Origin: Hyphomonas sp.
GTDB taxonomy: Bacteria > Pseudomonadota > Alphaproteobacteria > Caulobacterales > Hyphomonadaceae
NCBI RefSeq assembly: GCF_016125515.1
Contig: NZ_WGLO01000019.1
Span: forward strand, 1-64,000
DNA length: 64,000 bases
Direction: 5' to 3'
Shown here piece by piece: positions 1 through 64,000 of the stretch; positions within the stretch are counted from its first letter, which is position 1; every line of letters starts with the position of its first letter. A program made the translations under genes and the position numbers. The notes below the pieces were generated by a model. It had not been told where the DNA came from and did no database searches. It saw only the letters and a program-made list of their open reading frames with translations.

Positions 1-140
1 ACCCGCGCAATCGTATCCACGCCCTTCAACTCCAGCTCCATCCGCTACCAAAACGCGGATGGTCAAACACTCCAAACGGGGGGTCAAAGTTGGACGCCGA
101 TAACCCCGTCTAAGGGGTCAAACTTGCACGCCGAAACACA
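1..140. mobile_element. Terminus of an IS21-like insertion sequence
   Basis: Two near-identical direct repeats, consensus GGGGTCAAAsTTGsACGCC, lie at 80-98 and 114-132 and match 19 of 21 bases when extended two bases each. The second copy runs on to a terminal CA at 140. Repeated terminal motifs of this kind, with TG...CA ends, are typical of IS21-family (istA/istB) elements. The 79 bases before them carry no protein I can recognise. The neighbouring reading frame resumes directly after 140 as a truncated DoxX gene, which fits an insertion boundary. The opposite end and the target duplication lie outside the window. Confidence 0.5.
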
Positions 141-142
141 TT

Positions 143-469
143 TCCGGCCTGTCCAAGATCGCGGGTTTCGCCGCCATGCAGGGCTATATGGAGGCCTATG
201 GCCTGCCCGGCGCACTTCTCGTTCCGGCCATTGCATTTGAGCTGGGAACAGGCACGGCGTTGCTGGTTGGCTTTCGCGTGCGAACGGTTGCGTTCCTGCT
301 TTCGGGGTTCTGCATCATCACCGCGCTCATCTTCCATCGCGATTTCTATGACCAGATCCAGCAGATCATGTTTCTGAAAAACGTGTCGATGGCGGGGGGA
401 CTGTTGCTGCTCGCGAAAGCCGGAGCGCCTATGCTGAGCATGGAAGCCCTCTTCCGCGCCAAGGGGTGA
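143..469 (+). pseudogene. DoxX-family membrane protein, 5' truncated by the IS end
   Basis: The open frame reads S-G-L-S-K-I-A-G-F before the first ATG at 176, which matches the interior of DoxX proteins rather than an N-terminus. The remaining frame holds three hydrophobic segments: LLVPAIAFELGTGTALLVG, VAFLLSGFCIITALIF and a third near NVSMAGGLLLLA. DoxX proteins are usually 130-150 residues with four membrane helices, so the first helix is missing. The break coincides with the IS-like terminus ending at 140. A shortened 97-residue product from ATG 176 is possible but unlikely to be functional. Confidence 0.6.
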
Positions 470-749
470 GGAATGCATTCACCAACCAGATGACGGAGCC
501 TTGCCTTCAGCAGCCTGCGGACACCGACGTTCGGCGGACTGTGCCGGATGTCTGAATAGGGCCAGCTCGGCTCTGATGTTCTATCTCAGCGACCGGCAGG
601 GTCACCTAAGTGCTGTCGTTCGGCTGCCTCAAGGGAACCAGGCCGGACTTCGCCGAAAGCAGCCATAGACTCTCTGCTAGTTCATGCCCATTTCGGGCAC
701 AAAAGCGAATATCGGCCAAGCGGTTTGCCTTCGGCGATCGTATCCTTCT
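470..749. other. Intergenic stretch with no recognisable gene
   Basis: About 280 bases between the broken DoxX gene and the end of the small membrane protein. Frames here are short and have no recognisable protein. A short hairpin TGCCC-ATTTC-GGGCA lies near 686-700 but has no T-run downstream on either strand, so I do not call it a terminator. The stretch is consistent with decayed accessory DNA next to the IS end. Confidence 0.4.
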
Positions 750-1085
750 CTAGCGGGTTCTAATTCGCTTCTCCAGCCATGCGATCAGCAGCAGACTTGC
801 TCCAACAAAGCCGAAGAGAGGGATGCGCATCGCATTCGTAGCGGGATTAATCAGGCCATTCTGGAAAAGAAAAAACGCATTCAAACCCAGGTAAGCTGTG
901 CCAGCGAGAGCAATAGCCGCTCTGGAATGCGCCGCGCCACTGAGTGACCACAGCGCCGCGAGCAAGACGATCGTATTCGATGCAATCCGCATTGGCTCGG
1001 TCTGATCCACTAGGAAGTGGACAAGGACATCTATCACTTGAACTGCGATCAATAGCGCAGAAGGCAGCAGCCGGTTCGACTTCAA
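750..1085 (-). CDS. Small four-helix membrane protein, unknown function
   Basis: A 111-residue hydrophobic protein with four likely membrane helices: LLPSALLIAVQVIDVLVHFL, IASNTIVLLAALWSLSGAA, AAIALAGTAYLGLNAFFLFQ and IPLFGFVGASLLLIAWL. The tail EKRIRTR is basic and probably cytoplasmic. The start is TTG at 1083-1085, supported by a GGAGG ribosome-binding site five bases upstream; no ATG precedes it in frame. I recognise no family. It lies between an IS terminus and a tRNA, so it may be accessory DNA. A terminator-like hairpin (1096-1117) ends immediately before the GGAGG. Confidence 0.6.
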   Translation of the reverse strand: MKSNRLLPSALLIAVQVIDVLVHFLVDQTEPMRIASNTIVLLAALWSLSGAAHSRAAIALAGTAYLGLNAFFLFQNGLINPATNAMRIPLFGFVGASLLLIAWLEKRIRTR

Positions 1086-1095
1086 GGCGTCCTCC

Positions 1096-1117
1096 AGCCC
1101 GGCCTCGGGCTTTTTTT
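1096..1117 (+). terminator. Intrinsic terminator-like hairpin on the plus strand
   Basis: AGCCCG (1096-1101) pairs with CGGGCT (1106-1111) around a GCCT loop, followed by seven T residues. It is a textbook intrinsic terminator for plus-strand transcription, yet no plus-strand gene ends just upstream. It may be left from a lost gene. Read on the minus strand the same hairpin sits directly before the GGAGG of the membrane protein gene. Confidence 0.55.
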
Positions 1118-1269
1118 AGGTGTACGCGCCGTTCGACCCGGCCTACCTTTTCAAGTCGACCGCCGCAATCGACGACTTCCTGCAGCGCGTTGCGTGTCAG
1201 TTGCGTGTTAGTTCGATCTCCGAGTTTCAGATCGACCAGACAAAAGTTGATCAAAATCAGGGCGGTGAA

Positions 1270-1346
1270 TGGTGGTTCGGGAGAGACTTGAACTCTCGAC
1301 CTCGCGATTATGAGTCGCGCGCTCTAACCAGCTGAGCTACCGAACC
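1270..1346 (-). tRNA. tRNA with CAU anticodon (tRNA-Ile2 or elongator tRNA-Met)
   Basis: The minus strand folds as a complete cloverleaf. Acceptor arms GGTTCGG and CCGAACC pair perfectly, there is a D-arm TAGCTCAGCTGGTTAGAGC, an anticodon loop CTCATAA, a T-arm with GTTCAAGTC, discriminator A, and an encoded CCA at 1270-1272. The anticodon is CAU. The anticodon arm GCGACTCATAATCGC and T-arm resemble isoleucine tRNA-Ile2, whose C34 is converted to lysidine by TilS, more than elongator tRNA-Met. The identity call is therefore tentative, while the tRNA itself is secure. It is encoded downstream of, and in line with, the LhgO-like oxidase gene. Confidence 0.9.
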
Positions 1347-1403
1347 ATTCGCCGCATCAGCGAAGGCGCCTGATACACATTGGGGCGGGAGCGTGCAAGC
1401 GCC

Positions 1404-2531
1404 CTATCCTGCCAATTCCCTGACATGCTCTGCAATCGACAGCGATGAGGTCAGGCCCGGGCTTTCGATTCCCAGGAGGTTGATCAGGCCGGGGCTGCCA
1501 TGGGTTTCGGGGCCCTCGATGCGGAAATCGCCCGACGGGGCGCCTTTGGGCACCAGTTTGGGCCGCACGCCGGCGTAGTCGGGGCTCAGGCGCTCGATCG
1601 TCAGGCCGGGCCAGAAGCGGGTGATCTCGGCGTGGAACAGTTTCGCGCGGGCTGGGTCCACTTGATAGTCGAAGGGTGGGCGGGCCTCGTCCGGAAGCCA
1701 TTCGGCATCTGGACCCAGCTTGCCGCGCCCGGCGAGGTCGATCGTCAGGTGCAGGCCGAGGCTGGACGAGGTCGGCATGGGATAGATCAGCCGCGAGAAG
1801 GGCGTGTGGCCCTGGATGGTGAAATAGCTGCCCTTCACATAGTGCGGCGCCGGCAGGTGGGCCGTGTGCGGGCCTTCGATGGCGCCGGCGATGCGGATCG
1901 CATGGTGGCCGGCCGCATTGATCACTGTGCGGGCGAGGATGGTGGTGGGCGTGTCGCCGCCGGTCTCGAGGCGGACATGGCCGGTCTCGACGGCGCCCGA
2001 GAGCATCGGCGTGCCGAAGGCGATGGAGCCCCCGGCATCCTCCAGCTCGCCCTGGAGGGCGAGGAAATAGGCATGGCTGTCGAAGATGCCCGAGACGGGC
2101 GACTGGATGGCGCCGGTGACCTGCGCGCTGAGGGCGGGCTCGACCTTGCGGGCGCCGGCGCCGTCGAGGAGACGCAGCTCTTCCACGCCGTTCTCCTCGG
2201 CCCGGGCGATGATGGCCGGCAGGCCGGCGGATTCTTCTCCGACGCCGACCACAAGCTTGCCGCAGCGTTTCACCGTGACGCCGTGCGCATCGAGATAGGC
2301 ATAGAGCAGGCGCCGGCCGTGAACGCAGTGGCGCGCCTTGAGGCTGCCCTTCGCATAATATAGGCCGGCATGGATCACCTCGGAATTGCGCGAGGAGGTG
2401 TGCATGGCGATCTGGTCTTCGGCTTCCAGGATGATCACTTCGCGGCCGGCCCGGGCCAGCGCGCGCCCGCACGCGAGGCCGATAACGCCCGCGCCGATGA
2501 TCACCACGTCTGCCTCGAAACTGTCTGCCAT
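1404..2531 (-). CDS. FAD-dependent oxidoreductase, L-2-hydroxyglutarate oxidase-like (DAO family)
   Basis: A 375-residue flavoprotein of the D-amino-acid-oxidase fold. The N-terminal dinucleotide-binding motif VVIIGAGVIGLACGRALA (about 8-25) is followed by HTSSRNSEVIHAGLYY (about 43-58), the signature of the L-2-hydroxyglutarate oxidase (LhgO) group. Such enzymes oxidise 2-hydroxy acids and pass electrons to oxygen or quinone. The start is ATG at 2531; an in-frame extension reaching into the divergent TPR gene is arginine- and proline-rich and has no homology, so I exclude it. The gene is divergent from the TPR protein gene with 71 bp between. Substrate is inferred from the motif only. Confidence 0.8.
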   Translation of the reverse strand: MADSFEADVVIIGAGVIGLACGRALARAGREVIILEAEDQIAMHTSSRNSEVIHAGLYYAKGSLKARHCVHGRRLLYAYLDAHGVTVKRCGKLVVGVGEESAGLPAIIARAEENGVEELRLLDGAGARKVEPALSAQVTGAIQSPVSGIFDSHAYFLALQGELEDAGGSIAFGTPMLSGAVETGHVRLETGGDTPTTILARTVINAAGHHAIRIAGAIEGPHTAHLPAPHYVKGSYFTIQGHTPFSRLIYPMPTSSSLGLHLTIDLAGRGKLGPDAEWLPDEARPPFDYQVDPARAKLFHAEITRFWPGLTIERLSPDYAGVRPKLVPKGAPSGDFRIEGPETHGSPGLINLLGIESPGLTSSLSIAEHVRELAG

Positions 2532-2602
2532 GCGCCGCCGGGGTCCGCCTGTTTGCGCCGCCCGCTCGCCGGACGGCCTGAAACGGTCTAGTATCAGGAC
2601 TA

Positions 2603-3370
2603 ATGCGTATCCGCAGCCTGATTCTCGCCGCGTGCGTTGTCTTAGCGGCTCCGATGGCCTCCGCCGACATGGCGAGCGCCAATGATGCCTTTCGGGCCGG
2701 GCGCTACGATGCGGCGCTGGTGGAGGCGAGCGCGGCCGGGCCGAGCGCAGACGCCTATGCGCTGAAGGCGCGCGCGACACTTGCCAAGACGATGTGTTCC
2801 AGTCTGGAACCTGATCCGGCACTGATCCGCGAGGCGCTGGCCTCGGCCGATGCGGCGCTGGCGCTCGATCCGCGGCATGGGGAAGGGCGCCTGCAGAAGG
2901 CGATTGCGTTGTCGCTTCTGACCCGGCCGATGAGCCTCGGGGAGGCGAACAGGTCCGGGTACGGACCGGAGGCCAAGGCGCTGGCCGAAGCGGTGCTTTC
3001 TGACGATCCGGCAAACCATTACGCGCTCGGCTTCCTGGCGGTGTGGCATGTCGAGGTGCACCGGCGGGGCGGCACGCTGGGCGCCGCCATGCTGGGCGCC
3101 AGCCTGAAGACGGCGGGCGCCGACTATGCCGAAGCGATCCGACTGGCGCCGGACGATGCCGGCCTGCGCTGGCAATGGGCCCGCGCGCTGGCAGCCTTCG
3201 ATGCGAAGAAGTACCGCAGCCAAATCGAATCAGAGCTGGAGGCGGCCCTTGCAATTGATCCGCAGACTGATCTCGAACGTGTGATGCAGAAGCGGGCGGA
3301 GACGTTGCTGAACGAGCTCACCAGCAAGCGGGCCCGCGACGTCGAAGACATCGCGAACCGAATGCACTAG
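2603..3370 (+). CDS. Periplasmic TPR-repeat protein, unknown function
   Basis: A 255-residue protein with a cleavable signal peptide (MRIRSLILAACVVLAAPMASA) followed by helical repeats. TPR-like periodicity is visible in NDAFRAGRYDAALVEASAAG, ALASADAALALDPRHGEGRL, YAEAIRLAPDDAGLRWQWARAL and ELEAALAIDPQTDLERVM. It probably acts as a periplasmic protein-interaction scaffold. Related proteins are annotated only as tetratricopeptide-repeat proteins. Its stop is one base from the convergent trxB stop. An AGGA lies just upstream of the ATG. Confidence 0.75.
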   Translation: MRIRSLILAACVVLAAPMASADMASANDAFRAGRYDAALVEASAAGPSADAYALKARATLAKTMCSSLEPDPALIREALASADAALALDPRHGEGRLQKAIALSLLTRPMSLGEANRSGYGPEAKALAEAVLSDDPANHYALGFLAVWHVEVHRRGGTLGAAMLGASLKTAGADYAEAIRLAPDDAGLRWQWARALAAFDAKKYRSQIESELEAALAIDPQTDLERVMQKRAETLLNELTSKRARDVEDIANRMH

Positions 3371-3371
3371 C

Positions 3372-4340
3372 CTATTCCGCCGCGACCGCCTCGGCGTGTG
3401 CGGCTTCTTCGGACAGCCAGCGTTCGGCTTCCAGCGCGGCCATGCAGCCCATGCCGGCGGCGGTGACGGCCTGGCGGTAGGTCTCGTCGGTGACGTCGCC
3501 GGCCGCGTAGACGCCCGGGATGGAAGTCCGGGTGGAGCCGGGCTCGGTGATCAGGTAGCCGTTCTCGCGCATCGGCAGCTTGCCCACGAAAAGCTCCGTA
3601 GACGGCGCATGGCCGATGGCGATGAAGACGCCGTGTACCGGGATGTCGCGCGTCTCGCCAGTCTTCACGTTGCGGATGCGTGCGCCGGTCACGCCGAGCG
3701 GGTTTTCGTCGCCGATCACGTCGTCCAGCGCCGAATCCCAGATCACTTCGACTTTCGGGTTCTTGAACAGGCGGTCCTGCAGGATCTTCTCGGCGCGGAA
3801 TTGGTCGCGGCGGTGCACCACGATGACCTTCGAGGCGAAGTTGGTGAGGAAGAGGGCTTCTTCCACGGCCGTGTTGCCTCCGCCGATGACCATGACTTCG
3901 CGGCCTCGGTAGAAGAAGCCGTCGCAAGTGGCGCAGGCGGAAACGCCGAAGCCCTTGAATTTTTGCTCGCTCGGCAGGTCGAGCCATTTTGCCTGCGCGC
4001 CGGTAGAGATGATCACGGCATCGGCCGTGTAGACCGTGCCGCTGTCGCCGACGGCCTTGAAGGGGCGCGAGGTAAAATCCACGCTGGCGATATGGTCGTT
4101 CTCGACCTTCGCGCCCATTTTCTCGGCGTGTTCCTGCATCTTCACCATCAGTTCAGGGCCCTGGATCTCGGCAAAGCCCGGATAGTTCTCGACTTCCGTG
4201 GTGATGGTCAGCTGGCCGCCCGGCTGCGCGCCGGTTACGACCAGCGTGTCGCGCAGGGCGCGCGCGGCATAGATCGCGGCGGTCCAGCCGGCCGGGCCGG
4301 AGCCGATAATGAGGATTTCTGCGTGCTTGGTCTCGGCCAT
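3372..4340 (-). CDS. trxB: Thioredoxin-disulfide reductase
   Basis: A 322-residue NADPH- and FAD-dependent enzyme that reduces cytoplasmic thioredoxin. The FAD-binding motif GSGPAGWTAAIYAARA is at about 13-28, the redox-active CATC is in VSACATCDGFFYRG near residue 135-140, and the NADPH-binding GGGNTAVEEALFL follows. The C-terminal FAD motif GVYAAGDVTDETYRQAVTAAGMG closes the protein. Length matches bacterial TrxB (about 320). A GGGAGG ribosome-binding site is five bases before the ATG. It supplies the thiol reductant for the glutathione- and disulfide-related genes nearby, although it is a separate transcription unit. Confidence 0.96.
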   Translation of the reverse strand: MAETKHAEILIIGSGPAGWTAAIYAARALRDTLVVTGAQPGGQLTITTEVENYPGFAEIQGPELMVKMQEHAEKMGAKVENDHIASVDFTSRPFKAVGDSGTVYTADAVIISTGAQAKWLDLPSEQKFKGFGVSACATCDGFFYRGREVMVIGGGNTAVEEALFLTNFASKVIVVHRRDQFRAEKILQDRLFKNPKVEVIWDSALDDVIGDENPLGVTGARIRNVKTGETRDIPVHGVFIAIGHAPSTELFVGKLPMRENGYLITEPGSTRTSIPGVYAAGDVTDETYRQAVTAAGMGCMAALEAERWLSEEAAHAEAVAAE

Positions 4341-4422
4341 CCGGGCCTCCCGTCGAGTTCGTTGCCGCTATATGGGCGCTGATTCCGAGGGTTAAAGCGC
4401 TGCGGACGCCTTCGCAATGCGG

Positions 4423-5409
4423 CTATGCGGCAGACGGGCTCACTTCACCGATCACTTCCACGGTGGCGTGGCTGGCGCCGAAGGCGTGTGCCAGGCGTTC
4501 CTTGACCGCGCGGCGCACCGATTCGGCATTCGCGCCGGGCCGGGTGATGACTTCCAGCGTCACCAGCGGTCGCGATTCGGTCAGCGCCCAGGCGTGGACG
4601 TGGGAGACGTCCGACACACCGTCGACGTGTTCTTTCAAGTCGGCGATGATCCGGCTGGCTTCGAGGCCATGGGGCGTGCCCTCGATCAGGATATGGCCGG
4701 ACTCCCGCACGATGCGCACGCCGCCGAAGAGGGCAAGACCGGCCACGAGGATGGAGAGCAGCGGGTCGGCCAGCATCCAGCCCTGCCAGAGGATCAGGGC
4801 GGCGGCCAGGATGGCCGCGACCGAGCCCAGCATGTCGCCGGCCACGTGCCATAGCGCACCGCGCAGGTTCAGGTCGTCCTTGTGCTCGCCCCCATGCAGG
4901 ATGGCGAAGGCCATCACATTGACCACGAGGCCGAGCACCGCGACGCCCAGCATCAGCCCGCCCGTGATTTCCACGGGATTGAACAGGCGGTGGACGGCCT
5001 CCCAGACGATCCAGGCCGCCAGCAGGATCAGCAGCACGCCGTTGGTGAAGGCGGCGAGCACCTTCATCCGGCCGAAGCCGAAGCTGCGCGCCGGATCGGC
5101 CGGCCGAGCGGATAGCGTATAGCCGAGCCAGGCCAGCAGCAGCGATCCGGTATCGGTGAGCATGTGGGCCGCGTCTGCCAGCAGGGCGAGCGAGCCGGAC
5201 AGGAGCCCGCCGATGACTTCCGCCAGCATGAATCCGCCCGTCAGCAGCGCGGCGAGCACGACCCGGCGTCGGGCATCGGCGGTGGCCATGTCGGCATGGT
5301 GCTGGTGGTGGGCGTGCCCTGCATGGTCGTGTGTATGGGCCAGGCCATGCGCATGGGCATGGTTGTGGGCGCTTTCGGCGGGGCAGTCGGAGGGGGCGTG
5401 ATCGTGCAT
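4423..5409 (-). CDS. Cation diffusion facilitator (zinc/cobalt exporter, CzcD/DmeF type)
   Basis: A 328-residue inner-membrane metal exporter that uses the proton gradient. It opens with a strongly histidine-rich tail (MHDHAPSDCPAESAHNHAHA onward to about residue 40), typical of CDF proteins that bind Zn, Co or Ni. Six hydrophobic segments follow. The metal site HMLTD in LLADAAHMLTDTGSLLLAWLG and the second in HVAGDMLGSVAAI are the paired Asp/His motifs of CDF transporters. The cytoplasmic C-terminal domain follows. It is divergent from the VOC gene. The metal cannot be assigned from sequence alone. Confidence 0.9.
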   Translation of the reverse strand: MHDHAPSDCPAESAHNHAHAHGLAHTHDHAGHAHHQHHADMATADARRRVVLAALLTGGFMLAEVIGGLLSGSLALLADAAHMLTDTGSLLLAWLGYTLSARPADPARSFGFGRMKVLAAFTNGVLLILLAAWIVWEAVHRLFNPVEITGGLMLGVAVLGLVVNVMAFAILHGGEHKDDLNLRGALWHVAGDMLGSVAAILAAALILWQGWMLADPLLSILVAGLALFGGVRIVRESGHILIEGTPHGLEASRIIADLKEHVDGVSDVSHVHAWALTESRPLVTLEVITRPGANAESVRRAVKERLAHAFGASHATVEVIGEVSPSAA

Positions 5410-5526
5410 GAGGCGGAGGTGGCGCGGGTTTCGGGCGGGGTCAACGGGCGCGTGATAGCATTACGTCCCGAGTTGGGCCTATGCTCACCAGACAAGCATC
5501 AATCAATGTATGCTAGGGAGGACAAA

Positions 5527-6243
5527 ATGGCCGGAGTTCGGCTGCGGCAACTCGTGATTGCTGCTGAAACACTGGATGTCGCGGAGGCATTGGCAGAGGT
5601 TCTGGGCCTTGGGGAAGGGTTTCCCGATCCGGGCGTGGCGGAATTCGGCCTGGTCAACCGGGTCTACGCGATTGGTGACCAGTTCCTGGAGGTCGTGGTG
5701 CCCACCGCGCTGACGGCGCCGGCGGGCCGTTTCCTCGCCCGGGGCGGGGAGGGCGGCTACATGGCGATCTTCCAGACGGATGACCTTGCGGCGACGCGCG
5801 CGCGGGTCGATGCGCTGAAGATCCGCCGCGTGTGGAACGCCGACCTACCGGACATCTCCGCGAGCCACCTTCATCCCGCTGACATGGGCGCGGCCATCGT
5901 CTCCCTCGACGAGGCGCGCCCCGCAAGCAGCTGGCGCTGGGGCGGGCCGGACTGGGAGAAACGCAGCGTTCCGGGGAAGTTGACGGGGGCGGTGATCCAC
6001 ACGGTGGAGCCGCAGCGGATGGCTGCGCGCTGGGCCGAGGCGCTGGGCGTGAAAGCCGAGGCTGGCCGCGTGGCGCTACGCGATGCGGTGCTCGAGTTTC
6101 GTCAAGGTGCGGAAGAGCGGATGGTGGCGTTCCAGATCGGCCTGCCGGATAAGGAGGCAGCGCTGGCGCGGGCGAAGGCAAGGGGTCTGGTCGTGACGGG
6201 CAACGAAGTGCGTGTGGGCGGCGTGGGGTTGGTGCTCTCCTGA
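5527..6243 (+). CDS. VOC/glyoxalase-like protein
   Basis: A 238-residue protein with two halves resembling the glyoxalase-like (vicinal oxygen chelate) fold. The first starts at RLRQLVIAAETLDVAEALAEVLGL, the second at LTGAVIHTVEPQRMAARWAEAL. The ATG at 5527 follows GGAGG at good spacing, and the longer frame upstream overlaps the divergent CDF gene, so 5527 is chosen. VOC enzymes bind a metal and act on small oxygenated molecules; no reaction can be assigned here. It is convergent with gyrB across a repeat at 6272-6300. Confidence 0.8.
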   Translation: MAGVRLRQLVIAAETLDVAEALAEVLGLGEGFPDPGVAEFGLVNRVYAIGDQFLEVVVPTALTAPAGRFLARGGEGGYMAIFQTDDLAATRARVDALKIRRVWNADLPDISASHLHPADMGAAIVSLDEARPASSWRWGGPDWEKRSVPGKLTGAVIHTVEPQRMAARWAEALGVKAEAGRVALRDAVLEFRQGAEERMVAFQIGLPDKEAALARAKARGLVVTGNEVRVGGVGLVLS

Positions 6244-6271
6244 GCTGAAAGCTCGCGCTCGATTTGCCGAT

Positions 6272-6300
6272 CGTCCCGGCGCACGAAAGCCGGGATCCAG
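6272..6300. repeat. Short dispersed palindromic repeat (REP-like)
   Basis: TCCCGGC (6274-6280) pairs with GCCGGGA (6289-6295) and is followed by TCCAG. The same layout occurs at 27740-27764 and, in a GC-altered form, twice at 42911-42980. It lies between the convergent VOC and gyrB genes, where it could also end transcription or stabilise the mRNA ends. Confidence 0.5.
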
Positions 6301-6339
6301 AATTGAGTCGCTAAGCTTCAGGGCAAGTTGGCCTGATGC

Positions 6340-8832
<2,493 letters not shown>

Positions 8833-8887
8833 TTACCCCGCCAAGGGAACGTCTCCGGGGGTTATTTCGCAGTCGCAAAAGCGAGCG

Positions 8888-8921
8888 AAAAAACCCCGCC
8901 GGAACAAGGTGTTGCGGCGGG
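8888..8921 (-). terminator. Intrinsic terminator of the DEAD-box helicase gene
   Basis: On the minus strand CCCGCCG (8921-8915) pairs with CGGCGGG (8901-8895) around a 13-base loop and is followed by a run of six T residues. It begins about 24 bases after the helicase stop codon and lies before the gyrB start, so it insulates gyrB from helicase transcription. Confidence 0.85.
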
Positions 8922-8945
8922 ATTCTGAGCCAGATTGCGCGGGGT

Positions 8946-10997
8946 CTAGTCGAACCCGCCGGGCGGCTTGCGGTTTGCCGGTTTTGCGCCCGGTTTTCCG
9001 CCCTTGGAGAACCCGGTCTTTCCCTTGAAACCAGTCTTGCCGCGCGGTCCGCCTGCGCCCGGTTTCGGACGTCCCTTGCCACCCTTGGCGGGCTTTGCTC
9101 GGTCGTCCTGCACATAATCCACCGGCGAAAAGGCACGCGACGGGGCTTCGTCGCGCGTGCGTTCGCGCGGAGCGGCCGGCCGTTCGCCGCGAGAGGCGGG
9201 CGGGCGGTCTTTCTTGTAGGCCGGGCGGGGCTGATCCTCGCGGCGCTCGCGGCGCGGCGTGTCGGAGGAGAACGGTTCCAGTTCTGGCACACCCGGCAAC
9301 GGAAACGCCTGCAGGCTACCTTCCAGGCGGCCGGACTCGCCCACGGTGTCGAACAATTGCTGCGCGCCTTTCGGCGTCAACTCGACATGGGTGTTGCCCG
9401 AATTAATGCGGATCTGGCCGATATCGTCGCGGGCCAGGCCGCCGGCTTTGCACAACATTGGAAGCAGCCATTTCGGATCGGCATTCTTCTTGCGGCCCAC
9501 ATTGATGGCGATCCACACGGCGCCCGGAATGTCGGCGCGCTCGGTGCGCGGGCGTTTCTCGCGCGGGGCGCGGTCCTCGCGCGGCGTCCATTCTTCGCGG
9601 GGGGCACGTTCGGCGCGCTCACGCAGTGCGCGTTCGGGACGGTCCCAGTCGCGCTCCGGCTTGTCCCGGCGCGGTGGCCGGTCATCGACATCGCGCAGGT
9701 CCTCGGGCGCCGAGCGGCCTTCGCGCGAGAGGCGCAGGAAGGCTGCTGCCACCTGTTGCGGGCCGTGCAGGTCCAGCATGGCCGAGATGATCGCTTCTTC
9801 GCTTTCGTGAACCGGACGCGACAGACGCGGATCCGCCAGCAGGCGCTCATCGTCGAGGCGGGCGATCTCGTCGGCGGAAGGCGGCTTGCCCCAGGTGGCG
9901 GAGATCTTGGCATCCTGCAGCAGGCGTTCGACGCGGCGGCGGGCTTTGGGCGCAACCAGCATGGCGCTGACGCCCTTGCGGCCCGCGCGGCCGGTGCGGC
10001 CGGAACGGTGGAGCAGGGTGGCCGGATCGCGCGGCAGGTCGGCATGGATCACGAGGCCGAGATTCTGCAGGTCGAGGCCGCGCGCGGCGACGTCGGTGGC
10101 GATACAGACGCGGGCGCGCCCATCGCGCAGGGCTTGCAGGGCGTTGGAGCGCTCCTTCTGGCTCAGCTCTCCCGACAGGGCGACGACCGGGAAGCCCCGG
10201 TTGCCCATGCGGCTCATCAGCTTGTTCACCGCGGCGCGGGTGGAGCAGAAGACCAGCGCGCTTTCGGAATCCGAATGGCGCACGATGTTGACGATGGCGT
10301 TCTCTTCGTCGCCGGGGGCGACCAGCATGGCCTTGTACTCGATGTCGAGGTGCTGGCTCTTCTCCGCTTCGGTGGTCACGCGCGCGGCGTTCTTCTGGTA
10401 GCGGGAGGCGAGCGCGGCGATGCCTTTCGGCACCGTGGCCGAGAACATCAGGGTACGGCGTTCTTCGGGCGTGCCCTCGAGGATCAGTTCGAGTTCCTCT
10501 CGGAAGCCCATGTCGAGCATCTCGTCGGCTTCGTCGAGCACCACGACGCGCACGCCGGCGGTCACCAGCGAGCCGCGCTTGATGTGGTCGGCGAGGCGGC
10601 CGGGCGTGCCGATCACGATATGCGCGCCGCGTTCCAGCGCGCGGCGTTCGTCGCGCATGTCCATGCCGCCCACGCAGGTGGCGAGGCGGGCATTGGCGAT
10701 GCCGTATAGCCAAGTGAGTTCGCGGGCGACCTGCATGGCCAGTTCGCGCGTTGGTGCGACGATCAGCGCCAGCGGGGCAGAGGCCGGGGCGAGCGTGTCT
10801 TCACCGGAGAGGAGATCTTCCGCCATGGCGAGGCCGAAGGCGACGGTCTTGCCGGAGCCTGTCTGGGCGGAAACGAGAAGGTCCTTGTCGGCCAGGTGCG
10901 GCACCAGGACGGCGGACTGCACCTGCGTCAGATCGGTATATCCGCGTGCGGACAGGGCGCCGGCGAGTGCGGCGGGTAAGGTATCGGGGAGGTTCAT
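8946..10997 (-). CDS. DEAD-box ATP-dependent RNA helicase with DbpA-like RNA-binding domain
   Basis: A 683-residue RNA helicase with all core motifs: AQTGSGKT (Walker A), PTRELA, GTPGR, DEAD in VVVLDEADEMLDMGF, SAT, ATDVAARGLDL and HRSGRTGRAG. After the two RecA-like domains comes a long charged linker (RREDKPERDWDRPER and similar), a DbpA-type RNA-binding domain around VWIAINVGRKKNADPKWLLPML, and a basic GKGRPKPGAGG-type tail. This architecture is that of DeaD/CsdA proteins acting in ribosome assembly and mRNA decay. The ATG at 10997 is preferred; a TTG seven codons upstream is an alternative. It is divergent from hemN. Confidence 0.93.
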   Translation of the reverse strand: MNLPDTLPAALAGALSARGYTDLTQVQSAVLVPHLADKDLLVSAQTGSGKTVAFGLAMAEDLLSGEDTLAPASAPLALIVAPTRELAMQVARELTWLYGIANARLATCVGGMDMRDERRALERGAHIVIGTPGRLADHIKRGSLVTAGVRVVVLDEADEMLDMGFREELELILEGTPEERRTLMFSATVPKGIAALASRYQKNAARVTTEAEKSQHLDIEYKAMLVAPGDEENAIVNIVRHSDSESALVFCSTRAAVNKLMSRMGNRGFPVVALSGELSQKERSNALQALRDGRARVCIATDVAARGLDLQNLGLVIHADLPRDPATLLHRSGRTGRAGRKGVSAMLVAPKARRRVERLLQDAKISATWGKPPSADEIARLDDERLLADPRLSRPVHESEEAIISAMLDLHGPQQVAAAFLRLSREGRSAPEDLRDVDDRPPRRDKPERDWDRPERALRERAERAPREEWTPREDRAPREKRPRTERADIPGAVWIAINVGRKKNADPKWLLPMLCKAGGLARDDIGQIRINSGNTHVELTPKGAQQLFDTVGESGRLEGSLQAFPLPGVPELEPFSSDTPRRERREDQPRPAYKKDRPPASRGERPAAPRERTRDEAPSRAFSPVDYVQDDRAKPAKGGKGRPKPGAGGPRGKTGFKGKTGFSKGGKPGAKPANRKPPGGFD

Positions 10998-11145
10998 GTA
11001 CGGGCTTTCGGGCGTCAATCCGGCCTATTGGCACGTTTGGAGGCCTGCGGCTACGCCCAACCTGCCGTAACTGAAGCCCATCCGGCGCTGGTTTAGGGGA
11101 AATCCCTTAGGGTGTTCCCGCAAGGGGACGTGTACGTCCGCAACC

Positions 11146-12501
11146 ATGAAACCCGCATGGATCCCTTTCGCGTCGCGCGCGGTCCCGCGCTATACCAGCT
11201 ACCCGACAGCCGCAGACTTCTCTGCGGCCACCGGCGAGCTGGAGGCGCGCCGGTGGGCCGCTGATGTGGCCCGGGGCGAACCAATCTCCGTTTACCTTCA
11301 CGTGCCCTTCTGCGAGACGCTTTGCTGGTATTGCGGCTGCGCCACCAGCGTGCCGAATGGTTACCGCCGGGTGCGCGACTATGCCGGGCGGCTGAAGGCG
11401 GAAATCGCGCTCTGGGCTGCTGCGCTGGGTTCGCATGGCGGCATTGGTCACCTTCATTTCGGTGGCGGATCGCCGAACGCGCTCCAGCCGGGTGACTTTG
11501 CCGCGCTGGTCGAGACGTTGCGCCGCGAATTCGGTATTCGCCCGGACGCCGAGATCGCAGTCGAGCTTGACCCGCGCACCATGCATGACGGCCAGGTGGA
11601 GGCGTTCGCCGCTGCCGGTGTCACACGGGCGAGCCTCGGCGTGCAGACGCTGGCGCCGGACGTGCAGACGGCCGTCAACCGCATCCAGCCGCCGGAGATG
11701 GTGGCCCGCCTGGTCAACGATCTGCGCAGCGCGGGCGTCAAGGCGATCAACATGGACTTGATGTACGGCCTGCCGTATCAGACCGTGGGCGATGTCGTCA
11801 CCGCGGCGCGCTTTGCCGCCGAGATGGGCGCAGCCCGCGTGTCGGTGTTCGGCTATGCGCACGTGCCCTGGTTTGCCAAGCACCAGAAGGCCATAGACGC
11901 AGACGCGCTGCCTGGCCTTGAAGCGCGGTTCGAACAGGCCGAAGCGGCCACCGAAGTGCTGCGTGCGGCTGGATATGAACTGATCGGACTGGATCACTTT
12001 GCGCGGGCCGACGATCCGCTGACCTTCGCTGCGAGGGAAAGGCGGCTGCGCCGGAACTTCCAGGGGTACACGGATGATCCGCACGAGACGCTGATCGGCA
12101 TCGGCGCCACTTCGATCTCGCAGTTCCGCGGAGGCTTCGTGCAGAACCTGAAAGACCGGAAGTCCTGGGGCGAAGCGATTGTAGACGGCTGTCTGCCAGT
12201 CGAACGCGGCATCGCTCTCACCGACGAGGATCGTCTGCGTGCCCGCGCAATCGAGCAGCTGATGTGCCAGCTCAGTGTTGATGCCTGGGCGGTGTGCCGC
12301 GAGATGGGCGCGGCCGAAGGCAGCCTCGACGGCGCGCTGGAACGCGCGCGGGCGCTGGTGCCGGCAGGCCTGTGCGAAGTCGATGGCAGCCTTGTAACCG
12401 TGCCGCCCGCCGCCCGCCCATTCCTGCGCACGGTGGCGCAGTGCTTCGACGGACGTACGCCGGCCGTTGAAGACACAGCGCGCCACGCCAAGGCGGTCTG
12501 A
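11146..12501 (+). CDS. hemN: Oxygen-independent coproporphyrinogen III oxidase
   Basis: A 451-residue radical SAM enzyme that converts coproporphyrinogen III to protoporphyrinogen IX in heme synthesis without oxygen. The cluster motif CETLCWYCGC (about 59-68) gives CxxxCxxC, followed by HLHFGGGSPN, the HemN form of the SAM-binding motif. The C-terminal HemN domain includes RRNFQGYTDDPHETLIGIG. Length matches HemN (about 450) rather than shorter HemW paralogues. A partly symmetric GACGT-GT-ACGTC lies just upstream of the ATG. I see no convincing FNR box TTGAT-N4-ATCAA in the 127-bp region shared with the divergent helicase gene. Confidence 0.93.
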   Translation: MKPAWIPFASRAVPRYTSYPTAADFSAATGELEARRWAADVARGEPISVYLHVPFCETLCWYCGCATSVPNGYRRVRDYAGRLKAEIALWAAALGSHGGIGHLHFGGGSPNALQPGDFAALVETLRREFGIRPDAEIAVELDPRTMHDGQVEAFAAAGVTRASLGVQTLAPDVQTAVNRIQPPEMVARLVNDLRSAGVKAINMDLMYGLPYQTVGDVVTAARFAAEMGAARVSVFGYAHVPWFAKHQKAIDADALPGLEARFEQAEAATEVLRAAGYELIGLDHFARADDPLTFAARERRLRRNFQGYTDDPHETLIGIGATSISQFRGGFVQNLKDRKSWGEAIVDGCLPVERGIALTDEDRLRARAIEQLMCQLSVDAWAVCREMGAAEGSLDGALERARALVPAGLCEVDGSLVTVPPAARPFLRTVAQCFDGRTPAVEDTARHAKAV

Positions 12502-12504
12502 ACG

Positions 12505-13026
12505 TCAGAACGGATTCAGCGTGTAGCCGTGCTGCTGCAGCAGGGCATGCGCCGTCATGGCCGACAGCGCGAGCGTGACGCCGGGCAGCAGGTCGTCCGG
12601 CGTGATGCCGCGTGCTGCAGCCGTCTGCCCGCAGAGCTGGATCGAAGTCCCCGCGGCAACCAGCTCGGCAATCAGCGGCGCGTTCGGGTTCGGCCCGCCG
12701 CGCTTCGCGTCGTTCACGAGGTCGATCGCCGCCGGCCCGTGCACCACGATCGCGACCGACACATACGGATCCGGAACGCCCGCCAGCGCATGCATATTCA
12801 GGAAGCGCGCCGCGCTGTCGAGATTGCGGTTGACCGCGTCGCCTTCGCTGGCGGCGGAGATGTCGAACGCCACCTTCAAGTGCGCATCGGCGGGCAGCGC
12901 CGTGCCCGGCACCGGAGCGGTCTTGCCGAAGGAAGGCACGCGCGGCCCGGCAACAAAGTCCTCAGGCCCGGCGAATGCCGGCAGGGTTAGACAAAAGGCA
13001 GCAGCGGCAAGAACGGCCAAGCGCAT
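12505..13026 (-). CDS. Exported DsrE-family protein
   Basis: A 173-residue protein with a signal peptide (MRLAVLAAAAFCLTLPAFA) and a DsrE/DsrF-like alpha/beta domain. The motif IQLCGQTAAARG carries the single cysteine typical of DsrE-like sulfur-handling proteins, preceded by VSVAIVVHGPAAIDLV. AAGGAG lies upstream of the ATG at 13026; a longer frame would overlap fghA. Only four bases separate it from the fghA stop, so the two are co-transcribed. A role in periplasmic thiol or sulfur chemistry is inferred from the family and context only. Confidence 0.8.
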   Translation of the reverse strand: MRLAVLAAAAFCLTLPAFAGPEDFVAGPRVPSFGKTAPVPGTALPADAHLKVAFDISAASEGDAVNRNLDSAARFLNMHALAGVPDPYVSVAIVVHGPAAIDLVNDAKRGGPNPNAPLIAELVAAGTSIQLCGQTAAARGITPDDLLPGVTLALSAMTAHALLQQHGYTLNPF

Positions 13027-13030
13027 CAGA

Positions 13031-13870
13031 TCACTCCTTGAGGGCACCAGCATGGTGGGCGATGTGTTCGTCCATGTAGGTTGCGATGAAATAATAATCG
13101 TGACCGTATCCTTCGCGAAGGCGGTAGTCGAGCCGCTGGCCATTCGTTTCGCAGGCCGCGATGAAGATCTCCGGTTTAAGCTGCGTTTCGAGGAACGTGT
13201 CGGCCGTGCCGGTATCGACCAGGATCGTTGCGCGGCTCTGGCGCTCCTTCACAAGTTCGGTGGAATCGTACTGTTCCCAGGCGACCGAGACGGGCCCCAG
13301 ATAGGCGGTGAGGGCTTTCTCGCCCCAGGGCACGCGGGCCGGCGACGTGATCGGAGAGAAGGCCGAGCAGGATTTGTACGTACCCGGAAGCTTTAGGTGC
13401 AGCGTGATCGCGCCGTGCCCGCCCATCGAATGGCCGAAGATACCCTGACGCGCCATGTTGGCCGGGAAATTTGCGGCGATCAGGCCGGGCAGTTCATCGG
13501 TGATGTACTCGTCCATGCGGTAATGCGTCGACCAGGGCGCCTGCGTAGCCGTCAGGTAAAAGCCGGCCCCTTGTCCTAGGTCATACGCCTCATCATCGGG
13601 CACATCCTCGCCGCGCGGGCTGGTATCCGGCGCGATGATCATCAGGCCGTGGCGCGCCGCATGCTCCTGCACGCCGGACTTCTCCATCATGTTTGCCCAG
13701 GTGCAGGTCAGTCCGGAAAGATACCACAGCACAGGCACCGGCCCGTGGGCGGCCTGCGGCGGGGTATAGACGGCAACGCGCATGGTGCAGCCCAGCACCG
13801 CGCTCGCATGGTCGTGCACCGAAAGGGTGCCACCGAAGGACTTCCAGGAAGATACAGGTATCAGTGCCAT
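13031..13870 (-). CDS. fghA: S-formylglutathione hydrolase
   Basis: A 279-residue alpha/beta hydrolase that cleaves S-formylglutathione to formate and glutathione, the second step of glutathione-dependent formaldehyde oxidation. The nucleophile is Ser148 in GHSMGGHG, with Asp224 in DTGTADTF and His257 in GYGHDYYF completing the triad. The oxyanion region LSGLTCTWANMMEKSG is typical of FghA/esterase D. I chose the ATG at 13870 because homologues begin near SSWKSFGG; a longer frame adds 11 unmatched residues. Its partner dehydrogenase frmA lies about 2.4 kb away on the same strand. Confidence 0.95.
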   Translation of the reverse strand: MALIPVSSWKSFGGTLSVHDHASAVLGCTMRVAVYTPPQAAHGPVPVLWYLSGLTCTWANMMEKSGVQEHAARHGLMIIAPDTSPRGEDVPDDEAYDLGQGAGFYLTATQAPWSTHYRMDEYITDELPGLIAANFPANMARQGIFGHSMGGHGAITLHLKLPGTYKSCSAFSPITSPARVPWGEKALTAYLGPVSVAWEQYDSTELVKERQSRATILVDTGTADTFLETQLKPEIFIAACETNGQRLDYRLREGYGHDYYFIATYMDEHIAHHAGALKE

Positions 13871-13944
13871 GTCGCTGCTTACTCTCTTGAACCGGGGCCA
13901 CAATGCCCCGATAGAACATCGGCCATCAAGGCGGGAGGCCAGTT

Positions 13945-15036
13945 TTGAATCGTTACGTGCTCTTTGGCGCCGAAGTGAGCTATTTCTCCGGCAAGGCTAG
14001 GGCCTATCTGCGCTGGCGCGGGGTCGACTTCGAAGAGCGCCTCGCGACGCGCGAGGTCTACCGCGACGTGATCTTGCCGAAGGTTGGCTGGCCGGTGATC
14101 CCGGTATTGGAAATGCCGGACGGCCGGATCGTGCAGGACACTGCCGACATTCTCGATTCGGTTGAGGCATTGGAAAAGGCCTCGCCGCCGGCGATGCCGG
14201 AGGGCGCGTTGCAGCGTCTCGCCTCGCGCCTGTTCGAACTCTTCGCGGATGAGTGGCTGGTGCTGCCCGCCATGCACTACCGATGGAACTATAACGAAGA
14301 CTGGGCCTACCGCGAATTCGGTGCGATCTCGGCGCCGGACGCGCCGCTCGCCGAGCAATACGCCATTGGCAAGAAGAATGGCGAACGCTTCAAGGGCGCG
14401 CTGCCGATGCTGGGCGTCAGCGAAGAAACGCGCGACGGCATCGAGGCCGCTTACGAGACCTTCCTGCGCGATCTGACCGCGCATCTGGAGCGCCACCCCT
14501 ATCTTCTCGGCGCTCGCGCCTCGCTGGGCGATTTCGCGCTCAACGGCCCGCTCTACGCCCACCTGCTGCGCGATCCGGAAAGCGGCCGGCTGATGAACAA
14601 GCTCGCGCCCCGCGTGGCGGACTTTGTGCGCCGAGTGCAGGCCGGCGAGGGCAGGGACGGGACGCTCGCGCCGGACGATGTCGTGCCCGAGACGCTCTCG
14701 CCGATCCTCCGTGTACAGATGCACGACCAGATGCCCGCGCTGGTCAAGACGGCAGAACTGTTCGGCAAATGGGCGGCCGGCATGACACCCAGCGCAGACC
14801 TGCCGCGCGGCTTCGGCATGATCGAGTTCGAGACCGGCGGCTTCGAGGGCAGCTGCGCAGCGCGCAGTTTCCCGCTCTGGCGCCTGCAGGCGGTCACCGA
14901 CGAGATCGAGGCGATGAGCGCCGCAGACAAGACGCGGGCAGAGGCCTGGCTCGATGCGCTTGGCGGCGCGCCGTTGATGACGTTCCGCCTGCCCGCCCGC
15001 ATCCACCGCGCGGACTTCCGCTTGAAATTGGCCTGA
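13945..15036 (+). CDS. Glutathione S-transferase family protein with long C-terminal extension
   Basis: A 363-residue protein. The N-terminal 80 residues form a thioredoxin-like GST domain (YVLFGAEVSYFSGKARAYLRW, then VIPVLEMPDGRIVQDTADIL). A helical GST C-terminal domain follows, with FLRDLTAHLERHPYLLGARASLGDFAL at about 170-196. The last 130 residues go beyond a normal GST of about 220. The start is TTG at 13945 behind GGGAGG; there is no earlier ATG in frame. It is divergent from fghA with 74 bp between, which suggests a link to glutathione metabolism, but its substrate is unknown. Confidence 0.8.
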   Translation: MNRYVLFGAEVSYFSGKARAYLRWRGVDFEERLATREVYRDVILPKVGWPVIPVLEMPDGRIVQDTADILDSVEALEKASPPAMPEGALQRLASRLFELFADEWLVLPAMHYRWNYNEDWAYREFGAISAPDAPLAEQYAIGKKNGERFKGALPMLGVSEETRDGIEAAYETFLRDLTAHLERHPYLLGARASLGDFALNGPLYAHLLRDPESGRLMNKLAPRVADFVRRVQAGEGRDGTLAPDDVVPETLSPILRVQMHDQMPALVKTAELFGKWAAGMTPSADLPRGFGMIEFETGGFEGSCAARSFPLWRLQAVTDEIEAMSAADKTRAEAWLDALGGAPLMTFRLPARIHRADFRLKLA

Positions 15037-15041
15037 GCGTT

Positions 15042-15323
15042 TCAGCGCGCCAGCGGAAAGGAGACGGAAAATTCGTCCTCGATATACCCCTCATGAGCCG
15101 TCATGTGCAGGGTGGCGGCCTCGGTGAAATGTTCGAGCGATGGGAAACGTTCAGAGATTCGCGCCCGCAGCGGCGCCGATAGCGGATCGCGCATGTGCGC
15201 CACCAGCGCCTTGGTCCACGGCGCAATCACGTCGATCGCATTGCCGTCAGCGATTGCCGCATCGATGATCCACACCATGGCGCCGGACTTGAAGGCATCG
15301 AGCTGGGGCGTATCGGCGGGCAA
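15042..15323 (-). CDS. Small hypothetical protein
   Basis: A 93-residue protein with no signal peptide or membrane helix. It holds hydrophobic stretches around GAMVWIIDAAIADGNAIDVI and a histidine-containing part EHFTEAATLHMTAHEGY. The start is taken as TTG at 15323, 17 bases after the preceding gene; an internal ATG would remove 15 residues. The ribosome-binding site is weak. I recognise no family. It probably forms a two-gene unit with the 101-residue protein upstream and is convergent with the GST gene. Confidence 0.55.
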   Translation of the reverse strand: MPADTPQLDAFKSGAMVWIIDAAIADGNAIDVIAPWTKALVAHMRDPLSAPLRARISERFPSLEHFTEAATLHMTAHEGYIEDEFSVSFPLAR

Positions 15324-15340
15324 ATTGCGGCGTCCGGGGT

Positions 15341-15646
15341 CTAGTTCAGCGACCGGCCGCCATCGTCATAACGCGAGAAGCCGACATCGTATCCGAACGG
15401 ATGATCTTTGGCTTCAGCGTCGGGCGCCGTCACATAGATCTCGATTTCCCCGGCCAGCTTGAAGCCAAACCGGTTGCTAACCTCCACAATCATGTCGGCG
15501 GCCTCTTCGGCATTGCTAGCCCAGGCCTTCATGGAAATGACCGCTGGGCCGGGCTCTGTACCGAACTCTGCATTGGCCTCGACAATCCGGCCGTCTGCCA
15601 CGATGGCATAGTGCGTGAAGCCGCCGGCGGTTGTTTCGCTGGTCAT
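15341..15646 (-). CDS. Small hypothetical protein
   Basis: A 101-residue soluble protein. Visible features are an N-terminal beta-rich part (GGFTHYAIVADGRIVEANAEFG), a helix around SNAEEAADMIVEVSNRFGF and an acidic, aromatic C-terminus (DVGFSRYDDGGRSLN). I recognise no family. It precedes the 93-residue protein by 17 bases on the same strand and follows the VOC gene by about 100 bases, so the three may share a transcript. Confidence 0.6.
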   Translation of the reverse strand: MTSETTAGGFTHYAIVADGRIVEANAEFGTEPGPAVISMKAWASNAEEAADMIVEVSNRFGFKLAGEIEIYVTAPDAEAKDHPFGYDVGFSRYDDGGRSLN

Positions 15647-15749
15647 CCGTTTACCTCGTTCTGGCCAGCGCCGGTCGCGCCGCAGTGCAGGAATGCGGGC
15701 TCCGCAACGGGCCGGTTCTGCCGGCCAGCCATCACGGAGCCCTGCTCAC

Positions 15750-16130
15750 TCAGCCAGCGCGGTGCAGGGCGCAGAGCTTGTTGCCATCGGGGTCGCGCAG
15801 ATAGGCCAGATAAAGCGCGCCCGGTCCTTCACCGCGCCAGCCCGGCGGATCCTCGATGGGCTTGCCGCCCGCCGCCGCGCCGGCCTTGTGCCAGGAATCG
15901 GCCTGATCGGTGGTTGCCATGGCAAAGCCAATCGTCATGCCGTTGCCATGTGTTGCCGGTTGCCCGTCGATCGGAGGGGTCACGAGGAACACGCCGCCAT
16001 TGTGCAGGTAGACGAGCCGGCCCTTGGGATCGGTAATGCCCGGCTTGCCGCCCACCGAGGTAAATAGCGCGTCGTAGAATCTCTTCGATCTGTCGATGTC
16101 GTTCGACCCGACCATCATGTGGCTGTACAT
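15750..16130 (-). CDS. VOC family protein (glyoxalase/bleomycin-resistance fold)
   Basis: A 126-residue single-domain vicinal oxygen chelate protein. It starts with SHMMVGSNDIDRSKRFYDALF, a common VOC opening with a metal-ligand histidine, and ends with YLAYLRDPDGNKLCALHRAG, the second conserved strand. GGGAGA precedes the ATG at good spacing. The gene lies 100 bp downstream of frmA on the same strand. Such proteins beside formaldehyde dehydrogenase genes may deal with reactive carbonyls, but here that is inference. Confidence 0.88.
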   Translation of the reverse strand: MYSHMMVGSNDIDRSKRFYDALFTSVGGKPGITDPKGRLVYLHNGGVFLVTPPIDGQPATHGNGMTIGFAMATTDQADSWHKAGAAAGGKPIEDPPGWRGEGPGALYLAYLRDPDGNKLCALHRAG

Positions 16131-16231
16131 ATTTTTCTCCCTGGTGCGTCCAACCCGGAGCGCACGTGGCGCACTATCTGCGCTTCAAAGCTGGCCCTGC
16201 CAACCAAAAACTTCTGTGCTGGTTCGCGCCG

Positions 16232-17338
16232 TCAATACACCACCACGCTGCGGATGCTCTTGCCTTCGTGCATCAGTTCAAACGCGTCGTTGATCTTGTC
16301 GAGGGTCATCACGTGCGTGATCATCGGGTCGATCTCGATCTTGCCGTTCATGTACCAGTCGACGATCTTCGGCACGTCCGTGCGGCCTTTGGCGCCGCCG
16401 AAGGCCGTGCCGCGCCAGTTGCGCCCGGTTACCAGCTGGAAAGGCCGTGTGCTGATTTCCTTGCCGGCTTCAGCCACGCCGATGATGACTGACGTGCCCC
16501 AGCCGCGATGGCAGCACTCGAGCGCCTGGCGCATCACGATCGTGTTGCCGGTGCAATCGAAAGAATAGTCCGCTCCGCCGCCCGTCATCTCGACAATGTG
16601 CGCCACCACATCCTTGGTCTCTTTCGGATTGACGAAATGCGTCATGCCGAACTTGCGGCCCCATTCCTCCTTGGACGGATTGATATCGACGCCGACGATC
16701 ATGTCGGCGCCCGCCATGCGTGCGCCCTGGATCACGTTGAGGCCGATGCCGCCGAGGCCGAACACGACAACATTGTCGCCGACCTGCACCTTCGCCGTGT
16801 TGACCACAGCGCCGACGCCCGTCGTCACGCCGCAGCCGACATAGCAGGCCTTGTCGAACGGCGCGTCCTCGCAGATTTTCGCCACCGCGATCTCCGGCAG
16901 CACGGTGAAGTTCGAGAAGGTCGAACAGCCCATGTAGTGATAGATCGTCTGGCCCTTGTAGCTGAACCGGCTCGTTCCGTCCGGCATCAGGCCCTTGCCT
17001 TGCGTCGCGCGGATGGCGGTGCAGAGGTTTGTCTTGCCGGAAAGACAGCTTTTGCACTGGCGGCATTCCGGCGTGTAGAGCGGGATCACATGATCGCCCG
17101 GCTTCACGCTGGTGACGCCCGCGCCCACTTCGCGCACGATGCCTGCGCCTTCATGGCCCAGTACGCTCGGGAAGAGGCCTTCGCTGTCCAGCCCGTCCAA
17201 CGTATAGGCGTCCGTGTGGCAGATGCCCGTCGCCATGATTTCCACCAGCACTTCGCCGGCCTTCGGCCCCTCCAGGTCCAGCTCGACAATCTCGAGCGGT
17301 TTCTTGGCTTCAAAGGCGACGGCGGCGCGTGTCTTCAT
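16232..17338 (-). CDS. frmA: S-(hydroxymethyl)glutathione dehydrogenase (class III alcohol dehydrogenase)
   Basis: A 368-residue zinc enzyme that oxidises S-hydroxymethylglutathione, formed from formaldehyde and glutathione, with NAD+. Catalytic zinc ligands lie in [12 protein letters not shown] and GHEGAGIV. The structural zinc site is [17 protein letters not shown] (about 90-106). The coenzyme motif [15 protein letters not shown] follows. The string [20 protein letters not shown] is diagnostic of class III enzymes. AAGGAG precedes the ATG. With fghA it gives a complete formaldehyde-to-formate route. It is divergent from the nitroreductase gene with 123 bp between. Confidence 0.96.
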
Positions 17339-17403
17339 GGGGAGGTCTCCTTGTTTCCGGTCCTACCTAATCCGCTCCGCCCAGCGAATCTACCTCCCGG
17401 GTC

Positions 17404-17463
17404 TTGACAAAGGTTCGGTATCAAATTAAAAAGTATGACATCGCACCAAATGGAGCGCTCCAT
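17404..17463 (+). promoter_or_regulatory. Promoter and palindrome at the nitroreductase start
   Basis: TTGACA (17404-17409) is followed after 17 bases by TAAAAA (17427-17432), a good sigma-70-type pair. The perfect 14-base palindrome ATGGAGCGCTCCAT (17450-17463) lies just after the expected transcription start and overlaps the ATG of the nitroreductase gene; its GGAG also serves as ribosome-binding site. The position suits an operator for the co-transcribed MarR protein. That link is inference. Confidence 0.5.
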
Positions 17464-18607
17464 GTCTTCCCGGCGAGGTGTCCTGAAACTGATTGGCGGC
17501 GGCATCGTGCTCGCCGCGGCCGGCGCTGGCGGCTTTGTCGCGCTGAACCAGCCTTCCCGGGCCGCCCGCGAGGCCTGGCGCACGGCGGGGCAGCCCGCCG
17601 AGTACCGCCGCCGTTTCCTGTCCTATGCGTTGCTTGCGCCCAACCCCCACAACCGCCAGCCCTGGATCGTGCGTCTCGACGGCGATGATGCACTGACGCT
17701 CCATGCCGATCTTGGCCGCCTGCTGCCCGCCACCGATCCGTTCGACCGGCAGATCGTCATTGGCTGCGGCGCTTTCCTAGAACTCCTGCGGCTCGCTGCG
17801 GCGGAGGAGGGCTACAGCGCCGAGATCGTCCCGTTCCCGGAAGGCGCGGGTGACGTCACCGACCGCCTCGACGCGCGCCCAGTGGCGCAGGTGCGCTTTA
17901 CCCCGAGTGCGGCCACGCCGGATCCCTTGTTCGCGCACGTGCTGGCCCGACTGACCAACCGGGAGGTCTATGCGCCCCGCGATGTCGAGCCGGAAAAGCT
18001 CGCCGCCCTCGCTGCCGCCGGCACCGCCTTCGGGACGGAGGCCGACACGTGCAGCAATGACGACCTCGCCGCCCGTCTGCGCGACCTCACCTGGCGCGGC
18101 CATGAGCGCGAATCCCTCACCGATTACACCATGCAGGAGAGCATCGACCTGATGCGGATCGGTCCGGCCGAAGTCGCGGCGCACCGCGACGGCCTCACGC
18201 TCGAAGGCCCGGTCATGGGGCTGGGCCACCTCGTGGGCGCGGTGACGCGCGAAACGCTGGCTGATCCGGACTCGGCCGCCTTCCGACAGGGGCTCGACAT
18301 GTTCCGCGCCCGCGCGGCATCGGCCCGCGCGTTTGCCTGGCTGACGAATGACGGCGCCGACCGTGCCGGCCAGATCGCGGCGGGCCGCGCCTACATGCGC
18401 CTTACCCTGGAAGCCGCCGGGCAGGGGCTCGCCGTGCATCCGTGGAGCCAGACGCTTCAGGAGTATTCCGAGATGGCAGAACTCTATGACGAAGTGCACA
18501 CACTTGTCGGCGGCGCCGCCCGGGTACAGATGCTGGTCCGGGTCGGCTATGCGCCGCCGGTCGTGCATGCCCCGCGCCGGGGTCTGAACGCCTTGTTCGC
18601 GACATGA
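17462..18607 (+). CDS. Nitroreductase-family flavoprotein with Tat signal (Acg-like)
   Basis: A 381-residue protein. The N-terminus MSSRRGVLKLIGGGIVLAAAG has a twin-arginine pair and hydrophobic core, which suggests Tat export and perhaps a membrane anchor. The remainder resembles Acg/nitroreductase-like FMN proteins, with SYALLAPNPHNRQPWIVRLDG and the late motif GQGLAVHPWSQTLQEYSEM. ATG 17462 is chosen because GGAG sits six bases upstream and the predicted transcription start lies after the ATG at 17435. The gene overlaps the MarR gene by four bases. The electron donor and substrate are unknown. Confidence 0.8.
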   Translation: MSSRRGVLKLIGGGIVLAAAGAGGFVALNQPSRAAREAWRTAGQPAEYRRRFLSYALLAPNPHNRQPWIVRLDGDDALTLHADLGRLLPATDPFDRQIVIGCGAFLELLRLAAAEEGYSAEIVPFPEGAGDVTDRLDARPVAQVRFTPSAATPDPLFAHVLARLTNREVYAPRDVEPEKLAALAAAGTAFGTEADTCSNDDLAARLRDLTWRGHERESLTDYTMQESIDLMRIGPAEVAAHRDGLTLEGPVMGLGHLVGAVTRETLADPDSAAFRQGLDMFRARAASARAFAWLTNDGADRAGQIAAGRAYMRLTLEAAGQGLAVHPWSQTLQEYSEMAELYDEVHTLVGGAARVQMLVRVGYAPPVVHAPRRGLNALFAT

Positions 18608-19083
18608 AGGAGACGCGCGTGTCTCCCAGATCCAGGCCAGCCCCCGCCGACGCCGGCGCGGTCTATTTCCAGCTCTTCAACGAGATCGGCATCATCGCGC
18701 AATTGTCGGCAAACCGGCTCCAGCGGATCCTTCCGCACGGCCTGACCATGGCCCAGTTCGGCCTGCTCAACCACTGCGTCCGGCTGGGCGATGGCTGGGG
18801 GCCGGCGCGACTGGCCGCCGCTTTCCAGGTCACCAAGGGCACCATGACGAGCACCCTGCAGCGTCTGGAAGCAAAAGGCTTCATTCGCTTCGATCCGGAT
18901 GCAGAGGATGGCCGCAGCAAGCGCGTCGTCCTGACCGCCGCTGGCCGGGCCGCGCGCGACGAGGCGCTCAAGGCGCTGCAGCCGGCGCTGACAGATCTTC
19001 CTGAGGGATTTCCGCCCGCGCTCGCCCGCGAAATTCTCCCCACGCTAGAACGATTGCGGATCTGGCTCGACACGCACCGCTGA
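18604..19083 (+). CDS. MarR-family transcriptional regulator
   Basis: A 159-residue winged-helix regulator. The helix-turn-helix and wing fall in LTMAQFGLLNHCVRLGDGWGPARLAAAFQVTKGTMTSTLQRLEAKGFIRFDPDAEDGRSKRVVLTAAG in overlapping pieces (about 42-110), with the DGRSKR wing typical of MarR. Dimerisation helices lie at both ends. Its ATG overlaps the nitroreductase TGA (ATGA), so translation is coupled and the regulator probably controls its own operon. MarR proteins usually release DNA on binding phenolic or oxidising ligands. The 17450-17463 palindrome is a candidate target. Confidence 0.92.
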   Translation: MKETRVSPRSRPAPADAGAVYFQLFNEIGIIAQLSANRLQRILPHGLTMAQFGLLNHCVRLGDGWGPARLAAAFQVTKGTMTSTLQRLEAKGFIRFDPDAEDGRSKRVVLTAAGRAARDEALKALQPALTDLPEGFPPALAREILPTLERLRIWLDTHR

Positions 19084-19114
19084 ACCCGACATCATCGGGT
19101 GGTGGGAGGATGTC

Positions 19115-20236
19115 ATGAAGTGGGTAGTCTGGGTCATCGGCCTTCTGGCCTTCGCCATGGGCACAAGCTGGTGGGCTGCGGGCAGCAGCCTCAAGCCGCT
19201 TGATGACATCGAACGCGCGCGCGCGCCCGGCCAGTTCGTGCAGCTGCCCGGCGCTAAGGTGCACTACCGTTTCTCAGGCCGTGAAGGCGCGCCGCTGATC
19301 GTCATGATCCACGGCTATTCCACACCCGGCTTCATCTTCGAGCAGAACGCTGCCGCCCTGCGCGATGCCGGCTTCCGGGTGTTGCAGTTCGACCATCTCG
19401 GCCGAGGCTGGTCCGACCGGCCGGATTCGAGATACGACACCGATTTCTACGACTGGGAACTCCTCGCGCTGCTCGATGCCCTGTCGATCAAGGAACCGGT
19501 CGGCCTCGTCGGCCTGTCGATGGGCGGACCCATCGTGGCGGAATTCGCCGTGCGCCATCCCGAACGGGTCGCGCGCGTCTTCCTGTTCGTGCCGGCGGGA
19601 TTCGACGTCGCGGGCCTCGATGGCTTCCGGGCCGATCTCGTCCGCACGCCGGTCATCGGCGACTGGATCTGGCGGATGGTGGTGATGAAGAACATCATGG
19701 ATGACCCGCAGTATGACGAGTCCGGCCTTGCGCCGGAGAACCGGCTTCAGGGAGATTTCCGTGAGCAGATGAAATATCGCGGCTATGGCGGCGCGCTCCT
19801 GTCGACCGTCCGCCACTTTCCGCTCTCCGGCCGCGAGGACACGTACCGCGCGCTCGCCGCGACCGGCATTCCCGTGGCCGCCGTGTTCGGCGACAAGGAT
19901 CCTACAGTCCTCATCTCCAGCGCCGACAAGTTCGCCGAAACGATGCCGAAAGCTGACCTGCATGTGCTGGAAGGCGCTGATCACGGCCTGAACTATAAGC
20001 GTCACCAGGATGTGAACCCGATCCTCACTGGTTGGTTCGAGCAGGAAGCGCGCTGGTTCAACGATGAGCTGGAGGCTGTGGATGAAGTGGCGGGCGATAC
20101 GGCCATCGACGACGAATTCGGCTTCGATCAGCCGCCGCTCGAGGTCACGCCTCAACAGTCGCAGAAGATCTATCCACGCGAACCTTCTGTGCGCCCGTGC
20201 CGAACGTCTCGAATAAATACAAGTCGGTGCCAGTAA
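19115..20236 (+). CDS. Alpha/beta hydrolase, membrane-anchored
   Basis: A 373-residue hydrolase. An N-terminal membrane segment (WVVWVIGLLAFAMGTSWWAAG) probably anchors it on the periplasmic side. The fold is shown by IVMIHGYSTPGFIF (oxyanion region), the nucleophile elbow GLSMGGP, the acid in VFGDKDPTV and the histidine in EGADHGLN. The natural end of the domain is near GWFEQEARWF; the last 50 residues are unusual, and the final 30 are encoded antisense to the 3' end of recF. It follows MarR by 31 bases and may share its transcript. Substrate unknown. Confidence 0.85.
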   Translation: MKWVVWVIGLLAFAMGTSWWAAGSSLKPLDDIERARAPGQFVQLPGAKVHYRFSGREGAPLIVMIHGYSTPGFIFEQNAAALRDAGFRVLQFDHLGRGWSDRPDSRYDTDFYDWELLALLDALSIKEPVGLVGLSMGGPIVAEFAVRHPERVARVFLFVPAGFDVAGLDGFRADLVRTPVIGDWIWRMVVMKNIMDDPQYDESGLAPENRLQGDFREQMKYRGYGGALLSTVRHFPLSGREDTYRALAATGIPVAAVFGDKDPTVLISSADKFAETMPKADLHVLEGADHGLNYKRHQDVNPILTGWFEQEARWFNDELEAVDEVAGDTAIDDEFGFDQPPLEVTPQQSQKIYPREPSVRPCRTSRINTSRCQ

Positions 20237-21257
20237 GCCAGGCCTGACCGTTCATCGCCGTCAGTTCAGTGAACAGCGCCGTGCGCCGGTCGGGGTCGAG
20301 ATGCGCCACCGCCTCGTCCAGCAACAGCAGCGGCGCCGGTCCCGTGCCGCTCTCGGACAGCGCACCTGCCGAGGCAAGCACCAGCCCGATCAGCAAGGCC
20401 TTCTGCTGGCCGGTCGAGGCTTCGCCCGCCGGCGCGCCGGATGGCCGGTGGATCACGCCGAGGTCAGACCGGTGCGGCCCGCTCAGCGTCCGCCCCGCTG
20501 CAATGTCGCGCCGCCGCCCGCTGCGATAAGCATCGGTCAGCAGGTCGAAGATCGTGCGGAAATCCTCGCCCTTTAGCGCCGCCGCTTCGGCCTCGCCCTC
20601 CAGTGACAGGTCGGCCTTTGGGAAGTGCCCGTCCGGGCGCGCGTCGATGGCCGCCTGCAGCTCACTCAGCACCAGCGCGCGGTTCACCGCCAGCTCCGCG
20701 CCCGCCTCCGCCAGCCGCGCCTCAATGGCATCGGCCCAGGCCGGATCGACATGCCCGCGCTCCAGCAGCGCGTTGCGCTCCGCCAGCGCCTTCTCGTAGC
20801 GCGAGGCCGCCGTGCCGTGCGAGGGCTGGTGTGCCATCACGATGCGGTCGAAGAACCGCCGACGCTCCGACGCGCCGCCCCGGAACACGCCGTCCATCGC
20901 CGGGGTCAGCCAAAGGATACGCATCCGCTCAGCGAGGTCCCCGGGGCTCGCGGGTGCGCCATCGATCCGCACCGAACGCTTCGCCGTGCCGCCCTGGTCG
21001 AGCGACACGCCGATCTTCTGGTCGTCGTCGAGGGTTCCCGCGATGGTCCAGCCGCCCGGCGCGCCATGCCGGGTCATCTCCGCCAGCGTCGCTGCCCGCA
21101 GACCGCGCCCGGGGCCGAACTGGCTCACCGCTTCCAGAAGGTTGGTCTTTCCCGCCCCGTTCGCGCCATAAAGGCACACCGGCCGTCCATCGAGCTTCAG
21201 GGCGAGGCTCTCATAATTCCGGAAGTCGGTGAGGGTGAGACGGGTAAGAGCGGTCAT
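20145..21257 (-). CDS. recF: DNA replication and repair protein RecF
   Basis: A 370-residue SMC-like ATPase that helps load RecA at single-strand gaps. Walker A is GANGAGKTNLLEA (about 33-45), the signature motif is STGQQKALLIGLVLA (about 285-299), and Walker B is LLLLDEAVAHLD. The N-terminus RLTLTDFRNYESLALKL is typical. Length fits RecF (350-380). It is the last gene of the dnaA-dnaN-ABM-recF series and overlaps the convergent hydrolase gene by 92 bp at its 3' end. Confidence 0.95.
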   Translation of the reverse strand: MTALTRLTLTDFRNYESLALKLDGRPVCLYGANGAGKTNLLEAVSQFGPGRGLRAATLAEMTRHGAPGGWTIAGTLDDDQKIGVSLDQGGTAKRSVRIDGAPASPGDLAERMRILWLTPAMDGVFRGGASERRRFFDRIVMAHQPSHGTAASRYEKALAERNALLERGHVDPAWADAIEARLAEAGAELAVNRALVLSELQAAIDARPDGHFPKADLSLEGEAEAAALKGEDFRTIFDLLTDAYRSGRRRDIAAGRTLSGPHRSDLGVIHRPSGAPAGEASTGQQKALLIGLVLASAGALSESGTGPAPLLLLDEAVAHLDPDRRTALFTELTAMNGQAWLTGTDLYLFETFGTGAQKVRVDRSSATVEA

Positions 21258-21279
21258 CCGGGCCTTCGCCGCGCCTGTA

Positions 21280-21675
21280 TCAGGCGCCTGTCAGACCATG
21301 CCCGCCGACGGGCTGGGTTTCAGCAATGCGCTGCATGCCTGCGATCAGCGGCCGGCCTTCGGCAATCGCCGCCTGCACGGAGGGCAATGCCAAGCTGGCC
21401 CGGTGGCTCTCCGGCGAGTCCCAGGCTTCGGTGATCCACAATGCATCGGGGTCGGCCGGATCGTTGGCCACGACATAGCTCAGGCAGCCCGGCATATCGC
21501 GCAGGCCTGTGAGCAAGATCGCCGACAGCCGGTCGCGCGCGCCGGGCGTTGCCGCGAATTTTCCGATCAGTCCATACATGGCCGTCTCCGGTTCCGGCCT
21601 GGTGGCACATGCCGCCAGGCCTGCAAGCGCTGCCGCGCCGATCAGGACCTCCCGCCGGTGCAGCGTCTGGATCAC
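21280..21675 (-). CDS. Lipoprotein with antibiotic-biosynthesis-monooxygenase (ABM) domain
   Basis: A 131-residue protein with a lipobox-like signal, IGAAALAGLAAC, preceded by HRREVL, which could also act as a Tat-type RR motif. The mature part has the dimeric ferredoxin-like ABM fold: YGLIGKFAATPGARDRLSAIL, GCLSYVVANDPADPDALWITEAWDS and HRASLALPSVQAAI. Members include quinol monooxygenases such as YgiN, often cofactor-free. The start is GTG four bases after the dnaN stop, and recF begins 22 bases after its stop, so it lies inside the dnaN-recF unit. This position is unexpected. Confidence 0.82.
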   Translation of the reverse strand: MIQTLHRREVLIGAAALAGLAACATRPEPETAMYGLIGKFAATPGARDRLSAILLTGLRDMPGCLSYVVANDPADPDALWITEAWDSPESHRASLALPSVQAAIAEGRPLIAGMQRIAETQPVGGHGLTGA

Positions 21676-21679
21676 GCGC

Positions 21680-22801
21680 CTAGACGCGAAGCGGCATCAG
21701 CACGTAGCGCGCAGACTCGTCAGACGGGTCGAGCACCAGGGCAGGGGAGGCCGGATCGTTGAACATGAACTCGGCCTCGTCGGCTTCGATCTGTCCGGCA
21801 ATGTCGAGCAGGTACTTCGCGTTGAAGCCGATCTCCATCGGGTCGGCGCTATACTCGGCTTCGATTTCCTCGTTGCCCGCGCCGGTCTCGGCATGGTTCA
21901 CCGCCAGGGTCAGCCGGCCTTCGCTGAGGCTCAGCTTCACCGAGCGCGAGCGCTCTGCAGAAACGGTCGAGACGCGGTCGACTGCGGCTTCGAAGGCCTT
22001 GTTGTCGACGGTCAGTTTCTTGTCATTGCCCTTCGGGATGACGCGCGCATAGTCGGGGAACGAGCCGTCGATTAGCTTAGAGGTCAGCACGGCGCGGCCG
22101 GCGCGCACAACGATCTTGGTGTCGGACACTTCCACCGCCACATCGTCCTCGCGTCCGTCGATCAGGCGGCGGATCTCGTTGACGGTCTTGCGTGGCACGA
22201 TCACGCCGGTCAGCTTGTCGCTGCCCTTGGGCGCTTTCAGCTCGGCCAACGCCAGGCGGTGGCCATCGGTCGCCACCGAGCGCAGCACCGGCTTGCCGGC
22301 ATCATTCTTGGCCGCATGCAGGTACACGCCGTTCAGGTAATAGCGGGTCTCCTCGGTCGAGATCGCGAAACGGGTCTTGTCGATCAGGCGCGCCAGGTCG
22401 CGGGCGCCGAGGCTGAACTGCACGCTGCCTTCATCGGACGCCATCGTCTGGAAATCGGCCGCCGGCAGGGTCGGCAGTTCGAACTTCGAGCGGCCGGCGG
22501 TCAGCACCAGGCGCTGCGTCTCGGGGTCCAGCTCAATCTGCACTTCCGCGCCCGACGGCAGCTTGCGCACGACGTCGAACAGTGTGCCGGCCGGTGCTGT
22601 CACGGCGCCGTCGCGCGACACCTTCGCCTCGGCCGAGTCGATCGCTTCGATGTCGAGATCGGTCGCCGTCAGGCGTAGCTCGCCCTTCTTTGCTTCCAGC
22701 AGCACGTTGGACAGAATGGGGATTGTCGTCCGGCGTTCGACAATGTTCTGCACGTGGCTCAACGCATCCAGCAGGGCACCGCGTTCGATCGTCAGTTTCA
22801 T
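21680..22801 (-). CDS. dnaN: DNA polymerase III subunit beta (sliding clamp)
   Basis: A 373-residue ring-forming clamp that tethers DNA polymerase III to DNA. It opens with MKLTIERGALLDALSHVQNIVERRTTIPILSNVLL in overlapping parts, the classic DnaN start, and ends with YVLMPLRV, the conserved C-terminus that forms part of the protein-binding cleft. Three repeated clamp domains fill the length, which matches the family. It follows dnaA by 189 bp containing three strong hairpins. Confidence 0.97.
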   Translation of the reverse strand: MKLTIERGALLDALSHVQNIVERRTTIPILSNVLLEAKKGELRLTATDLDIEAIDSAEAKVSRDGAVTAPAGTLFDVVRKLPSGAEVQIELDPETQRLVLTAGRSKFELPTLPAADFQTMASDEGSVQFSLGARDLARLIDKTRFAISTEETRYYLNGVYLHAAKNDAGKPVLRSVATDGHRLALAELKAPKGSDKLTGVIVPRKTVNEIRRLIDGREDDVAVEVSDTKIVVRAGRAVLTSKLIDGSFPDYARVIPKGNDKKLTVDNKAFEAAVDRVSTVSAERSRSVKLSLSEGRLTLAVNHAETGAGNEEIEAEYSADPMEIGFNAKYLLDIAGQIEADEAEFMFNDPASPALVLDPSDESARYVLMPLRV

Positions 22802-22879
22802 CTTCGGGTCCGTCCATCACGGGGAAGCCGCAGCGCCGCTTTCCCAGGTCTTCTAGTTTCTGCTTCCGTCGGGGTCCGG

Positions 22880-22983
22880 TTCCCGGTCATACCGGGAATC
22901 AGCCCGCTCCGGTCCCGGAGCGGGCTGGAGACCCTTAACCAAGTTCTCGAAAAAGCCAAGCGCCTGCGGGCCCGGCCCGCAGG
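22880..22983 (-). other. Three hairpins between dnaA and dnaN
   Basis: Reading from dnaA to dnaN, CCTGCGGGC pairs with GCCCGCAGG (22963-22983, loop of three), the 12-base arms AGCCCGCTCCGG and CCGGAGCGGGCT face each other (22901-22926), and TTCCCGGT pairs with ACCGGGAA (22880-22898). The first is followed at eight bases by five T residues and may be a weak dnaA terminator. The other two lie in the dnaN leader. Confidence 0.6.
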
Positions 22984-22990
22984 TCCAGCG

Positions 22991-24436
22991 TCAGCTTTGA
23001 CCGCTCTCGAGCAGGTCCAGCACGATTGCCTCGACCTTGGCGACGTCCTCGGCAATGCGCACATCGTCCGGCACGGCTTTCTTGATGCGGCGGAACGCGT
23101 AAAGCACGGTTGTGTGGTCGCGCTTGCCGAAGGCCCGGCCGATCTGCGGGAAAGATTTCCGCGTCATCGTGCGGCAGAGGTACATCGCGATCTGGCGCGG
23201 GTAGACATAGGCCTGCATCTTGCTCGGCCCTTCCAGATCGGTCTTGTTGATCGGGAACACTTTGAGCGTAGCCTTCTTGATCACGTCGATCGTCGGCTCG
23301 CGCGTTTCACCCGAATGCCTGCGGATCACGCGGTCCAGCATGTCCATGGTGGGCGTTTCTTCACCGAAATTGGCTTCCGTGAAGAGACTCCACACCGCGC
23401 CGGTCAGTTCGCGGCCGGGGCCACGGATGCCGGAATTCAGTTTCTGAATCATGTCGTCTCCGAGGAGGAAGTCTGGGTGGTTCGCCGCAATATGGCGGGC
23501 GAGGCGGGTCAGGATTTCACGGCGCATGGCCCCGTCGGGCAGGCCGACTTCGACGGCCGTGGCGCCTTTGATCTCTCCGCGCAAACGTTGACCGAAGCCA
23601 ACGGTCTCGCCCGGAGCCGCGTCGCCGACCAGAACCACCTGTCCGCCATTGCCGGTGACCTCGCGGATGTTCTGGTAAAGCTCGTTCTCTGTGCCGGGTT
23701 TTCCGGCGATGCGATGCAGGTCATCGACGATCAGGATCGCGGCGGTGCGCAGGCGGCGCTTCAGGCCGCTGGTGTCGCGCGCCTTCACGCCGTCGAGATA
23801 GGCCGACATGAATTCCTCGGCGGTCAGGTAGACGACCTTGCGCTTGGGATCGCGCACTTCGACCTCGGCCCGCAGCGACATCACGATATGCGTCTTGCCG
23901 GTGCCTTGCGGACCGTAGAGCAACGTGATCGGTGTGCCGGCCGGAAGCCCTGCAGCGATGCGCTTGGCCATCTCGGCGGCGATCTGGTTCGACGGACCCA
24001 CCACAAGGTTGTCAAAGGTCATCGCAGGTCCGCCGGTCGACGGGGCCGGCATCACGTCATCGGCCTCGGCTTCCGCGCCGGCTTCCCACGGGTCGCCGAT
24101 CAGATCGCGCAGCTCCGCCGGAGCCGTCCGCCAACAGATCAATTTGAGCGCACGGCCCTGCGGGTCCATGCCCGCCCAGAGACGCTCGATTTCACGCTTG
24201 TGCCGCGTATTCACGCGGTCCAGTGCGACCGGATCACGCGCAGCAAGCAGGAACTCGCCATCCACTTCTGCCACGAGGCAGAGGTCCGCAATCCAGCGGT
24301 CAAATTCTTCCGGCGGCAACCGCGAAGCCAGAACAGCCTGCACGTCTTCCCAGACCCGCTGCCCGGTGGCCTCGACACCCTCCTGGTTCTCGTTTCCCTG
24401 GTTTACGCGAGAAGCAAACAATCTTTTTCGGTCCAT
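22991..24436 (-). CDS. dnaA: Chromosomal replication initiator DnaA, divergent
   Basis: A 481-residue initiator. Domain I lies at about 24-100, a short linker follows, then AAA+ domain III with Walker A GPQGTGKT (175-182) and Walker B ILIVDD (234-239). DNA-binding domain IV has PRQIAMYL (413-420) and KRDHTT (438-443). Against Escherichia coli DnaA the segment GFGQRLRGEIKG aligns without gaps to GVEDRLKSRFGW, so the arginine finger R285 is Glu288; RELTGAVWS aligns to RELEGALNR, making the sensor II arginine Ser350. The basic loop is Lys406, Gln408 and Tyr412 in place of R399, R401 and R405. The start at 24436 is chosen over an upstream frame lacking homology. Confidence 0.95.
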   Translation of the reverse strand: MDRKRLFASRVNQGNENQEGVEATGQRVWEDVQAVLASRLPPEEFDRWIADLCLVAEVDGEFLLAARDPVALDRVNTRHKREIERLWAGMDPQGRALKLICWRTAPAELRDLIGDPWEAGAEAEADDVMPAPSTGGPAMTFDNLVVGPSNQIAAEMAKRIAAGLPAGTPITLLYGPQGTGKTHIVMSLRAEVEVRDPKRKVVYLTAEEFMSAYLDGVKARDTSGLKRRLRTAAILIVDDLHRIAGKPGTENELYQNIREVTGNGGQVVLVGDAAPGETVGFGQRLRGEIKGATAVEVGLPDGAMRREILTRLARHIAANHPDFLLGDDMIQKLNSGIRGPGRELTGAVWSLFTEANFGEETPTMDMLDRVIRRHSGETREPTIDVIKKATLKVFPINKTDLEGPSKMQAYVYPRQIAMYLCRTMTRKSFPQIGRAFGKRDHTTVLYAFRRIKKAVPDDVRIAEDVAKVEAIVLDLLESGQS

Positions 24437-24887
24437 CAACCCGACCCCGTTTCTAGTTTTGATCGCTCTTTCCAACTCGCACTCGACGTTCCCGGCAGGC
24501 CCCCGCCTGATACGCAAAAAATACTCTTTACCGGGACGAAATCAGCTGGCGAAGCCGAAACTATTCGGCACACAATTCCATTACAAGTCCCTCTTTTTCT
24601 TGAACGCCGCAATTAGCGTGTTGACTTGTGGGTCGTGCCAAAAATGCACATAGAATTCATGTGCTTGTCATGTGAAAAAAACTTTCGAGTGAGCGTCCGA
24701 TCACGTTTGTTCGCAGAAGTTCTGTCAATCGGGGACCTCCATAAATCGCTGTGGAAAAAGCAGATTTATCTACGGCCTTGGCAGCCTGGCAACACACCCG
24801 TATTTGCCCTTATTCGAAAACTCTCAAAGGTAGAAAATCACGCACCTGAGTTTTCAGGCGGCGCCCTTTTTTTTGCACGCAGCACGC
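24437..24887 (-). promoter_or_regulatory. dnaA upstream region, AT-richer, with palindromes and degenerate DnaA boxes
   Basis: This 450-base gap between dnaA and the rpsT terminator is clearly richer in A and T than its surroundings and encodes nothing recognisable. It holds a hyphenated palindrome GCACAT-AGAATTC-ATGTGC (24646-24664), a stem GCCGAA-ACTA-TTCGGC (24554-24569) that would lie in the dnaA leader, and two weak DnaA-box matches in opposite orientation: TGTGGAAAA (24750-24758, one mismatch to the reverse box) and TTATCTACG (24766-24774, two mismatches). It must contain the dnaA promoter; whether it also acts as the origin is open. Confidence 0.6.
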
Positions 24888-24923
24888 AAAAAAACAAAGC
24901 CCGCTGGGCAAACCCGGCGGGCT
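24888..24923 (-). terminator. Intrinsic terminator of rpsT
   Basis: On the minus strand AGCCCGC (24923-24917) pairs with GCGGGCT (24904-24898) with an inner CGGG/CCCA pairing, followed by TTGTTTTTTT. It starts 39 bases after the rpsT stop and separates rpsT from dnaA. Confidence 0.9.
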
Positions 24924-24961
24924 GTTCTGCAAGGCCGCCGGAGCGGCGCTTCAAATGTGGA

Positions 24962-25225
24962 TCAGGCCATCGCCTTCACACGGGCCGAAAGGCGCGAAAC
25001 CTTGCGAGAAGCCGTGTTCTTGTGCGTGACGCCCTTGGTGACGGCGCGCATGATTTCCGGCTGGGCGGCTTTCAGCGCTTCGGCTGCAGCGGCCTTGTCG
25101 CCCGAAGCGATCGCTTCTTCGACCTTGCGGACATAGGTGCGCACGCGCGAGCGGCGGGCTTTGTTGACCTCGGTGCGCGCTTCGATCTTGCGCACCATTT
25201 TCTTGGCTGATTTGGTATTCGCCAT
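24962..25225 (-). CDS. rpsT: 30S ribosomal protein S20
   Basis: An 87-residue basic protein binding the 5' domain of 16S rRNA. The start [20 protein letters not shown] and the motif [16 protein letters not shown] are typical of S20, as is the helical repeat to the end. AGGAG precedes the ATG. A strong terminator follows. Its place directly upstream of dnaA on the same strand is known from other alphaproteobacteria. Confidence 0.97.
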
Positions 25226-25363
25226 GGTAAACTCCTGGAGCCCCGGGAAAGACCCCCGTCAGGCCGAAGGCGCGGAGATACATAAAGGCCGAGGGTGCGT
25301 CAACCGCGATCTGCGCGCAAAAGCAGCCCGGTCGCGGCCTTTCTGCCGGGCGTGGCGGGAACC

Positions 25364-26146
25364 CTAGCGATCCTTGAAGTGCGCGGTACGTTTCTCGATG
25401 TAGGCGCTCATGCCTTCTTTTTGGTCATCGGTCGCGAACAGCGAGTGGAACAGGCGCCGCTCGAACCGGATGCCCTGCGACAAGGGCGTCTCGTAGGCCG
25501 CATTGATGGCCTCCTTGGTCATCATCGCGGCGGCCCGCGGCATAAGCGCAATCGTACGCGCCATTTCCCGGGCCTCGTCCATCAGGTCATCGGCCGGCAC
25601 GATCCGGCTGATCAGGCCGCAGCGCTCGGCTTCGGCCACTTCCATCATCCGCCCGGTCAGGCACAGTTCCATCGCCTTGGACTTGCCGATCACACGGGTG
25701 AGACGCTGCGTCGCGCCCGCGCCCGGCATCACGCCGAGGCGGATTTCCGGCTGGCCGAAACGGGCATTGTCGGCCGCCAGGATGATGTCGCACATCATCG
25801 CCAGCTCACAGCCCCCGCCAATGGCATAGCCCGCCACCGCCGCGATCAGCGGCTTGCGGGTGCGCGCGGCGCGTTCCCAGTTCCGGGTGATGAAGTCTTC
25901 ATAATAGGACTGAGGGAAGGTCTTGGCCTGTATCTCCTTGACGTCGGCGCCGCCAGAAAAGGCGCGCTTCGATCCCGTCAGGATGATGCAGTGCACCGCG
26001 TCGTCCGTCTCGAACCGGTCCAGCGCCGCGGTCAGCTCGGTCATCATCTCTTCGCTCAGCGCGTTGAGGCTCTCCGGCCGGTTCATCTGGATCACGGCAT
26101 AGCCGTCTTCGGCGTCAATCTCGGTGATCAGGGTCTTGTAAGACAT
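25364..26146 (-). CDS. Enoyl-CoA hydratase
   Basis: A 260-residue crotonase-fold enzyme that hydrates trans-2-enoyl-CoA in fatty-acid or aromatic acid breakdown. The oxyanion-hole motifs are RAFSGGADVKE (about 63-73) and AVAGYAIGGGCELAMMCDIILA. The catalytic glutamate lies in FGQPEIRLGVMPGAGATQRLTR, which matches short-chain (PaaF/ECHS1-like) hydratases. The ATG at 26146 starts the conserved MSYKTLITEI; a longer frame to 26317 adds 57 residues with no homology. AGAAAG is a modest ribosome-binding site. No other beta-oxidation gene is adjacent. Confidence 0.93.
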   Translation of the reverse strand: MSYKTLITEIDAEDGYAVIQMNRPESLNALSEEMMTELTAALDRFETDDAVHCIILTGSKRAFSGGADVKEIQAKTFPQSYYEDFITRNWERAARTRKPLIAAVAGYAIGGGCELAMMCDIILAADNARFGQPEIRLGVMPGAGATQRLTRVIGKSKAMELCLTGRMMEVAEAERCGLISRIVPADDLMDEAREMARTIALMPRAAAMMTKEAINAAYETPLSQGIRFERRLFHSLFATDDQKEGMSAYIEKRTAHFKDR

Positions 26147-26345
26147 GGGAACTTTCTGGTTTCGGGGTGCGCGGAGGCGCTGCGGGTACGCGGGAGGTTC
26201 ACAGGGGCGAACAGCGGCGATGGTGCAGGTCGGGCCTCGGGAAATGTGGCAATCCTGCGGCGCTATACGCCAACCGTTCCCCCTTGTCACGCCGCCTGCG
26301 GCCGCCGGCCTGTGCAATGCAGCAGGCGCCCTCTATATCCCCTGC

Positions 26346-27710
26346 ATGAGCGACATGCCCTCCCGCCCCGGTGATCCTGAACGCAACCGCCTGACCGGCC
26401 GCCTCGTGCGCACGGCCCGGGTCGGCGCGAACCTGTCCGGCGCTGGCATGGCCTTCGCGGCCCAGTCCTTGTTCGGCGGGGAGGCGGGCGACGAGAAAAT
26501 CGCCAAGGCCCTCGCGGCGGCGCTCGGCAAATCCAAGGGGCCGCTGATGAAGGTCGCCCAGCTCCTGTCCACCGTGCCGGACCTGCTGCCCGCCGAATAC
26601 GCCGCCGAGTTCAGCCAGCTGCAGGCTGAGGCGCCCGCCATGGGCTGGCCTTTCGTCAAACGCCGCATGCGCGCCGAGCTCGGCCCCGGCTGGGAGGCGA
26701 AGTTTGCCAGTTTCACCCATGAGGCTGCCCATGCCGCTTCGCTCGGCCAGGTTCACCGCGCCACGCTGCATGACGGGCGCCAGGTCGCCTGCAAGCTGCA
26801 ATATCCTGATATGGCCAGCGCCGTGGAATCCGATATCGGCCAACTGCGCACACTGCTCGGCCTGTTCAAGCGGATGGACGGCTCGATCGATCCCGATGCC
26901 ATGGTCGAGGAAATCACCGACCGGCTGCGCGAGGAACTCGACTACGGGCGCGAGGCCAAGCACATGGCGCTGTATGGCGCGATGCTCGCCGACAAGACCT
27001 TCGTCACTTGTCCCGAACTGGTGCCCGACCTTTCCGCTGAACGCCTTCTCACCATGACCTGGCTGTCCGGCGACAAGCTAAGCGCCTTCGAGGACGCCCC
27101 GCAGGAAACCCGCAACCGGATCGCCGAGATGCTGTTCTGGACCTGGTGGGGCCCGATGAATTCTTACGCCGTCATCCACGGCGATCCCCATCTCGGCAAT
27201 TACCAGGTCACCGGCGGCGGCACCGGCATCAACCTCCTCGATTTCGGCTGCGTGCGGGTCTTCCCGGCGAAGTTCGTCGGCGGCGTGGTCGATCTCTACC
27301 GCGCGATGCGGTCGAACGATTTCGATGCTGCCTATGCCGCTTACGAAACCTGGGGCTTCGAAAACCTCTCCCGCGACCTTGTCGAGGTGCTGAACGTCTG
27401 GGCCCGTTTCATCTACGGCCCGATCATCGACGATCGCGTCCGTACCGTCGCCGACGGCGTGACCGCCGGCGAGTATGGCCGCAAGGAAGCCTTCCGCGTC
27501 CGCCAGCTCCTGAAAGAAAAGGGGCCCGTGAAGATCCCGCGCGAGTTCGTCTTTATGGACCGCGCCGCCATCGGCCTCGGCGCCGCCTATCTCCGCCTCG
27601 GTGCAGAGCTGAACTTCCACAAGCTTTTCGAGGAGAGCCTCGAAGGCTTCTCCATCGAAACCGTCGCCGCCCGTCAGGCGGACGCGCTCGCCGCCGCCAG
27701 CCTGACCTGA
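26346..27710 (+). CDS. ABC1/AarF (UbiB-like) atypical kinase family protein
   Basis: A 454-residue member of the ABC1/ADCK family, linked in other organisms to ubiquinone synthesis or lipid handling. The family motif normally read KxGQ is KVAQ here (in LMKVAQLLSTVPDLLPAEY), the alanine-rich loop is AAHAASLGQVHRA, and the kinase-like core has LDYGREAKH, VIHGDPHLGNY and LLDFGC. The ATG at 26346 is the first that leaves a normal N-terminus; the longer frame overlaps the divergent hydratase leader. No membrane helix is obvious at the C-terminus, unlike UbiB itself. Confidence 0.87.
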   Translation: MSDMPSRPGDPERNRLTGRLVRTARVGANLSGAGMAFAAQSLFGGEAGDEKIAKALAAALGKSKGPLMKVAQLLSTVPDLLPAEYAAEFSQLQAEAPAMGWPFVKRRMRAELGPGWEAKFASFTHEAAHAASLGQVHRATLHDGRQVACKLQYPDMASAVESDIGQLRTLLGLFKRMDGSIDPDAMVEEITDRLREELDYGREAKHMALYGAMLADKTFVTCPELVPDLSAERLLTMTWLSGDKLSAFEDAPQETRNRIAEMLFWTWWGPMNSYAVIHGDPHLGNYQVTGGGTGINLLDFGCVRVFPAKFVGGVVDLYRAMRSNDFDAAYAAYETWGFENLSRDLVEVLNVWARFIYGPIIDDRVRTVADGVTAGEYGRKEAFRVRQLLKEKGPVKIPREFVFMDRAAIGLGAAYLRLGAELNFHKLFEESLEGFSIETVAARQADALAAASLT

Positions 27711-27739
27711 GCTGACCCCAACCTCTTACCCCTTGTTCT

Positions 27740-27764
27740 CCCGGCGCAAGCCGGCGACCCAGAT
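27740..27764. repeat. Short dispersed palindromic repeat (REP-like)
   Basis: CCGGC-GCAA-GCCGG (27741-27754) followed by CGACCCAGA resembles the repeat at 6272-6300 (TCCCGGC, A-rich loop, GCCGGGA, TCCAG). It lies between the convergent ABC1 and P450 genes. Confidence 0.4.
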
Positions 27765-27810
27765 TTGAGCAAAGCCAGCCCGAAGGCTGCGTCCGGACGC
27801 CCGCGCAGCG

Positions 27811-29085
27811 TCAGTTCATCTTGAAGCGGATCGGCACGGTTTTCGGCCCGCAGACGAAGTTGGCCTGCGTGCGGGTCGGGGTGCCGGCCAGCTCGACCGA
27901 CTGGAGGCGCGGCAGCAGTTCCTCCCACAGGATGCGCATTTCCATCCGGCCGAGGTGCTGGCCGAGGCAGACATGCGCGCCATAGCCGAAGGCCACGTGC
28001 TTGTTCGGCGTGCGGTCGGCCTTGAACGTGTACGGATCATCGAACACGGCCTCGTCGCGGTTGCCCGAGGGATAGGACAGGAACAGCCAGTCGCCTTTCC
28101 GGATCGTCTTGCCCGACACTTCCGTATCGGCAGTCGCCGTGCGCATGAAGTGTTTCACCGGCGTCTCCCAGCGGATCGATTCCTCGACCATCGACGGGAT
28201 CAGCGACAGGTCGTTCTTCACCTTCCGGAACTCGCCTTGATTTTCCGCAATCGCCCACAGCGTTCCGGCCGTGGTGTTGGAGGTCGTGTCATGGCCGGCG
28301 GTGGCTGCGATGATGTAATAGCTCATCGCCTCCAGATGGCCGAGCGGTTGTCCGTGTACGGCGCCATTGGCGATCACGCTCGCAAGATCGTCGCGCGGAT
28401 TCTTGCGGCGGTCCTCGGTCATTGCGTTGAAATAGGTCATGAAATCGAAGATCGTGGCGTTCAGCATGTTCAGCGCTTCGCCCGCATCCTGCATGTCCTT
28501 GCCGCTGCGGTTCACATCGGGGTCCTGCGTGCCGAACAGTTCCTGGGTCAGCTTCAGCATGCGCGGCTCGTCGATCGCCGGCACGCCGAGCACTTCCATG
28601 ATCACGTGCAGCGGATAAAGGAAAGCGACATCGCGGGCGAAGTCGCACGCGTCGCCTTTCTCGGCCATCTGGTCGATGAAGCCGCGGGCGATCTCGCGGA
28701 TCCGGTCTTCCAGCTTGCGCAGGTTCTGCGGCATAAACCAGGACTGGGTCAGCCGGCGGTACTGCATGTGATCGGGGTTATCCATCTGCACCAGCGAGCG
28801 CAGGATATTCGGCGAGCCGCCCATCATTTCGCGCACCCGCTTGTCGGCCTCGATCGTTGTCAGCGTCGCGGAGCGGTCCTCATTGTGGAAGAGGTCGTTC
28901 TGGCGCTCTATGTTCAGGATGTCCGCATGACGGCTGACCACCCAGAACGGGTCGAAGCCCTCGACCTCGGCTACATCCAGCGGCGCATTCTGGCGCAGCC
29001 AGGCAAACGCCTTGTGCGACCTGCTCCAGTCCGCATAGGCCCTGGGATCAACGACATCATTTGCGATTTCAGCGGGTATGGCCAT
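27811..29085 (-). CDS. Cytochrome P450, resembling the terpineol P450 (CYP108) group
   Basis: A 424-residue soluble heme monooxygenase. The heme ligand is Cys373 in FGYGAHVCLGQHLGRMEM, the oxygen-activation motif is AATAGHDTTSN, and the ExxR pair is in MVEESIRWETP. The C-terminal block from EMRILWEELLPRLQSVEL to GPKTVPIRF closely resembles P450terp. GGAGG six bases before ATG 29085 decides the start; a longer frame crosses the operator candidate. The divergent TetR gene and the rubredoxin gene next to it suggest an inducible hydroxylation module. Redox partners other than rubredoxin are not seen nearby. Confidence 0.9.
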   Translation of the reverse strand: MAIPAEIANDVVDPRAYADWSRSHKAFAWLRQNAPLDVAEVEGFDPFWVVSRHADILNIERQNDLFHNEDRSATLTTIEADKRVREMMGGSPNILRSLVQMDNPDHMQYRRLTQSWFMPQNLRKLEDRIREIARGFIDQMAEKGDACDFARDVAFLYPLHVIMEVLGVPAIDEPRMLKLTQELFGTQDPDVNRSGKDMQDAGEALNMLNATIFDFMTYFNAMTEDRRKNPRDDLASVIANGAVHGQPLGHLEAMSYYIIAATAGHDTTSNTTAGTLWAIAENQGEFRKVKNDLSLIPSMVEESIRWETPVKHFMRTATADTEVSGKTIRKGDWLFLSYPSGNRDEAVFDDPYTFKADRTPNKHVAFGYGAHVCLGQHLGRMEMRILWEELLPRLQSVELAGTPTRTQANFVCGPKTVPIRFKMN

Positions 29086-29132
29086 GGGTTTCCTCCAGAG
29101 GTCAGGTCTTGTGGTTGCGATGTTCGTATCAC

Positions 29133-29151
29133 TTAGTTGATATACAACCAA
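29133..29151. promoter_or_regulatory. Candidate TetR operator between P450 and tetR
   Basis: TTAGTTG-ATATA-CAACCAA is an imperfect 19-base inverted repeat (six of seven arm bases match) near the middle of the 87-bp divergent intergenic region. Its size and place fit a TetR-family operator controlling both directions. No binding data are implied. Confidence 0.5.
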
Positions 29152-29172
29152 CAATTATGTTAGGGGTGCGAC

Positions 29173-29829
29173 ATGAAGGAAAGCAACACGCAGCTGGGCG
29201 CCCCGGCGCGCCGCATGACGCAGGCCGAACGGCGCGACCGGTCGGAGCGGGAGCTGATCGCGGCGGCCATCACGGTCGTGGCGGAGCAGGGGGTATCGGC
29301 CGCCACATTCGACATGATCGGCCGGGAAGCGGGCTTCTCGCGCGGTCTGGTCACCCAGCGGTTCGGCTCGAAGGACGGATTGATCCGGGCACTGATCAGC
29401 CACCTGCACGACTGGCAGGCTGACATCCTGGACGCCGGCCATGTCGAGGAGATGGACGGGCTGACGGCGCTGATCGCCTTCGTCCAACTGCACACCGACC
29501 ACCTGCGCGAGTCGCAGGAGGGCGACGCCTATTTCATGCTTCTCGCGGGCGCGGTGGCCGACCGGCTGGACACCCGCGCCGCCTTTGCCGAGTCGCATGA
29601 GGTGGAGCGCGCGCTCATCCGCGCCATCATCCGCCGGGGCCAGGCCAGCGGCCATATCCGGCCGGACATCGACGCCGATGCCGAGGCGCTGCTCGCCGGC
29701 TGTAGCCTGCTGGGCATCCGCATGCAGAACATGATCGATCCCGAATTCGACGCCCGCCCGGTCCGCGACGCGCTGATCGGGTCACTCCGTAGCCACCTCG
29801 CCCCCAGATCCGGAAAGGCCTCCCAATGA
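29173..29829 (+). CDS. TetR-family transcriptional regulator
   Basis: A 218-residue repressor. The DNA-binding domain lies at about 20-65 with ELIAAAITVVAEQGVSAATF, MIGREAGFSRGLVTQRFGSKDGL and the following helix. The rest is an alpha-helical ligand and dimer domain. It is divergent from the P450 gene and overlaps the rubredoxin start by four bases (ATGA). The layout predicts that it represses the P450 and its own operon until an inducer binds. Confidence 0.93.
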   Translation: MKESNTQLGAPARRMTQAERRDRSERELIAAAITVVAEQGVSAATFDMIGREAGFSRGLVTQRFGSKDGLIRALISHLHDWQADILDAGHVEEMDGLTALIAFVQLHTDHLRESQEGDAYFMLLAGAVADRLDTRAAFAESHEVERALIRAIIRRGQASGHIRPDIDADAEALLAGCSLLGIRMQNMIDPEFDARPVRDALIGSLRSHLAPRSGKASQ

Positions 29830-30002
29830 GCGAACCCTACAAGACCTGGCAGTGCCGGACCTGCGGCTATCTCTATGAGGAAGCGATCGGCGATCCCGGC
29901 GAAGGCCTCGCGCCCGGCACCCGCTGGGCCGACATTCCGGATGACTGGATCTGCCCGCTCTGCGGCACGCCGAAAGCCGAATTCGACATGGTCGAGATCT
30001 AG
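29826..30002 (+). CDS. Rubredoxin
   Basis: A 58-residue iron protein. Four cysteine ligands occur as CxxC twice: Cys10 and Cys13 in WQCRTCGYLYEEAIGDP, Cys43 and Cys46 in DDWICPLCGTPKAEF. The intervening GTRWADIPDDW is typical. Rubredoxins carry single electrons, for example from a reductase to alkane hydroxylase. It is translationally coupled to tetR through ATGA and lies near a divergent P450, which suggests an electron-transfer role for that module, though most bacterial P450s use ferredoxins. It overlaps the convergent PLA2-like gene by four bases. Confidence 0.95.
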   Translation: MSEPYKTWQCRTCGYLYEEAIGDPGEGLAPGTRWADIPDDWICPLCGTPKAEFDMVEI

Positions 30003-30790
30003 CGGGCCGCCACCCGCCGGCACTTGCCGCTGGCCGTTTCGCAATCCATCCGGTCAACGTCGATCAGGTCGCCGAACGGGTTGAGCGTCGCCGGGTCGTC
30101 CACCTTCAGGGTCAGCGCATAGGCGTCGCCGATATTGGCGGCGCTGCGGAACCACGAGAGGGACGTGCCCGCGCACAATGTCTTTGTTTCGCCCGGCTGG
30201 AGCGACAGCGACGAGACGCCGGGCGCCGTAGCCACCCATTCGCCCTTGGCATCATGCAGGGTCATCAAGTAGCGCAACTTGCGGTTCGAGGCATTGCGCG
30301 CCTCGGCGCAGGCTTCGAGGTGGCGCGTGCCATTGAGCCCTGCACTGACGGACTGGGACACGGCGCCGAACTGGCCTTCGGTCACCCCGCCCGGATAGAG
30401 CATGGAGCCGAAGCGGGAATTGACCGCCCGGTAATAGGTGTAGGCGGCGACCTCGCAGGCGGCATGCTGTCCCCCGGCTTGGGCCCTTGGGTATGTCGCG
30501 TCGCAGGCCTCGCGCATGTCGGCAAGGAAGTCAGCGTCGCAGACGCCCTGGTTCAGCGCGCCGGAGCGGTAACAGGCATCGTGGAACTTGCAGGCCTCCA
30601 GGAAGGGGCCATCCGGCACGATCGCATCCAGCACGTCCCGGCCTCCGCAGGCATCGAGGGTTTCGCGGGCGCCCAGCACCGAGGCGGAAACGACGGCATT
30701 GTCCCGGTAGCGCGGGTCGGCCAGCGCGGGGGCTGCGAGCGTGCTGGCGATCAGGGCGGCGGCAGGCAGGACACGGAGCATGGACCGCAT
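29999..30790 (-). CDS. Secreted phospholipase A2-like protein
   Basis: A 263-residue exported protein with signal peptide MRSMLRVLPAAALIASTLAAPALA. The core FLEACKFHDACYRSG (about 63-77) has the CxxHDxCY arrangement that carries the catalytic His-Asp pair of secreted phospholipases A2, and is followed by CDADFLADMREAC and ACEVAAYTYYRAV, the second long helix with disulfide-forming cysteines. A C-terminal beta-rich domain of about 110 residues follows. Hydrolysis of phospholipids is inferred from these residues. The gene is convergent with the rubredoxin gene and stands alone. Confidence 0.75.
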   Translation of the reverse strand: MRSMLRVLPAAALIASTLAAPALADPRYRDNAVVSASVLGARETLDACGGRDVLDAIVPDGPFLEACKFHDACYRSGALNQGVCDADFLADMREACDATYPRAQAGGQHAACEVAAYTYYRAVNSRFGSMLYPGGVTEGQFGAVSQSVSAGLNGTRHLEACAEARNASNRKLRYLMTLHDAKGEWVATAPGVSSLSLQPGETKTLCAGTSLSWFRSAANIGDAYALTLKVDDPATLNPFGDLIDVDRMDCETASGKCRRVAAR

Positions 30791-30863
30791 GGTTTGCGAT
30801 CCCCGATGGCAAATTCAAGGCATCCCTTGCAGTTGGCCCGGCAGAAGGTTTATCCCGCCCGCC

Positions 30864-31331
30864 ATGACCGATGATTTCAACCGCTACCAGACTACCGAAC
30901 TGCCGCCCGGCTACAGCCAACTCGCTTGGCATCGCGGCTTCGGCCGGCAGATCGGCCCTCTGTTTGAGAAGCGCGAGAACCGGCTGCTGACCCGAGCCTT
31001 CCGGGTGGAGGAGTATCACACCAACGGCATGCTCAACGCGCATGGCGGCATGCTGATGACCTTTGCCGACATGGCCTGGGGCGGGGCGGTGGAGCAGGAC
31101 GAGGACACCTGGTGGGTGACCGTGCGCCTGCTGTGCGACTTCCTCGCGGGCGCGCCGCTCGGCAGTTTTGTCGAGGGCAACGGCGTCGTGGTCGGCGTGC
31201 AGGACGACGTGATCACGGTCGAGGGCCGCATCCGGGTCGGCGACAAGACGGTCATGCGCGGCACCGGCATCTTCAAGATCATTCCCCGCCGCGAAGGCGC
31301 GCCGGGACGGGGCGCGGCCCCGGCGCCCTGA
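30864..31331 (+). CDS. PaaI-family (hotdog) thioesterase
   Basis: A 155-residue single hotdog-fold protein. The helix with the conserved motif is GMLNAHGGMLMTFADMAWG, matching the HGG[ML] and acidic residue of the PaaI group, which hydrolyse acyl-CoA thioesters. The strand RLLCDFLAGAPLGSFVEG follows. The ATG at 30864 is used since the longer frame overlaps the divergent PLA2-like gene. It is convergent with terC, six bases apart. Substrate unknown. Confidence 0.88.
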   Translation: MTDDFNRYQTTELPPGYSQLAWHRGFGRQIGPLFEKRENRLLTRAFRVEEYHTNGMLNAHGGMLMTFADMAWGGAVEQDEDTWWVTVRLLCDFLAGAPLGSFVEGNGVVVGVQDDVITVEGRIRVGDKTVMRGTGIFKIIPRREGAPGRGAAPAP

Positions 31332-31337
31332 CCGGGG

Positions 31338-32387
31338 TCAGGCGCGGTGGGCCCTGGCCTCCATGCCGGTTTTCCATAGCGAGAACAGGATGGCGCCGCC
31401 CAGCAGCGACACGGTCGCGATCAGTGACCATTGCGGCTCCAGATACGGCACCAGCTTCATCTCCTTGTAGAGCAGGAAGTTCCAGAAGATCTTCAGGCCG
31501 ATCAGGACCAGCACCAGCGACAAGCCATACTTCAGGTACTTGAACCGTTCCACCGCCGCCGAGAGCATGAAATACATCGAGCGCAGGCCGAGGATGGCGA
31601 AGATGTTCGAGGTGTAGACGATGAACGGGTCGCGCGTGACCGCAAAGATGGCGGGCACCGAGTCGACCGCGAAGATGATGTCCACCGCTTCGACCATCAG
31701 CAGGCAGAGCAGCAGCGGCGTCGCCCAGAGTACGGCCTTGCCGGTGACGGGGTGGGGCCGGCGCACGACGAAATTGTGGTTGTCGATGGTGTCGGTCACC
31801 CGCATCCGTTTGCGCAGGAATTTCAGGACAGGGTTCTGGTTGAGGTCCATCTCGTCATCGTCGCCAGCGCCCGACAGCAGCATCTTGCCGCCGGTGAAAA
31901 GCAGGAAAGCGGCAAAGATGTAGAGCACCCAGGTGAACTCGTTGACTACCGCAGCGCCGAGCGAGATGAAGATACCGCGGAACACGATGGCGCCGAGGAT
32001 GCCCCAGAACAGGACCCGGTGCTGGTATTCCCGCGGGACCGCGAAGAAGGTGAAGACGAGGCCGATGACGAAGATGTTGTCGAAGGCGAGGGCGGTTTCC
32101 AGCAGGTAACCGGTCGCGAACTGCATCGTGGCCTGAACGTTCAGGTTCTCGGGCTCGTTGTAGAAGGCCGGATCGGGCTCGTAGAAGAAATAGATGTAGG
32201 CGCCGAAGGCCACTGCCAGCGAGGCGAAGCAGGCCCACATGACGGCGCTCTTGGCCGGCGAGACGACGGCGTCCTTGCGGTTCAGGAGGCCGAGATCAAC
32301 CCAGAGAAGGCCGATGATGAGACCGAGGAAGGCAAGCCAAAGCCACAGGGGCTGGCCTGCGTAGGCGACAGTCACGATTTCAGGCAT
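31338..32387 (-). CDS. TerC/Alx-family integral membrane protein
   Basis: A 349-residue polytopic membrane protein with about nine helices. The family's paired acidic motifs are LLETALAFDNIFVIGLVF and LMVEAVDIIFAVDSVPAIFA, which probably bind a metal ion. TerC/Alx proteins are linked to tellurite resistance and manganese export. The ATG at 32387 starts the conserved MPEIVTVAYAGQPLWLWLAF; a longer frame runs back through the his leader. A stem GCATTTGC-GGCG-GCAAATGC (32451-32470) lies in its upstream region. Confidence 0.93.
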   Translation of the reverse strand: MPEIVTVAYAGQPLWLWLAFLGLIIGLLWVDLGLLNRKDAVVSPAKSAVMWACFASLAVAFGAYIYFFYEPDPAFYNEPENLNVQATMQFATGYLLETALAFDNIFVIGLVFTFFAVPREYQHRVLFWGILGAIVFRGIFISLGAAVVNEFTWVLYIFAAFLLFTGGKMLLSGAGDDDEMDLNQNPVLKFLRKRMRVTDTIDNHNFVVRRPHPVTGKAVLWATPLLLCLLMVEAVDIIFAVDSVPAIFAVTRDPFIVYTSNIFAILGLRSMYFMLSAAVERFKYLKYGLSLVLVLIGLKIFWNFLLYKEMKLVPYLEPQWSLIATVSLLGGAILFSLWKTGMEARAHRA

Positions 32388-32450
32388 GGGTGTCCAGAGG
32401 TCCGGAGAAGCGCGCCGCGTCAGCGCAAGTTCCGTGAGGGATCCGACATC

Positions 32451-32470
32451 GCATTTGCCGCCGCAAATGC
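32451..32470 (-). promoter_or_regulatory. Stem-loop in the terC upstream region
   Basis: Eight-base arms GCATTTGC and GCAAATGC around a four-base loop, 64 bases before the terC start. It would fold in the terC leader RNA. I do not see the conserved GGGGAGTAGC of the manganese-sensing yybP-ykoY riboswitch, so its role is open. Confidence 0.4.
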
Positions 32471-32562
32471 CAGAGGGGCCCGGCTCCAATTCCGTGGCAG
32501 AACGTAGTACGTCCCCGCGCCGGGTCAAGCGGCGGCGCTCAGGCCGGCGGGGCCGGGAGCGG

Positions 32563-32591
32563 TTGACTCCGGCCCGGCACGCCAGTATCCG
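32563..32591 (+). promoter_or_regulatory. Promoter of the his leader and hisS-hisZ-hisG
   Basis: TTGACT (32563-32568) and TATCCG (32586-32591) are spaced by 17 bases. Transcription would start at about 32598-32600, which coincides with the ATG of the leader peptide. Confidence 0.6.
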
Positions 32592-32599
32592 CCAGCGCC

Positions 32600-32635
32600 A
32601 TGAACGCCCATCTGTACCACCACCATTACGCATGA
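32600..32635 (+). CDS. hisL: Histidine leader peptide (candidate attenuation peptide)
   Basis: An 11-codon frame encodes MNAHLYHHHYA followed by TGA, with four histidine codons of which three are consecutive. It sits 173 bases before hisS, HisZ and HisG, the genes expected to respond to charged tRNA-His. There is no ribosome-binding site, but the promoter at 32563-32591 places the transcript start at or within two bases of this ATG, so translation would be leaderless. Leaderless leader peptides are known in alphaproteobacteria, for instance the trp leader of Sinorhizobium. Not experimentally shown here. Confidence 0.7.
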   Translation: MNAHLYHHHYA

Positions 32636-32808
32636 CGCGCCGGCGAGGCGCGAACCGGTCCGGCTGCGCCTCTGATAGTGTTCACTCCCCAGAACCGAAG
32701 CAGATGAGGCAGGCCAGGGCCGGGGCCCGCGCCCGTTCGACGTGCCGCCTTCCCATTCCGGCCCGCGACGTTTAAGCGGGCCCAGCCCGATACAGGACCC
32801 GACTGACT
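32636..32808 (+). promoter_or_regulatory. Candidate his attenuator region
   Basis: Directly after the leader stop codon, CGCGCC (32636-32641) can pair with GGCGCG (32647-32652). The overlapping GAGGCGC (32645-32651) can instead pair with GCGCCTC (32666-32672). The two stems exclude each other, as in attenuators. Closer to hisS, GGCCCGC and GCGGGCC can form a stem around GACGTTTAA. No stem is followed by a clear T-run, so termination may be Rho-dependent or control may be translational. Confidence 0.5.
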
Positions 32809-34290
32809 ATGAGCGACAAGGCCTCCCCGCCCGCCACCGGCAAGGATCTCGCCCGCAAGCCGCGCGGCTTTCCCGACAAGCGGGAAGGCCTGATCCATGC
32901 GCAGGCCCGGCTGGTGGAGACGGTCACCGGCGTTTACCGCCAGTGGGGTTTCGAGGCGCTCGATACCGGCGCGTTCGAATATGCCGACGCGCTCGGCAAG
33001 TTCCTGCCCGATGACGACCGGCCGAATGCCGGCGTGTTCGCCATCCAGGACGATGACGAACAATGGATGTCGCTGCGCTATGACCTGACCGCGCCGCTCG
33101 CCCGGTTCGTGGCGGAGCAGGGCCAGGGACTGGGCCGTCCGTTCCGGCGCTATGCGGCGGGCCCGGTCTGGCGCAACGAGAAGCCCGGCCCCGGCCGGTT
33201 CCGCGAATTCTGGCAGTGCGATGCCGATACGGTGGGCGCGTCCGGCTTCCATGCCGATGCCGAGATGATCGCGATGGGCGCCGAGGCCCTGCGTGCCATC
33301 GGCATGCGGGACGGCGAATTTGTCGTGCGCGTGAACACACGGCGGCTGCTGAACGGCGTGCTCGACTCTGTCGGCGCCGAGAAGGCCGAAACGCGCCTTG
33401 CGATCCTGCGCGCGCTCGACAAGCTGGACCGGCTGGGCGCTTCGGGCGTTGCCGACCTGCTCGGCGCGGGCCGCAAGGATGACAGCGGCGACTTTACCAA
33501 GGGCGCCGGGCTCGGCGCGGACGAGGTGAAGCGCGTGCTGGCCTTTGCCGAAGCGGGCGCTGCCACGCGGGCGGTGACGCTGGCCAACCTCGCCAAGGCG
33601 GCAGGATTTACCGACGAAGGCAAGGCGGGCCTTGCCGAACTCGAAGCCATCGCGCTGGCACTGGAAGCGCTTGGCGCGCCCGAGGACGATGTGAAGATCG
33701 ATCCGTCCGTGGTTAGAGGACTTGAATATTATACCGGCCCGGTCTTCGAGGCCGAGCTGCTGCGCGAGGTCACCGGCGAGGACGGCAAGACCTATCGGAT
33801 CGGTTCGATCGGCGGCGGCGGACGCTACGACGACCTCGTCGCGCGCTTCACGGGTGAGACGGTTCCAGCGACGGGGTTCTCCATCGGTATCTCGCGCCTC
33901 GCTGCGGCGCTGGCGATCCTGGGCGAGGGCGCAAAGCTCGACGGGCCGGTGGTCGTGCTCAATCTGGACAAGGACAATCCGGCGCTTGCGCTCGGCCTGG
34001 CGACAGAGCTGCGCCGAGCCGGCCTGCGCGCCGAGGCCTATATGGGCGCGTCGTCCATGAAGGCGCAGATGAAGTATGCCGACCGCCGCGCCTCGCCGGC
34101 CGTTGTCATCGTTGGCGGCGATGAGGTGGCGAAGGGCACAGTGACCATCAAGGATCTCGAGATGGGCGCGATGAAGGCCAAGGCCATCTCGTCGAATGAG
34201 GAATACCGCGACGCGCGGCCGGGCCAGATCGAGGTGCCGCGGGCCGAGATGGTTTCAGCCGTGCGCGCAATTGTCGAGGCGCAGCGATGA
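32809..34290 (+). CDS. hisS: Histidine-tRNA ligase
   Basis: A 493-residue class II aminoacyl-tRNA synthetase that charges tRNA-His. Motif 2 is VWRNEKPGPGRFREFWQCDAD (about 124-144), preceded by SLRYDLTAPLARFVA. The histidine-specific motif GLEYYTGPVFEA (about 304-315) and motif 3 in GSIGGGGRYDDLVARF are present. The anticodon-binding domain follows from PVVVLNLDKDN. It is the first gene of hisS-hisZ-hisG, with hisZ overlapping its stop. AGGA lies about ten bases before the ATG. Confidence 0.96.
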   Translation: MSDKASPPATGKDLARKPRGFPDKREGLIHAQARLVETVTGVYRQWGFEALDTGAFEYADALGKFLPDDDRPNAGVFAIQDDDEQWMSLRYDLTAPLARFVAEQGQGLGRPFRRYAAGPVWRNEKPGPGRFREFWQCDADTVGASGFHADAEMIAMGAEALRAIGMRDGEFVVRVNTRRLLNGVLDSVGAEKAETRLAILRALDKLDRLGASGVADLLGAGRKDDSGDFTKGAGLGADEVKRVLAFAEAGAATRAVTLANLAKAAGFTDEGKAGLAELEAIALALEALGAPEDDVKIDPSVVRGLEYYTGPVFEAELLREVTGEDGKTYRIGSIGGGGRYDDLVARFTGETVPATGFSIGISRLAAALAILGEGAKLDGPVVVLNLDKDNPALALGLATELRRAGLRAEAYMGASSMKAQMKYADRRASPAVVIVGGDEVAKGTVTIKDLEMGAMKAKAISSNEEYRDARPGQIEVPRAEMVSAVRAIVEAQR

Positions 34291-35408
34291 ACCACGACGC
34301 TCTTGTCGCTGTGGCGCGCGCGGTGTTCGAAGCCGCTGGCGGCACGCCGATCGATCCCGACTATGTTCTGCCAGCGGACATTCCGCTGGAGCTGTCCGGC
34401 GAAGCCGTCCGCGCACGCCTGTGCGTGTTCACGGACAATCGCGGCGCCGAGATGGTGATGCGGCCGGACCTGACGTTGCCGGTGGCCCAGCGCGAAGTGG
34501 CGCGGCTCGCAGAGGCGGGCGCCTCGGCCAAGACCTACACCTATGCCGCGCGGGCGTTCCGCCTGCCGGCGGCAGCGGATGATCCGTTCGAGTTCACGCA
34601 AGTCGGCGTCGAGCGTTTCGGACATGACGCCGGCCCAGCCGCTGATGCCGAACTGTTCGCGCTGGTCCACCGCGCGGTGGAAGCCTGCGGTGTGCAGCCG
34701 GTCGCAGTGGTCACGGGCGATCTCGGCATTTTTCCGGCCTTCATCGATGCGCTCGGGCTCCCCACTGTCTCGACCGATCTTCTGAAGCGGGCCTTTCGCC
34801 AGGAAGGCGGCGTGCGCGCCGTGCTCGACGCGGGTGCGCGCGAACTCGATGCCGACGTGCTGGCGGCGCTGGACGCGGACGGTGCCGAAGCGGCGCTCGG
34901 CGCGGTGCTGGCGGCGCGGGCCATTCCGCTCGCCGGTGCGCGCAGTCTCGCCGAAATCGTGGACGGCCTGCGGGCGCGGCGCGCCGCGATTGCGGCGGGC
35001 GGCCTGCCGGAGACAGCGCGCGCGGCGCTGCTGGCGCTGCGCGATGTTGATTGTCCGCTTACGGAGGCACCCGGCCGGCTGAGCGATCTGGCACGCACGT
35101 ATGGCCTTGCCGGCGCGGACGCGGCGCTCGCGGCATTCGCGGCGCGGGTCGAGAAGATCATGGCGCTGGTGCCGGCGGCCCGCCGCACGGCGGCTTTCCG
35201 CGCAGGCTTTGGCCGCCGCTTCACCTATTATGACGGCTTCGTGTTCGAAGTGCTCGCAGATGGTCTGTCGGCCAGCCAGCCGGTGGCGGCGGGCGGCCGG
35301 TATGACGGCCTGATCGCGGGTCTGTCTTCGGGGCGTGTCTCGGCGACCGGCATCGGCGGCATCGTGCGGCCTGACCGTATGGTGCGTGTACGGAGGGCGG
35401 GCGCATGA
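34287..35408 (+). CDS. hisZ: ATP phosphoribosyltransferase regulatory subunit
   Basis: A 373-residue HisS paralogue without tRNA-charging activity that forms the complex with short-form HisG and makes it active and histidine-sensitive. It keeps the class II fold, with MRPDLTLPVAQREVA, RAFRLPAAADDPFEFTQVGVERFG and the C-terminal AGGRYDGLIAGLSSGRVSATGIGG, but lacks the anticodon-binding domain. It overlaps hisS by four bases (ATGA) and hisG by four bases, so the three are translationally coupled. Confidence 0.93.
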   Translation: MNHDALVAVARAVFEAAGGTPIDPDYVLPADIPLELSGEAVRARLCVFTDNRGAEMVMRPDLTLPVAQREVARLAEAGASAKTYTYAARAFRLPAAADDPFEFTQVGVERFGHDAGPAADAELFALVHRAVEACGVQPVAVVTGDLGIFPAFIDALGLPTVSTDLLKRAFRQEGGVRAVLDAGARELDADVLAALDADGAEAALGAVLAARAIPLAGARSLAEIVDGLRARRAAIAAGGLPETARAALLALRDVDCPLTEAPGRLSDLARTYGLAGADAALAAFAARVEKIMALVPAARRTAAFRAGFGRRFTYYDGFVFEVLADGLSASQPVAAGGRYDGLIAGLSSGRVSATGIGGIVRPDRMVRVRRAGA

Positions 35409-36112
35409 GCCGGCTGACGATTGCAATCCCGTCCAAGGGGCGGCTGAAGGAACAGACCGAGGCCTGGCTCGCCGGCATCGGTCACCCGCTTCGTCAGATC
35501 GGCGGGGAGCGGGGTTATACCGCAGAGCTCGAAGGGCTGGACGCCGAAGTGCGCCTCCTCTCGGCGCGCGAGATCGCGCAGGGCCTGATCGAGGGCAGCC
35601 TACATTTCGGGGTGACGGGCGAAGACCTGCTGCACGATCTTGCCCCGGACGGGCCGGCGGAGTTCCGTGTGCTGAAGCGGCTCGGCTTCGGCGGGGCCGA
35701 TGTGGTGGTGGCGGTGCCACAGGCCTGGTTCGACGTTGATTCGATGGCGGATCTAGAGGCGGCCGGCGCCGCTTTCCGCAAAGCCCACGGCCGGCGCCTG
35801 CGCGTGGCGACGAAATACATGCGCATCACGCGCCGTTTCTTTGCCCAGAAATCCGTCGGTGAATACCGTCTGGTTGAAAGCGCGGGGGCGACCGAGGCGG
35901 CGCCGTCAACGGGGACCGCTGACGTCATCGTGGACATCACGACAACTGGCGCCACGCTGAAGGCCAACGGACTCAAGATCCTTGGAGACGGCGTGATCCT
36001 GAAGAGCGAAGCGGCGTTCACGCAATCTGTGCGCGCAGACTTCGGCGGCGGGGCCGGGCAGGCCGCAGAACAACTGATGGGCGCCTTGTCGCAGGCGGAT
36101 CACATTTCCTGA
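35405..36112 (+). CDS. hisG: ATP phosphoribosyltransferase, catalytic short form
   Basis: A 235-residue enzyme for the first step of histidine synthesis, joining ATP and PRPP. LTIAIPSKGRLKEQT opens the protein, and the PRPP-binding segment is DVIVDITTTGATLKANGLKIL (about 172-192). It lacks the C-terminal regulatory domain of long HisG, in line with the HisZ partner encoded upstream. It is the last gene of the operon; a terminator-like hairpin lies at 36201-36241. Confidence 0.95.
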   Translation: MSRLTIAIPSKGRLKEQTEAWLAGIGHPLRQIGGERGYTAELEGLDAEVRLLSAREIAQGLIEGSLHFGVTGEDLLHDLAPDGPAEFRVLKRLGFGGADVVVAVPQAWFDVDSMADLEAAGAAFRKAHGRRLRVATKYMRITRRFFAQKSVGEYRLVESAGATEAAPSTGTADVIVDITTTGATLKANGLKILGDGVILKSEAAFTQSVRADFGGGAGQAAEQLMGALSQADHIS

Positions 36113-36241
36113 AAAAATGTTTCGACACATTCTTGACACAAGTCCGGATTCCGTGACGTATGAACAGGCAAGTTTCTGGGAGGAAACGCTGCAAACGGTG
36201 GAGGGGCGCAGCTAGCCGGCAACGGCGCTGCGCCTCTTTTT
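36113..36241 (+). ncRNA. Possible small RNA gene or his operon terminator region
   Basis: Downstream of hisG, TTGACA at about 36133-36138 is followed after 17 bases by a poor -10 (ACGTAT), and then by about 80 bases ending in a strong hairpin: GAGGGGCGCAGC (36201-36212) with GCTGCGCCTC (36227-36236) and five T residues. It certainly works as a terminator for hisG. The promoter-like sequence and non-coding 80 bases make a small RNA possible. A small stem AATGT/ACATT lies directly after the hisG stop. Confidence 0.4.
36201..36241 (+). terminator. Intrinsic terminator after hisG
   Basis: A stem of ten base pairs with a two-base bulge (GAGGGGCGCAGC against GCTGCGCCTC) followed by TTTTT at 36237-36241, 89 bases after the hisG stop. 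Confidence 0.85.
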
Positions 36242-36374
36242 CGTTCCAGCTTCCGTTAATCAACAGTCTGCCGTGGGGGCCGCCCTTTTCGGGGAAGGCC
36301 GGGTTCCAGTTCGTCAAGACTTCAGGGGGAGTCGAGGGGCGTTGGAGGATCTTGGCGTCCAGAACCCGGCTTCA

Positions 36375-36427
36375 CGAATAACAATAAGACCATATCGAAT
36401 AACGTCAATACTTTTTATTGTTATTCG
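36375..36427. promoter_or_regulatory. AT-rich 13-base inverted repeat upstream of argD
   Basis: CGAATAACAATAA (36375-36387) is the exact reverse complement of TTATTGTTATTCG (36415-36427), and a further direct copy CGAATAAC lies between them (36396-36403). The stretch is much more AT-rich than its surroundings and ends 113 bases before the argD start. It could bind a regulator; the TGAATAA/TTATTCA style recalls ArgR boxes, but the match is loose. The remaining bases between 36242 and 36540 hold no gene. Confidence 0.45.
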
Positions 36428-36540
36428 ATCACCCCTTGGATTAATTCTCGGTAATCCGGCCCCTCATGTTGACTTGGCGTCCGCTCCGTCCCAAGCGTGG
36501 CCCTCCCCAATTTACCCCCCAAGCCGCCGGAGCCGCCGCG

Positions 36541-37749
36541 ATGCCTGAAGACAATTCCCTCAAGGACCCCCGCCAGCATATCCTGCCGGTGTACCGTCCG
36601 CCGGAGGAGGTCTTCGTTGAAGGTCAGGGCGCCTATCTCTTTACCGAGGATGGCCGCCGCTATCTCGATTTCATTGCCGGCATCGCCGTCACGGCGCTGG
36701 GCCATGCGCATCCGGCACTGGTCGATGCGTTGCGCGACCAGGCCGGCAAGCTCTGGCACACGTCCAACATGTTCCGCGTGAAGGGTCAGGAAGATCTCGC
36801 CGACAAGATCTGCCGCGATACGTTTGCCGACCGTGTGTTCTTCACCAACTCCGGCACGGAAGCGGTAGAGTGCGCGATCAAGTCGGCGCGCAAGTATCAC
36901 TGGTCGCAGGGCAATGCCGACCGGATCGACATCATCACTTTCACCGGCGCCTTCCATGGCCGCTCGATCGGCGCGATCAATGCCGGTGGCAATCCGAAAT
37001 ACCTTGAAGGCTTCGGCCCGAAACTGCCGGGCTTCGTGCATCTCGAATGGGGTGACCATGAGGCGCTGAAGAAGGCCGCTGCGGCGCCAACGGCGGCGGC
37101 GATCTTCGTCGAGGTCGTGCAGGGCGAAGGCGGCGTGCGCGCCATGCCGGAAGCCTGCATCAAGGGTCTGCGCGAGCTCTGCGACGAGCACGGCATCCTA
37201 CTGATCTTCGACGAGGTCCAGTGCGGCATGGGCCGCACCGGCAAGCTCTGGGGTTATCAGTGGGCCGAGGGCGTCGAGCCGGACATCCTTTGCGCCGCCA
37301 AAGGCATCGGCGGCGGCTTTCCGTTCGGTGCGTGCCTGATGACCGAAGCCGTCGGCGCACCGATGCAGCCTGGTAGCCATGGCTCGACCTATGGCGGCAA
37401 CCCGCTCGCAATGGCGGTCGGCAATGTCGTGTGGGATATCGTCAGCGACGAGGCCTTCCTCGCCAATGTCCGCCGCGTGTCGGGCGTATTGCAGCAGGGG
37501 CTGAAGAGCCTCGCCGACTCGCATCCGGACAAGGTGGAGAGCGTCACCGGCAAGGGCCTTCTGACAGGCATCAAGCTGAAGGCCGATCCGAAAAGCCTGC
37601 AGGGCCTCTGCCGCGATTCAAACCTGCTGGTGGGCGTGGCCGGTGCCAACGTGCTACGCCTTGCGCCGCCGCTGGTGATCGAGGACGCGCATGTCCGCGA
37701 AGCCGTGGGCGTCATGGATGCAGCCCTGACAGAGTGGGTTCCGGACTGA
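36541..37749 (+). CDS. argD: Acetylornithine aminotransferase
   Basis: A 402-residue class III PLP enzyme that makes N-acetylornithine in arginine synthesis, often also acting in lysine synthesis. Features are NSGTEAVECAIKSARKYH (about 103-120), TGAFHGRSIGAINA, FDEVQCGMGRTGKLWGYQ and the PLP lysine in CAAKGIGGGFPFGACL. ATG 36541 follows GGAG and begins the conserved region; a longer frame adds 25 unmatched residues. In many alphaproteobacteria argD is directly followed by argF and hslO, whereas here these lie 8 kb further on. Confidence 0.94.
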   Translation: MPEDNSLKDPRQHILPVYRPPEEVFVEGQGAYLFTEDGRRYLDFIAGIAVTALGHAHPALVDALRDQAGKLWHTSNMFRVKGQEDLADKICRDTFADRVFFTNSGTEAVECAIKSARKYHWSQGNADRIDIITFTGAFHGRSIGAINAGGNPKYLEGFGPKLPGFVHLEWGDHEALKKAAAAPTAAAIFVEVVQGEGGVRAMPEACIKGLRELCDEHGILLIFDEVQCGMGRTGKLWGYQWAEGVEPDILCAAKGIGGGFPFGACLMTEAVGAPMQPGSHGSTYGGNPLAMAVGNVVWDIVSDEAFLANVRRVSGVLQQGLKSLADSHPDKVESVTGKGLLTGIKLKADPKSLQGLCRDSNLLVGVAGANVLRLAPPLVIEDAHVREAVGVMDAALTEWVPD

Positions 37750-37753
37750 CCCC

Positions 37754-38149
37754 ATGACGAGGCTGGAAGGCAGCTGCCATTGCGGCGCGGTGCAGTTCCG
37801 CATCGAGAGCGATCTGGCTGACCTCTACAGGTGCGACTGTTCGCTGTGCCGGATGAAGAATGCGGTCATGATCACCGTGCCTGAGCGTGCCTTCACGCTG
37901 GTCGCCGGCGCGGATATGCTGAGCGAGTACAACTGGAACGCACGGATCGCCCGGCACTTCTTCTGCTCGAAATGCGGGATCTATACGTTCCACCGCAAAC
38001 GGTCGATGCCAGACCATTACGGGATCAACGTGAACGGCCTGGCCGGCGTCGATCTAACGGGGCGACCGATCCGGCTGGCGGACGGAACCGGCATGAGCGT
38101 CAAAGCGCAGGGCGCGCGCGAGGCCTGGACCGGTCCGCGCACGGATTAA
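37754..38149 (+). CDS. GFA-family (glutathione-dependent formaldehyde-activating-like) zinc protein
   Basis: A 131-residue protein with the Gfa/CENP-V fold. Zinc ligands are seen in GSCHCGAVQF (Cys8 and Cys10), RCDCSLCRMKN and FFCSKCGIYTFH. Members bind zinc and sometimes glutathione; the name comes from Gfa of Paracoccus, and formaldehyde chemistry cannot be assumed for others. It starts five bases after the argD stop, so the two are co-transcribed. Confidence 0.9.
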   Translation: MTRLEGSCHCGAVQFRIESDLADLYRCDCSLCRMKNAVMITVPERAFTLVAGADMLSEYNWNARIARHFFCSKCGIYTFHRKRSMPDHYGINVNGLAGVDLTGRPIRLADGTGMSVKAQGAREAWTGPRTD

Positions 38150-38390
38150 CTATCGAGCATGGAAGACGGAATGTCGGGGGCAGGCAGAGAGAGCGTCGCC
38201 TACCCCCGAGTTCAGCGCGCGCGTCCCTTCACCCGCAAATTTAAACTAAGGAAAAATTGAGGCGCGCGCTTCCGTGGCGGTACCTAGATTTAGGCGGTTA
38301 ACTACCCAATTTTCGGCTTTCCCTTTCAGGTCAACGCACTAACCTGTCGTGAACAGGCCCCTCCGGGCGTGGATTAAGCAAGGCGGAATT

Positions 38391-41054
38391 GTGGCAGAGC
38401 CGCGCGAGCGAGCGATACTGATCGAACGGGACAAGCCTCTGGCTTCGCTATCGGCCCTGATGGCGGGCGTTGCGGGCGGCCGGGGACACGTCGCGCTGGT
38501 CTCGGGAGAGGCGGGCATCGGCAAGTCCTCGCTGATCCGGCGTTTCCTGGCGACGGCGCCCGCAGGATGGCGCACGGCGCTGGGCGGGTGCGACGCGCTG
38601 TTCACGCCGCGCCCGCTCGGCCCGGTCGAGGATTCGGCGGCCGTGTTCGGCGCCGGATTCGAAACCCTGTTCCGGGAGGGCGCCGACCGGACGAAGTTGT
38701 TCAACGCGCTTCTAGCGGCGCTGGACGGCGCAAAAGGGCCCCACCTGCTCGTCTGGGAAGACCTGCACTGGGCTGATTTCGCGACGCTTGACCTGTTGCG
38801 CTTCCTCGGACGGCGGATCGCGCTGCTGCCGGTGCTGCTGGTGATCACGTTCCGAGGCAATGAGGTCGGCCCTGACCACCCGCTGAGCAAGGCCCTGGCC
38901 GAATTGCCACCAAGCAGCGTGACGACGATTGAGCTCGCCCCTCTGTCGGCGCGGGCGGTGAACCTGATCGCACGCGATGCGGGCCTGCCGGGGGACTGGC
39001 TGTTCGAGAAGACCGGCGGCAACCCGTTCCAGGTCGGCGAGATGCTGGCGGCTCTGCCGGCTGACGGATCGAGCCTGCCGGCGTCGGTGCGCGAAGCGGT
39101 CACCGCGCGGCAGGCGCGCCTTGATCCGCCGGCGCGCGACCTTCTGGAGCAGATCAGCGTGATTCCGGCGGCTGTGCCGCCCCCGCTGGCGCGCGCGCTG
39201 ATGCCGGATGATGCCGACCGGCTGATCGCCGATCTTACCAGCCAGGGCATTCTTCAGGCCTCACCGTCCGGCGACTTGCGGTTCCGGCACGAGATTGCGC
39301 GGATCGCGACGCTCGACCGGATTCCGGCCGCCCGGCGCCGGGACTATCATGCGCGCATCCTGGAGGCGCTGAAGGCGCTCGATCCGGGCGCGCATCTCGA
39401 TCAGATGGTGCACCATGCGGCCGGCGCACTGGATGGCGCGGCGGTGCTCGCGATTGCGCCTGAGGCGGCGGCGCGCGCGGCGGCCAGCGGCGCGCACCGA
39501 GAGGCGGCGGCCCACCTCGGCACGGCGCTCAAATTCGTCGACGAGGCCGGGCCGGATCTGGCGGCGACGCTCTATGAGCAATGGGCCTATGAAGCAGCGC
39601 TGGCGGCGCGGATCGATGACGAGGTGCTCGACGCACGGCGCCATGCGATCACGCTGTGGCGCCTGCTGGGCCGGCCGGAGAAGGTGGGCGAGAATTTGCG
39701 CTGGTTGTCGCGGCTGCATTGGTATCGCGGCGAAGCACCGGAAGCGGCGCGCCTGTCAGACCAGGCGATCCGGGTGCTGGAAAAGCTGCCGCCCTCGGCT
39801 GAGCAGGCGATGGCCTATTCGCTGCGTTCCCAGCTTCACATGCTGAACGACCAGATGGACGACGCCGTGGCCTGGGGCAATCGAGCGTTGGCGCTGGAGG
39901 CGCAGTTTCCAAACCCCGAGATCCGCGCGCATGCGCTGAACAATATTGGCACCGCGCTGGTCTTCCGTGGGCGGAGGGAAGGTGAGGCGATGCTGCAGGA
40001 GAGCCTGCACGTGTCGCTCGATCACGGCCTGCATGAACAGGCAGCGCGGGCCTATACGAACTTGTCCGAATATGCGGTGGCGTTCCGTCGCTTCGTTCTA
40101 GCCGAGAAGGTCCTGTCGGACGGGATTGCATTCGACAGCGAGCACGATCTCGACTCGTGGACCTATTATCTCTCCGGCCGGCAGGCCCTGCTGAGGCTGG
40201 AGCAGGGGCGCCTCAAGGATGCCGAGACGATTTCCTGCGGGGTGTTGGCGCGCGATGACCTGACGCTGGTGATGCGCCTGCCGGCGCTGCTTGTGCTGGC
40301 GCGGGCCCGGATGCGGATGGGCGCCTCCGACGCGGGCACGCTGTTGGACCAGGCCTATTCCGACGCGCTGGCGACCGATGAGCTGCAGCATGTGGTGCCG
40401 GCCCGGTTGAGCCTGATCGAGCAGGCCTGGTTGTCCGGCAACCTGGCCGCAGGGCAGGAACATCTCGATGCGCTGATGCTGCTGTCGGTGGACGACCGCC
40501 ACCCGTGGAACATGGGGGAGCGGGCCGTCTGGGCGGCGCGCTACGGGCGCAGCGTGGACGGGCTGCGCCAGAACGATCTGCCCGAACCGTTCCGCCGGGA
40601 GCTGGACGGGGATTTCGAGGGGGCGGCTGCGGCCTGGCAGGCCTTGTCAATGCCCTATGCGGCGGCGCTGGCCCGCCTGCAGAGCCCGGACGGGGCGACG
40701 CTGTCGGTGGGGGTTCGGGAGTTGGAAGCCATTGGCGCACAGGCGGCAGCGGCGACCGGGCGCCGCCGGGCGGCCGAACTCGGCTTGTCGCGGGCGCTGC
40801 CCCGGTCAAGGCGGGGGTCCTACAGCGCGGCGCGCGACCACCCGCTTGGTCTGACGCGGCGCGAGCAGGATGTGCTGGCGCTGATCGTGAAGGGGTATTC
40901 GAACCGCGAGATTTCCGAAGCGCTCAAGCGCTCGCCCCGGACGGTCGAGCATCATGTGTCGTCTGTGCTGGCGAAACTGAATGCACAGAACCGGATGGGG
41001 GTGATGCTGCGGGTTCAGAAGGAGCCGTGGCTGCTTGGCCCGGACGCGGCGTGA
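38391..41054 (+). CDS. Large LuxR-family regulator with N-terminal ATPase (LAL/MalT-like)
   Basis: An 887-residue STAND-type regulator. Walker A is SGEAGIGKSSL (about 38-48) and Walker B is HLLVWEDLHWAD. A long helical, TPR-like middle part follows, and the LuxR helix-turn-helix LTRREQDVLALIVKGYSNREISEAL with RTVEHHVSSVLAKL ends the protein. Such proteins switch to an oligomeric activator on binding an inducer with ATP. GTG at 38391 is preferred because a GGCGGA-like site precedes it; GTG at 38349 (901 residues) is the alternative. Targets are unknown, with the small membrane HTH gene next downstream. Confidence 0.88.
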   Translation: MAEPRERAILIERDKPLASLSALMAGVAGGRGHVALVSGEAGIGKSSLIRRFLATAPAGWRTALGGCDALFTPRPLGPVEDSAAVFGAGFETLFREGADRTKLFNALLAALDGAKGPHLLVWEDLHWADFATLDLLRFLGRRIALLPVLLVITFRGNEVGPDHPLSKALAELPPSSVTTIELAPLSARAVNLIARDAGLPGDWLFEKTGGNPFQVGEMLAALPADGSSLPASVREAVTARQARLDPPARDLLEQISVIPAAVPPPLARALMPDDADRLIADLTSQGILQASPSGDLRFRHEIARIATLDRIPAARRRDYHARILEALKALDPGAHLDQMVHHAAGALDGAAVLAIAPEAAARAAASGAHREAAAHLGTALKFVDEAGPDLAATLYEQWAYEAALAARIDDEVLDARRHAITLWRLLGRPEKVGENLRWLSRLHWYRGEAPEAARLSDQAIRVLEKLPPSAEQAMAYSLRSQLHMLNDQMDDAVAWGNRALALEAQFPNPEIRAHALNNIGTALVFRGRREGEAMLQESLHVSLDHGLHEQAARAYTNLSEYAVAFRRFVLAEKVLSDGIAFDSEHDLDSWTYYLSGRQALLRLEQGRLKDAETISCGVLARDDLTLVMRLPALLVLARARMRMGASDAGTLLDQAYSDALATDELQHVVPARLSLIEQAWLSGNLAAGQEHLDALMLLSVDDRHPWNMGERAVWAARYGRSVDGLRQNDLPEPFRRELDGDFEGAAAAWQALSMPYAAALARLQSPDGATLSVGVRELEAIGAQAAAATGRRRAAELGLSRALPRSRRGSYSAARDHPLGLTRREQDVLALIVKGYSNREISEALKRSPRTVEHHVSSVLAKLNAQNRMGVMLRVQKEPWLLGPDAA

Positions 41055-41067
41055 GCGGGATCGCCGG

Positions 41068-41230
41068 GCAGGCAGACGGGTTCCGGGGATCAAATGGGGG
41101 GACGATCCCCGGAAAACGGTGGGACGCTCGCGCGCTGGGTAACGCTTAAACTGGCCGCTACTTCCCGTCTGCCTGCTGGCTGGTGCGGTGATGTATCCAG
41201 TGTCGGGCCGGGTCCATGCGTCATATGACG
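41068..41230. promoter_or_regulatory. Nested palindromes between the LAL regulator and the membrane HTH gene
   Basis: GCAGGCAGACGGG (41068-41080) is the exact reverse complement of CCCGTCTGCCTGC (41164-41176). Inside lies an 11-base pair stem, TTCCGGGGATC (41081-41091) with GATCCCCGGAA (41104-41114). Further on, CGTCATATGACG (41219-41230) is a perfect 12-base palindrome 35 bases before the next start codon. The first two can fold in RNA or act as terminator of the LAL gene, although no T-run follows. The third is an operator candidate. Confidence 0.5.
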
Positions 41231-41265
41231 GATAGCGGCCAGCGCGCAGGAACGAGAGCAAACGC

Positions 41266-41772
41266 ATGTCGAATGACGCAACCGGACGGTGGGGATCCCT
41301 GGGCGGGGCGGCGCTGTTTGCGTCGATCACGCTGTTCATCTCGATCGATATCCTGATGGATCATCAGGAAGGTGCACCTCTGACCCACCTCGTGGTGGAG
41401 GGCGTGATTCTGGTTAGCGCTGTATTCGGATTCTGGACGATGATGATGAACATCTGGGGGCTGCGCCGCGCACTGAAGGCGGCGCGGGAGGATGCCACCC
41501 ACTGGCAGGAAGCCAACCGCAACCTGGTGCAGGGGCTAGGCGCGGCAATCAACCAGCAGTTCGCGGCCTGGGGGCTATCTGACGCGGAGGCTGAGGTCGG
41601 CCTGCTGCTGCTGAAGGGACTTTCCCTCCAGGAGATCGCCGACCTTCGCCAGACAAGCGAGCGGACCGTGCGTGAGCAGGCAAGGGCCGTTTACCGTAAG
41701 GGCGGTCTGTCCGGCCGCAACGAATTGTCGGCCTTTTTCCTTGAGGACCTGCTGCCCGATCTGGCGGACTAG
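41266..41772 (+). CDS. Membrane-anchored LuxR-type helix-turn-helix protein
   Basis: A 168-residue protein with two membrane helices (about 13-31, GGAALFASITLFISIDILM, and 42-66, LVVEGVILVSAVFGFWTMM...), a charged helix (about 67-95) and a C-terminal HTH, LSDAEAEVGLLLLKGLSLQEIADLRQTSERTVREQARAVYRK. This C-terminal block matches the LuxR/GerE-type DNA-binding domain, including the [ST]xRTVR recognition helix. The layout suggests direct sensing at the membrane coupled to transcription. It overlaps the convergent nspC gene by four bases. Confidence 0.8.
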   Translation: MSNDATGRWGSLGGAALFASITLFISIDILMDHQEGAPLTHLVVEGVILVSAVFGFWTMMMNIWGLRRALKAAREDATHWQEANRNLVQGLGAAINQQFAAWGLSDAEAEVGLLLLKGLSLQEIADLRQTSERTVREQARAVYRKGGLSGRNELSAFFLEDLLPDLAD

Positions 41773-42896
41773 CGGCCGAGGCGGCGGCGGAATTCGCTGT
41801 AACCGAAATCACTGACCGGTTCGATGCGGCCGTCTTCCCACCGGATGGCGAGGTTGGCGAGCGGCGTGCCGTTGAATGTATTCGTCTTCACGAAGCTGTA
41901 GTGCATCTGGTCGGTGAAGATGATCTCGTCGCCGGGCTGAAGCGGCTTGTCGAAGGAATAGTCGCCAATGATGTCGCCGGTCATGCAGGTCTTGCCGCCG
42001 AAGCGGTAGGTGTGTGCCTTTTCTCCGGCGGCGCCGGCGCCGATCACGTCCGGCCGGTAGGGCACTTCCAGCACGTCCGGCATATGGGTCGAAGCAGAGG
42101 CGTCGAGGATGGCAAGGTCCATCGCGTTCCAGTGGAGCGCGAGCACGGTGGCGTGCAGTTCGCCCGTGTTGACGACGAGGCCGGCGCCGGGCTCGAGAAC
42201 GACCTCGACGCCGAAGCGGGCCCTGAAGGTCTTGATCGCCTCGATCAGCGCATCGACGTTATAGCCCGGCTTGTTGAGGAAGTGGCCGCCGCCGAAGTTC
42301 ACCGCCTTCACCTGGCCGATATAGGGCGCGAAGTGTTCGGCCACAAAGTTGATCAGGCCGACCGAGCCGTCGGCCATGCTTTCGCAAAGGGCGTGGGCAT
42401 GGAAGATGTCGACGCCGGACCAGTCCACCTGCGAAAGCTTTTCCGGCACTTCGCCGAAGCGGCTCGTCGGGGCGGTGGGGTTGTAGAGGTCGCCGCCGAG
42501 CGTGGCGTTGGAATAGCCGGGGTTCACGCGCAGGCCGACCTGGCAGCCGGCATCGCGCGCGATGTCGCCGAAACGCGCGAGCTGTTCGGCGGAATTGAAA
42601 TAGATGTGCTGGGCGACTTTCGTCAGCCTGCGGACTTCATCTTCCGTATAGGCCGGCGAATAGACGTGGACTTCCTTGCCGAATGCTTCATGACCCATGA
42701 TGGCTTCATGCTCGCCGGAGGCCGTCGTGCCGTCGAGATAGTCCCGCATCAGCGGGAAAGCCGCCGGCATGGCGAAGGCTTTCGTGGCGAGCAGGATCTT
42801 GCACGCCGCCTCTTCACGCACGCGTTTGGCCGTCTCCAGGTTTTTCCGGAGGCGGGCGGCGTCGAGGACGAAGCAGGGGGTGTTGATCTCGGTCAT
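41769..42896 (-). CDS. nspC: Carboxynorspermidine/carboxyspermidine decarboxylase
   Basis: A 375-residue PLP enzyme of the alanine-racemase fold that decarboxylates carboxy(nor)spermidine, the last step of the alternative polyamine route. The PLP lysine lies in KILLATKAFAMPAAF (about 34-48). HAHALCESMADGSVGL, NFGGGHFLNKPGYN, VLEPGAGLVVNTGEL and the GGKTCMTGDIIGDY near the C-terminus are typical of NspC. It lies downstream of the dehydrogenase gene on the same strand, separated by a repeat pair, so both enzymes of the route are adjacent. Confidence 0.95.
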   Translation of the reverse strand: MTEINTPCFVLDAARLRKNLETAKRVREEAACKILLATKAFAMPAAFPLMRDYLDGTTASGEHEAIMGHEAFGKEVHVYSPAYTEDEVRRLTKVAQHIYFNSAEQLARFGDIARDAGCQVGLRVNPGYSNATLGGDLYNPTAPTSRFGEVPEKLSQVDWSGVDIFHAHALCESMADGSVGLINFVAEHFAPYIGQVKAVNFGGGHFLNKPGYNVDALIEAIKTFRARFGVEVVLEPGAGLVVNTGELHATVLALHWNAMDLAILDASASTHMPDVLEVPYRPDVIGAGAAGEKAHTYRFGGKTCMTGDIIGDYSFDKPLQPGDEIIFTDQMHYSFVKTNTFNGTPLANLAIRWEDGRIEPVSDFGYSEFRRRLGR

Positions 42897-42910
42897 GTCC
42901 GGTATCCGCT

Positions 42911-42980
42911 TATCCCCGCGAAGGCAGGGGTCTGGTCATGCAGTCCTGACCGCTCTGGATCCCCGCTTTCGCGGGGATAC
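42911..42980. repeat. Pair of inverted palindromic repeats (REP/REPIN-like)
   Basis: TATCCCCGCGAAGGCAGGGG (42911-42930) and, on the opposite strand, ATCCCCGCGAAAGCGGGGAT (42978-42959) are two copies of one short palindrome in inverted orientation, each followed by TCTGG or TCCAG. They fill most of the gap between the carboxynorspermidine synthase and nspC genes. A paired layout like this is known for REP-derived doublets. Confidence 0.6.
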
Positions 42981-42995
42981 GCGGCACGGGAAGGC

Positions 42996-44210
<1,215 letters not shown>

Positions 44211-44346
44211 GGCAGGGCATAACTCCCGGGTAGGGTGGAAAGGATGGCCTCCCCTTAAGGCAGTTCGGCTGGGGCGGCTAGGAGGGGGCTAGATAGTGTG
44301 GGCGGGCTCGTGGCACAATCGGTAGCCTGTCCACAGGGGAATCGCC

Positions 44347-44667
44347 ATGATCGCCAAGACACCTGCGCCGCCCTACTGGGCCGTGATCTTTTCAGCCGTG
44401 CAGAGCGGCGACGACACCGCCGCCTATGAGGGCATGGCCGAACGCATGGTGAAGCTGGCGCACGACCAGCCGGGGTTTCTCGGCTACGAGTCGGCGCAGG
44501 CCGAAGGCAATGCCGAGATCACGATCTGCTATTGGGACACCGAGGAGAACCTCAAGGCTTGGAAGCAGAACTCCGCGCACCTGGAGGCGCAGCGGATGGG
44601 GCGAGAGGTCTGGTACTCGGCCTATCATATCCGCATCGTACAGGTGACGCGTGCCTACGGGTTCTGA
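44347..44667 (+). CDS. ABM-domain protein (antibiotic biosynthesis monooxygenase family)
   Basis: A 106-residue ferredoxin-like protein. The core is WAVIFSAVQSGDDTAAYEGMAERMVKLAHDQPGFLGYESAQ, then ITICYWDTEENLKAWKQNSAHLEAQRMG, which is typical of ABM proteins close to heme-degrading or quinol monooxygenases. No signal peptide is present. Function unassigned. It is the second ABM protein of the window; unlike the one in the dnaN-recF unit it is cytoplasmic. It converges with the DUF1499 gene four bases away. Confidence 0.88.
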   Translation: MIAKTPAPPYWAVIFSAVQSGDDTAAYEGMAERMVKLAHDQPGFLGYESAQAEGNAEITICYWDTEENLKAWKQNSAHLEAQRMGREVWYSAYHIRIVQVTRAYGF

Positions 44668-44671
44668 GGCG

Positions 44672-45139
44672 TCAGGCTTCCACCTCTCGGGTAAGTTGCC
44701 GTGTCAGGCCTTCGATTCGTCTGGCATTTGTGCCGAGATCGGACAGGCCGACACGCGAGCGGGAATAGACCGCCATGCGGGTCATCTGGTTTTCGGACGG
44801 ATGCAGCAGCACGTCCACATCATCCCGGAATCGCAGGGCCGGCGTGACGGCGACCCAGCGAATATGGATGTCACCATTGGCTTCGGTGCGCCGCTCAGCG
44901 CCGGGCTCAAGACGCAACAAAGCGTCCGCCAGAATTTCCGCACTGGCTGAAAACTCCGGCGCGGAAGAATAATTGTTGGCGGCTTTGCAGATGTCCGGGG
45001 CGCAGGCGAGGGCGCGGTTCGGAGCAAGCCCTGGTTCGAGTAGATCGAAGCGGATCCAGTCACCGGAGGGCTTGGGCGCCGTGGTGCAAGCGGCGAGCAG
45101 CAGCAGGCCAACCAGAGCGAAATTGAGGCGATGGGTCAT
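44672..45139 (-). CDS. DUF1499 lipoprotein
   Basis: A 155-residue lipoprotein with lipobox LLLLAACTT at the end of a short signal (MTHRLNFALVGLLLLAAC). The mature part has the DUF1499 features: RALACAPDICKAANNYSSAPEFSASAEILADALL, then a strand set including DIHIRWVAVTPALRFRDDVDVLL and MAVYSRSRVGLSDLGTNARRI. The role is unknown. ATG 45139 is chosen because the lipoprotein signal starts there; the longer frame has no homology. Confidence 0.83.
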   Translation of the reverse strand: MTHRLNFALVGLLLLAACTTAPKPSGDWIRFDLLEPGLAPNRALACAPDICKAANNYSSAPEFSASAEILADALLRLEPGAERRTEANGDIHIRWVAVTPALRFRDDVDVLLHPSENQMTRMAVYSRSRVGLSDLGTNARRIEGLTRQLTREVEA

Positions 45140-45355
45140 GCGCACGACTCTCTGTTTGCTGACATCTTGTACGTTGCATTTCCGGAATGGATGACCTCCT
45201 CGCGGCAGCGCGAGTCTGAACAATCCGCAATGTACTCGGGCATTACCATCCTTGAATCGCCTCAATTCGGCCTGCTGCGCCGTGTGCCCTAGACCTCCCA
45301 ACGCAACCTGCGCGGGCCCGACCGGGCCGCGCGCATCAAGACTGGGAGTTTTGAA

Positions 45356-45610
45356 ATGACTATTACGAGCTTGCTTATCTTCCTATTCATCGGCGCTGTT
45401 GCCGGCTGGCTTGCCGGCGTCATCGTCAAAGGCTTCGGCTTCGGCCTCATCGGCAACATCATTGTCGGTATCGTCGGCGCCTTTGTCGCCGGACTGATCT
45501 TTCCCGCCATCGGCCTGAGTATCGGCGGCGGTATTCTGGGTTCGATCATCTACGCTACGCTGGGCGCGGTGGTCCTGCTGTTCTGTATCCGTCTCGTCAA
45601 AAGCGCCTGA
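45356..45610 (+). CDS. GlsB/YeaQ/YmgE-family stress membrane protein
   Basis: An 84-residue inner-membrane protein with three hydrophobic helices and many glycines (LIFLFIGAVAGWLAGVIVKG, GLIGNIIVGIVGAFVAGLIF, GGILGSIIYATLGAVVLLFC). This is the small glycine-zipper family often induced by general stress. TGGGAG sits seven bases before the ATG. The 216 bases upstream hold a GC-rich stem around 45315-45340 and no gene. Confidence 0.9.
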   Translation: MTITSLLIFLFIGAVAGWLAGVIVKGFGFGLIGNIIVGIVGAFVAGLIFPAIGLSIGGGILGSIIYATLGAVVLLFCIRLVKSA

Positions 45611-45795
45611 TCGCTTCTGACCACCGGACCCTAAGACCCCCTCTCTTCGGCCCGGCGCGGTATGACCCGGCATCAGCGGCGTGGCGGGAGGGGGCATCCC
45701 GGCCGGACGGGCCGGTTTCCACCCTTCAAGCTTGATAATGACATCCGGCGCGTAACACGCTATGCCGCCCGCTTATTTTTGCGGGGGCCGCGCCG

Positions 45796-46722
45796 ATGAC
45801 GATCCGCCATTTCCTTGACCTCTGGCCGCTCGAGCGGGCGGACCTGCGTGCGATGCTCGATGAAGCACATCGCATGAAGAAGGCCCGCGCCGGCTGGACC
45901 AAGGGCCGCATCGATGCGGGCGCGCCGCTGGACGGACATACGCTGGCGATGATCTTCGAGAAGGCCTCGACGCGGACGCGCTTTTCCTTCGACATGGCGA
46001 TGCGCCAGCTTGGCGGTTCGTCGATCACGGCGAACAGTTCCGACATGCAACTCGGCCGGGGAGAAACCATCGAGGACACGGCGAAGGTCCTGTCGCGCTT
46101 CGTGGACGCCGTGATGATCCGCGCCAATGACCATACCGATATCGAGACCTTTGCCGAGGCCTCCAGCGTGCCGGTGATCAACGGACTGTCGGACCGCTCG
46201 CACCCCTGCCAGATCATGGCGGACCTGATGACGCTGGAAGAGAGCGGCGTGACGCTGAAAGGCGCGCGTCTGGCATGGGTGGGTGATGGCAACAATGTGT
46301 GCGCGAGCTTCATCCACGCCGCGCCGAAGTTCGGTTTCTCGCTGGCGATCGGCACGCCCTCGCGCTATGCGCCGGACGAGGACGATCTCGAGATCGCCGC
46401 CGAACTTCAGGGCCGGATCGAGTTGTTCGACACGGCCGAGGAGGCCGTCGCCGGGGCCGATGTGGTGATTGCCGACACGTTCGTGTCGATGGGCGATCTC
46501 GACGCCGAACTGCGGCTGGAGATCCTAGAGCCGTTTGCGGTCACCGAAGAGCTGATGGAGCTGGCCAATGGCGGGGCGAAATTCCTGCACTGTCTGCCGG
46601 CGCACCGCGGCGAGGAGGTCGATGCCGAAGTCATCGACGGCCCGAACAGCCTGGTCTTCGATGAGGCCGAGAACCGGTTGCACGCGCAGAAGGCAATCCT
46701 GCGCTGGTGCTTGCAGAAATAG
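45796..46722 (+). CDS. argF: Ornithine carbamoyltransferase
   Basis: A 308-residue enzyme that converts ornithine and carbamoyl phosphate to citrulline. The carbamoyl-phosphate site is [16 protein letters not shown] (about 54-69), the second is [15 protein letters not shown] (about 134-148), and the ornithine loop is [18 protein letters not shown] (about 261-278). Length fits the family. A CCCGC/GCGGG hairpin around TTATTTTT immediately precedes the start and includes the likely GGGGG ribosome-binding site. It is followed by the radical SAM gene and hslO on the same strand. Confidence 0.95.
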
Positions 46723-46787
46723 GGCGATGGTGATCACGAATGCGTGCTCCCCTTGGCGACGCGGCGGGCGCGCTTTAGGTTTGCGTC

Positions 46788-47723
46788 ATGCCTGACAGCC
46801 TTGTACCCACTGCGAAGTTCGTGGATCCCGACATCACCGCCAAGGGGGAGACGCGCGCCAGCGTCGCTTGGGCGGGGCTGAAGACGCTGTGGTTCAATAC
46901 CGGCACGCTGTGCAACATCAGCTGCGCGAATTGCTATATCGAGAGCAGCCCGACGAATGACCGGCTGGTCTACCTGACACGCAGTGATGTGGAGCCGTAT
47001 CTGGATGAGCTGACTGCGCCGACCGAAATCGGCATCACCGGCGGCGAACCCTTCCTGGCGCCGGAGATCATTGGCATGTTCAAGGCCGTGCTGACGCGGC
47101 GTCACTCGCTCCTTGTGCTGACGAATGCGATGCGCCCGATGATGCGTCCGCGGGTGCATGCCGGACTCGTGGATCTCGCCGGGCAGTTTCCCGGCAAGAT
47201 GACCTTGCGCGTGTCACTCGATTCGCACGACGCGGCCTTGCACGATGCCGAGCGTGGTGCAGGCGCCTTCGAGGAAGCGTGCAAAGGGCTCCGTTGGCTC
47301 GCCGATGCGGGGATCGGCCTTGCCATCGCCGGCCGGAAGGCGCTGCATGAAGACGAAGCGGCCGCTCGCGCAGGCTACCGTGAGCTGATCGCCGCATTGG
47401 GTCTGGGCCTTGATGCCGACGACCCAAAGCAGCTGGTCCTGTTCCCCGAGATGATTGCGCGGGACGACCCGCCGGAGATCACGACAGCCTGCTGGGGCAT
47501 CCTGAACAAGGCGCCGGAGAGCATCATGTGTGCCAGCCAGCGCATGGTGGTGCGCCGCAAGGGCGCGCCGGGGCCCCGGGTGTTGGCCTGCACGTTGCTG
47601 GTGGACGATCCGGCCTTTGACCTGGGCAATACTTTGGCCGAGGCGACAGCGGCGCCGGTCAGGCTGAACCATCCTTGGTGCGCCAGTTTCTGCGTGCTGG
47701 GCGGCGCCAGCTGCTCGGCCTGA
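46788..47723 (+). CDS. Radical SAM protein with cysteine-rich C-terminus, unknown function
   Basis: A 311-residue radical SAM protein. Cys42, Cys46 and Cys49 form CNISCANC, the ligands of the SAM-cleaving 4Fe-4S cluster; the SAM-binding GGEP is at 85-88. Additional cysteines lie at 235, 248, 268, 298, 302 and 309, with a SPASM-like ending WCASFCVLGGASC, suggesting one or more extra clusters. No peptide precursor is encoded next to it. It sits between argF and hslO on the same strand. The chemistry is unknown; a protein-modifying or small-molecule role are both possible. Confidence 0.85.
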   Translation: MPDSLVPTAKFVDPDITAKGETRASVAWAGLKTLWFNTGTLCNISCANCYIESSPTNDRLVYLTRSDVEPYLDELTAPTEIGITGGEPFLAPEIIGMFKAVLTRRHSLLVLTNAMRPMMRPRVHAGLVDLAGQFPGKMTLRVSLDSHDAALHDAERGAGAFEEACKGLRWLADAGIGLAIAGRKALHEDEAAARAGYRELIAALGLGLDADDPKQLVLFPEMIARDDPPEITTACWGILNKAPESIMCASQRMVVRRKGAPGPRVLACTLLVDDPAFDLGNTLAEATAAPVRLNHPWCASFCVLGGASCSA

Positions 47724-47795
47724 CGGCCGCCCCCTTGTCGTTCGGGCGCCTCGCTGCCACATGGGGCCACTTGAAATCCCCGCGAGGCGCACCCC

Positions 47796-48719
47796 ATGAC
47801 CCAGAACGCCCACGATACCGGCGACTTTGCCGCCAGTTTCCAGATTGAAGGCCGTCCCGTGCGCGGGCGGGCTGTTCGCATGGGCGCTGACAGCGTCTCG
47901 CCGATCCTCGCCCGGCACGACTATCCGCCCCACCTGGCGAAGATCCTCGGTGAAGCGATCACGCTGGCGGCGCTGGTTGGCACCTCGTTGAAATTCGAAG
48001 GCCGCGTGCTGGTGCAGGCGGAGGGGGATGGCCCGATCAGCCTCATGGTAGGCGAGTATGCCAGCCATGGCGGGGTGCGCGGGTATGCGCGCTTCGACAA
48101 GGATGCCTGGGCGAACCTGGAGCGCGTCAACAAGGGCGCTGAACCCCATATGCCGCAATTGTTCGGCCGCAGTGGGCGGCTGGGCCTGATCCTGATCCAT
48201 GACAATCCGGACGTGCAGCCCTATCAGGGCATCGTGCCGCTCCACAAGGCAACGCTTGCTCAGTGTGCTGAGGACTACTTTGCAATGTCTGAGCAGGTGC
48301 CCTCGCGCATTCGCCTCGAAGTCAAACACCTGGACGGCTATGCGGGTTGGATCTCCGGCGGCATGATGGTGCAGCGCATCGCCGGCGACGAAACGCGCGG
48401 CGATACCGATGAGGAATGGCGCGAAGCCGAAGCCCTGTTTGCGACGCTGACACCGCAGGAGCTGGTCGATCCGGAGTTGCCGATGACGGAACTGTTGTTC
48501 CGCCTGTTCCACGAAACGGGCGTGTCGCTCGAGTCCGGCATGGCAGTTGCGGACAAGTGCACCTGCAATGAGGAGCGCCTCGTATCGACGCTACGCCAGA
48601 TGCCGGATGAGTCACTGCGCGAGCTGGTGGAGCCCGATGGCAACCTGTCCATCGACTGCCAGTTCTGCGCGCGCCATTACACGGTCGGGATCGATCAGGT
48701 GACCGGCCCGGTCAATTAG
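47796..48719 (+). CDS. hslO: Redox-regulated chaperone Hsp33
   Basis: A 307-residue cytosolic chaperone activated by oxidative stress. The C-terminal zinc centre has CTCNEER and CQFCARHY, the CxC and CxxC whose oxidation releases zinc and exposes the substrate surface. The N-terminal domain begins with FQIEGRPVRGRAVRMG and contains LVGTSLKFEGRVLVQAEGDGPISLMV. GAGG lies seven bases before the ATG. In many alphaproteobacteria it directly follows argF; here the radical SAM gene separates them. Confidence 0.94.
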   Translation: MTQNAHDTGDFAASFQIEGRPVRGRAVRMGADSVSPILARHDYPPHLAKILGEAITLAALVGTSLKFEGRVLVQAEGDGPISLMVGEYASHGGVRGYARFDKDAWANLERVNKGAEPHMPQLFGRSGRLGLILIHDNPDVQPYQGIVPLHKATLAQCAEDYFAMSEQVPSRIRLEVKHLDGYAGWISGGMMVQRIAGDETRGDTDEEWREAEALFATLTPQELVDPELPMTELLFRLFHETGVSLESGMAVADKCTCNEERLVSTLRQMPDESLRELVEPDGNLSIDCQFCARHYTVGIDQVTGPVN

Positions 48720-48727
48720 GCCGGGGT

Positions 48728-50221
48728 CTATTCCGGCGCGTCCATTGCCAGGATGATCTGGGCATAGCCGCGTGCAAGCCGGCCCATGTTTTCGACGCTG
48801 GTGCGTTCGTTGGTGCCGTGAAAGCCCGTCAGTTCCTCCGGTGTCAGTAGCGAAGGCTGGAACCGGTAGACGTTGGGAGTGATCGCTTCGGCATAACGCC
48901 CATCGGTGGCGCCGAGCACCAAGCCGGGTGCTGCGGGCGCGCCGGTCAGGACCGCTTCGGATACGCTGGCGAGCACGGCATAGGCGCGGTTGTCAGTGGG
49001 GGAGACATTGGAGGCGCCCTTGCCGCGGATGCCTTCCTTGCCGAGTTCCACCGAAATGCCGTCAATGCCGGACGTGACCGTCTTCACGTGCTCAATGATT
49101 TGGTCTTCGGTGTTGGAAGGGTGAATTCGGAAATTCACCGTTGCGGTGGCACGCTGCGCAAGGACGTTCTCCTTCGCTGAGCCGGCGAGCATCGTCGGCG
49201 CCGTGGTCGTGCGGATCATCGCATTGCCGGCGGGAACGTCCGCGAGCTGACCTTCAATGGCCCCCTTGAACAACCAGAGGTTCGCAAAGGCCATGCGCTG
49301 CCCAAAGGGCATGTCCTTGCCAGCAGCCTTGAACATGTCGGACGCCGGAGGTTGGTCGAGTGCCGACGGCATCTGGTTTTCGTCCAAGGCCACAACCGCC
49401 CGGGCGAGACGCACCGCTGCGGAATCGCGGGGCGGCGTCGACGAGTGGCCGCCTTCACCGGTGGCAACGATGTCGAGCGTCACATAGCCCTTCTCTGCAA
49501 TGCCGATGAAGCCCATCGGCTTGCCGGTCAGCGGGGAGGGATTGAGCACCATGAAGCCTTCATCGAGGGCGAATTCGGGCTCGACACCGCGCGACTTGAG
49601 CAGTGCCACGCCGGCCTCTGCGCCGGAGCCCGACACTTCTTCATCATGGCCGAACATGAACAGCAGGGTCCGCTTCGGTTTGAAGCCGGACTTTGCGAGC
49701 GCTTCGGCCGCCTCCATCAGCCCGACGAGCGAGCCTTTGTCGTCGATCGCGCCGCGGCCATAGATGTAGCCGTCGATGATTTCACCGTCGAAGGGTGCGC
49801 CGGTCCAGTCGCCCTCGGTGCCGATATTCACCGGCACGACATCCTGGTGCGCCATCAGCAAGAGCGGCTTCAGGGAAGGATCCGATCCCGGCCATGTGTA
49901 GAGCAGCGTCAGCGTGTCCGGAACGAGTTCTTTCGTCATGGCCTCGTGCGCAGCCGGATAGGTCGCTTCGAGCCAGGCATGCAGCGCCAGCCACTCGCCT
50001 TCCTGTCCGGGACGGGGATCGCCGCTGGCGAGGGTCACGGTCTTGAAACGGATTGCCTCGGCAAGGTGCTGTGCGCCAAGTTCTGCCGAAATTTCCGGGG
50101 GTTCGGGCAACGAGACACGGTTGCCGACGGGTGCGCCGCCATAGTTGACCGTGTTGAACACGACGAGACCCACAAGCGCCGCAAGGGCAAGGCCGAGTCC
50201 GATGAGAATGTTGCGGATCAT
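48728..50221 (-). CDS. M20 family metallopeptidase, membrane-anchored (carboxypeptidase S-like)
   Basis: A 497-residue di-zinc peptidase with an N-terminal membrane segment (ILIGLGLALAALVGLVVFNTV). Zinc and catalytic residues are in LLMAHQDVVPV, GRGAIDDKGSLVGLMEAAEAL, FGHDEEVSGSGAEAG and the late LGATDGRYAEAITPNVYRF. It closely follows the M20 carboxypeptidase S (PM20D1) layout, which hydrolyses N-acyl amino acids or small peptides. AGGAC lies directly before the ATG, and a longer frame has no homology. It is divergent from the MFS gene. Confidence 0.9.
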   Translation of the reverse strand: MIRNILIGLGLALAALVGLVVFNTVNYGGAPVGNRVSLPEPPEISAELGAQHLAEAIRFKTVTLASGDPRPGQEGEWLALHAWLEATYPAAHEAMTKELVPDTLTLLYTWPGSDPSLKPLLLMAHQDVVPVNIGTEGDWTGAPFDGEIIDGYIYGRGAIDDKGSLVGLMEAAEALAKSGFKPKRTLLFMFGHDEEVSGSGAEAGVALLKSRGVEPEFALDEGFMVLNPSPLTGKPMGFIGIAEKGYVTLDIVATGEGGHSSTPPRDSAAVRLARAVVALDENQMPSALDQPPASDMFKAAGKDMPFGQRMAFANLWLFKGAIEGQLADVPAGNAMIRTTTAPTMLAGSAKENVLAQRATATVNFRIHPSNTEDQIIEHVKTVTSGIDGISVELGKEGIRGKGASNVSPTDNRAYAVLASVSEAVLTGAPAAPGLVLGATDGRYAEAITPNVYRFQPSLLTPEELTGFHGTNERTSVENMGRLARGYAQIILAMDAPE

Positions 50222-50343
50222 GTCCTGCGTGCCTCCCGTTCTTTTTGTTGCAGGATCGATTGCGCCGGGGGGGCGCTGCGTCAAGCAATCATCCGATAAA
50301 AAATGACTTGGCCGTCACCTTTAGGCGCGGCAGTGTGGCGCAC

Positions 50344-51717
50344 ATGCCCCAAACATCTTCGAAGCGTCTTTCGTTTCCACGCGTGCTGGCTTTTGCATCG
50401 CTGAGCATCCCGATTGCCGGCGTCGGCCTGCCGGTCGGCGTGTACCTTGCGCCGCTTTATGCCAACGAGGTCGGCCTCGGGCTGGAGATGACCGGCCTGT
50501 TGTTTATGCTGCTCCGGTTCTGGGACATCGTAACCGACCCGGTGATGGGGTACATGGTGGACCGGTACCGCAGCCCGCTCGGGCGGGTGCGCCACTGGAT
50601 CCTGCTGGCTGTGCCGGTGCTGGGGATATCGACCTTCTTCGTCTACATGCCGCCGCAAGGGGCAGGGCCGGGGTATTTCATATTCTGGATGCTGATTTTC
50701 TATGTCGGCTTCACCTTGCTCCAGACGTCGCGGTCATCCTGGGTGCCGGCGATCGCGAGCGACTATGACGACCGGTCGCGTCTTTTCCTCTGGCCCGAAA
50801 TCATCTCGGTCGCGGCGATGCTGTTCCTGCTTGCGGTGCCGTTGATCCTCCAGATCGGCGGCGTGAAGGCCGACCGGTTCGGGCAGGTCGCGGTGATGGG
50901 ATGGATCCTGATCATCGCCTTGCCGCTCGCCGCCGGGCTGGCTTGCCTCTTCGTCCCGGATCCACCGCTCAAGGGCGAGTCGAAACAGGTCGAGAAGTTC
51001 GAGTTCAAGCCGCTGATCGCCGCGATCCGCAATCCGGTTTTCAACAAGGTCCTGTCGATCGAGCTGCTGGTTTCAACGGCCATTTCGGTGACGGCGGCCA
51101 ACTTTCTCTTCGTCGCCGAGTTCGCTTTCGGCGCCAGCGACGCGCAGACGAGTCTTGCGCTGATGCTGTTCTTCGTCATGGCAATCATCGCCCTGCCATT
51201 CTGGCTGTGGCTGGCCAAGCGCACCGAAAAACGCACCGCCTTTTTTGCGGCTGTGACCTGGTCCGGCGTATCATTCATGGCCTTTATACCGCTTGCGCAG
51301 TTTGCCAATTATAATGTGTTTCTGGCCGCGTCGCTGGTCGCCGGTATCCCGTTCAGTGCGCCGATCTTTCTCTCACGCGCGATGACGGCCGATGTGGTCG
51401 AGCTGCAGGCGGCGGAGACGGGCGAGAACCGGGCCGGCAATTTCTATGCGCTGCTGACCAGCTTTAACAAGGTCGGCTCCAGCCTGGCCTTCGGTGTCGG
51501 TTATTTCATTGTGGGTCAGATCGCCGGATTCCATCCGCGTGAGGAGAATTCGGAGGCTTCGATATTCGGGCTCGTTCTGGTTTTCGGGTTCTTGCCTGCG
51601 CTGCTTTACCTGTCAGCCGGCCTGCTTGCGCGGACCTATCCGCTGACCCGGGCCGTGCAGGAAGACACCGCGCGCCGGCTGGAGACGCGTATCGTGATCA
51701 CGGAAGCGTCGAACTAG
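50344..51717 (+). CDS. MFS transporter of the GPH (MelB-like) family
   Basis: A 457-residue polytopic transporter with about 12 helices. The signature RFWDIVTDPVMGYMVDRYRSPLGRVRHWILLAVP (about 59-92, in overlapping parts) is that of the glycoside-pentoside-hexuronide:cation symporters. A cytoplasmic loop around PPLKGESKQVEKFEF joins the halves. It may import sugars or glycosides with H+ or Na+. The ATG at 50344 starts a conventional hydrophobic N-terminus. Its stop overlaps the convergent DUF924 gene by four bases. Substrate unknown. Confidence 0.88.
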   Translation: MPQTSSKRLSFPRVLAFASLSIPIAGVGLPVGVYLAPLYANEVGLGLEMTGLLFMLLRFWDIVTDPVMGYMVDRYRSPLGRVRHWILLAVPVLGISTFFVYMPPQGAGPGYFIFWMLIFYVGFTLLQTSRSSWVPAIASDYDDRSRLFLWPEIISVAAMLFLLAVPLILQIGGVKADRFGQVAVMGWILIIALPLAAGLACLFVPDPPLKGESKQVEKFEFKPLIAAIRNPVFNKVLSIELLVSTAISVTAANFLFVAEFAFGASDAQTSLALMLFFVMAIIALPFWLWLAKRTEKRTAFFAAVTWSGVSFMAFIPLAQFANYNVFLAASLVAGIPFSAPIFLSRAMTADVVELQAAETGENRAGNFYALLTSFNKVGSSLAFGVGYFIVGQIAGFHPREENSEASIFGLVLVFGFLPALLYLSAGLLARTYPLTRAVQEDTARRLETRIVITEASN

Positions 51718-52325
51718 AAGCCGCCGCCTTCGGCAAGCCAGTCGAGTTCTTCCGGCGTGCTGACGCGGCCAACGACGGCGTTGCGATGCGGGAAGCGACC
51801 GAATTGGCGGATGACGTCCTGGTGGCGTTTCGCATAGTCCAGGATGGTGAGGGTGTAGTCCTCGTAGCCGGGGCGGGCATCACAGTGGAGCGCCGCCATC
51901 AATTCCACCGCGCGGACCTGATCGCCGGCATCTTCGGAATGTTCGAGGGGCAGATAGAAGAACACGCGTTCCGGTTCGGACAGGGTCAGATCCTCACGCG
52001 CGGTCAAACCCTCCTTGCACAGATGAAGCGCCAGCTGGTCCTGCGCGAAGGCGCGGGGATTGCCGCGAAAGATGTTGCGGCTGAACTGATCGAGCACAAG
52101 GATGGCTGCAAGCCGTCCGCGCGGCCCGCGCGCCGCCCAGTCGGCAGCGAGCGGCCCGGCGGACAGGATTTCGAGCAGCGTCAGGAACCGCTCCTTGAGC
52201 GTCTTGTCGAGTTCGGGGCCGCCGCTGAACCAGATCTTGTTCTGTGCCTTGAGCGCCTCCGGCCGGGAAGCGGTTTCGCCGATCCAGAAGGCGATGATGT
52301 CATGCGGGGCAGGCAGTCCCGTCAT
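51714..52325 (-). CDS. DUF924 family protein
   Basis: A 203-residue alpha-helical protein. The family segments are [30 protein letters not shown] (about 74-95), [21 protein letters not shown], and [25 protein letters not shown] near the end. It is related to TPR-like folds; its function is unknown. It overlaps ubiG by four bases (ATGA), so the two are translationally coupled. Confidence 0.9.
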
Positions 52326-53101
52326 GTCGCAGGCCGGGCCGCGACGACCATGTAATTCACGCTGGTATCACCGGCGATTCTCCATTGGCCGGACAGGGGC
52401 TGGAACACGACGCCGACCGTGTCCTTGATCGTCAGGCCCGCGCCGGACAGCGGCGCGCGGACATCTTCGGGGTCGAGGAATTTCGACCAGTCATGCGTGC
52501 CCCTCGGTAGCCAGCCCAGAATGTACTCGGCGCCAATGACCGCTGTTGCGAGCGCCTTGGCCGTCTTGTTGAGCGTGGCGACGACCATCAGCCCGCCGGG
52601 ATTCACCAAGCGGGCGGTGTCGGCCAGGAACTGCGCCGGATCGGCAACGTGCTCGACGACTTCCAGGTTCAGGACAATGTCGAACGGCGGCTCGCCGGAG
52701 GCGAGCAGGCCTTCGGCTGTGCCGGCGCGGTAGTCGATCCTCAGGCCTTGTTCCACGGCATGGGTGAGGGCGGTCTTGATATTGGCTTCGGAGGCGTCGA
52801 CCCCCGTCACCTTGGCGCCAAGGCGGGCCATCGGTTCGGACACCAGACCGCCGCCGCAACCGATATCGAGCAGGCGAAGGCCTTCCAGCGGGGCGCGCAG
52901 GCCGAGCTTGAGACCGAAATGGGCTTCTGCGGTTTCCCGAAGGAATTTCAGGCGCACCGGATTGAACCGGTGTAGGGGCTTGAACTTGCCGTTCGGGTTC
53001 CACCAGTCGGCCGCCATGGCCGAAAATTTGGCCACTTCGGCCGGATCGATGCTCGGTGTGACCGGAACGTCGGTAGACGCGTCAATTGTTCTCGCCATCA
53101 T
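52322..53101 (-). CDS. ubiG: Ubiquinone biosynthesis O-methyltransferase
   Basis: A 259-residue SAM-dependent methyltransferase for two O-methylation steps of ubiquinone synthesis. The N-terminal [29 protein letters not shown] is the UbiG signature, and the SAM motif is [26 protein letters not shown] (about 75-100, in overlapping parts). [21 protein letters not shown] is also diagnostic. AGGA lies seven bases before ATG 53101. It is divergent from lysC, with the lysC leader between. Confidence 0.96.
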
Positions 53102-53141
53102 TTAGCAATCCTGTTTGATCCGCGCCGAACTTTACCCTAGA

Positions 53142-53192
53142 GGGGCGAAATATAGGACGCCCCGGACGGGGCAGGTAGTCGGTTGGGGCGAA
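53142..53192 (+). promoter_or_regulatory. lysC leader with alternative hairpins
   Basis: CGCCCC (53158-53163) can pair with GGGGCG upstream (53142-53147), while GCCCC (53159-53163) can pair with GGGGC downstream (53168-53172). A third GGGGCG lies right before the ATG and could also be sequestered. This is visible in sequence; regulation is inference. Confidence 0.35.
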
Positions 53193-54440
53193 ATGGCGCG
53201 CACGGTACTGAAATTCGGCGGCACATCGGTCGGCGATCTGGACCGCATTGCCAATGTGGCGGAAATCGTGGCGGCCCGCGCCGCCAAAGGCGAGCACATG
53301 GCTGTGATCGTCTCGGCCATGTCGGGCGAGACCAACAAGCTGGTCGCCCTGGCGGACGGTGCGGCCGGCAAGGACCTCGCCCGGCATCTTTACGATGATG
53401 AGTACGACGTCGTGGTCGCCTCGGGCGAGCAGGTCACAGCCGGCCTTCTGGCGCTGGCCTTGCGCCGCCGGGGCCTGAAGGCCCGTTCCTGGCTCGGCTG
53501 GCAGCTGCGGCTCAAGACCGACAACAGCCATGGCCGCGCGCGGATCATGGGCTTTGACGATTCCTCGCTGCCGGACTCGGTGGATGCGGGGGAGATTGCC
53601 GTCGTGGCCGGTTTCCAGGGCGTGACCGACGATGAGCGGGTGACCACGCTCGGCCGGGGCGGTTCGGACACCAGCGCTGTGGCCGTGGCGGCCGCGCTCG
53701 GCGCGAAAGTTTGTGATATCTATACTGATGTGGACGGCGTCTACACGACCGACCCGCGCATGGTGCCCAAGGCTCGCCGGATCGACAAGATTTCGTATGA
53801 AGAGATGCTCGAGATGGCCTCGCTCGGCGCGAAAGTGCTGCAGACGCGCTCGGTCGAGCTGGCGATGAACCACAATGTCCCGGTCAGGGTGCTGTCGAGC
53901 TTCGTGAAGCCCGGCGAGGAATCCCCCGGAACGCTTGTCTGTGCAGAGGAAGAAATCGTGGAAAAGCAGGTTGTCAGCGGCGTCGCCTATTCGCGGGACG
54001 AAGCAAAGGTCACGCTCTACGGCGTTCCGGACAAGCCGGGTTCGTCGGCCAAGATCTTCTCGGCGCTGGCGAAAGCGGGTGTCAATGTAGACATGATCGT
54101 TCAGGCGAGCTCGCGCGAGGCGTCCAAGGCGAACCTCGTGTTCACTTGTACCGAGCGCGACAGCCCGTTTGCCCGCGAGACGCTGGAAAACCTCAAGGCC
54201 GAAGTCGGTTTCGAGCGGCTGGAAGTCGTGCGCGACGTGTCGAAGATCTCGATCATCGGCGTCGGCATGAAAAGCCATACCGGCGTTGCCGAGAAAATGT
54301 TCACTGCCCTGTCGGAAAAAGGCATCAACATCGATGTCATCTCGACTTCCGAGATCAAGATTTCCGTTCTGATCGGCGCCCCCTATACAGAACTGGCCGT
54401 CCGGGCCCTACATACGGCCTTCGGTCTAGACGCTGAGTGA
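53193..54440 (+). CDS. lysC: Aspartate kinase
   Basis: A 415-residue enzyme that phosphorylates aspartate, the first step to lysine, threonine, methionine and aspartate semialdehyde. The kinase domain starts with TVLKFGGTSVGDLDRIANVA and has TTLGRGGSDTSAVAVAAALGA and YTDVDGVYTTDPR. Two ACT domains at the C-terminus (about 265-415) suggest feedback by amino acids. Its product pathway also feeds the carboxynorspermidine enzyme. The ATG at 53193 begins the conserved MARTVLKFGG. The ptsP frame overlaps its stop. Confidence 0.96.
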   Translation: MARTVLKFGGTSVGDLDRIANVAEIVAARAAKGEHMAVIVSAMSGETNKLVALADGAAGKDLARHLYDDEYDVVVASGEQVTAGLLALALRRRGLKARSWLGWQLRLKTDNSHGRARIMGFDDSSLPDSVDAGEIAVVAGFQGVTDDERVTTLGRGGSDTSAVAVAAALGAKVCDIYTDVDGVYTTDPRMVPKARRIDKISYEEMLEMASLGAKVLQTRSVELAMNHNVPVRVLSSFVKPGEESPGTLVCAEEEIVEKQVVSGVAYSRDEAKVTLYGVPDKPGSSAKIFSALAKAGVNVDMIVQASSREASKANLVFTCTERDSPFARETLENLKAEVGFERLEVVRDVSKISIIGVGMKSHTGVAEKMFTALSEKGINIDVISTSEIKISVLIGAPYTELAVRALHTAFGLDAE

Positions 54441-54463
54441 TCAGCCATCCCGTTCGGGAGATC

Positions 54464-56734
54464 ATGCCTTACAATATGCCGGCCACCCGCGTGCTCATGA
54501 ACAACCTTCGCCAGGTGATGGCGGAGGATGGAGACACGCGTTCCCGGCTCGACCATGTGGTGCGCCTGATCGCGACGACAATGGTGGCGGATGTGTGCTC
54601 GATCTACGTGCGCGAGGCAGATGGCGCCTTGCTGCTGATCGCCACCGAAGGCCTGAGGCCGGAAGCCGTGAACAAGACCCGCTTGACCGAGAACGAAGGC
54701 CTTGTCGGCTTCGTGGCACGCACCGCCGAACCGATTGCGATCGAGGATGCGCCGCGCCATCCGGCCTTCTCCTACCGGCCGGAAACGGGCGAAGACCCGT
54801 TCCACGCCTTCCTCGGCGTGCCGATCCTGCGTACCGGCGGCGTGACCGGTGTCCTGGTCGTACAGAACCAGACCGAGCGCACATATGGCGAGGAAGAAAT
54901 CGACACGCTGCAGACCATTTCCATGGTTCTGGCCGAGATCGTCCACACGCTGAACGAGGCGCCGTCGCCGCAATCCGCGCCTGATCGGCGCATGCGTGGG
55001 GCGGGGGGCGGCAACCTCAAAGGCCGGGTCTTCTGCGAAGGCCTCGGGTTCGGTCGCGCCGTACTTCATGATCCTGTCGTGCCGCCGGCGAAGTTCTTTG
55101 CTGCCGATCAGGTCCAGGAAGCCGAGCGCCTGAACCAGGGTCTCGTGGACCTGCGGGCGGCGATCGACCGGATGATGCTGATCGACGGCGCCGCATTGGG
55201 GGAGGACCCCCGCGACGTGATGGAGACCTACCGGCTGCTGGCATACGACACGTCCTGGGCGGAGAAGTTGCACGAAGGCATCCGGGCGGGCCTGTCCGCT
55301 GAGGCGTCGGTCGACCGTGCCCGGCGCGAACACCGCGCCAAGCTGCAGCATGCCCGCGACCCCTACTTGCGCGAGCGGCTGCATGATCTGGAAGACCTGG
55401 ACAACCGGCTGTTGCGCGTGCTGGGCGGGGAAGAGGGCAAGCTGCTGATTACCGGAGACGAAAGCGTGCTGGTGGCGCGCCGTCTCGGGCCCGCCGAACT
55501 GCTGGAATACGCCAAGGCGGGCCTCAAGGGTCTGCTGATGGAGGAGGCTGCGGCCTCCTCGCACGCCGCCATCGTGGCGCGCGCGCTCGGCATTCCGGCC
55601 ATCGGCGGTATCGAGGGGCTGACAACCCGGATCGAACAGGGCGACTACATCATTGTCGATGCCGAAGAGGGCAGCGTCCATATCCGGCCGGACGATGTCG
55701 TCTACGACGCTTACCGGTCGCGGGTCGCGCTTCGCTCGGAGCGTCAGGCGGAATATGCCAAGCTGAAAGGCCTTCCCGCCCGCACGCTGGACGGCACGGA
55801 CGTATCGCTGATGCTCAATGCGGGCCTCGATCTGGACCTCGACATGCTCGAGCAGGCGGGCGCTGACGGAGTCGGCCTGTTCCGCACGGAATTCCAGTTC
55901 CTCGTGTCGGAATCGCTGCCGCGCCTGGAAGACCAGATATCGCTCTACAAGCGTGTACTGGACCGTGCGGCCGGCCGGCCGGTGGTCTTTCGCACACTGG
56001 ATCTGGGCGGTGACAAGGTCCTGCCGGCGCTGAGCCAGTTGCGGGAAGAAAATCCGGCGTTGGGCTGGCGGTCGATCCGCTTCGCGCTCGATCACAAGGG
56101 CCTGTTTCGCCGGCAGTTGAGGGCGCTGGTGCGGGCCTCCGGCGAGCGCCCGCTGACCGTCATGTTCCCGATGGTGACCATTCCGGAAGAGTACCGCGCG
56201 GCCAAAGCGCTGCTCATGGAAGAAATTGCCTGGAGCGCAAAAAAGACCGGCAAGCAGCCCTCGAGGCTGGAAGTCGGCGTGATGCTGGAAACCCCTGCGC
56301 TGGGCTTTGCGATGCAGGACCTCGGCCCGGAGGTCGATTTCCTCTCGGTCGGCACCAACGATCTGCTACAGTTCTTCTTCGCTGCGGACCGGATGACCCC
56401 GTCGGTCAGCGAACGCTATGACCTCGTTGACCCCGCGGCGCTGCGGTACCTGAAAATGGTCGCGGAGATCTGCAAGGCGCACAAGATCCGCTTGTCGGTC
56501 TGCGGAGAGGCCACAGCGTCGCCCCCTGTTGCGCTGTGTTTTGCGGCGCTCGGCTATACCAGCCTCTCAATGGCGGCCTCGGCGATCGGCCCGGTCAAAC
56601 AGGCGCTCCGGAAAGTGGACCTCAATGCGTTCCGCAAGGGTCTTTTCGAGCGGATGGACAAACCGAACGGATCGTTCCGTAACCAAGTGTTAGCACTTGC
56701 GGCCGAGCATGGCATCGACACTGCTGACAGTTGA
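54464..56734 (+). CDS. ptsP: Phosphoenolpyruvate-protein phosphotransferase with GAF domain (PtsP, EI-Ntr)
   Basis: A 756-residue EI-Ntr, first kinase of the nitrogen phosphotransferase relay that passes phosphate from PEP to NPr and EIIA-Ntr. An N-terminal GAF domain (about 15-150) fits the glutamine/2-oxoglutarate-sensing input of this protein. The phosphohistidine lies in EEAAASSHAAIVARALGIPAI, and the C-terminal PEP-binding barrel has GLFRTEFQFL, FRTLDLGGDKVLP and VGTNDLLQFFFAADR. ATG 54464 follows GGGAG closely; GTG 54437, which overlaps the lysC stop, is the alternative. Confidence 0.95.
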   Translation: MPYNMPATRVLMNNLRQVMAEDGDTRSRLDHVVRLIATTMVADVCSIYVREADGALLLIATEGLRPEAVNKTRLTENEGLVGFVARTAEPIAIEDAPRHPAFSYRPETGEDPFHAFLGVPILRTGGVTGVLVVQNQTERTYGEEEIDTLQTISMVLAEIVHTLNEAPSPQSAPDRRMRGAGGGNLKGRVFCEGLGFGRAVLHDPVVPPAKFFAADQVQEAERLNQGLVDLRAAIDRMMLIDGAALGEDPRDVMETYRLLAYDTSWAEKLHEGIRAGLSAEASVDRARREHRAKLQHARDPYLRERLHDLEDLDNRLLRVLGGEEGKLLITGDESVLVARRLGPAELLEYAKAGLKGLLMEEAAASSHAAIVARALGIPAIGGIEGLTTRIEQGDYIIVDAEEGSVHIRPDDVVYDAYRSRVALRSERQAEYAKLKGLPARTLDGTDVSLMLNAGLDLDLDMLEQAGADGVGLFRTEFQFLVSESLPRLEDQISLYKRVLDRAAGRPVVFRTLDLGGDKVLPALSQLREENPALGWRSIRFALDHKGLFRRQLRALVRASGERPLTVMFPMVTIPEEYRAAKALLMEEIAWSAKKTGKQPSRLEVGVMLETPALGFAMQDLGPEVDFLSVGTNDLLQFFFAADRMTPSVSERYDLVDPAALRYLKMVAEICKAHKIRLSVCGEATASPPVALCFAALGYTSLSMAASAIGPVKQALRKVDLNAFRKGLFERMDKPNGSFRNQVLALAAEHGIDTADS

Positions 56735-56834
56735 AGCGTGTTGCGGCAGCAGATACACGGCCCTACGTTGTATTGGACCGGATCTTGCCCCGATTTCATT
56801 TGGTGGCTGATTTGGTCAATGAGATTGGTAGACA

Positions 56835-57818
56835 ATGGCACAAAACGTATCGCCAGAGCCGGAAAACACAGCAAAACCCGGAGAAGAAGATCGGGTGGAA
56901 GATAACGGAACGAACCGTTCTAACGTGATGCCGATATCGCCCGTGGCGGCCCGGCAGCTGGATGCGCACGAGCGCCGCCAGCGCGCAGACGAGATTTTCC
57001 GGTCCGGACAGTATGAGGGCGAAGAGCTCCGCATGGGGCAGGTGCTGCGCCGCGTCCGCGAATCGCTGGGCCTCGATCTGGCCGAAATCGCCAGGATCTC
57101 GCGCATCCGCGAGAATTTCCTGATGGCGATCGAGCGGATGGAGCTGCAGACCATCGCGAAGGGCTATCTCGTGCCCTACCTGATCGCCTATTCGAAGTAC
57201 TTGGGCCTGCCCGAGCAGGATGTCGTCCAGCGTTACACGCGCGAGTGCGGCGCGGTCGACGAGGTAAAGACTTCGGCGCCAGTGCCGAAAATCGGCCAGA
57301 TCAAGAAGAATTCCAGCAATGTGCCGCTGATCGCGGCGATTGGCGGCGCGTTGGTCGTGTTCCTTGCCGGCGTGGTGACCGCAGTGGTCCTGATGAACAA
57401 AGGCCCGGAAGAAGTCGTTTCGCCGACGGTTGTGGCCGTCAGCGGGGCCCGCGACAGCCTATTCGCCGATACCGATGCCGCCACGGCGGTGCCGACCGAC
57501 CTGCCGCTGGAAATCGTGGCGGTCCGTCAGGGCTGGCTGGAAATTCGTGGATCGGATGGCACCATCTTCCTCAGCCGCACGATGGCAGAGGGCGAGAACT
57601 ATTTCCCGCGCCTGAAAGCCGGTTGGACCGTTTCGGCCCGCAATGGCGGTGCCTTCGAGTGGCGCGTGGGAGACCTGTCGGTGGGCCCGCTTGGCCCCGA
57701 AGGCGCCCAGGTGTTCTCGGTGAGCGTGGATGATCAGTTGGTGCATGCCGCCGAAGTGGTTGCGCAGGCCGCTGCAGAAGTGCCTCCGGTTGCCGCTAAC
57801 GGCAACGCGGCTCAGTAG
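56835..57818 (+). CDS. RodZ-like helix-turn-helix membrane protein
   Basis: A 327-residue bitopic protein. A cytoplasmic HTH (about 67-130) reads MGQVLRRVRESLGLDLAEIARISRIRENFLMAIE and AKGYLVPYLIAYSKYLGL. A membrane helix (about 158-188, IAAIGGALVVFLAGVVTAVVL) and a periplasmic DUF4115 domain (about 220-305, LPLEIVAVRQGWLEIRGSDG) follow. This is the layout of RodZ, which links MreB to the cell-wall machinery. Gene order before ispG supports it, as bacterial rodZ genes often precede ispG. Confidence 0.9.
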   Translation: MAQNVSPEPENTAKPGEEDRVEDNGTNRSNVMPISPVAARQLDAHERRQRADEIFRSGQYEGEELRMGQVLRRVRESLGLDLAEIARISRIRENFLMAIERMELQTIAKGYLVPYLIAYSKYLGLPEQDVVQRYTRECGAVDEVKTSAPVPKIGQIKKNSSNVPLIAAIGGALVVFLAGVVTAVVLMNKGPEEVVSPTVVAVSGARDSLFADTDAATAVPTDLPLEIVAVRQGWLEIRGSDGTIFLSRTMAEGENYFPRLKAGWTVSARNGGAFEWRVGDLSVGPLGPEGAQVFSVSVDDQLVHAAEVVAQAAAEVPPVAANGNAAQ

Positions 57819-57905
57819 TCGCCCCGCCCCAGACCCTTTACCTGCAGCGCGCGCAGCGCCACATGAGGGGCTGACAGGAAGCCCGAAAAGGCGCTGAATA
57901 AGCCC

Positions 57906-59039
57906 ATGAGCCACAATCCAATCCGTCCCTGGCGCAATATCGAGCGCCGAAAGTCCCGCCAGATCCGTGTGGGCAACGTGCTGGTCGGCGGTGATGCGCC
58001 GATCGCCGTGCAGACCATGACCAATACGCCGACCGAGGATGCGGATGCGACCATCCAGCAGATCCTGCGCGCGGCCGAAGCGGGCGTCGATATCGTGCGC
58101 GTCTCTTGCCCGACCGAAGAGTCGACCGCCGCCATGCGCGCCATCTGCAAGGCCAGCCCGGTGCCGATCGTGGCGGACATCCATTTCCACTACAAGCGCG
58201 GGATCGAAGCGGCAGAAGCGGGTGCAGCGTGCCTGCGGATCAATCCCGGCAATATCGGATCGCATGCACGCGTGAAGGAAGTCGTCGCCGCCGCACGTGC
58301 CAATGGCTGTTCGATGCGCATCGGCGTCAATGGCGGCAGCCTGGAGCGGCACTTGCTGGAGAAATACGGGGAGCCGTGTCCGGACGCGATGGTGGAAAGC
58401 GCGCTGGACCATGCGCGCATTCTAGATGATCTGGGCTTCCACGATTACAAGATCTCGGTGAAAGCCTCGGACATGTTCCTCACCGTGGCAGCGTACCAGC
58501 TGCTGGCGGAGGCGACCGATGCGCCACTGCACCTCGGTATCACCGAGGCGGGCGGTCTGCGCACGGGGACGGTGAAGTCCTCTATCGGCATGGGCGCACT
58601 GCTCTGGGCCGGCATCGGCGATACGATCCGCGTGTCGCTCTCGGCCGATCCTGTCGAAGAAGTGAAAGTCGGCTACGAGATGCTGAAATCTCTCGGCCTG
58701 CGAACCCGGGGCGTCAACATCGTCGCGTGCCCGAGCTGCGCACGTCAGGGCTTTGACGTAATCTCTACTGTTGAGATTCTTGAAAAGCGGCTCGCGCATA
58801 TTTCCGAACCGATCTCGTTGTCGATCATCGGCTGCGTGGTGAACGGTCCCGGTGAAGCGGCGCTGACCGATCTCGGATTCACGGGCGGCGGCAAGGAAAG
58901 CGGCAAGATGTTCGTGGCCGGACGGCCGGATCACAATGTTTCGAATGCTGATATGGTCGAACACATCGTGAAACTGGTCGAGGAGAAGGCCGCGAAGATG
59001 AAAGCCCAACGCGACGCCGAGCAGGTGCCAGCGGAGTAG
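57906..59039 (+). CDS. ispG: 4-hydroxy-3-methylbut-2-en-1-yl diphosphate synthase
   Basis: A 377-residue iron-sulfur enzyme of the MEP isoprenoid pathway. The start region [30 protein letters not shown] (in overlapping parts) and [28 protein letters not shown] are typical. Cluster ligands lie in [13 protein letters not shown] and [11 protein letters not shown]. Length is that of short bacterial IspG. It lies downstream of the rodZ-like gene with 87 bases between. Confidence 0.97.
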
Positions 59040-59041
59040 GG

Positions 59042-59575
59042 TCAGGCGGGCCCGCAGGTGCTGATCGGAACGAGCGCGGCTGCGGCGTCATAGAGGTCCT
59101 GGCTGGGCGCGAGGCGGCGGACCAGGGCGAGCGCTTCGGGATCCTTCACGCGCACAACCGTTTCTCCTTCAGCGGCAGTAACGGTCTGGTCCGTCAAGGC
59201 GACCACGACGGTCAGCTTGCCAGGCGCGTCAGGCTGGCGTGCGTCCAGAGAACCGGCATAGATATTGTCCGTATGCGCATCAAAGATGGATAGAGAGCCA
59301 TATTCGGGCCAGGTCGGAACAGACAGGGTCACCGATCCGCCGCTGAGGTCGATCAAGCAGATGGCATAGGCGAGGTCGGGTGCCGGACGCACGATAGTCT
59401 GGGTTTGCGGAGTGACGCGTGGGCTCATTTGCCAACTATGGGTCGGCAGGCCTGCGTCGAGAAAACGGCTGCGGGCCTTGCCCATGATATAGCCGGGCAG
59501 GGCATTCAGCACTGTAAAATGGACGGCCACCAAACCGGCGACAAAACCCGTTGTGCCGATCACCGGGAAACGCAT
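59042..59575 (-). CDS. DUF1254 domain protein
   Basis: A 177-residue protein with an N-terminal membrane segment (IGTTGFVAGLVAVHFTVLNAL). The later region RPAPDLAYAICLIDLSGGSVTLSVPTWPEYGSLSIFDAHTDN resembles DUF1254. Function unknown. Its start overlaps the stop of the upstream DUF1214 gene (ATGA), so the two halves of what is a single protein in other bacteria are separate, coupled genes here. Confidence 0.8.
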   Translation of the reverse strand: MRFPVIGTTGFVAGLVAVHFTVLNALPGYIMGKARSRFLDAGLPTHSWQMSPRVTPQTQTIVRPAPDLAYAICLIDLSGGSVTLSVPTWPEYGSLSIFDAHTDNIYAGSLDARQPDAPGKLTVVVALTDQTVTAAEGETVVRVKDPEALALVRRLAPSQDLYDAAAALVPISTCGPA

Positions 59576-60174
59576 CAGCCAGCCTCCCCGCAGCTGATCT
59601 TCTCGATGCCGGGCGGGCTGAGCGTGCCAATCGGGTTTTCGATCAGGGCGGCTTCCGGTTTGTAGAGGCGCAGCGTCAGGTCGAACGAACCGGCCGCGCG
59701 GCTGGAGACCCAGCCGCCCTCCGCTGGGATGGGCGACACGGTGAAGGACCAGGCGGTCGGGTCTCCGGCGGCGACCGCGTCAGTCAGGTCATAGGACAGG
59801 GCATTGTCGGTATTGTCAGGCAAATAGCTCTCGTCATTGTAAAGTGTGACCGACCACCATTGTGCGGGCAGGGCGCCGCCGACGACCTTGTAGGTGCAGG
59901 CGTCGGTGAGGCGATCGCCGTCATCGTCGGTGTTGCGGGTGAAATAGACGGCTTCGGTTTTGGTCAGCGCCAGAAGGCCGTGTCGGGCAACGCGGGCGCG
60001 GGTCCAGGGATTGGCGGCGGCGGAGCCGATGGTCCAGTCACTGACCCAGTCCTTCACATCGATATTGCCGCTGAGGTTTACGCTGGAGCCCACGATTCCG
60101 GCAGCGGCCAGCGCGCTGCCGAGGCCCACCAAGGCGCCGAGGATCAATCCAACAAGAGCACTGACTATCTTCAT
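59575..60174 (-). CDS. DUF1214 domain protein
   Basis: A 199-residue protein with a signal or anchor helix (MKIVSALVGLILGALVGLGSALAA). The mature part has the DUF1214 features, including GALPAQWWSVTLYNDESYLPDNTDNALSYDL, PTAWSFTVSPIPAEGGW and the LTLRLYKPEAALIENP end. Role unknown. ATG 60174 begins the signal peptide; a longer frame is without homology. It overlaps the DUF1254 gene. Confidence 0.82.
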   Translation of the reverse strand: MKIVSALVGLILGALVGLGSALAAAGIVGSSVNLSGNIDVKDWVSDWTIGSAAANPWTRARVARHGLLALTKTEAVYFTRNTDDDGDRLTDACTYKVVGGALPAQWWSVTLYNDESYLPDNTDNALSYDLTDAVAAGDPTAWSFTVSPIPAEGGWVSSRAAGSFDLTLRLYKPEAALIENPIGTLSPPGIEKISCGEAG

Positions 60175-60285
60175 TCGAACACGGTATCGTGACGGGACAC
60201 GGACGCAAGCCGGCTTGAAACCTGCTGGGCGCTGGCAGCGGATATTGCTAGCAAGGGCGTCGCAGAGCATCGGTCGGAGCGCACT

Positions 60286-61578
60286 ATGATCTTACGAATA
60301 TTGCGGTGGGCGGGCCTGACATTTCTGGCGGCTCTGACCCTGCTGGTCGCGTCAAGCTGTACGATGCTCGGGCTGAATTATGCCAGTCTGGAGACCGCGA
60401 ACAAGGCGTCGCCGATGCCGCCTCTGGATTTTGCGCGCCTGCAGACTCCCGATGGCCGCGCCGAGGCAATGCAGATGCTGGAAGACACGCTGTACGGTCC
60501 CTGGCCGGTCGGGCTGCCCGTCAGCACGGGCGTCTGGCGGATGATCAATCCCGACTATCTGGACGGCAAGGGCACGCTGGAGGAGCTGGACATCACGATC
60601 GGCCAGGGGCCGGGTGCGCGCCTGTTTCATCTGGTGGCCGCATTTCCAAAAGCGGCCGCACACAACCCGGTGGTCATCAGCCAGACCTTCAGCTCGAACT
60701 GCGCCACTTTTCCGGGCGAGGCTGTGACCAGCCAAGACGGTGATCCGTGTACGGCGGGCGACAACGGTCCGATGGTCACCTTCCTGGTGACCCATATGTT
60801 CGGCGAATACATCTCCGAGGCGCCGGTTGATCGCTTCTTCGATGCGGGCCTCGTCTATGCCAGTTTTCATGCGGGCGACTTCATCCCTGACAGCGAGGCG
60901 CTGGCCCCGAAGGCGCTCGCCGGACTTGGCGCGGAAGTGAACCCCACGAGCGCGCTCATGGCCTGGGCGTACGCATATTCCGCGGTCATCGATGCCTTCG
61001 AGCATGATCCGCGGGTCGATATCCACCAGACGTCCGTGATGGGACATTCCCGGCATGGCAAGGCCGCGCTGCTCGCCACCATCTGGGATCCGCGTATCGA
61101 GGCCGTGGTAGCGCATCAATCAGGATTTGCAGGCTCAGCGCTGTCGCGTTCGCAGACCGGTGAAACACTGGCGCGCATGGCGAAAAGCTACCCGCACTGG
61201 CTGGCGCCGGATGCTGGCAAGTATGCGGCCAATCCGTACCTGCTGCCGTTTGACCAGCACCTGCTGCTGGCGCTCATTGCGCCGCGCCGGCTGTTCCTCG
61301 GCAATGGCCGACGGGATGTGTGGTCGGATCCGAATTCGAGTTTCAGGGCCGCGAAGGCCGCAAGTGCGATGTGGGAGGTTGATGGAACGCCCGGGCTCGA
61401 ACAGGACAGCATGCGGACCTTCGATTCTGCAGACGGCATCGTCTGGTGGCTGCGCCCGGGCGGCCACAGCATCGTCGATGAGGACATCGAGGCGTTCATC
61501 GCTTTCCTGAAAGCACGCCCCACACCTTCCGCAGCGTCACCGCCAGCCGAGTTGCCAACAGTAGCGGCACCCGGATAG
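60286..61578 (+). CDS. CE15-like glucuronoyl esterase lipoprotein
   Basis: A 430-residue exported alpha/beta hydrolase with lipobox VASSC (residues about 21-25). The nucleophile elbow GHSRHGKAALLA matches the GCSRxGK motif of carbohydrate esterase family 15 (4-O-methylglucuronoyl methylesterases), and AHQSGFAGSALSR, PFDQHLLLALIAPRRLFLGNGRRDVWSDP and the catalytic histidine in RPGGHSI follow. CE15 enzymes cleave lignin-glucuronoxylan esters. Residues 40-100 differ from typical CE15, so the substrate is unsure. GGAG lies seven bases before the ATG. It stands alone. Confidence 0.8.
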   Translation: MILRILRWAGLTFLAALTLLVASSCTMLGLNYASLETANKASPMPPLDFARLQTPDGRAEAMQMLEDTLYGPWPVGLPVSTGVWRMINPDYLDGKGTLEELDITIGQGPGARLFHLVAAFPKAAAHNPVVISQTFSSNCATFPGEAVTSQDGDPCTAGDNGPMVTFLVTHMFGEYISEAPVDRFFDAGLVYASFHAGDFIPDSEALAPKALAGLGAEVNPTSALMAWAYAYSAVIDAFEHDPRVDIHQTSVMGHSRHGKAALLATIWDPRIEAVVAHQSGFAGSALSRSQTGETLARMAKSYPHWLAPDAGKYAANPYLLPFDQHLLLALIAPRRLFLGNGRRDVWSDPNSSFRAAKAASAMWEVDGTPGLEQDSMRTFDSADGIVWWLRPGGHSIVDEDIEAFIAFLKARPTPSAASPPAELPTVAAPG

Positions 61579-61612
61579 ACCTTCCCGAAACAATCAGTTG
61601 GGAGGCTGAACC

Positions 61613-62044
61613 ATGTCCGTCGAAATCGAATTCCTGAAGCCTGTCCTGGCGCTGGTCCTGTGGACCTGCGTGATGTGGATCTGGATGTATGCGCTGCGGT
61701 TGCCAGCCTTTTCGAAAGCCGGGATCAACCCGGATGACGCCCGCCACCCCGGGACGTATGGCGACAAGCTGCCGGCGCACGTCCGGTCGGCGGCCGACAA
61801 CTACAACCATCTGCACGAGCAGCCGACGATCTTCTACGCCCTGATGTTCTTCATGGCATTGACCGGCGGGGCCGATTCGACCGCGACCCTGGTTGCCTGG
61901 ATCTATGTCGCCCTGCGGGTGGTGCACTCGTTCGTGCAGATCGTGATCGGCAAGGTGCTGCTGCGTTTCCTCGTCTTTACGGCCGGCACATTCTGCCTGT
62001 TCTTCCTGGCCGGACGCGAGGCGCTGCGCGTCTTCGCCGGCTAA
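61613..62044 (+). CDS. MAPEG-family membrane protein
   Basis: A 143-residue inner-membrane protein with four helices, including FLKPVLALVLWTCVMWIWMY, TIFYALMFFMALTGG and LRFLVFTAGTFCLFFLAG. The MAPEG segment AADNYNHLHEQPTIFYALMF carries the conserved polar residues (N-x-x-x-E region). MAPEG proteins include glutathione S-transferases and related membrane enzymes; bacterial ones are mostly unassigned. GGGAGG precedes the ATG. Confidence 0.88.
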   Translation: MSVEIEFLKPVLALVLWTCVMWIWMYALRLPAFSKAGINPDDARHPGTYGDKLPAHVRSAADNYNHLHEQPTIFYALMFFMALTGGADSTATLVAWIYVALRVVHSFVQIVIGKVLLRFLVFTAGTFCLFFLAGREALRVFAG

Positions 62045-62083
62045 GGCTTCCAACCAGTGTGAAACCGGATTAAAGGGCGGCGC

Positions 62084-63160
62084 ATGGCCTCCCTCTCCCT
62101 AACACGCCTCCAGCAGGTGATCGACCGGTACGAGGAGGTCGAGGCCCGAATGGGCGCGACCTCCGACTCCAAAGAGATCATTACCCTGTCCAAGGAACAT
62201 TCCGAACTCCGCCCTGTGGTGGAGAAGGCCCGCGAGCTGTTGGCTGCGCGCCGCGGCCTGAAGGACGCCGAGGCGCTGGCCTCTGCCGGCGACCCCGAGA
62301 TGGCCGAACTCGCCCGGATGGAGATCGGGGAGCTCAAGGACCAGCTGCCTGCCCTCGAACAGGCGATGCAGATCCTGCTGCTGCCCAAAGACGTCGACGA
62401 TACAGCGAACGTGGTGCTCGAAGTGCGGGCAGGGACGGGCGGTGACGAAGCGGCCCTGTTCGCCGGGGACCTTTTCCGGATGTACCTGCGCTATGCTCAG
62501 CTCATGGGCTGGAAGGTCGAGATCGTCGATGCCTCGGAAGGCGAGGCGGGTGGCTACAAGGAAATCATCGCGAACGTTTCAGGCGACGGCGTATTCGGCC
62601 GCATGAAATGGGAGAGCGGCGTGCACCGGGTACAGCGGGTGCCGGCGACTGAAACGCAAGGACGGATCCACACTTCGGCTGCGACGGTCGCCGTGCTGCC
62701 GGCGCCTGAGAATATCGAGATCGACGTCCGGCCCGAAGATATCCGTATCGATACAATGCGCGCTTCGGGCGCAGGCGGGCAGCACGTCAACAAAACCGAC
62801 TCGGCCGTGCGCATCACCCACTTTGCCAGCGGTATCGTGGTGACGAGTTCTGAAAAGTCCCAGCACGTCAATCGCGAGAAGGCGATGGATCAGCTGAAGA
62901 TCCGCCTCTACGAGAAGATGCGTCAGGAGCGCGACTCCGCGCGCGCCGAAGCCCGCGCCACGATGGTCGGCACGGGCGACCGCAGCCAGAAGGTGCGTAC
63001 TTACAACTATCCGGAGAACCGGGTGACAGATCACCGGATCGGCCTGACGCTGTATTCGCTCGACCGGATCATCGCCGGCGACAAGCTGAACGACGTGATC
63101 GAAGCTCTGATCACGGAAGACCAGGCCCGCAAGCTTGCGGCGATGGAGGCCGGCGCTTGA
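62084..63160 (+). CDS. prfA: Peptide chain release factor 1
   Basis: A 358-residue release factor that reads UAA and UAG. The codon-recognition element is the PAT in [18 protein letters not shown], and the catalytic GGQ is in [18 protein letters not shown] (about 227-244). The N-terminal helical domain and C-terminal PCRF domain complete the usual length. The prmC gene overlaps its stop. Confidence 0.97.
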
Positions 63161-64000
63161 CGGCGCCCACCTATGATGAACTGGTCCAGTCTGCTGCGGC
63201 CCGGCTCGGCGAAGCAGGCATCCCGGAGGCGCGGGCGAATGCGATGTTGCTGATGCTGGCAGCGTTCGCTGATACACGCGCAGCGCTCATTTCGGCCGGT
63301 AACCAGCCCGTTCCGCTCGCCGTGGAGGCGGCGTATGAGACCGCGTTGTCGCGCCGGCTGAAGCGGGAGCCGCTGCAGCACATTATCGGCTCGACGGGGT
63401 TCTATGGGCTTGAATTCATCACCGATGCCCGCGCCCTCGTTCCGCGCCCGGACAGCGAATTGATCGTCGAAACGGCACTCGATCTGTTACCCGCCGGCAA
63501 GCCTGCCATCGTCGCTGATCTCGGTACCGGTACGGGCTGCTTGCTCGCGGCAATTCTCTCTAGTCGGCCCCTCGCGACCGGCACGGGCGTTGATGCCAGT
63601 GCCGATGCGGTCAGCCTCGCAGAGGAGAATTTCAATCGGCTCGGGTTGGCAGGCCGGGCACAGGTGTTCGCGGGCAGCTGGGCGGATTGGCCGGGCTGGG
63701 GCGAGGCTGACCTTATTGTGTCCAACCCGCCCTACATCGCCACGGATGTCATCGCCACACTCGCGCCGGAGGTGAGGGATCATGACCCCGCACTCGCGTT
63801 GGATGGGGGAGCGGACGGCCTGGCGGCCTACCGGGACATCATTGCGCGCGCCCGGACGGGAATGAAGCGCGGCGCGCCGCTTATCCTCGAGATCGGGCAC
63901 GACCAGCGCGAGGCCGTGTTGCGCCTGCTGAGGGAGGCCGGCTTTGCCGAATTGGGACACCGCGCCGATCTGGGCGGCAATGATCGCTGTGTATGGGGCC
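63157..64000 (+). CDS. prmC: Release factor glutamine methyltransferase (partial at window end)
   Basis: The open frame from TTG 63157 runs to the window edge (about 281 codons) with no stop, so the 3' end is missing. It methylates the GGQ glutamine of release factors, which explains its position behind prfA. The N-terminal helical domain is followed by the SAM motif [15 protein letters not shown] and the diagnostic NPPY in [13 protein letters not shown]. The TTG overlaps the prfA TGA, giving translational coupling. Confidence 0.93.

What the first reader, a model, noticed from the sequence alone, without database searches (positions are those of the whole stretch)
32600..32672. Leaderless histidine leader peptide upstream of hisS-hisZ-hisG
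The frame MNAHLYHHHYA has four His codons among 11 and lies exactly where the promoter TTGACT-17-TATCCG would start transcription. Directly after its stop codon two stems exclude each other: CGCGCC/GGCGCG and GAGGCGC/GCGCCTC. This is the classic geometry of amino-acid attenuation, here controlling tRNA-His charging together with the HisZ-HisG enzyme. Histidine attenuation is well known in enterics, but a leaderless version heading a hisS-hisZ-hisG operon is, to my knowledge, not described. A canonical T-run is missing, so the output step may be unusual.
Basis: partly seen in the sequence, partly recalled or inferred. Interest (0 to 1): 0.75.

Follow-up and report, generated by a model that had tools for sequence, protein, structure and literature searches.

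The report
Leaderless histidine-sensing leader before hisS-hisZ-hisG
Just upstream of a bacterium's histidine-handling genes lies a tiny conserved gene that is little more than a run of histidine codons, followed by RNA that can fold in two mutually exclusive ways, very probably a switch that turns the genes up when histidine runs short, although how it finally acts is still open.

Summary
The 11-codon frame MNAHLYHHHYA (32600-32635) is the window's only 5-15-codon ATG frame with at least 4 His codons and sits at its only TTGAC-17-TA-(6-10)-ATG site. The element recurs before hisS in 35 of 42 genus genomes and in two sister genera. In 64 of 64 aligned copies the promoter spacer is 17, the ATG follows the -10 by 6-10 nt, and no SD-like motif precedes it. 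Two exclusive stems, B:C and C:D, are kept in 99.7% and 97.9% of cells, though covariation is thin. Best reading: a ribosome-stalling His attenuator on a leaderless transcript. The output step is unsettled: no U-run in the window, though 11 of 29 sister copies have one; SD masking by the C:D loop was tested and rejected; a possible second hisS promoter lies downstream. Leaderless trpL attenuators and Bacillus hisS/hisZ His leaders are on record, so this is a new variant of a known kind.

The parts
32563..32591 (+). P1 promoter: TTGACT (32563-32568), 17-nt spacer, TATCCG (32586-32591)
   Evidence: TTGACN-17-TA.... in 64 of 64 aligned copies
32600..32635 (+). leader ORF MNAHLYHHHYA + stop, inferred leaderless (ATG 8 nt after the -10)
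   Evidence: leader in 34 of 34 genus relatives that bear the element and in 29 of 29 copies of two sister genera
32600..32607 (+). segment a (start codon region, AUGAACGC); 32601-32607 pairs with segment e
   Evidence: own pairing better than swapped partners, 0 of 5000; sister copies ATGAACAC:GTGTTCAT and ATGAAAAC:GTTTTCAT
32636..32641 (+). segment B, CGCGCC, directly after the stop codon; pairs with 32647-32652
   Evidence: 99.7% of cells paired, one two-sided change (GC to AU)
32645..32652 (+). segment C, GAGGCGCG; pairs either with B or with D
32665..32672 (+). segment D, TGCGCCTC; C:D hairpin (attenuator-like)
   Evidence: 97.9% of cells paired; outer pair GC 46, GU 7, AU 2, CG 1, other 3 among 59 distinct rows
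32678..32684 (+). segment e, GTGTTCA, complement of segment a
   Evidence: GTGTTC identical in 35 of 35 genus copies
32750..32777 (+). candidate second promoter P2 for hisS: TTCCCA-16-TTAAGC; overlaps hairpin H (32760-32766 with 32776-32782)
   Evidence: 46 of 64 copies fit a relaxed pattern with spacing 16, 18 do not; hairpin pair 181:195 UG 12, AU 10, UA 6, other 6. Promoter versus hairpin not decided
32809..34290 (+). hisS, histidine--tRNA ligase
   Evidence: TIGR00442 and PF13393 over cut-off
34287..35408 (+). hisZ, ATP phosphoribosyltransferase regulatory subunit (overlaps hisS by 4 nt)
   Evidence: best NCBIfam hits are HisZ models, below their cut-offs; PF13393 over cut-off
35405..36112 (+). 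hisG, ATP phosphoribosyltransferase (overlaps hisZ by 4 nt)
   Evidence: TIGR00070 and PF01634 over cut-off

Best explanation
It is a histidine-responsive, ribosome-mediated attenuator on a leaderless transcript. P1 transcription starts at or within about 3 nt of the ATG at 32600 (inferred). A ribosome begins on the 5'-terminal AUG and reads a frame dominated by His codons (frame and conservation shown; translation inferred). If His-tRNA is scarce the ribosome stalls at the His codons: segment B is then still free and pairs with C, so the C:D hairpin cannot form and transcription goes on into hisS-hisZ-hisG. If His-tRNA is plentiful the ribosome reaches the stop codon and covers B, so C pairs with D and the transcript is attenuated (the exclusive helices are shown by conservation, with thin covariation; the logic is inferred). 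The start-codon segment a also pairs with e just 3' of C:D (shown by changes in step between sister copies). A ribosome stalled on the first His codons would cover a, so stalling would disturb both helices of the OFF form; when the leader is not being translated a:e would shut the AUG (inferred). Attenuation most likely acts on transcription: the C:D tail is U-rich in 11 of 29 sister copies, and in 7 sister loci a tRNA-Gln gene, which must be cut out of any transcript that runs through it, lies between leader and hisS. In Hyphomonas, where there is no U-run in 34 of 35 copies, the last step may need Rho or pausing (inferred).
For: Leader, promoter and stems recur: 35 of 42 genus genomes, 27 of 27 genomes (at least 90% complete) of sister genus g3 and 2 of 2 of g8; 64 of 64 copies have TTGAC-17-TA, the ATG 6-10 nt on and no SD-like motif. 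His codons mix CAC (181) and CAT (163) while the residue is kept. B:C and C:D; energies of the two forms close (window -24.9 with B:C, -27.1 with C:D). a:e. Runs of 4-5 T after C:D in 11 of 29 sister copies, including 9 of 9 whose leader begins MKT. tRNA-Gln(TTG) between leader and hisS in 7 of 63 relatives scanned. hisG follows in 13 of 14 leader-bearing Hyphomonas loci (the 14th, L018, is cut by its contig end). One match in the window's own genome.
Against: No transcript, translation or histidine-response data. No U-run in the window; only 1 of 35 genus copies has 4 T in a row. Covariation of B:C and C:D is thin: within the genus they hardly vary; on 59 distinct rows two-sided changes are 3 cells in C:D and 1 in B:C; the number of C:D pairs with two-sided change is reached by 250 of 500 shuffles, and sliding C:D by +2 or +3 columns gives a higher covariation score (0.106, 0.084) than the true register (0.078), although far fewer cells pair (76.0%, 45.4% against 97.9%). 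a:e is weak in 6 of 64 copies (L087, L145-L148, L224). Single-sequence folding is not better than shuffles. The possible P2 would let hisS be made without the leader. Five genus genomes keep hisS without it, among them the highest-scoring HisS relative (G023, 94% identical).
Confidence: 0.7

Rival explanations
1. Same leader and sensing, but the output is translational: the alternative structures mask or expose the hisS ribosome-binding site about 120 nt downstream.
For: No U-run in the window; RNAalifold on 35 genus copies pairs the C:D loop GGUCC with the hisS SD GGACC, 97.6% of cells. RBS-sequestering attenuators are mentioned in PMC9413887 (passage).
Against: Own loop:SD pairing is no better than swapped partners over 60 loci (481 of 2000 permutations reach it), so conservation alone explains the apparent pairing. 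In 7 sister loci a tRNA gene separates leader and hisS.
Confidence: 0.15
2. The P1 transcript is mainly a small regulatory RNA or small mRNA acting in trans (as rnTrpL/peTrpL do in S. meliloti), while hisS is driven by its own promoter P2.
For: P2-like block just before hisS, spacing 16 in 46 of 64 copies and also in the g6 relative without a leader (L124); the genus relatives without the leader have TTGCC-16-CTAG in that place (9 of 9 loci, which stand for 5 genomes, four of them seen twice); a:e would close the start codon of a released RNA; precedent in PMC7298713 (passages).
Against: The peptide is a run of His with little else kept; the 62 strong hits in 398 order genomes lie upstream of hisS, one per genome (with places); 11 of 29 sister copies look like a cis terminator.
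Confidence: 0.12
3. The His-rich frame and stems are conserved by descent only, e.g. as promoter or terminator DNA for the divergent terC unit, with no histidine sensing.
For: Strong sequence identity within the genus; the divergent terC RNA motif lies nearby.
Against: Synonymous CAC/CAT switching with the residue kept; a:e changes in step between sister copies; by eye the sequence before the element in several relatives resembles the end of a thioesterase frame and not terC, yet the element stays with hisS; Caulobacter/Phenylobacterium have an unrelated His leader at the same place.
Confidence: 0.03

Closest known systems
Enteric his operon attenuator (hisL; Rfam His_leader, name recalled)
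   Same: Leader peptide with consecutive His codons, exclusive hairpins, his-related target genes (general description in passages of PMC9413887).
   Different: Heads hisS-hisZ-hisG; inferred leaderless; no U-run in the window; extra start-codon pairing; no His leader match in Rfam even at E 5.
Sinorhizobium meliloti trpL attenuator (rnTrpL/peTrpL)
   Same: Alphaproteobacterial leader-peptide attenuator whose RNA starts with the ATG of the leader ORF (passages of PMC7298713).
   Different: Trp instead of His; different genes; I did not look for a start-codon:tail pairing there.
Bacillus hisS*/hisZ histidine leader peptides
   Same: His leader peptides predicted upstream of hisS and hisZ paralogues (passages of PMC2965389).
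   Different: Firmicutes, found by their premature terminators; that paper reports no similarity to proteobacterial leaders.
Caulobacter/Phenylobacterium hisS leader (seen here)
   Same: His-rich leader frame (e.g. MTRFAHHHGHHHPT..., about 25 codons) upstream of hisS, by eye a -10-like CTA/TATA just before the start, and hairpins in which 4 of 14 predicted pairs have two-sided changes.
   Different: No evident similarity of peptide or RNA; longer frame; in 19 of the 62 loci L020-L081.

Membership tests
Ribosome-mediated amino acid attenuator | Short leader ORF rich in codons for the amino acid handled by the downstream genes | tested here: met
   target genes
Ribosome-mediated amino acid attenuator | Two mutually exclusive helices placed so that ribosome position decides between them | tested here: met
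   geometry and conservation: (covariation thin); ribosome cover of about 12 nt downstream as stated in PMC4833913 (Background section read)
Ribosome-mediated amino acid attenuator | Intrinsic terminator (hairpin plus U-run) | tested here: not met
   window: longest T run 2 after C:D, none on the + strand by the terminator scan; 11 of 29 sister copies have runs of 4-5 T
Ribosome-mediated amino acid attenuator | Expression rises when the amino acid is scarce | not testable with these tools
   needs reporter or RNA-seq
Enteric His_leader RNA family | Match to a curated covariance model | tested here: not met
   Searches (gathering; E up to 5): no His leader match
Leaderless mRNA | Transcript begins at the start codon | tested here: inconclusive
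   promoter geometry and no SD-like motif in 64 of 64 copies; 5' end not mapped
T-box riboswitch | T-box covariance model match upstream of an aaRS gene | tested here: not met
   no T-box match

The most novel reading that the evidence does not exclude
A three-helix attenuator in which the 5'-terminal start codon is one strand of the OFF structure: the AUG segment pairs with the tail of the attenuator hairpin, so that a single stalled ribosome on a leaderless mRNA blocks both OFF helices at once; and in sister genera the same device has been widened to carry a tRNA-Gln gene and Gln codons, i.e. an attenuator that reads codons served by the tRNA it transcribes. Support for the second half: of 29 sister copies all 7 with a tRNA-Gln between leader and hisS have Gln codons in the leader, against 1 (L144) of 22 without it (Fisher p 5e-6, not corrected for descent); among 34 genus relatives, none with the tRNA, one leader (L094) has a Gln codon. 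At least one tRNA-bearing genome also has an ordinary tRNA-Gln(TTG) gene.
Probability: 0.25. Interest if true: 0.75.

Novelty: new variant of a known kind. Interest (0 to 1): 0.52.

Why it matters
It gives a compact, testable attenuator for leaderless translation initiation in Alphaproteobacteria, couples tRNA-His charging with the first enzyme of histidine synthesis, and may use a start codon as a structural strand. Because forms with and without a U-run, and forms that carry a tRNA gene, exist side by side in sister genera, it also offers a natural series for asking how an attenuator works without a canonical terminator.

Tried and rejected
Loop:SD pairing (GGUCC:GGACC), suggested by RNAalifold: swap test not significant, rejected. 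F:G pairing further downstream (GAGGCA with TGCCTT): 86.3% of cells paired, with many mismatches at one pair, not pursued; a D:F pairing was thought of but not counted. e:f hairpin GUUC:GAAC: invariant in the genus, by eye not kept in the MKT-type sister copies; left open. Intrinsic terminator in the window: none. Rfam: only tRNA and terC over threshold; other low hits were far below their cut-offs. Further copies: the order-wide covariance search (398 genomes drawn from a larger group, stricter filters) gave 64 genomes at E <= 0.001, of which g1 33, g3 27, g8 2; the other two (G225, G241) and weak second hits in G005 and G039 were read and lack the leader architecture; in three of these four the match looks like a His-rich protein tail.

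Rows dropped and limits: L145 (hisS start not found) left out of the loop:SD test (60 of 61); L032 (similar to L028) left out of A4, and L029 also out of A6 (17 of 19 Caulobacteraceae-type leaders); G042 (g2) upstream region not fetched, so 52 of 53 other family genomes were looked at; for g4-g7 and 3 of 12 g9 genomes the first scan asked for a run of 3 His codons, for the other 9 g9 genomes for an ATG frame with 2 His codons; none of these genera is among the genomes with a match in the covariance search. MAFFT misplaced segment e in several sister copies, so a:e was tested by best complementarity against swapped partners and not by columns.

Prior art: Vitreschak 2004 is not held and Lopatovskaya 2010 was seen only as a citation, so an earlier prediction of this element cannot be excluded; paper searches on this question were (one search was on terC RNA).

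Full report
What is there. The window is G000:C12:1-64000 of a 3.2-Mb genome; its nearest hisS relatives are largely labelled Hyphomonas or Hyphomonadaceae. Three overlapping genes, hisS (32809-34290), hisZ (34287-35408) and hisG (35405-36112), were identified with NCBIfam and Pfam models (the HisZ models hit below their own cut-offs). Upstream, and divergent from terC with its terC RNA motif on the minus strand (32434-32491), lies the reported element: TTGACT-17-TATCCG, ATG at 32600, MNAHLYHHHYA, stop, then B (CGCGCC), C (GAGGCGCG) and D (TGCGCCTC).

Is it more than chance? It is the only ATG frame of 5-15 codons with >=4 His codons on either strand of the 64 kb (of 301 short frames), and the only TTGAC-17-TA-(6-10)-ATG site, and both are the same ATG. 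Folding the one sequence shows nothing unusual, so the case rests on comparison.

Conservation. A BLAST search of 42 whole genus genomes found the element in 35, the window's own included; 40 of 42 gave a hisS match. All 34 relatives encode 11-12 codons with 4-7 His codons next to a TTGACT-17-TAT[CT][CG]G promoter. At family level I looked at the hisS upstream regions of 52 of 53 other genomes: 27 of 27 in g3 and 2 of 2 in g8 have a leader (10-12 codons, 2-6 His; the poorest is MSYGPHPHCA), while none was found in g4, g5, g6, g7 and g9 (3, 1, 1, 6 and 12 genomes). A covariance model searched in 398 order genomes gave strong hits only in these three genera, one per genome; four weak hits elsewhere lack the architecture. 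In all 64 aligned copies the promoter spacer is 17, the ATG follows the -10 by 6-10 nt, and there is no AGGA/GGAG/GAGG in the 14 nt examined before it. That is what a leaderless transcript would look like; 375 leaderless mRNAs are reported for Caulobacter (passages of PMC4117421).

Helices. On 61 copies (59 distinct) B:C is paired in 99.7% of cells and C:D in 97.9%. Two-sided changes are few: one cell in B:C (GC to AU) and three in C:D, all at the outer pair (GC 46, GU 7, AU 2, CG 1, other 3). For C:D 0 of 500 shuffles reach the share of paired cells and 11 of 500 the covariation score, but 250 of 500 reach the number of pairs with two-sided change, and the versions slid by +2 and +3 score higher on covariation while pairing far fewer cells; for B:C 21 of 500 shuffles reach each measure. 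In the genus alone these helices barely vary. With either helix enforced the energies lie within 5 kcal/mol of each other in 8 of 9 copies tested, L146 being the exception.

A third helix. The first 8 nt of the leader are complementary to a segment just 3' of C:D. Sister copies show ATGAACAC with GTGTTCAT or ATGAAAAC with GTTTTCAT. Best complementarity of own partners averaged 16.86 against 14.8 (sd 0.28) for swapped partners, 0 of 5000 as high, over 64 copies; in 25 de-duplicated sister copies 17.08 against 13.55, 0 of 5000; shuffled tails give 8.8. These permutations do not correct for descent. ATGAAAAC scores 18.1 with tails of its own type and 9.9 with ATGAACAC tails. Exceptions: L087, L145, L146, L147, L148 and L224 score 13 or less. 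For the window alone 28 of 2000 shuffles reach its score.

Output. The window has no U-run after C:D (longest 2); 1 of 35 genus copies (L099) and 11 of 29 sister copies, among them 9 of 9 MKT-type ones, have 4-5 T. ARAGORN finds a tRNA-Gln(TTG) between leader and hisS in 7 of 63 relatives, all sister copies; as a tRNA must be excised, control there is more simply placed at transcription, unless the tRNA has a promoter of its own. The alternative, SD masking by the loop, failed its swap test. A block TTCCCA-16-TTAAGC (TTCACA-16-CTAAGC in many sisters, and TTCACA-16-CTAACG in the g6 relative L124 without a leader) just before hisS may be a second promoter: 46 of 64 copies fit a relaxed pattern, 18 do not. 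It overlaps a hairpin with covarying pairs, and I cannot decide between the two.

Mechanism. Taking about 12 nt as the ribosome's cover downstream of the codon read (PMC4833913, Background section read), a ribosome at the first His codons of the run leaves B free, whereas one at the stop codon covers B and the first bases of C. That is the classical logic with B:C as the ON form and C:D as the OFF form. The cover upstream (about 15 nt, recalled) would put segment a under a ribosome stalled at the first His codons, so a:e and C:D would both be favoured only when the ribosome has moved on or is absent. All of this is inference from anatomy.

Side finding. The 7 loci with tRNA-Gln all have Gln codons in the leader; of the 22 other sister copies one (L144) does. 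One complete genome of this kind also has an ordinary tRNA-Gln(TTG), so the leader copy is an extra there. Whether Gln is sensed is open: CAY to CAR needs one base change and the loci represent few lineages.

Known and new. A leaderless leader-peptide attenuator is known for trp (PMC7298713, passages), and His leaders before hisS/hisZ paralogues in Bacillus (PMC2965389, passages). I saw no paper on a His leader before hisS in Hyphomonadaceae or Caulobacteraceae in the listings of searches, but two key comparative papers were not available.

Noticed in passing
L123, L125, L126, L129, L131, L147, L148 (sister genera g3 and g8): A tRNA-Gln(TTG) gene lies between the His leader RNA and hisS, and these leaders carry Gln codons (e.g. 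MKTRLHHHHQQT); by eye L134, L135 and L144 seem to hold decayed remnants.
   Followed up: partly
19 of the 62 loci L020-L081 (e.g. L024, L025, L031, L040, L056): Caulobacter and Phenylobacterium loci have an unrelated, longer His leader (MTRFAHHHGHHHPT...) upstream of hisS, followed by a hairpin with compensatory pairs and, by eye, a segment complementary to the hisS start region.
   Followed up: partly
window 32434-32491, minus strand: terC RNA motif (RF03067, 60.7 bits) upstream of a divergent TerC/Alx-family gene (31338-32387).
   Followed up: no
L003, L005, L006, L015; L116-L120 (genomes G023, G030, G033, G034, G036): Close relatives (HisS 87-94% identical) without the element: their hisS has TTGCC-16-CTAG 37-38 nt before an ATG, as if the leader had been lost or replaced as a block.
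   Followed up: partly
L002, L004, L006: Records titled Candidatus Sulfopaludibacter or Acidobacteria carry Hyphomonas-like hisS (92-93% identical): probably mislabelled assemblies.
   Followed up: no
window 32750-32782: Promoter-like block that is also a covarying hairpin directly before hisS.
   Followed up: partly
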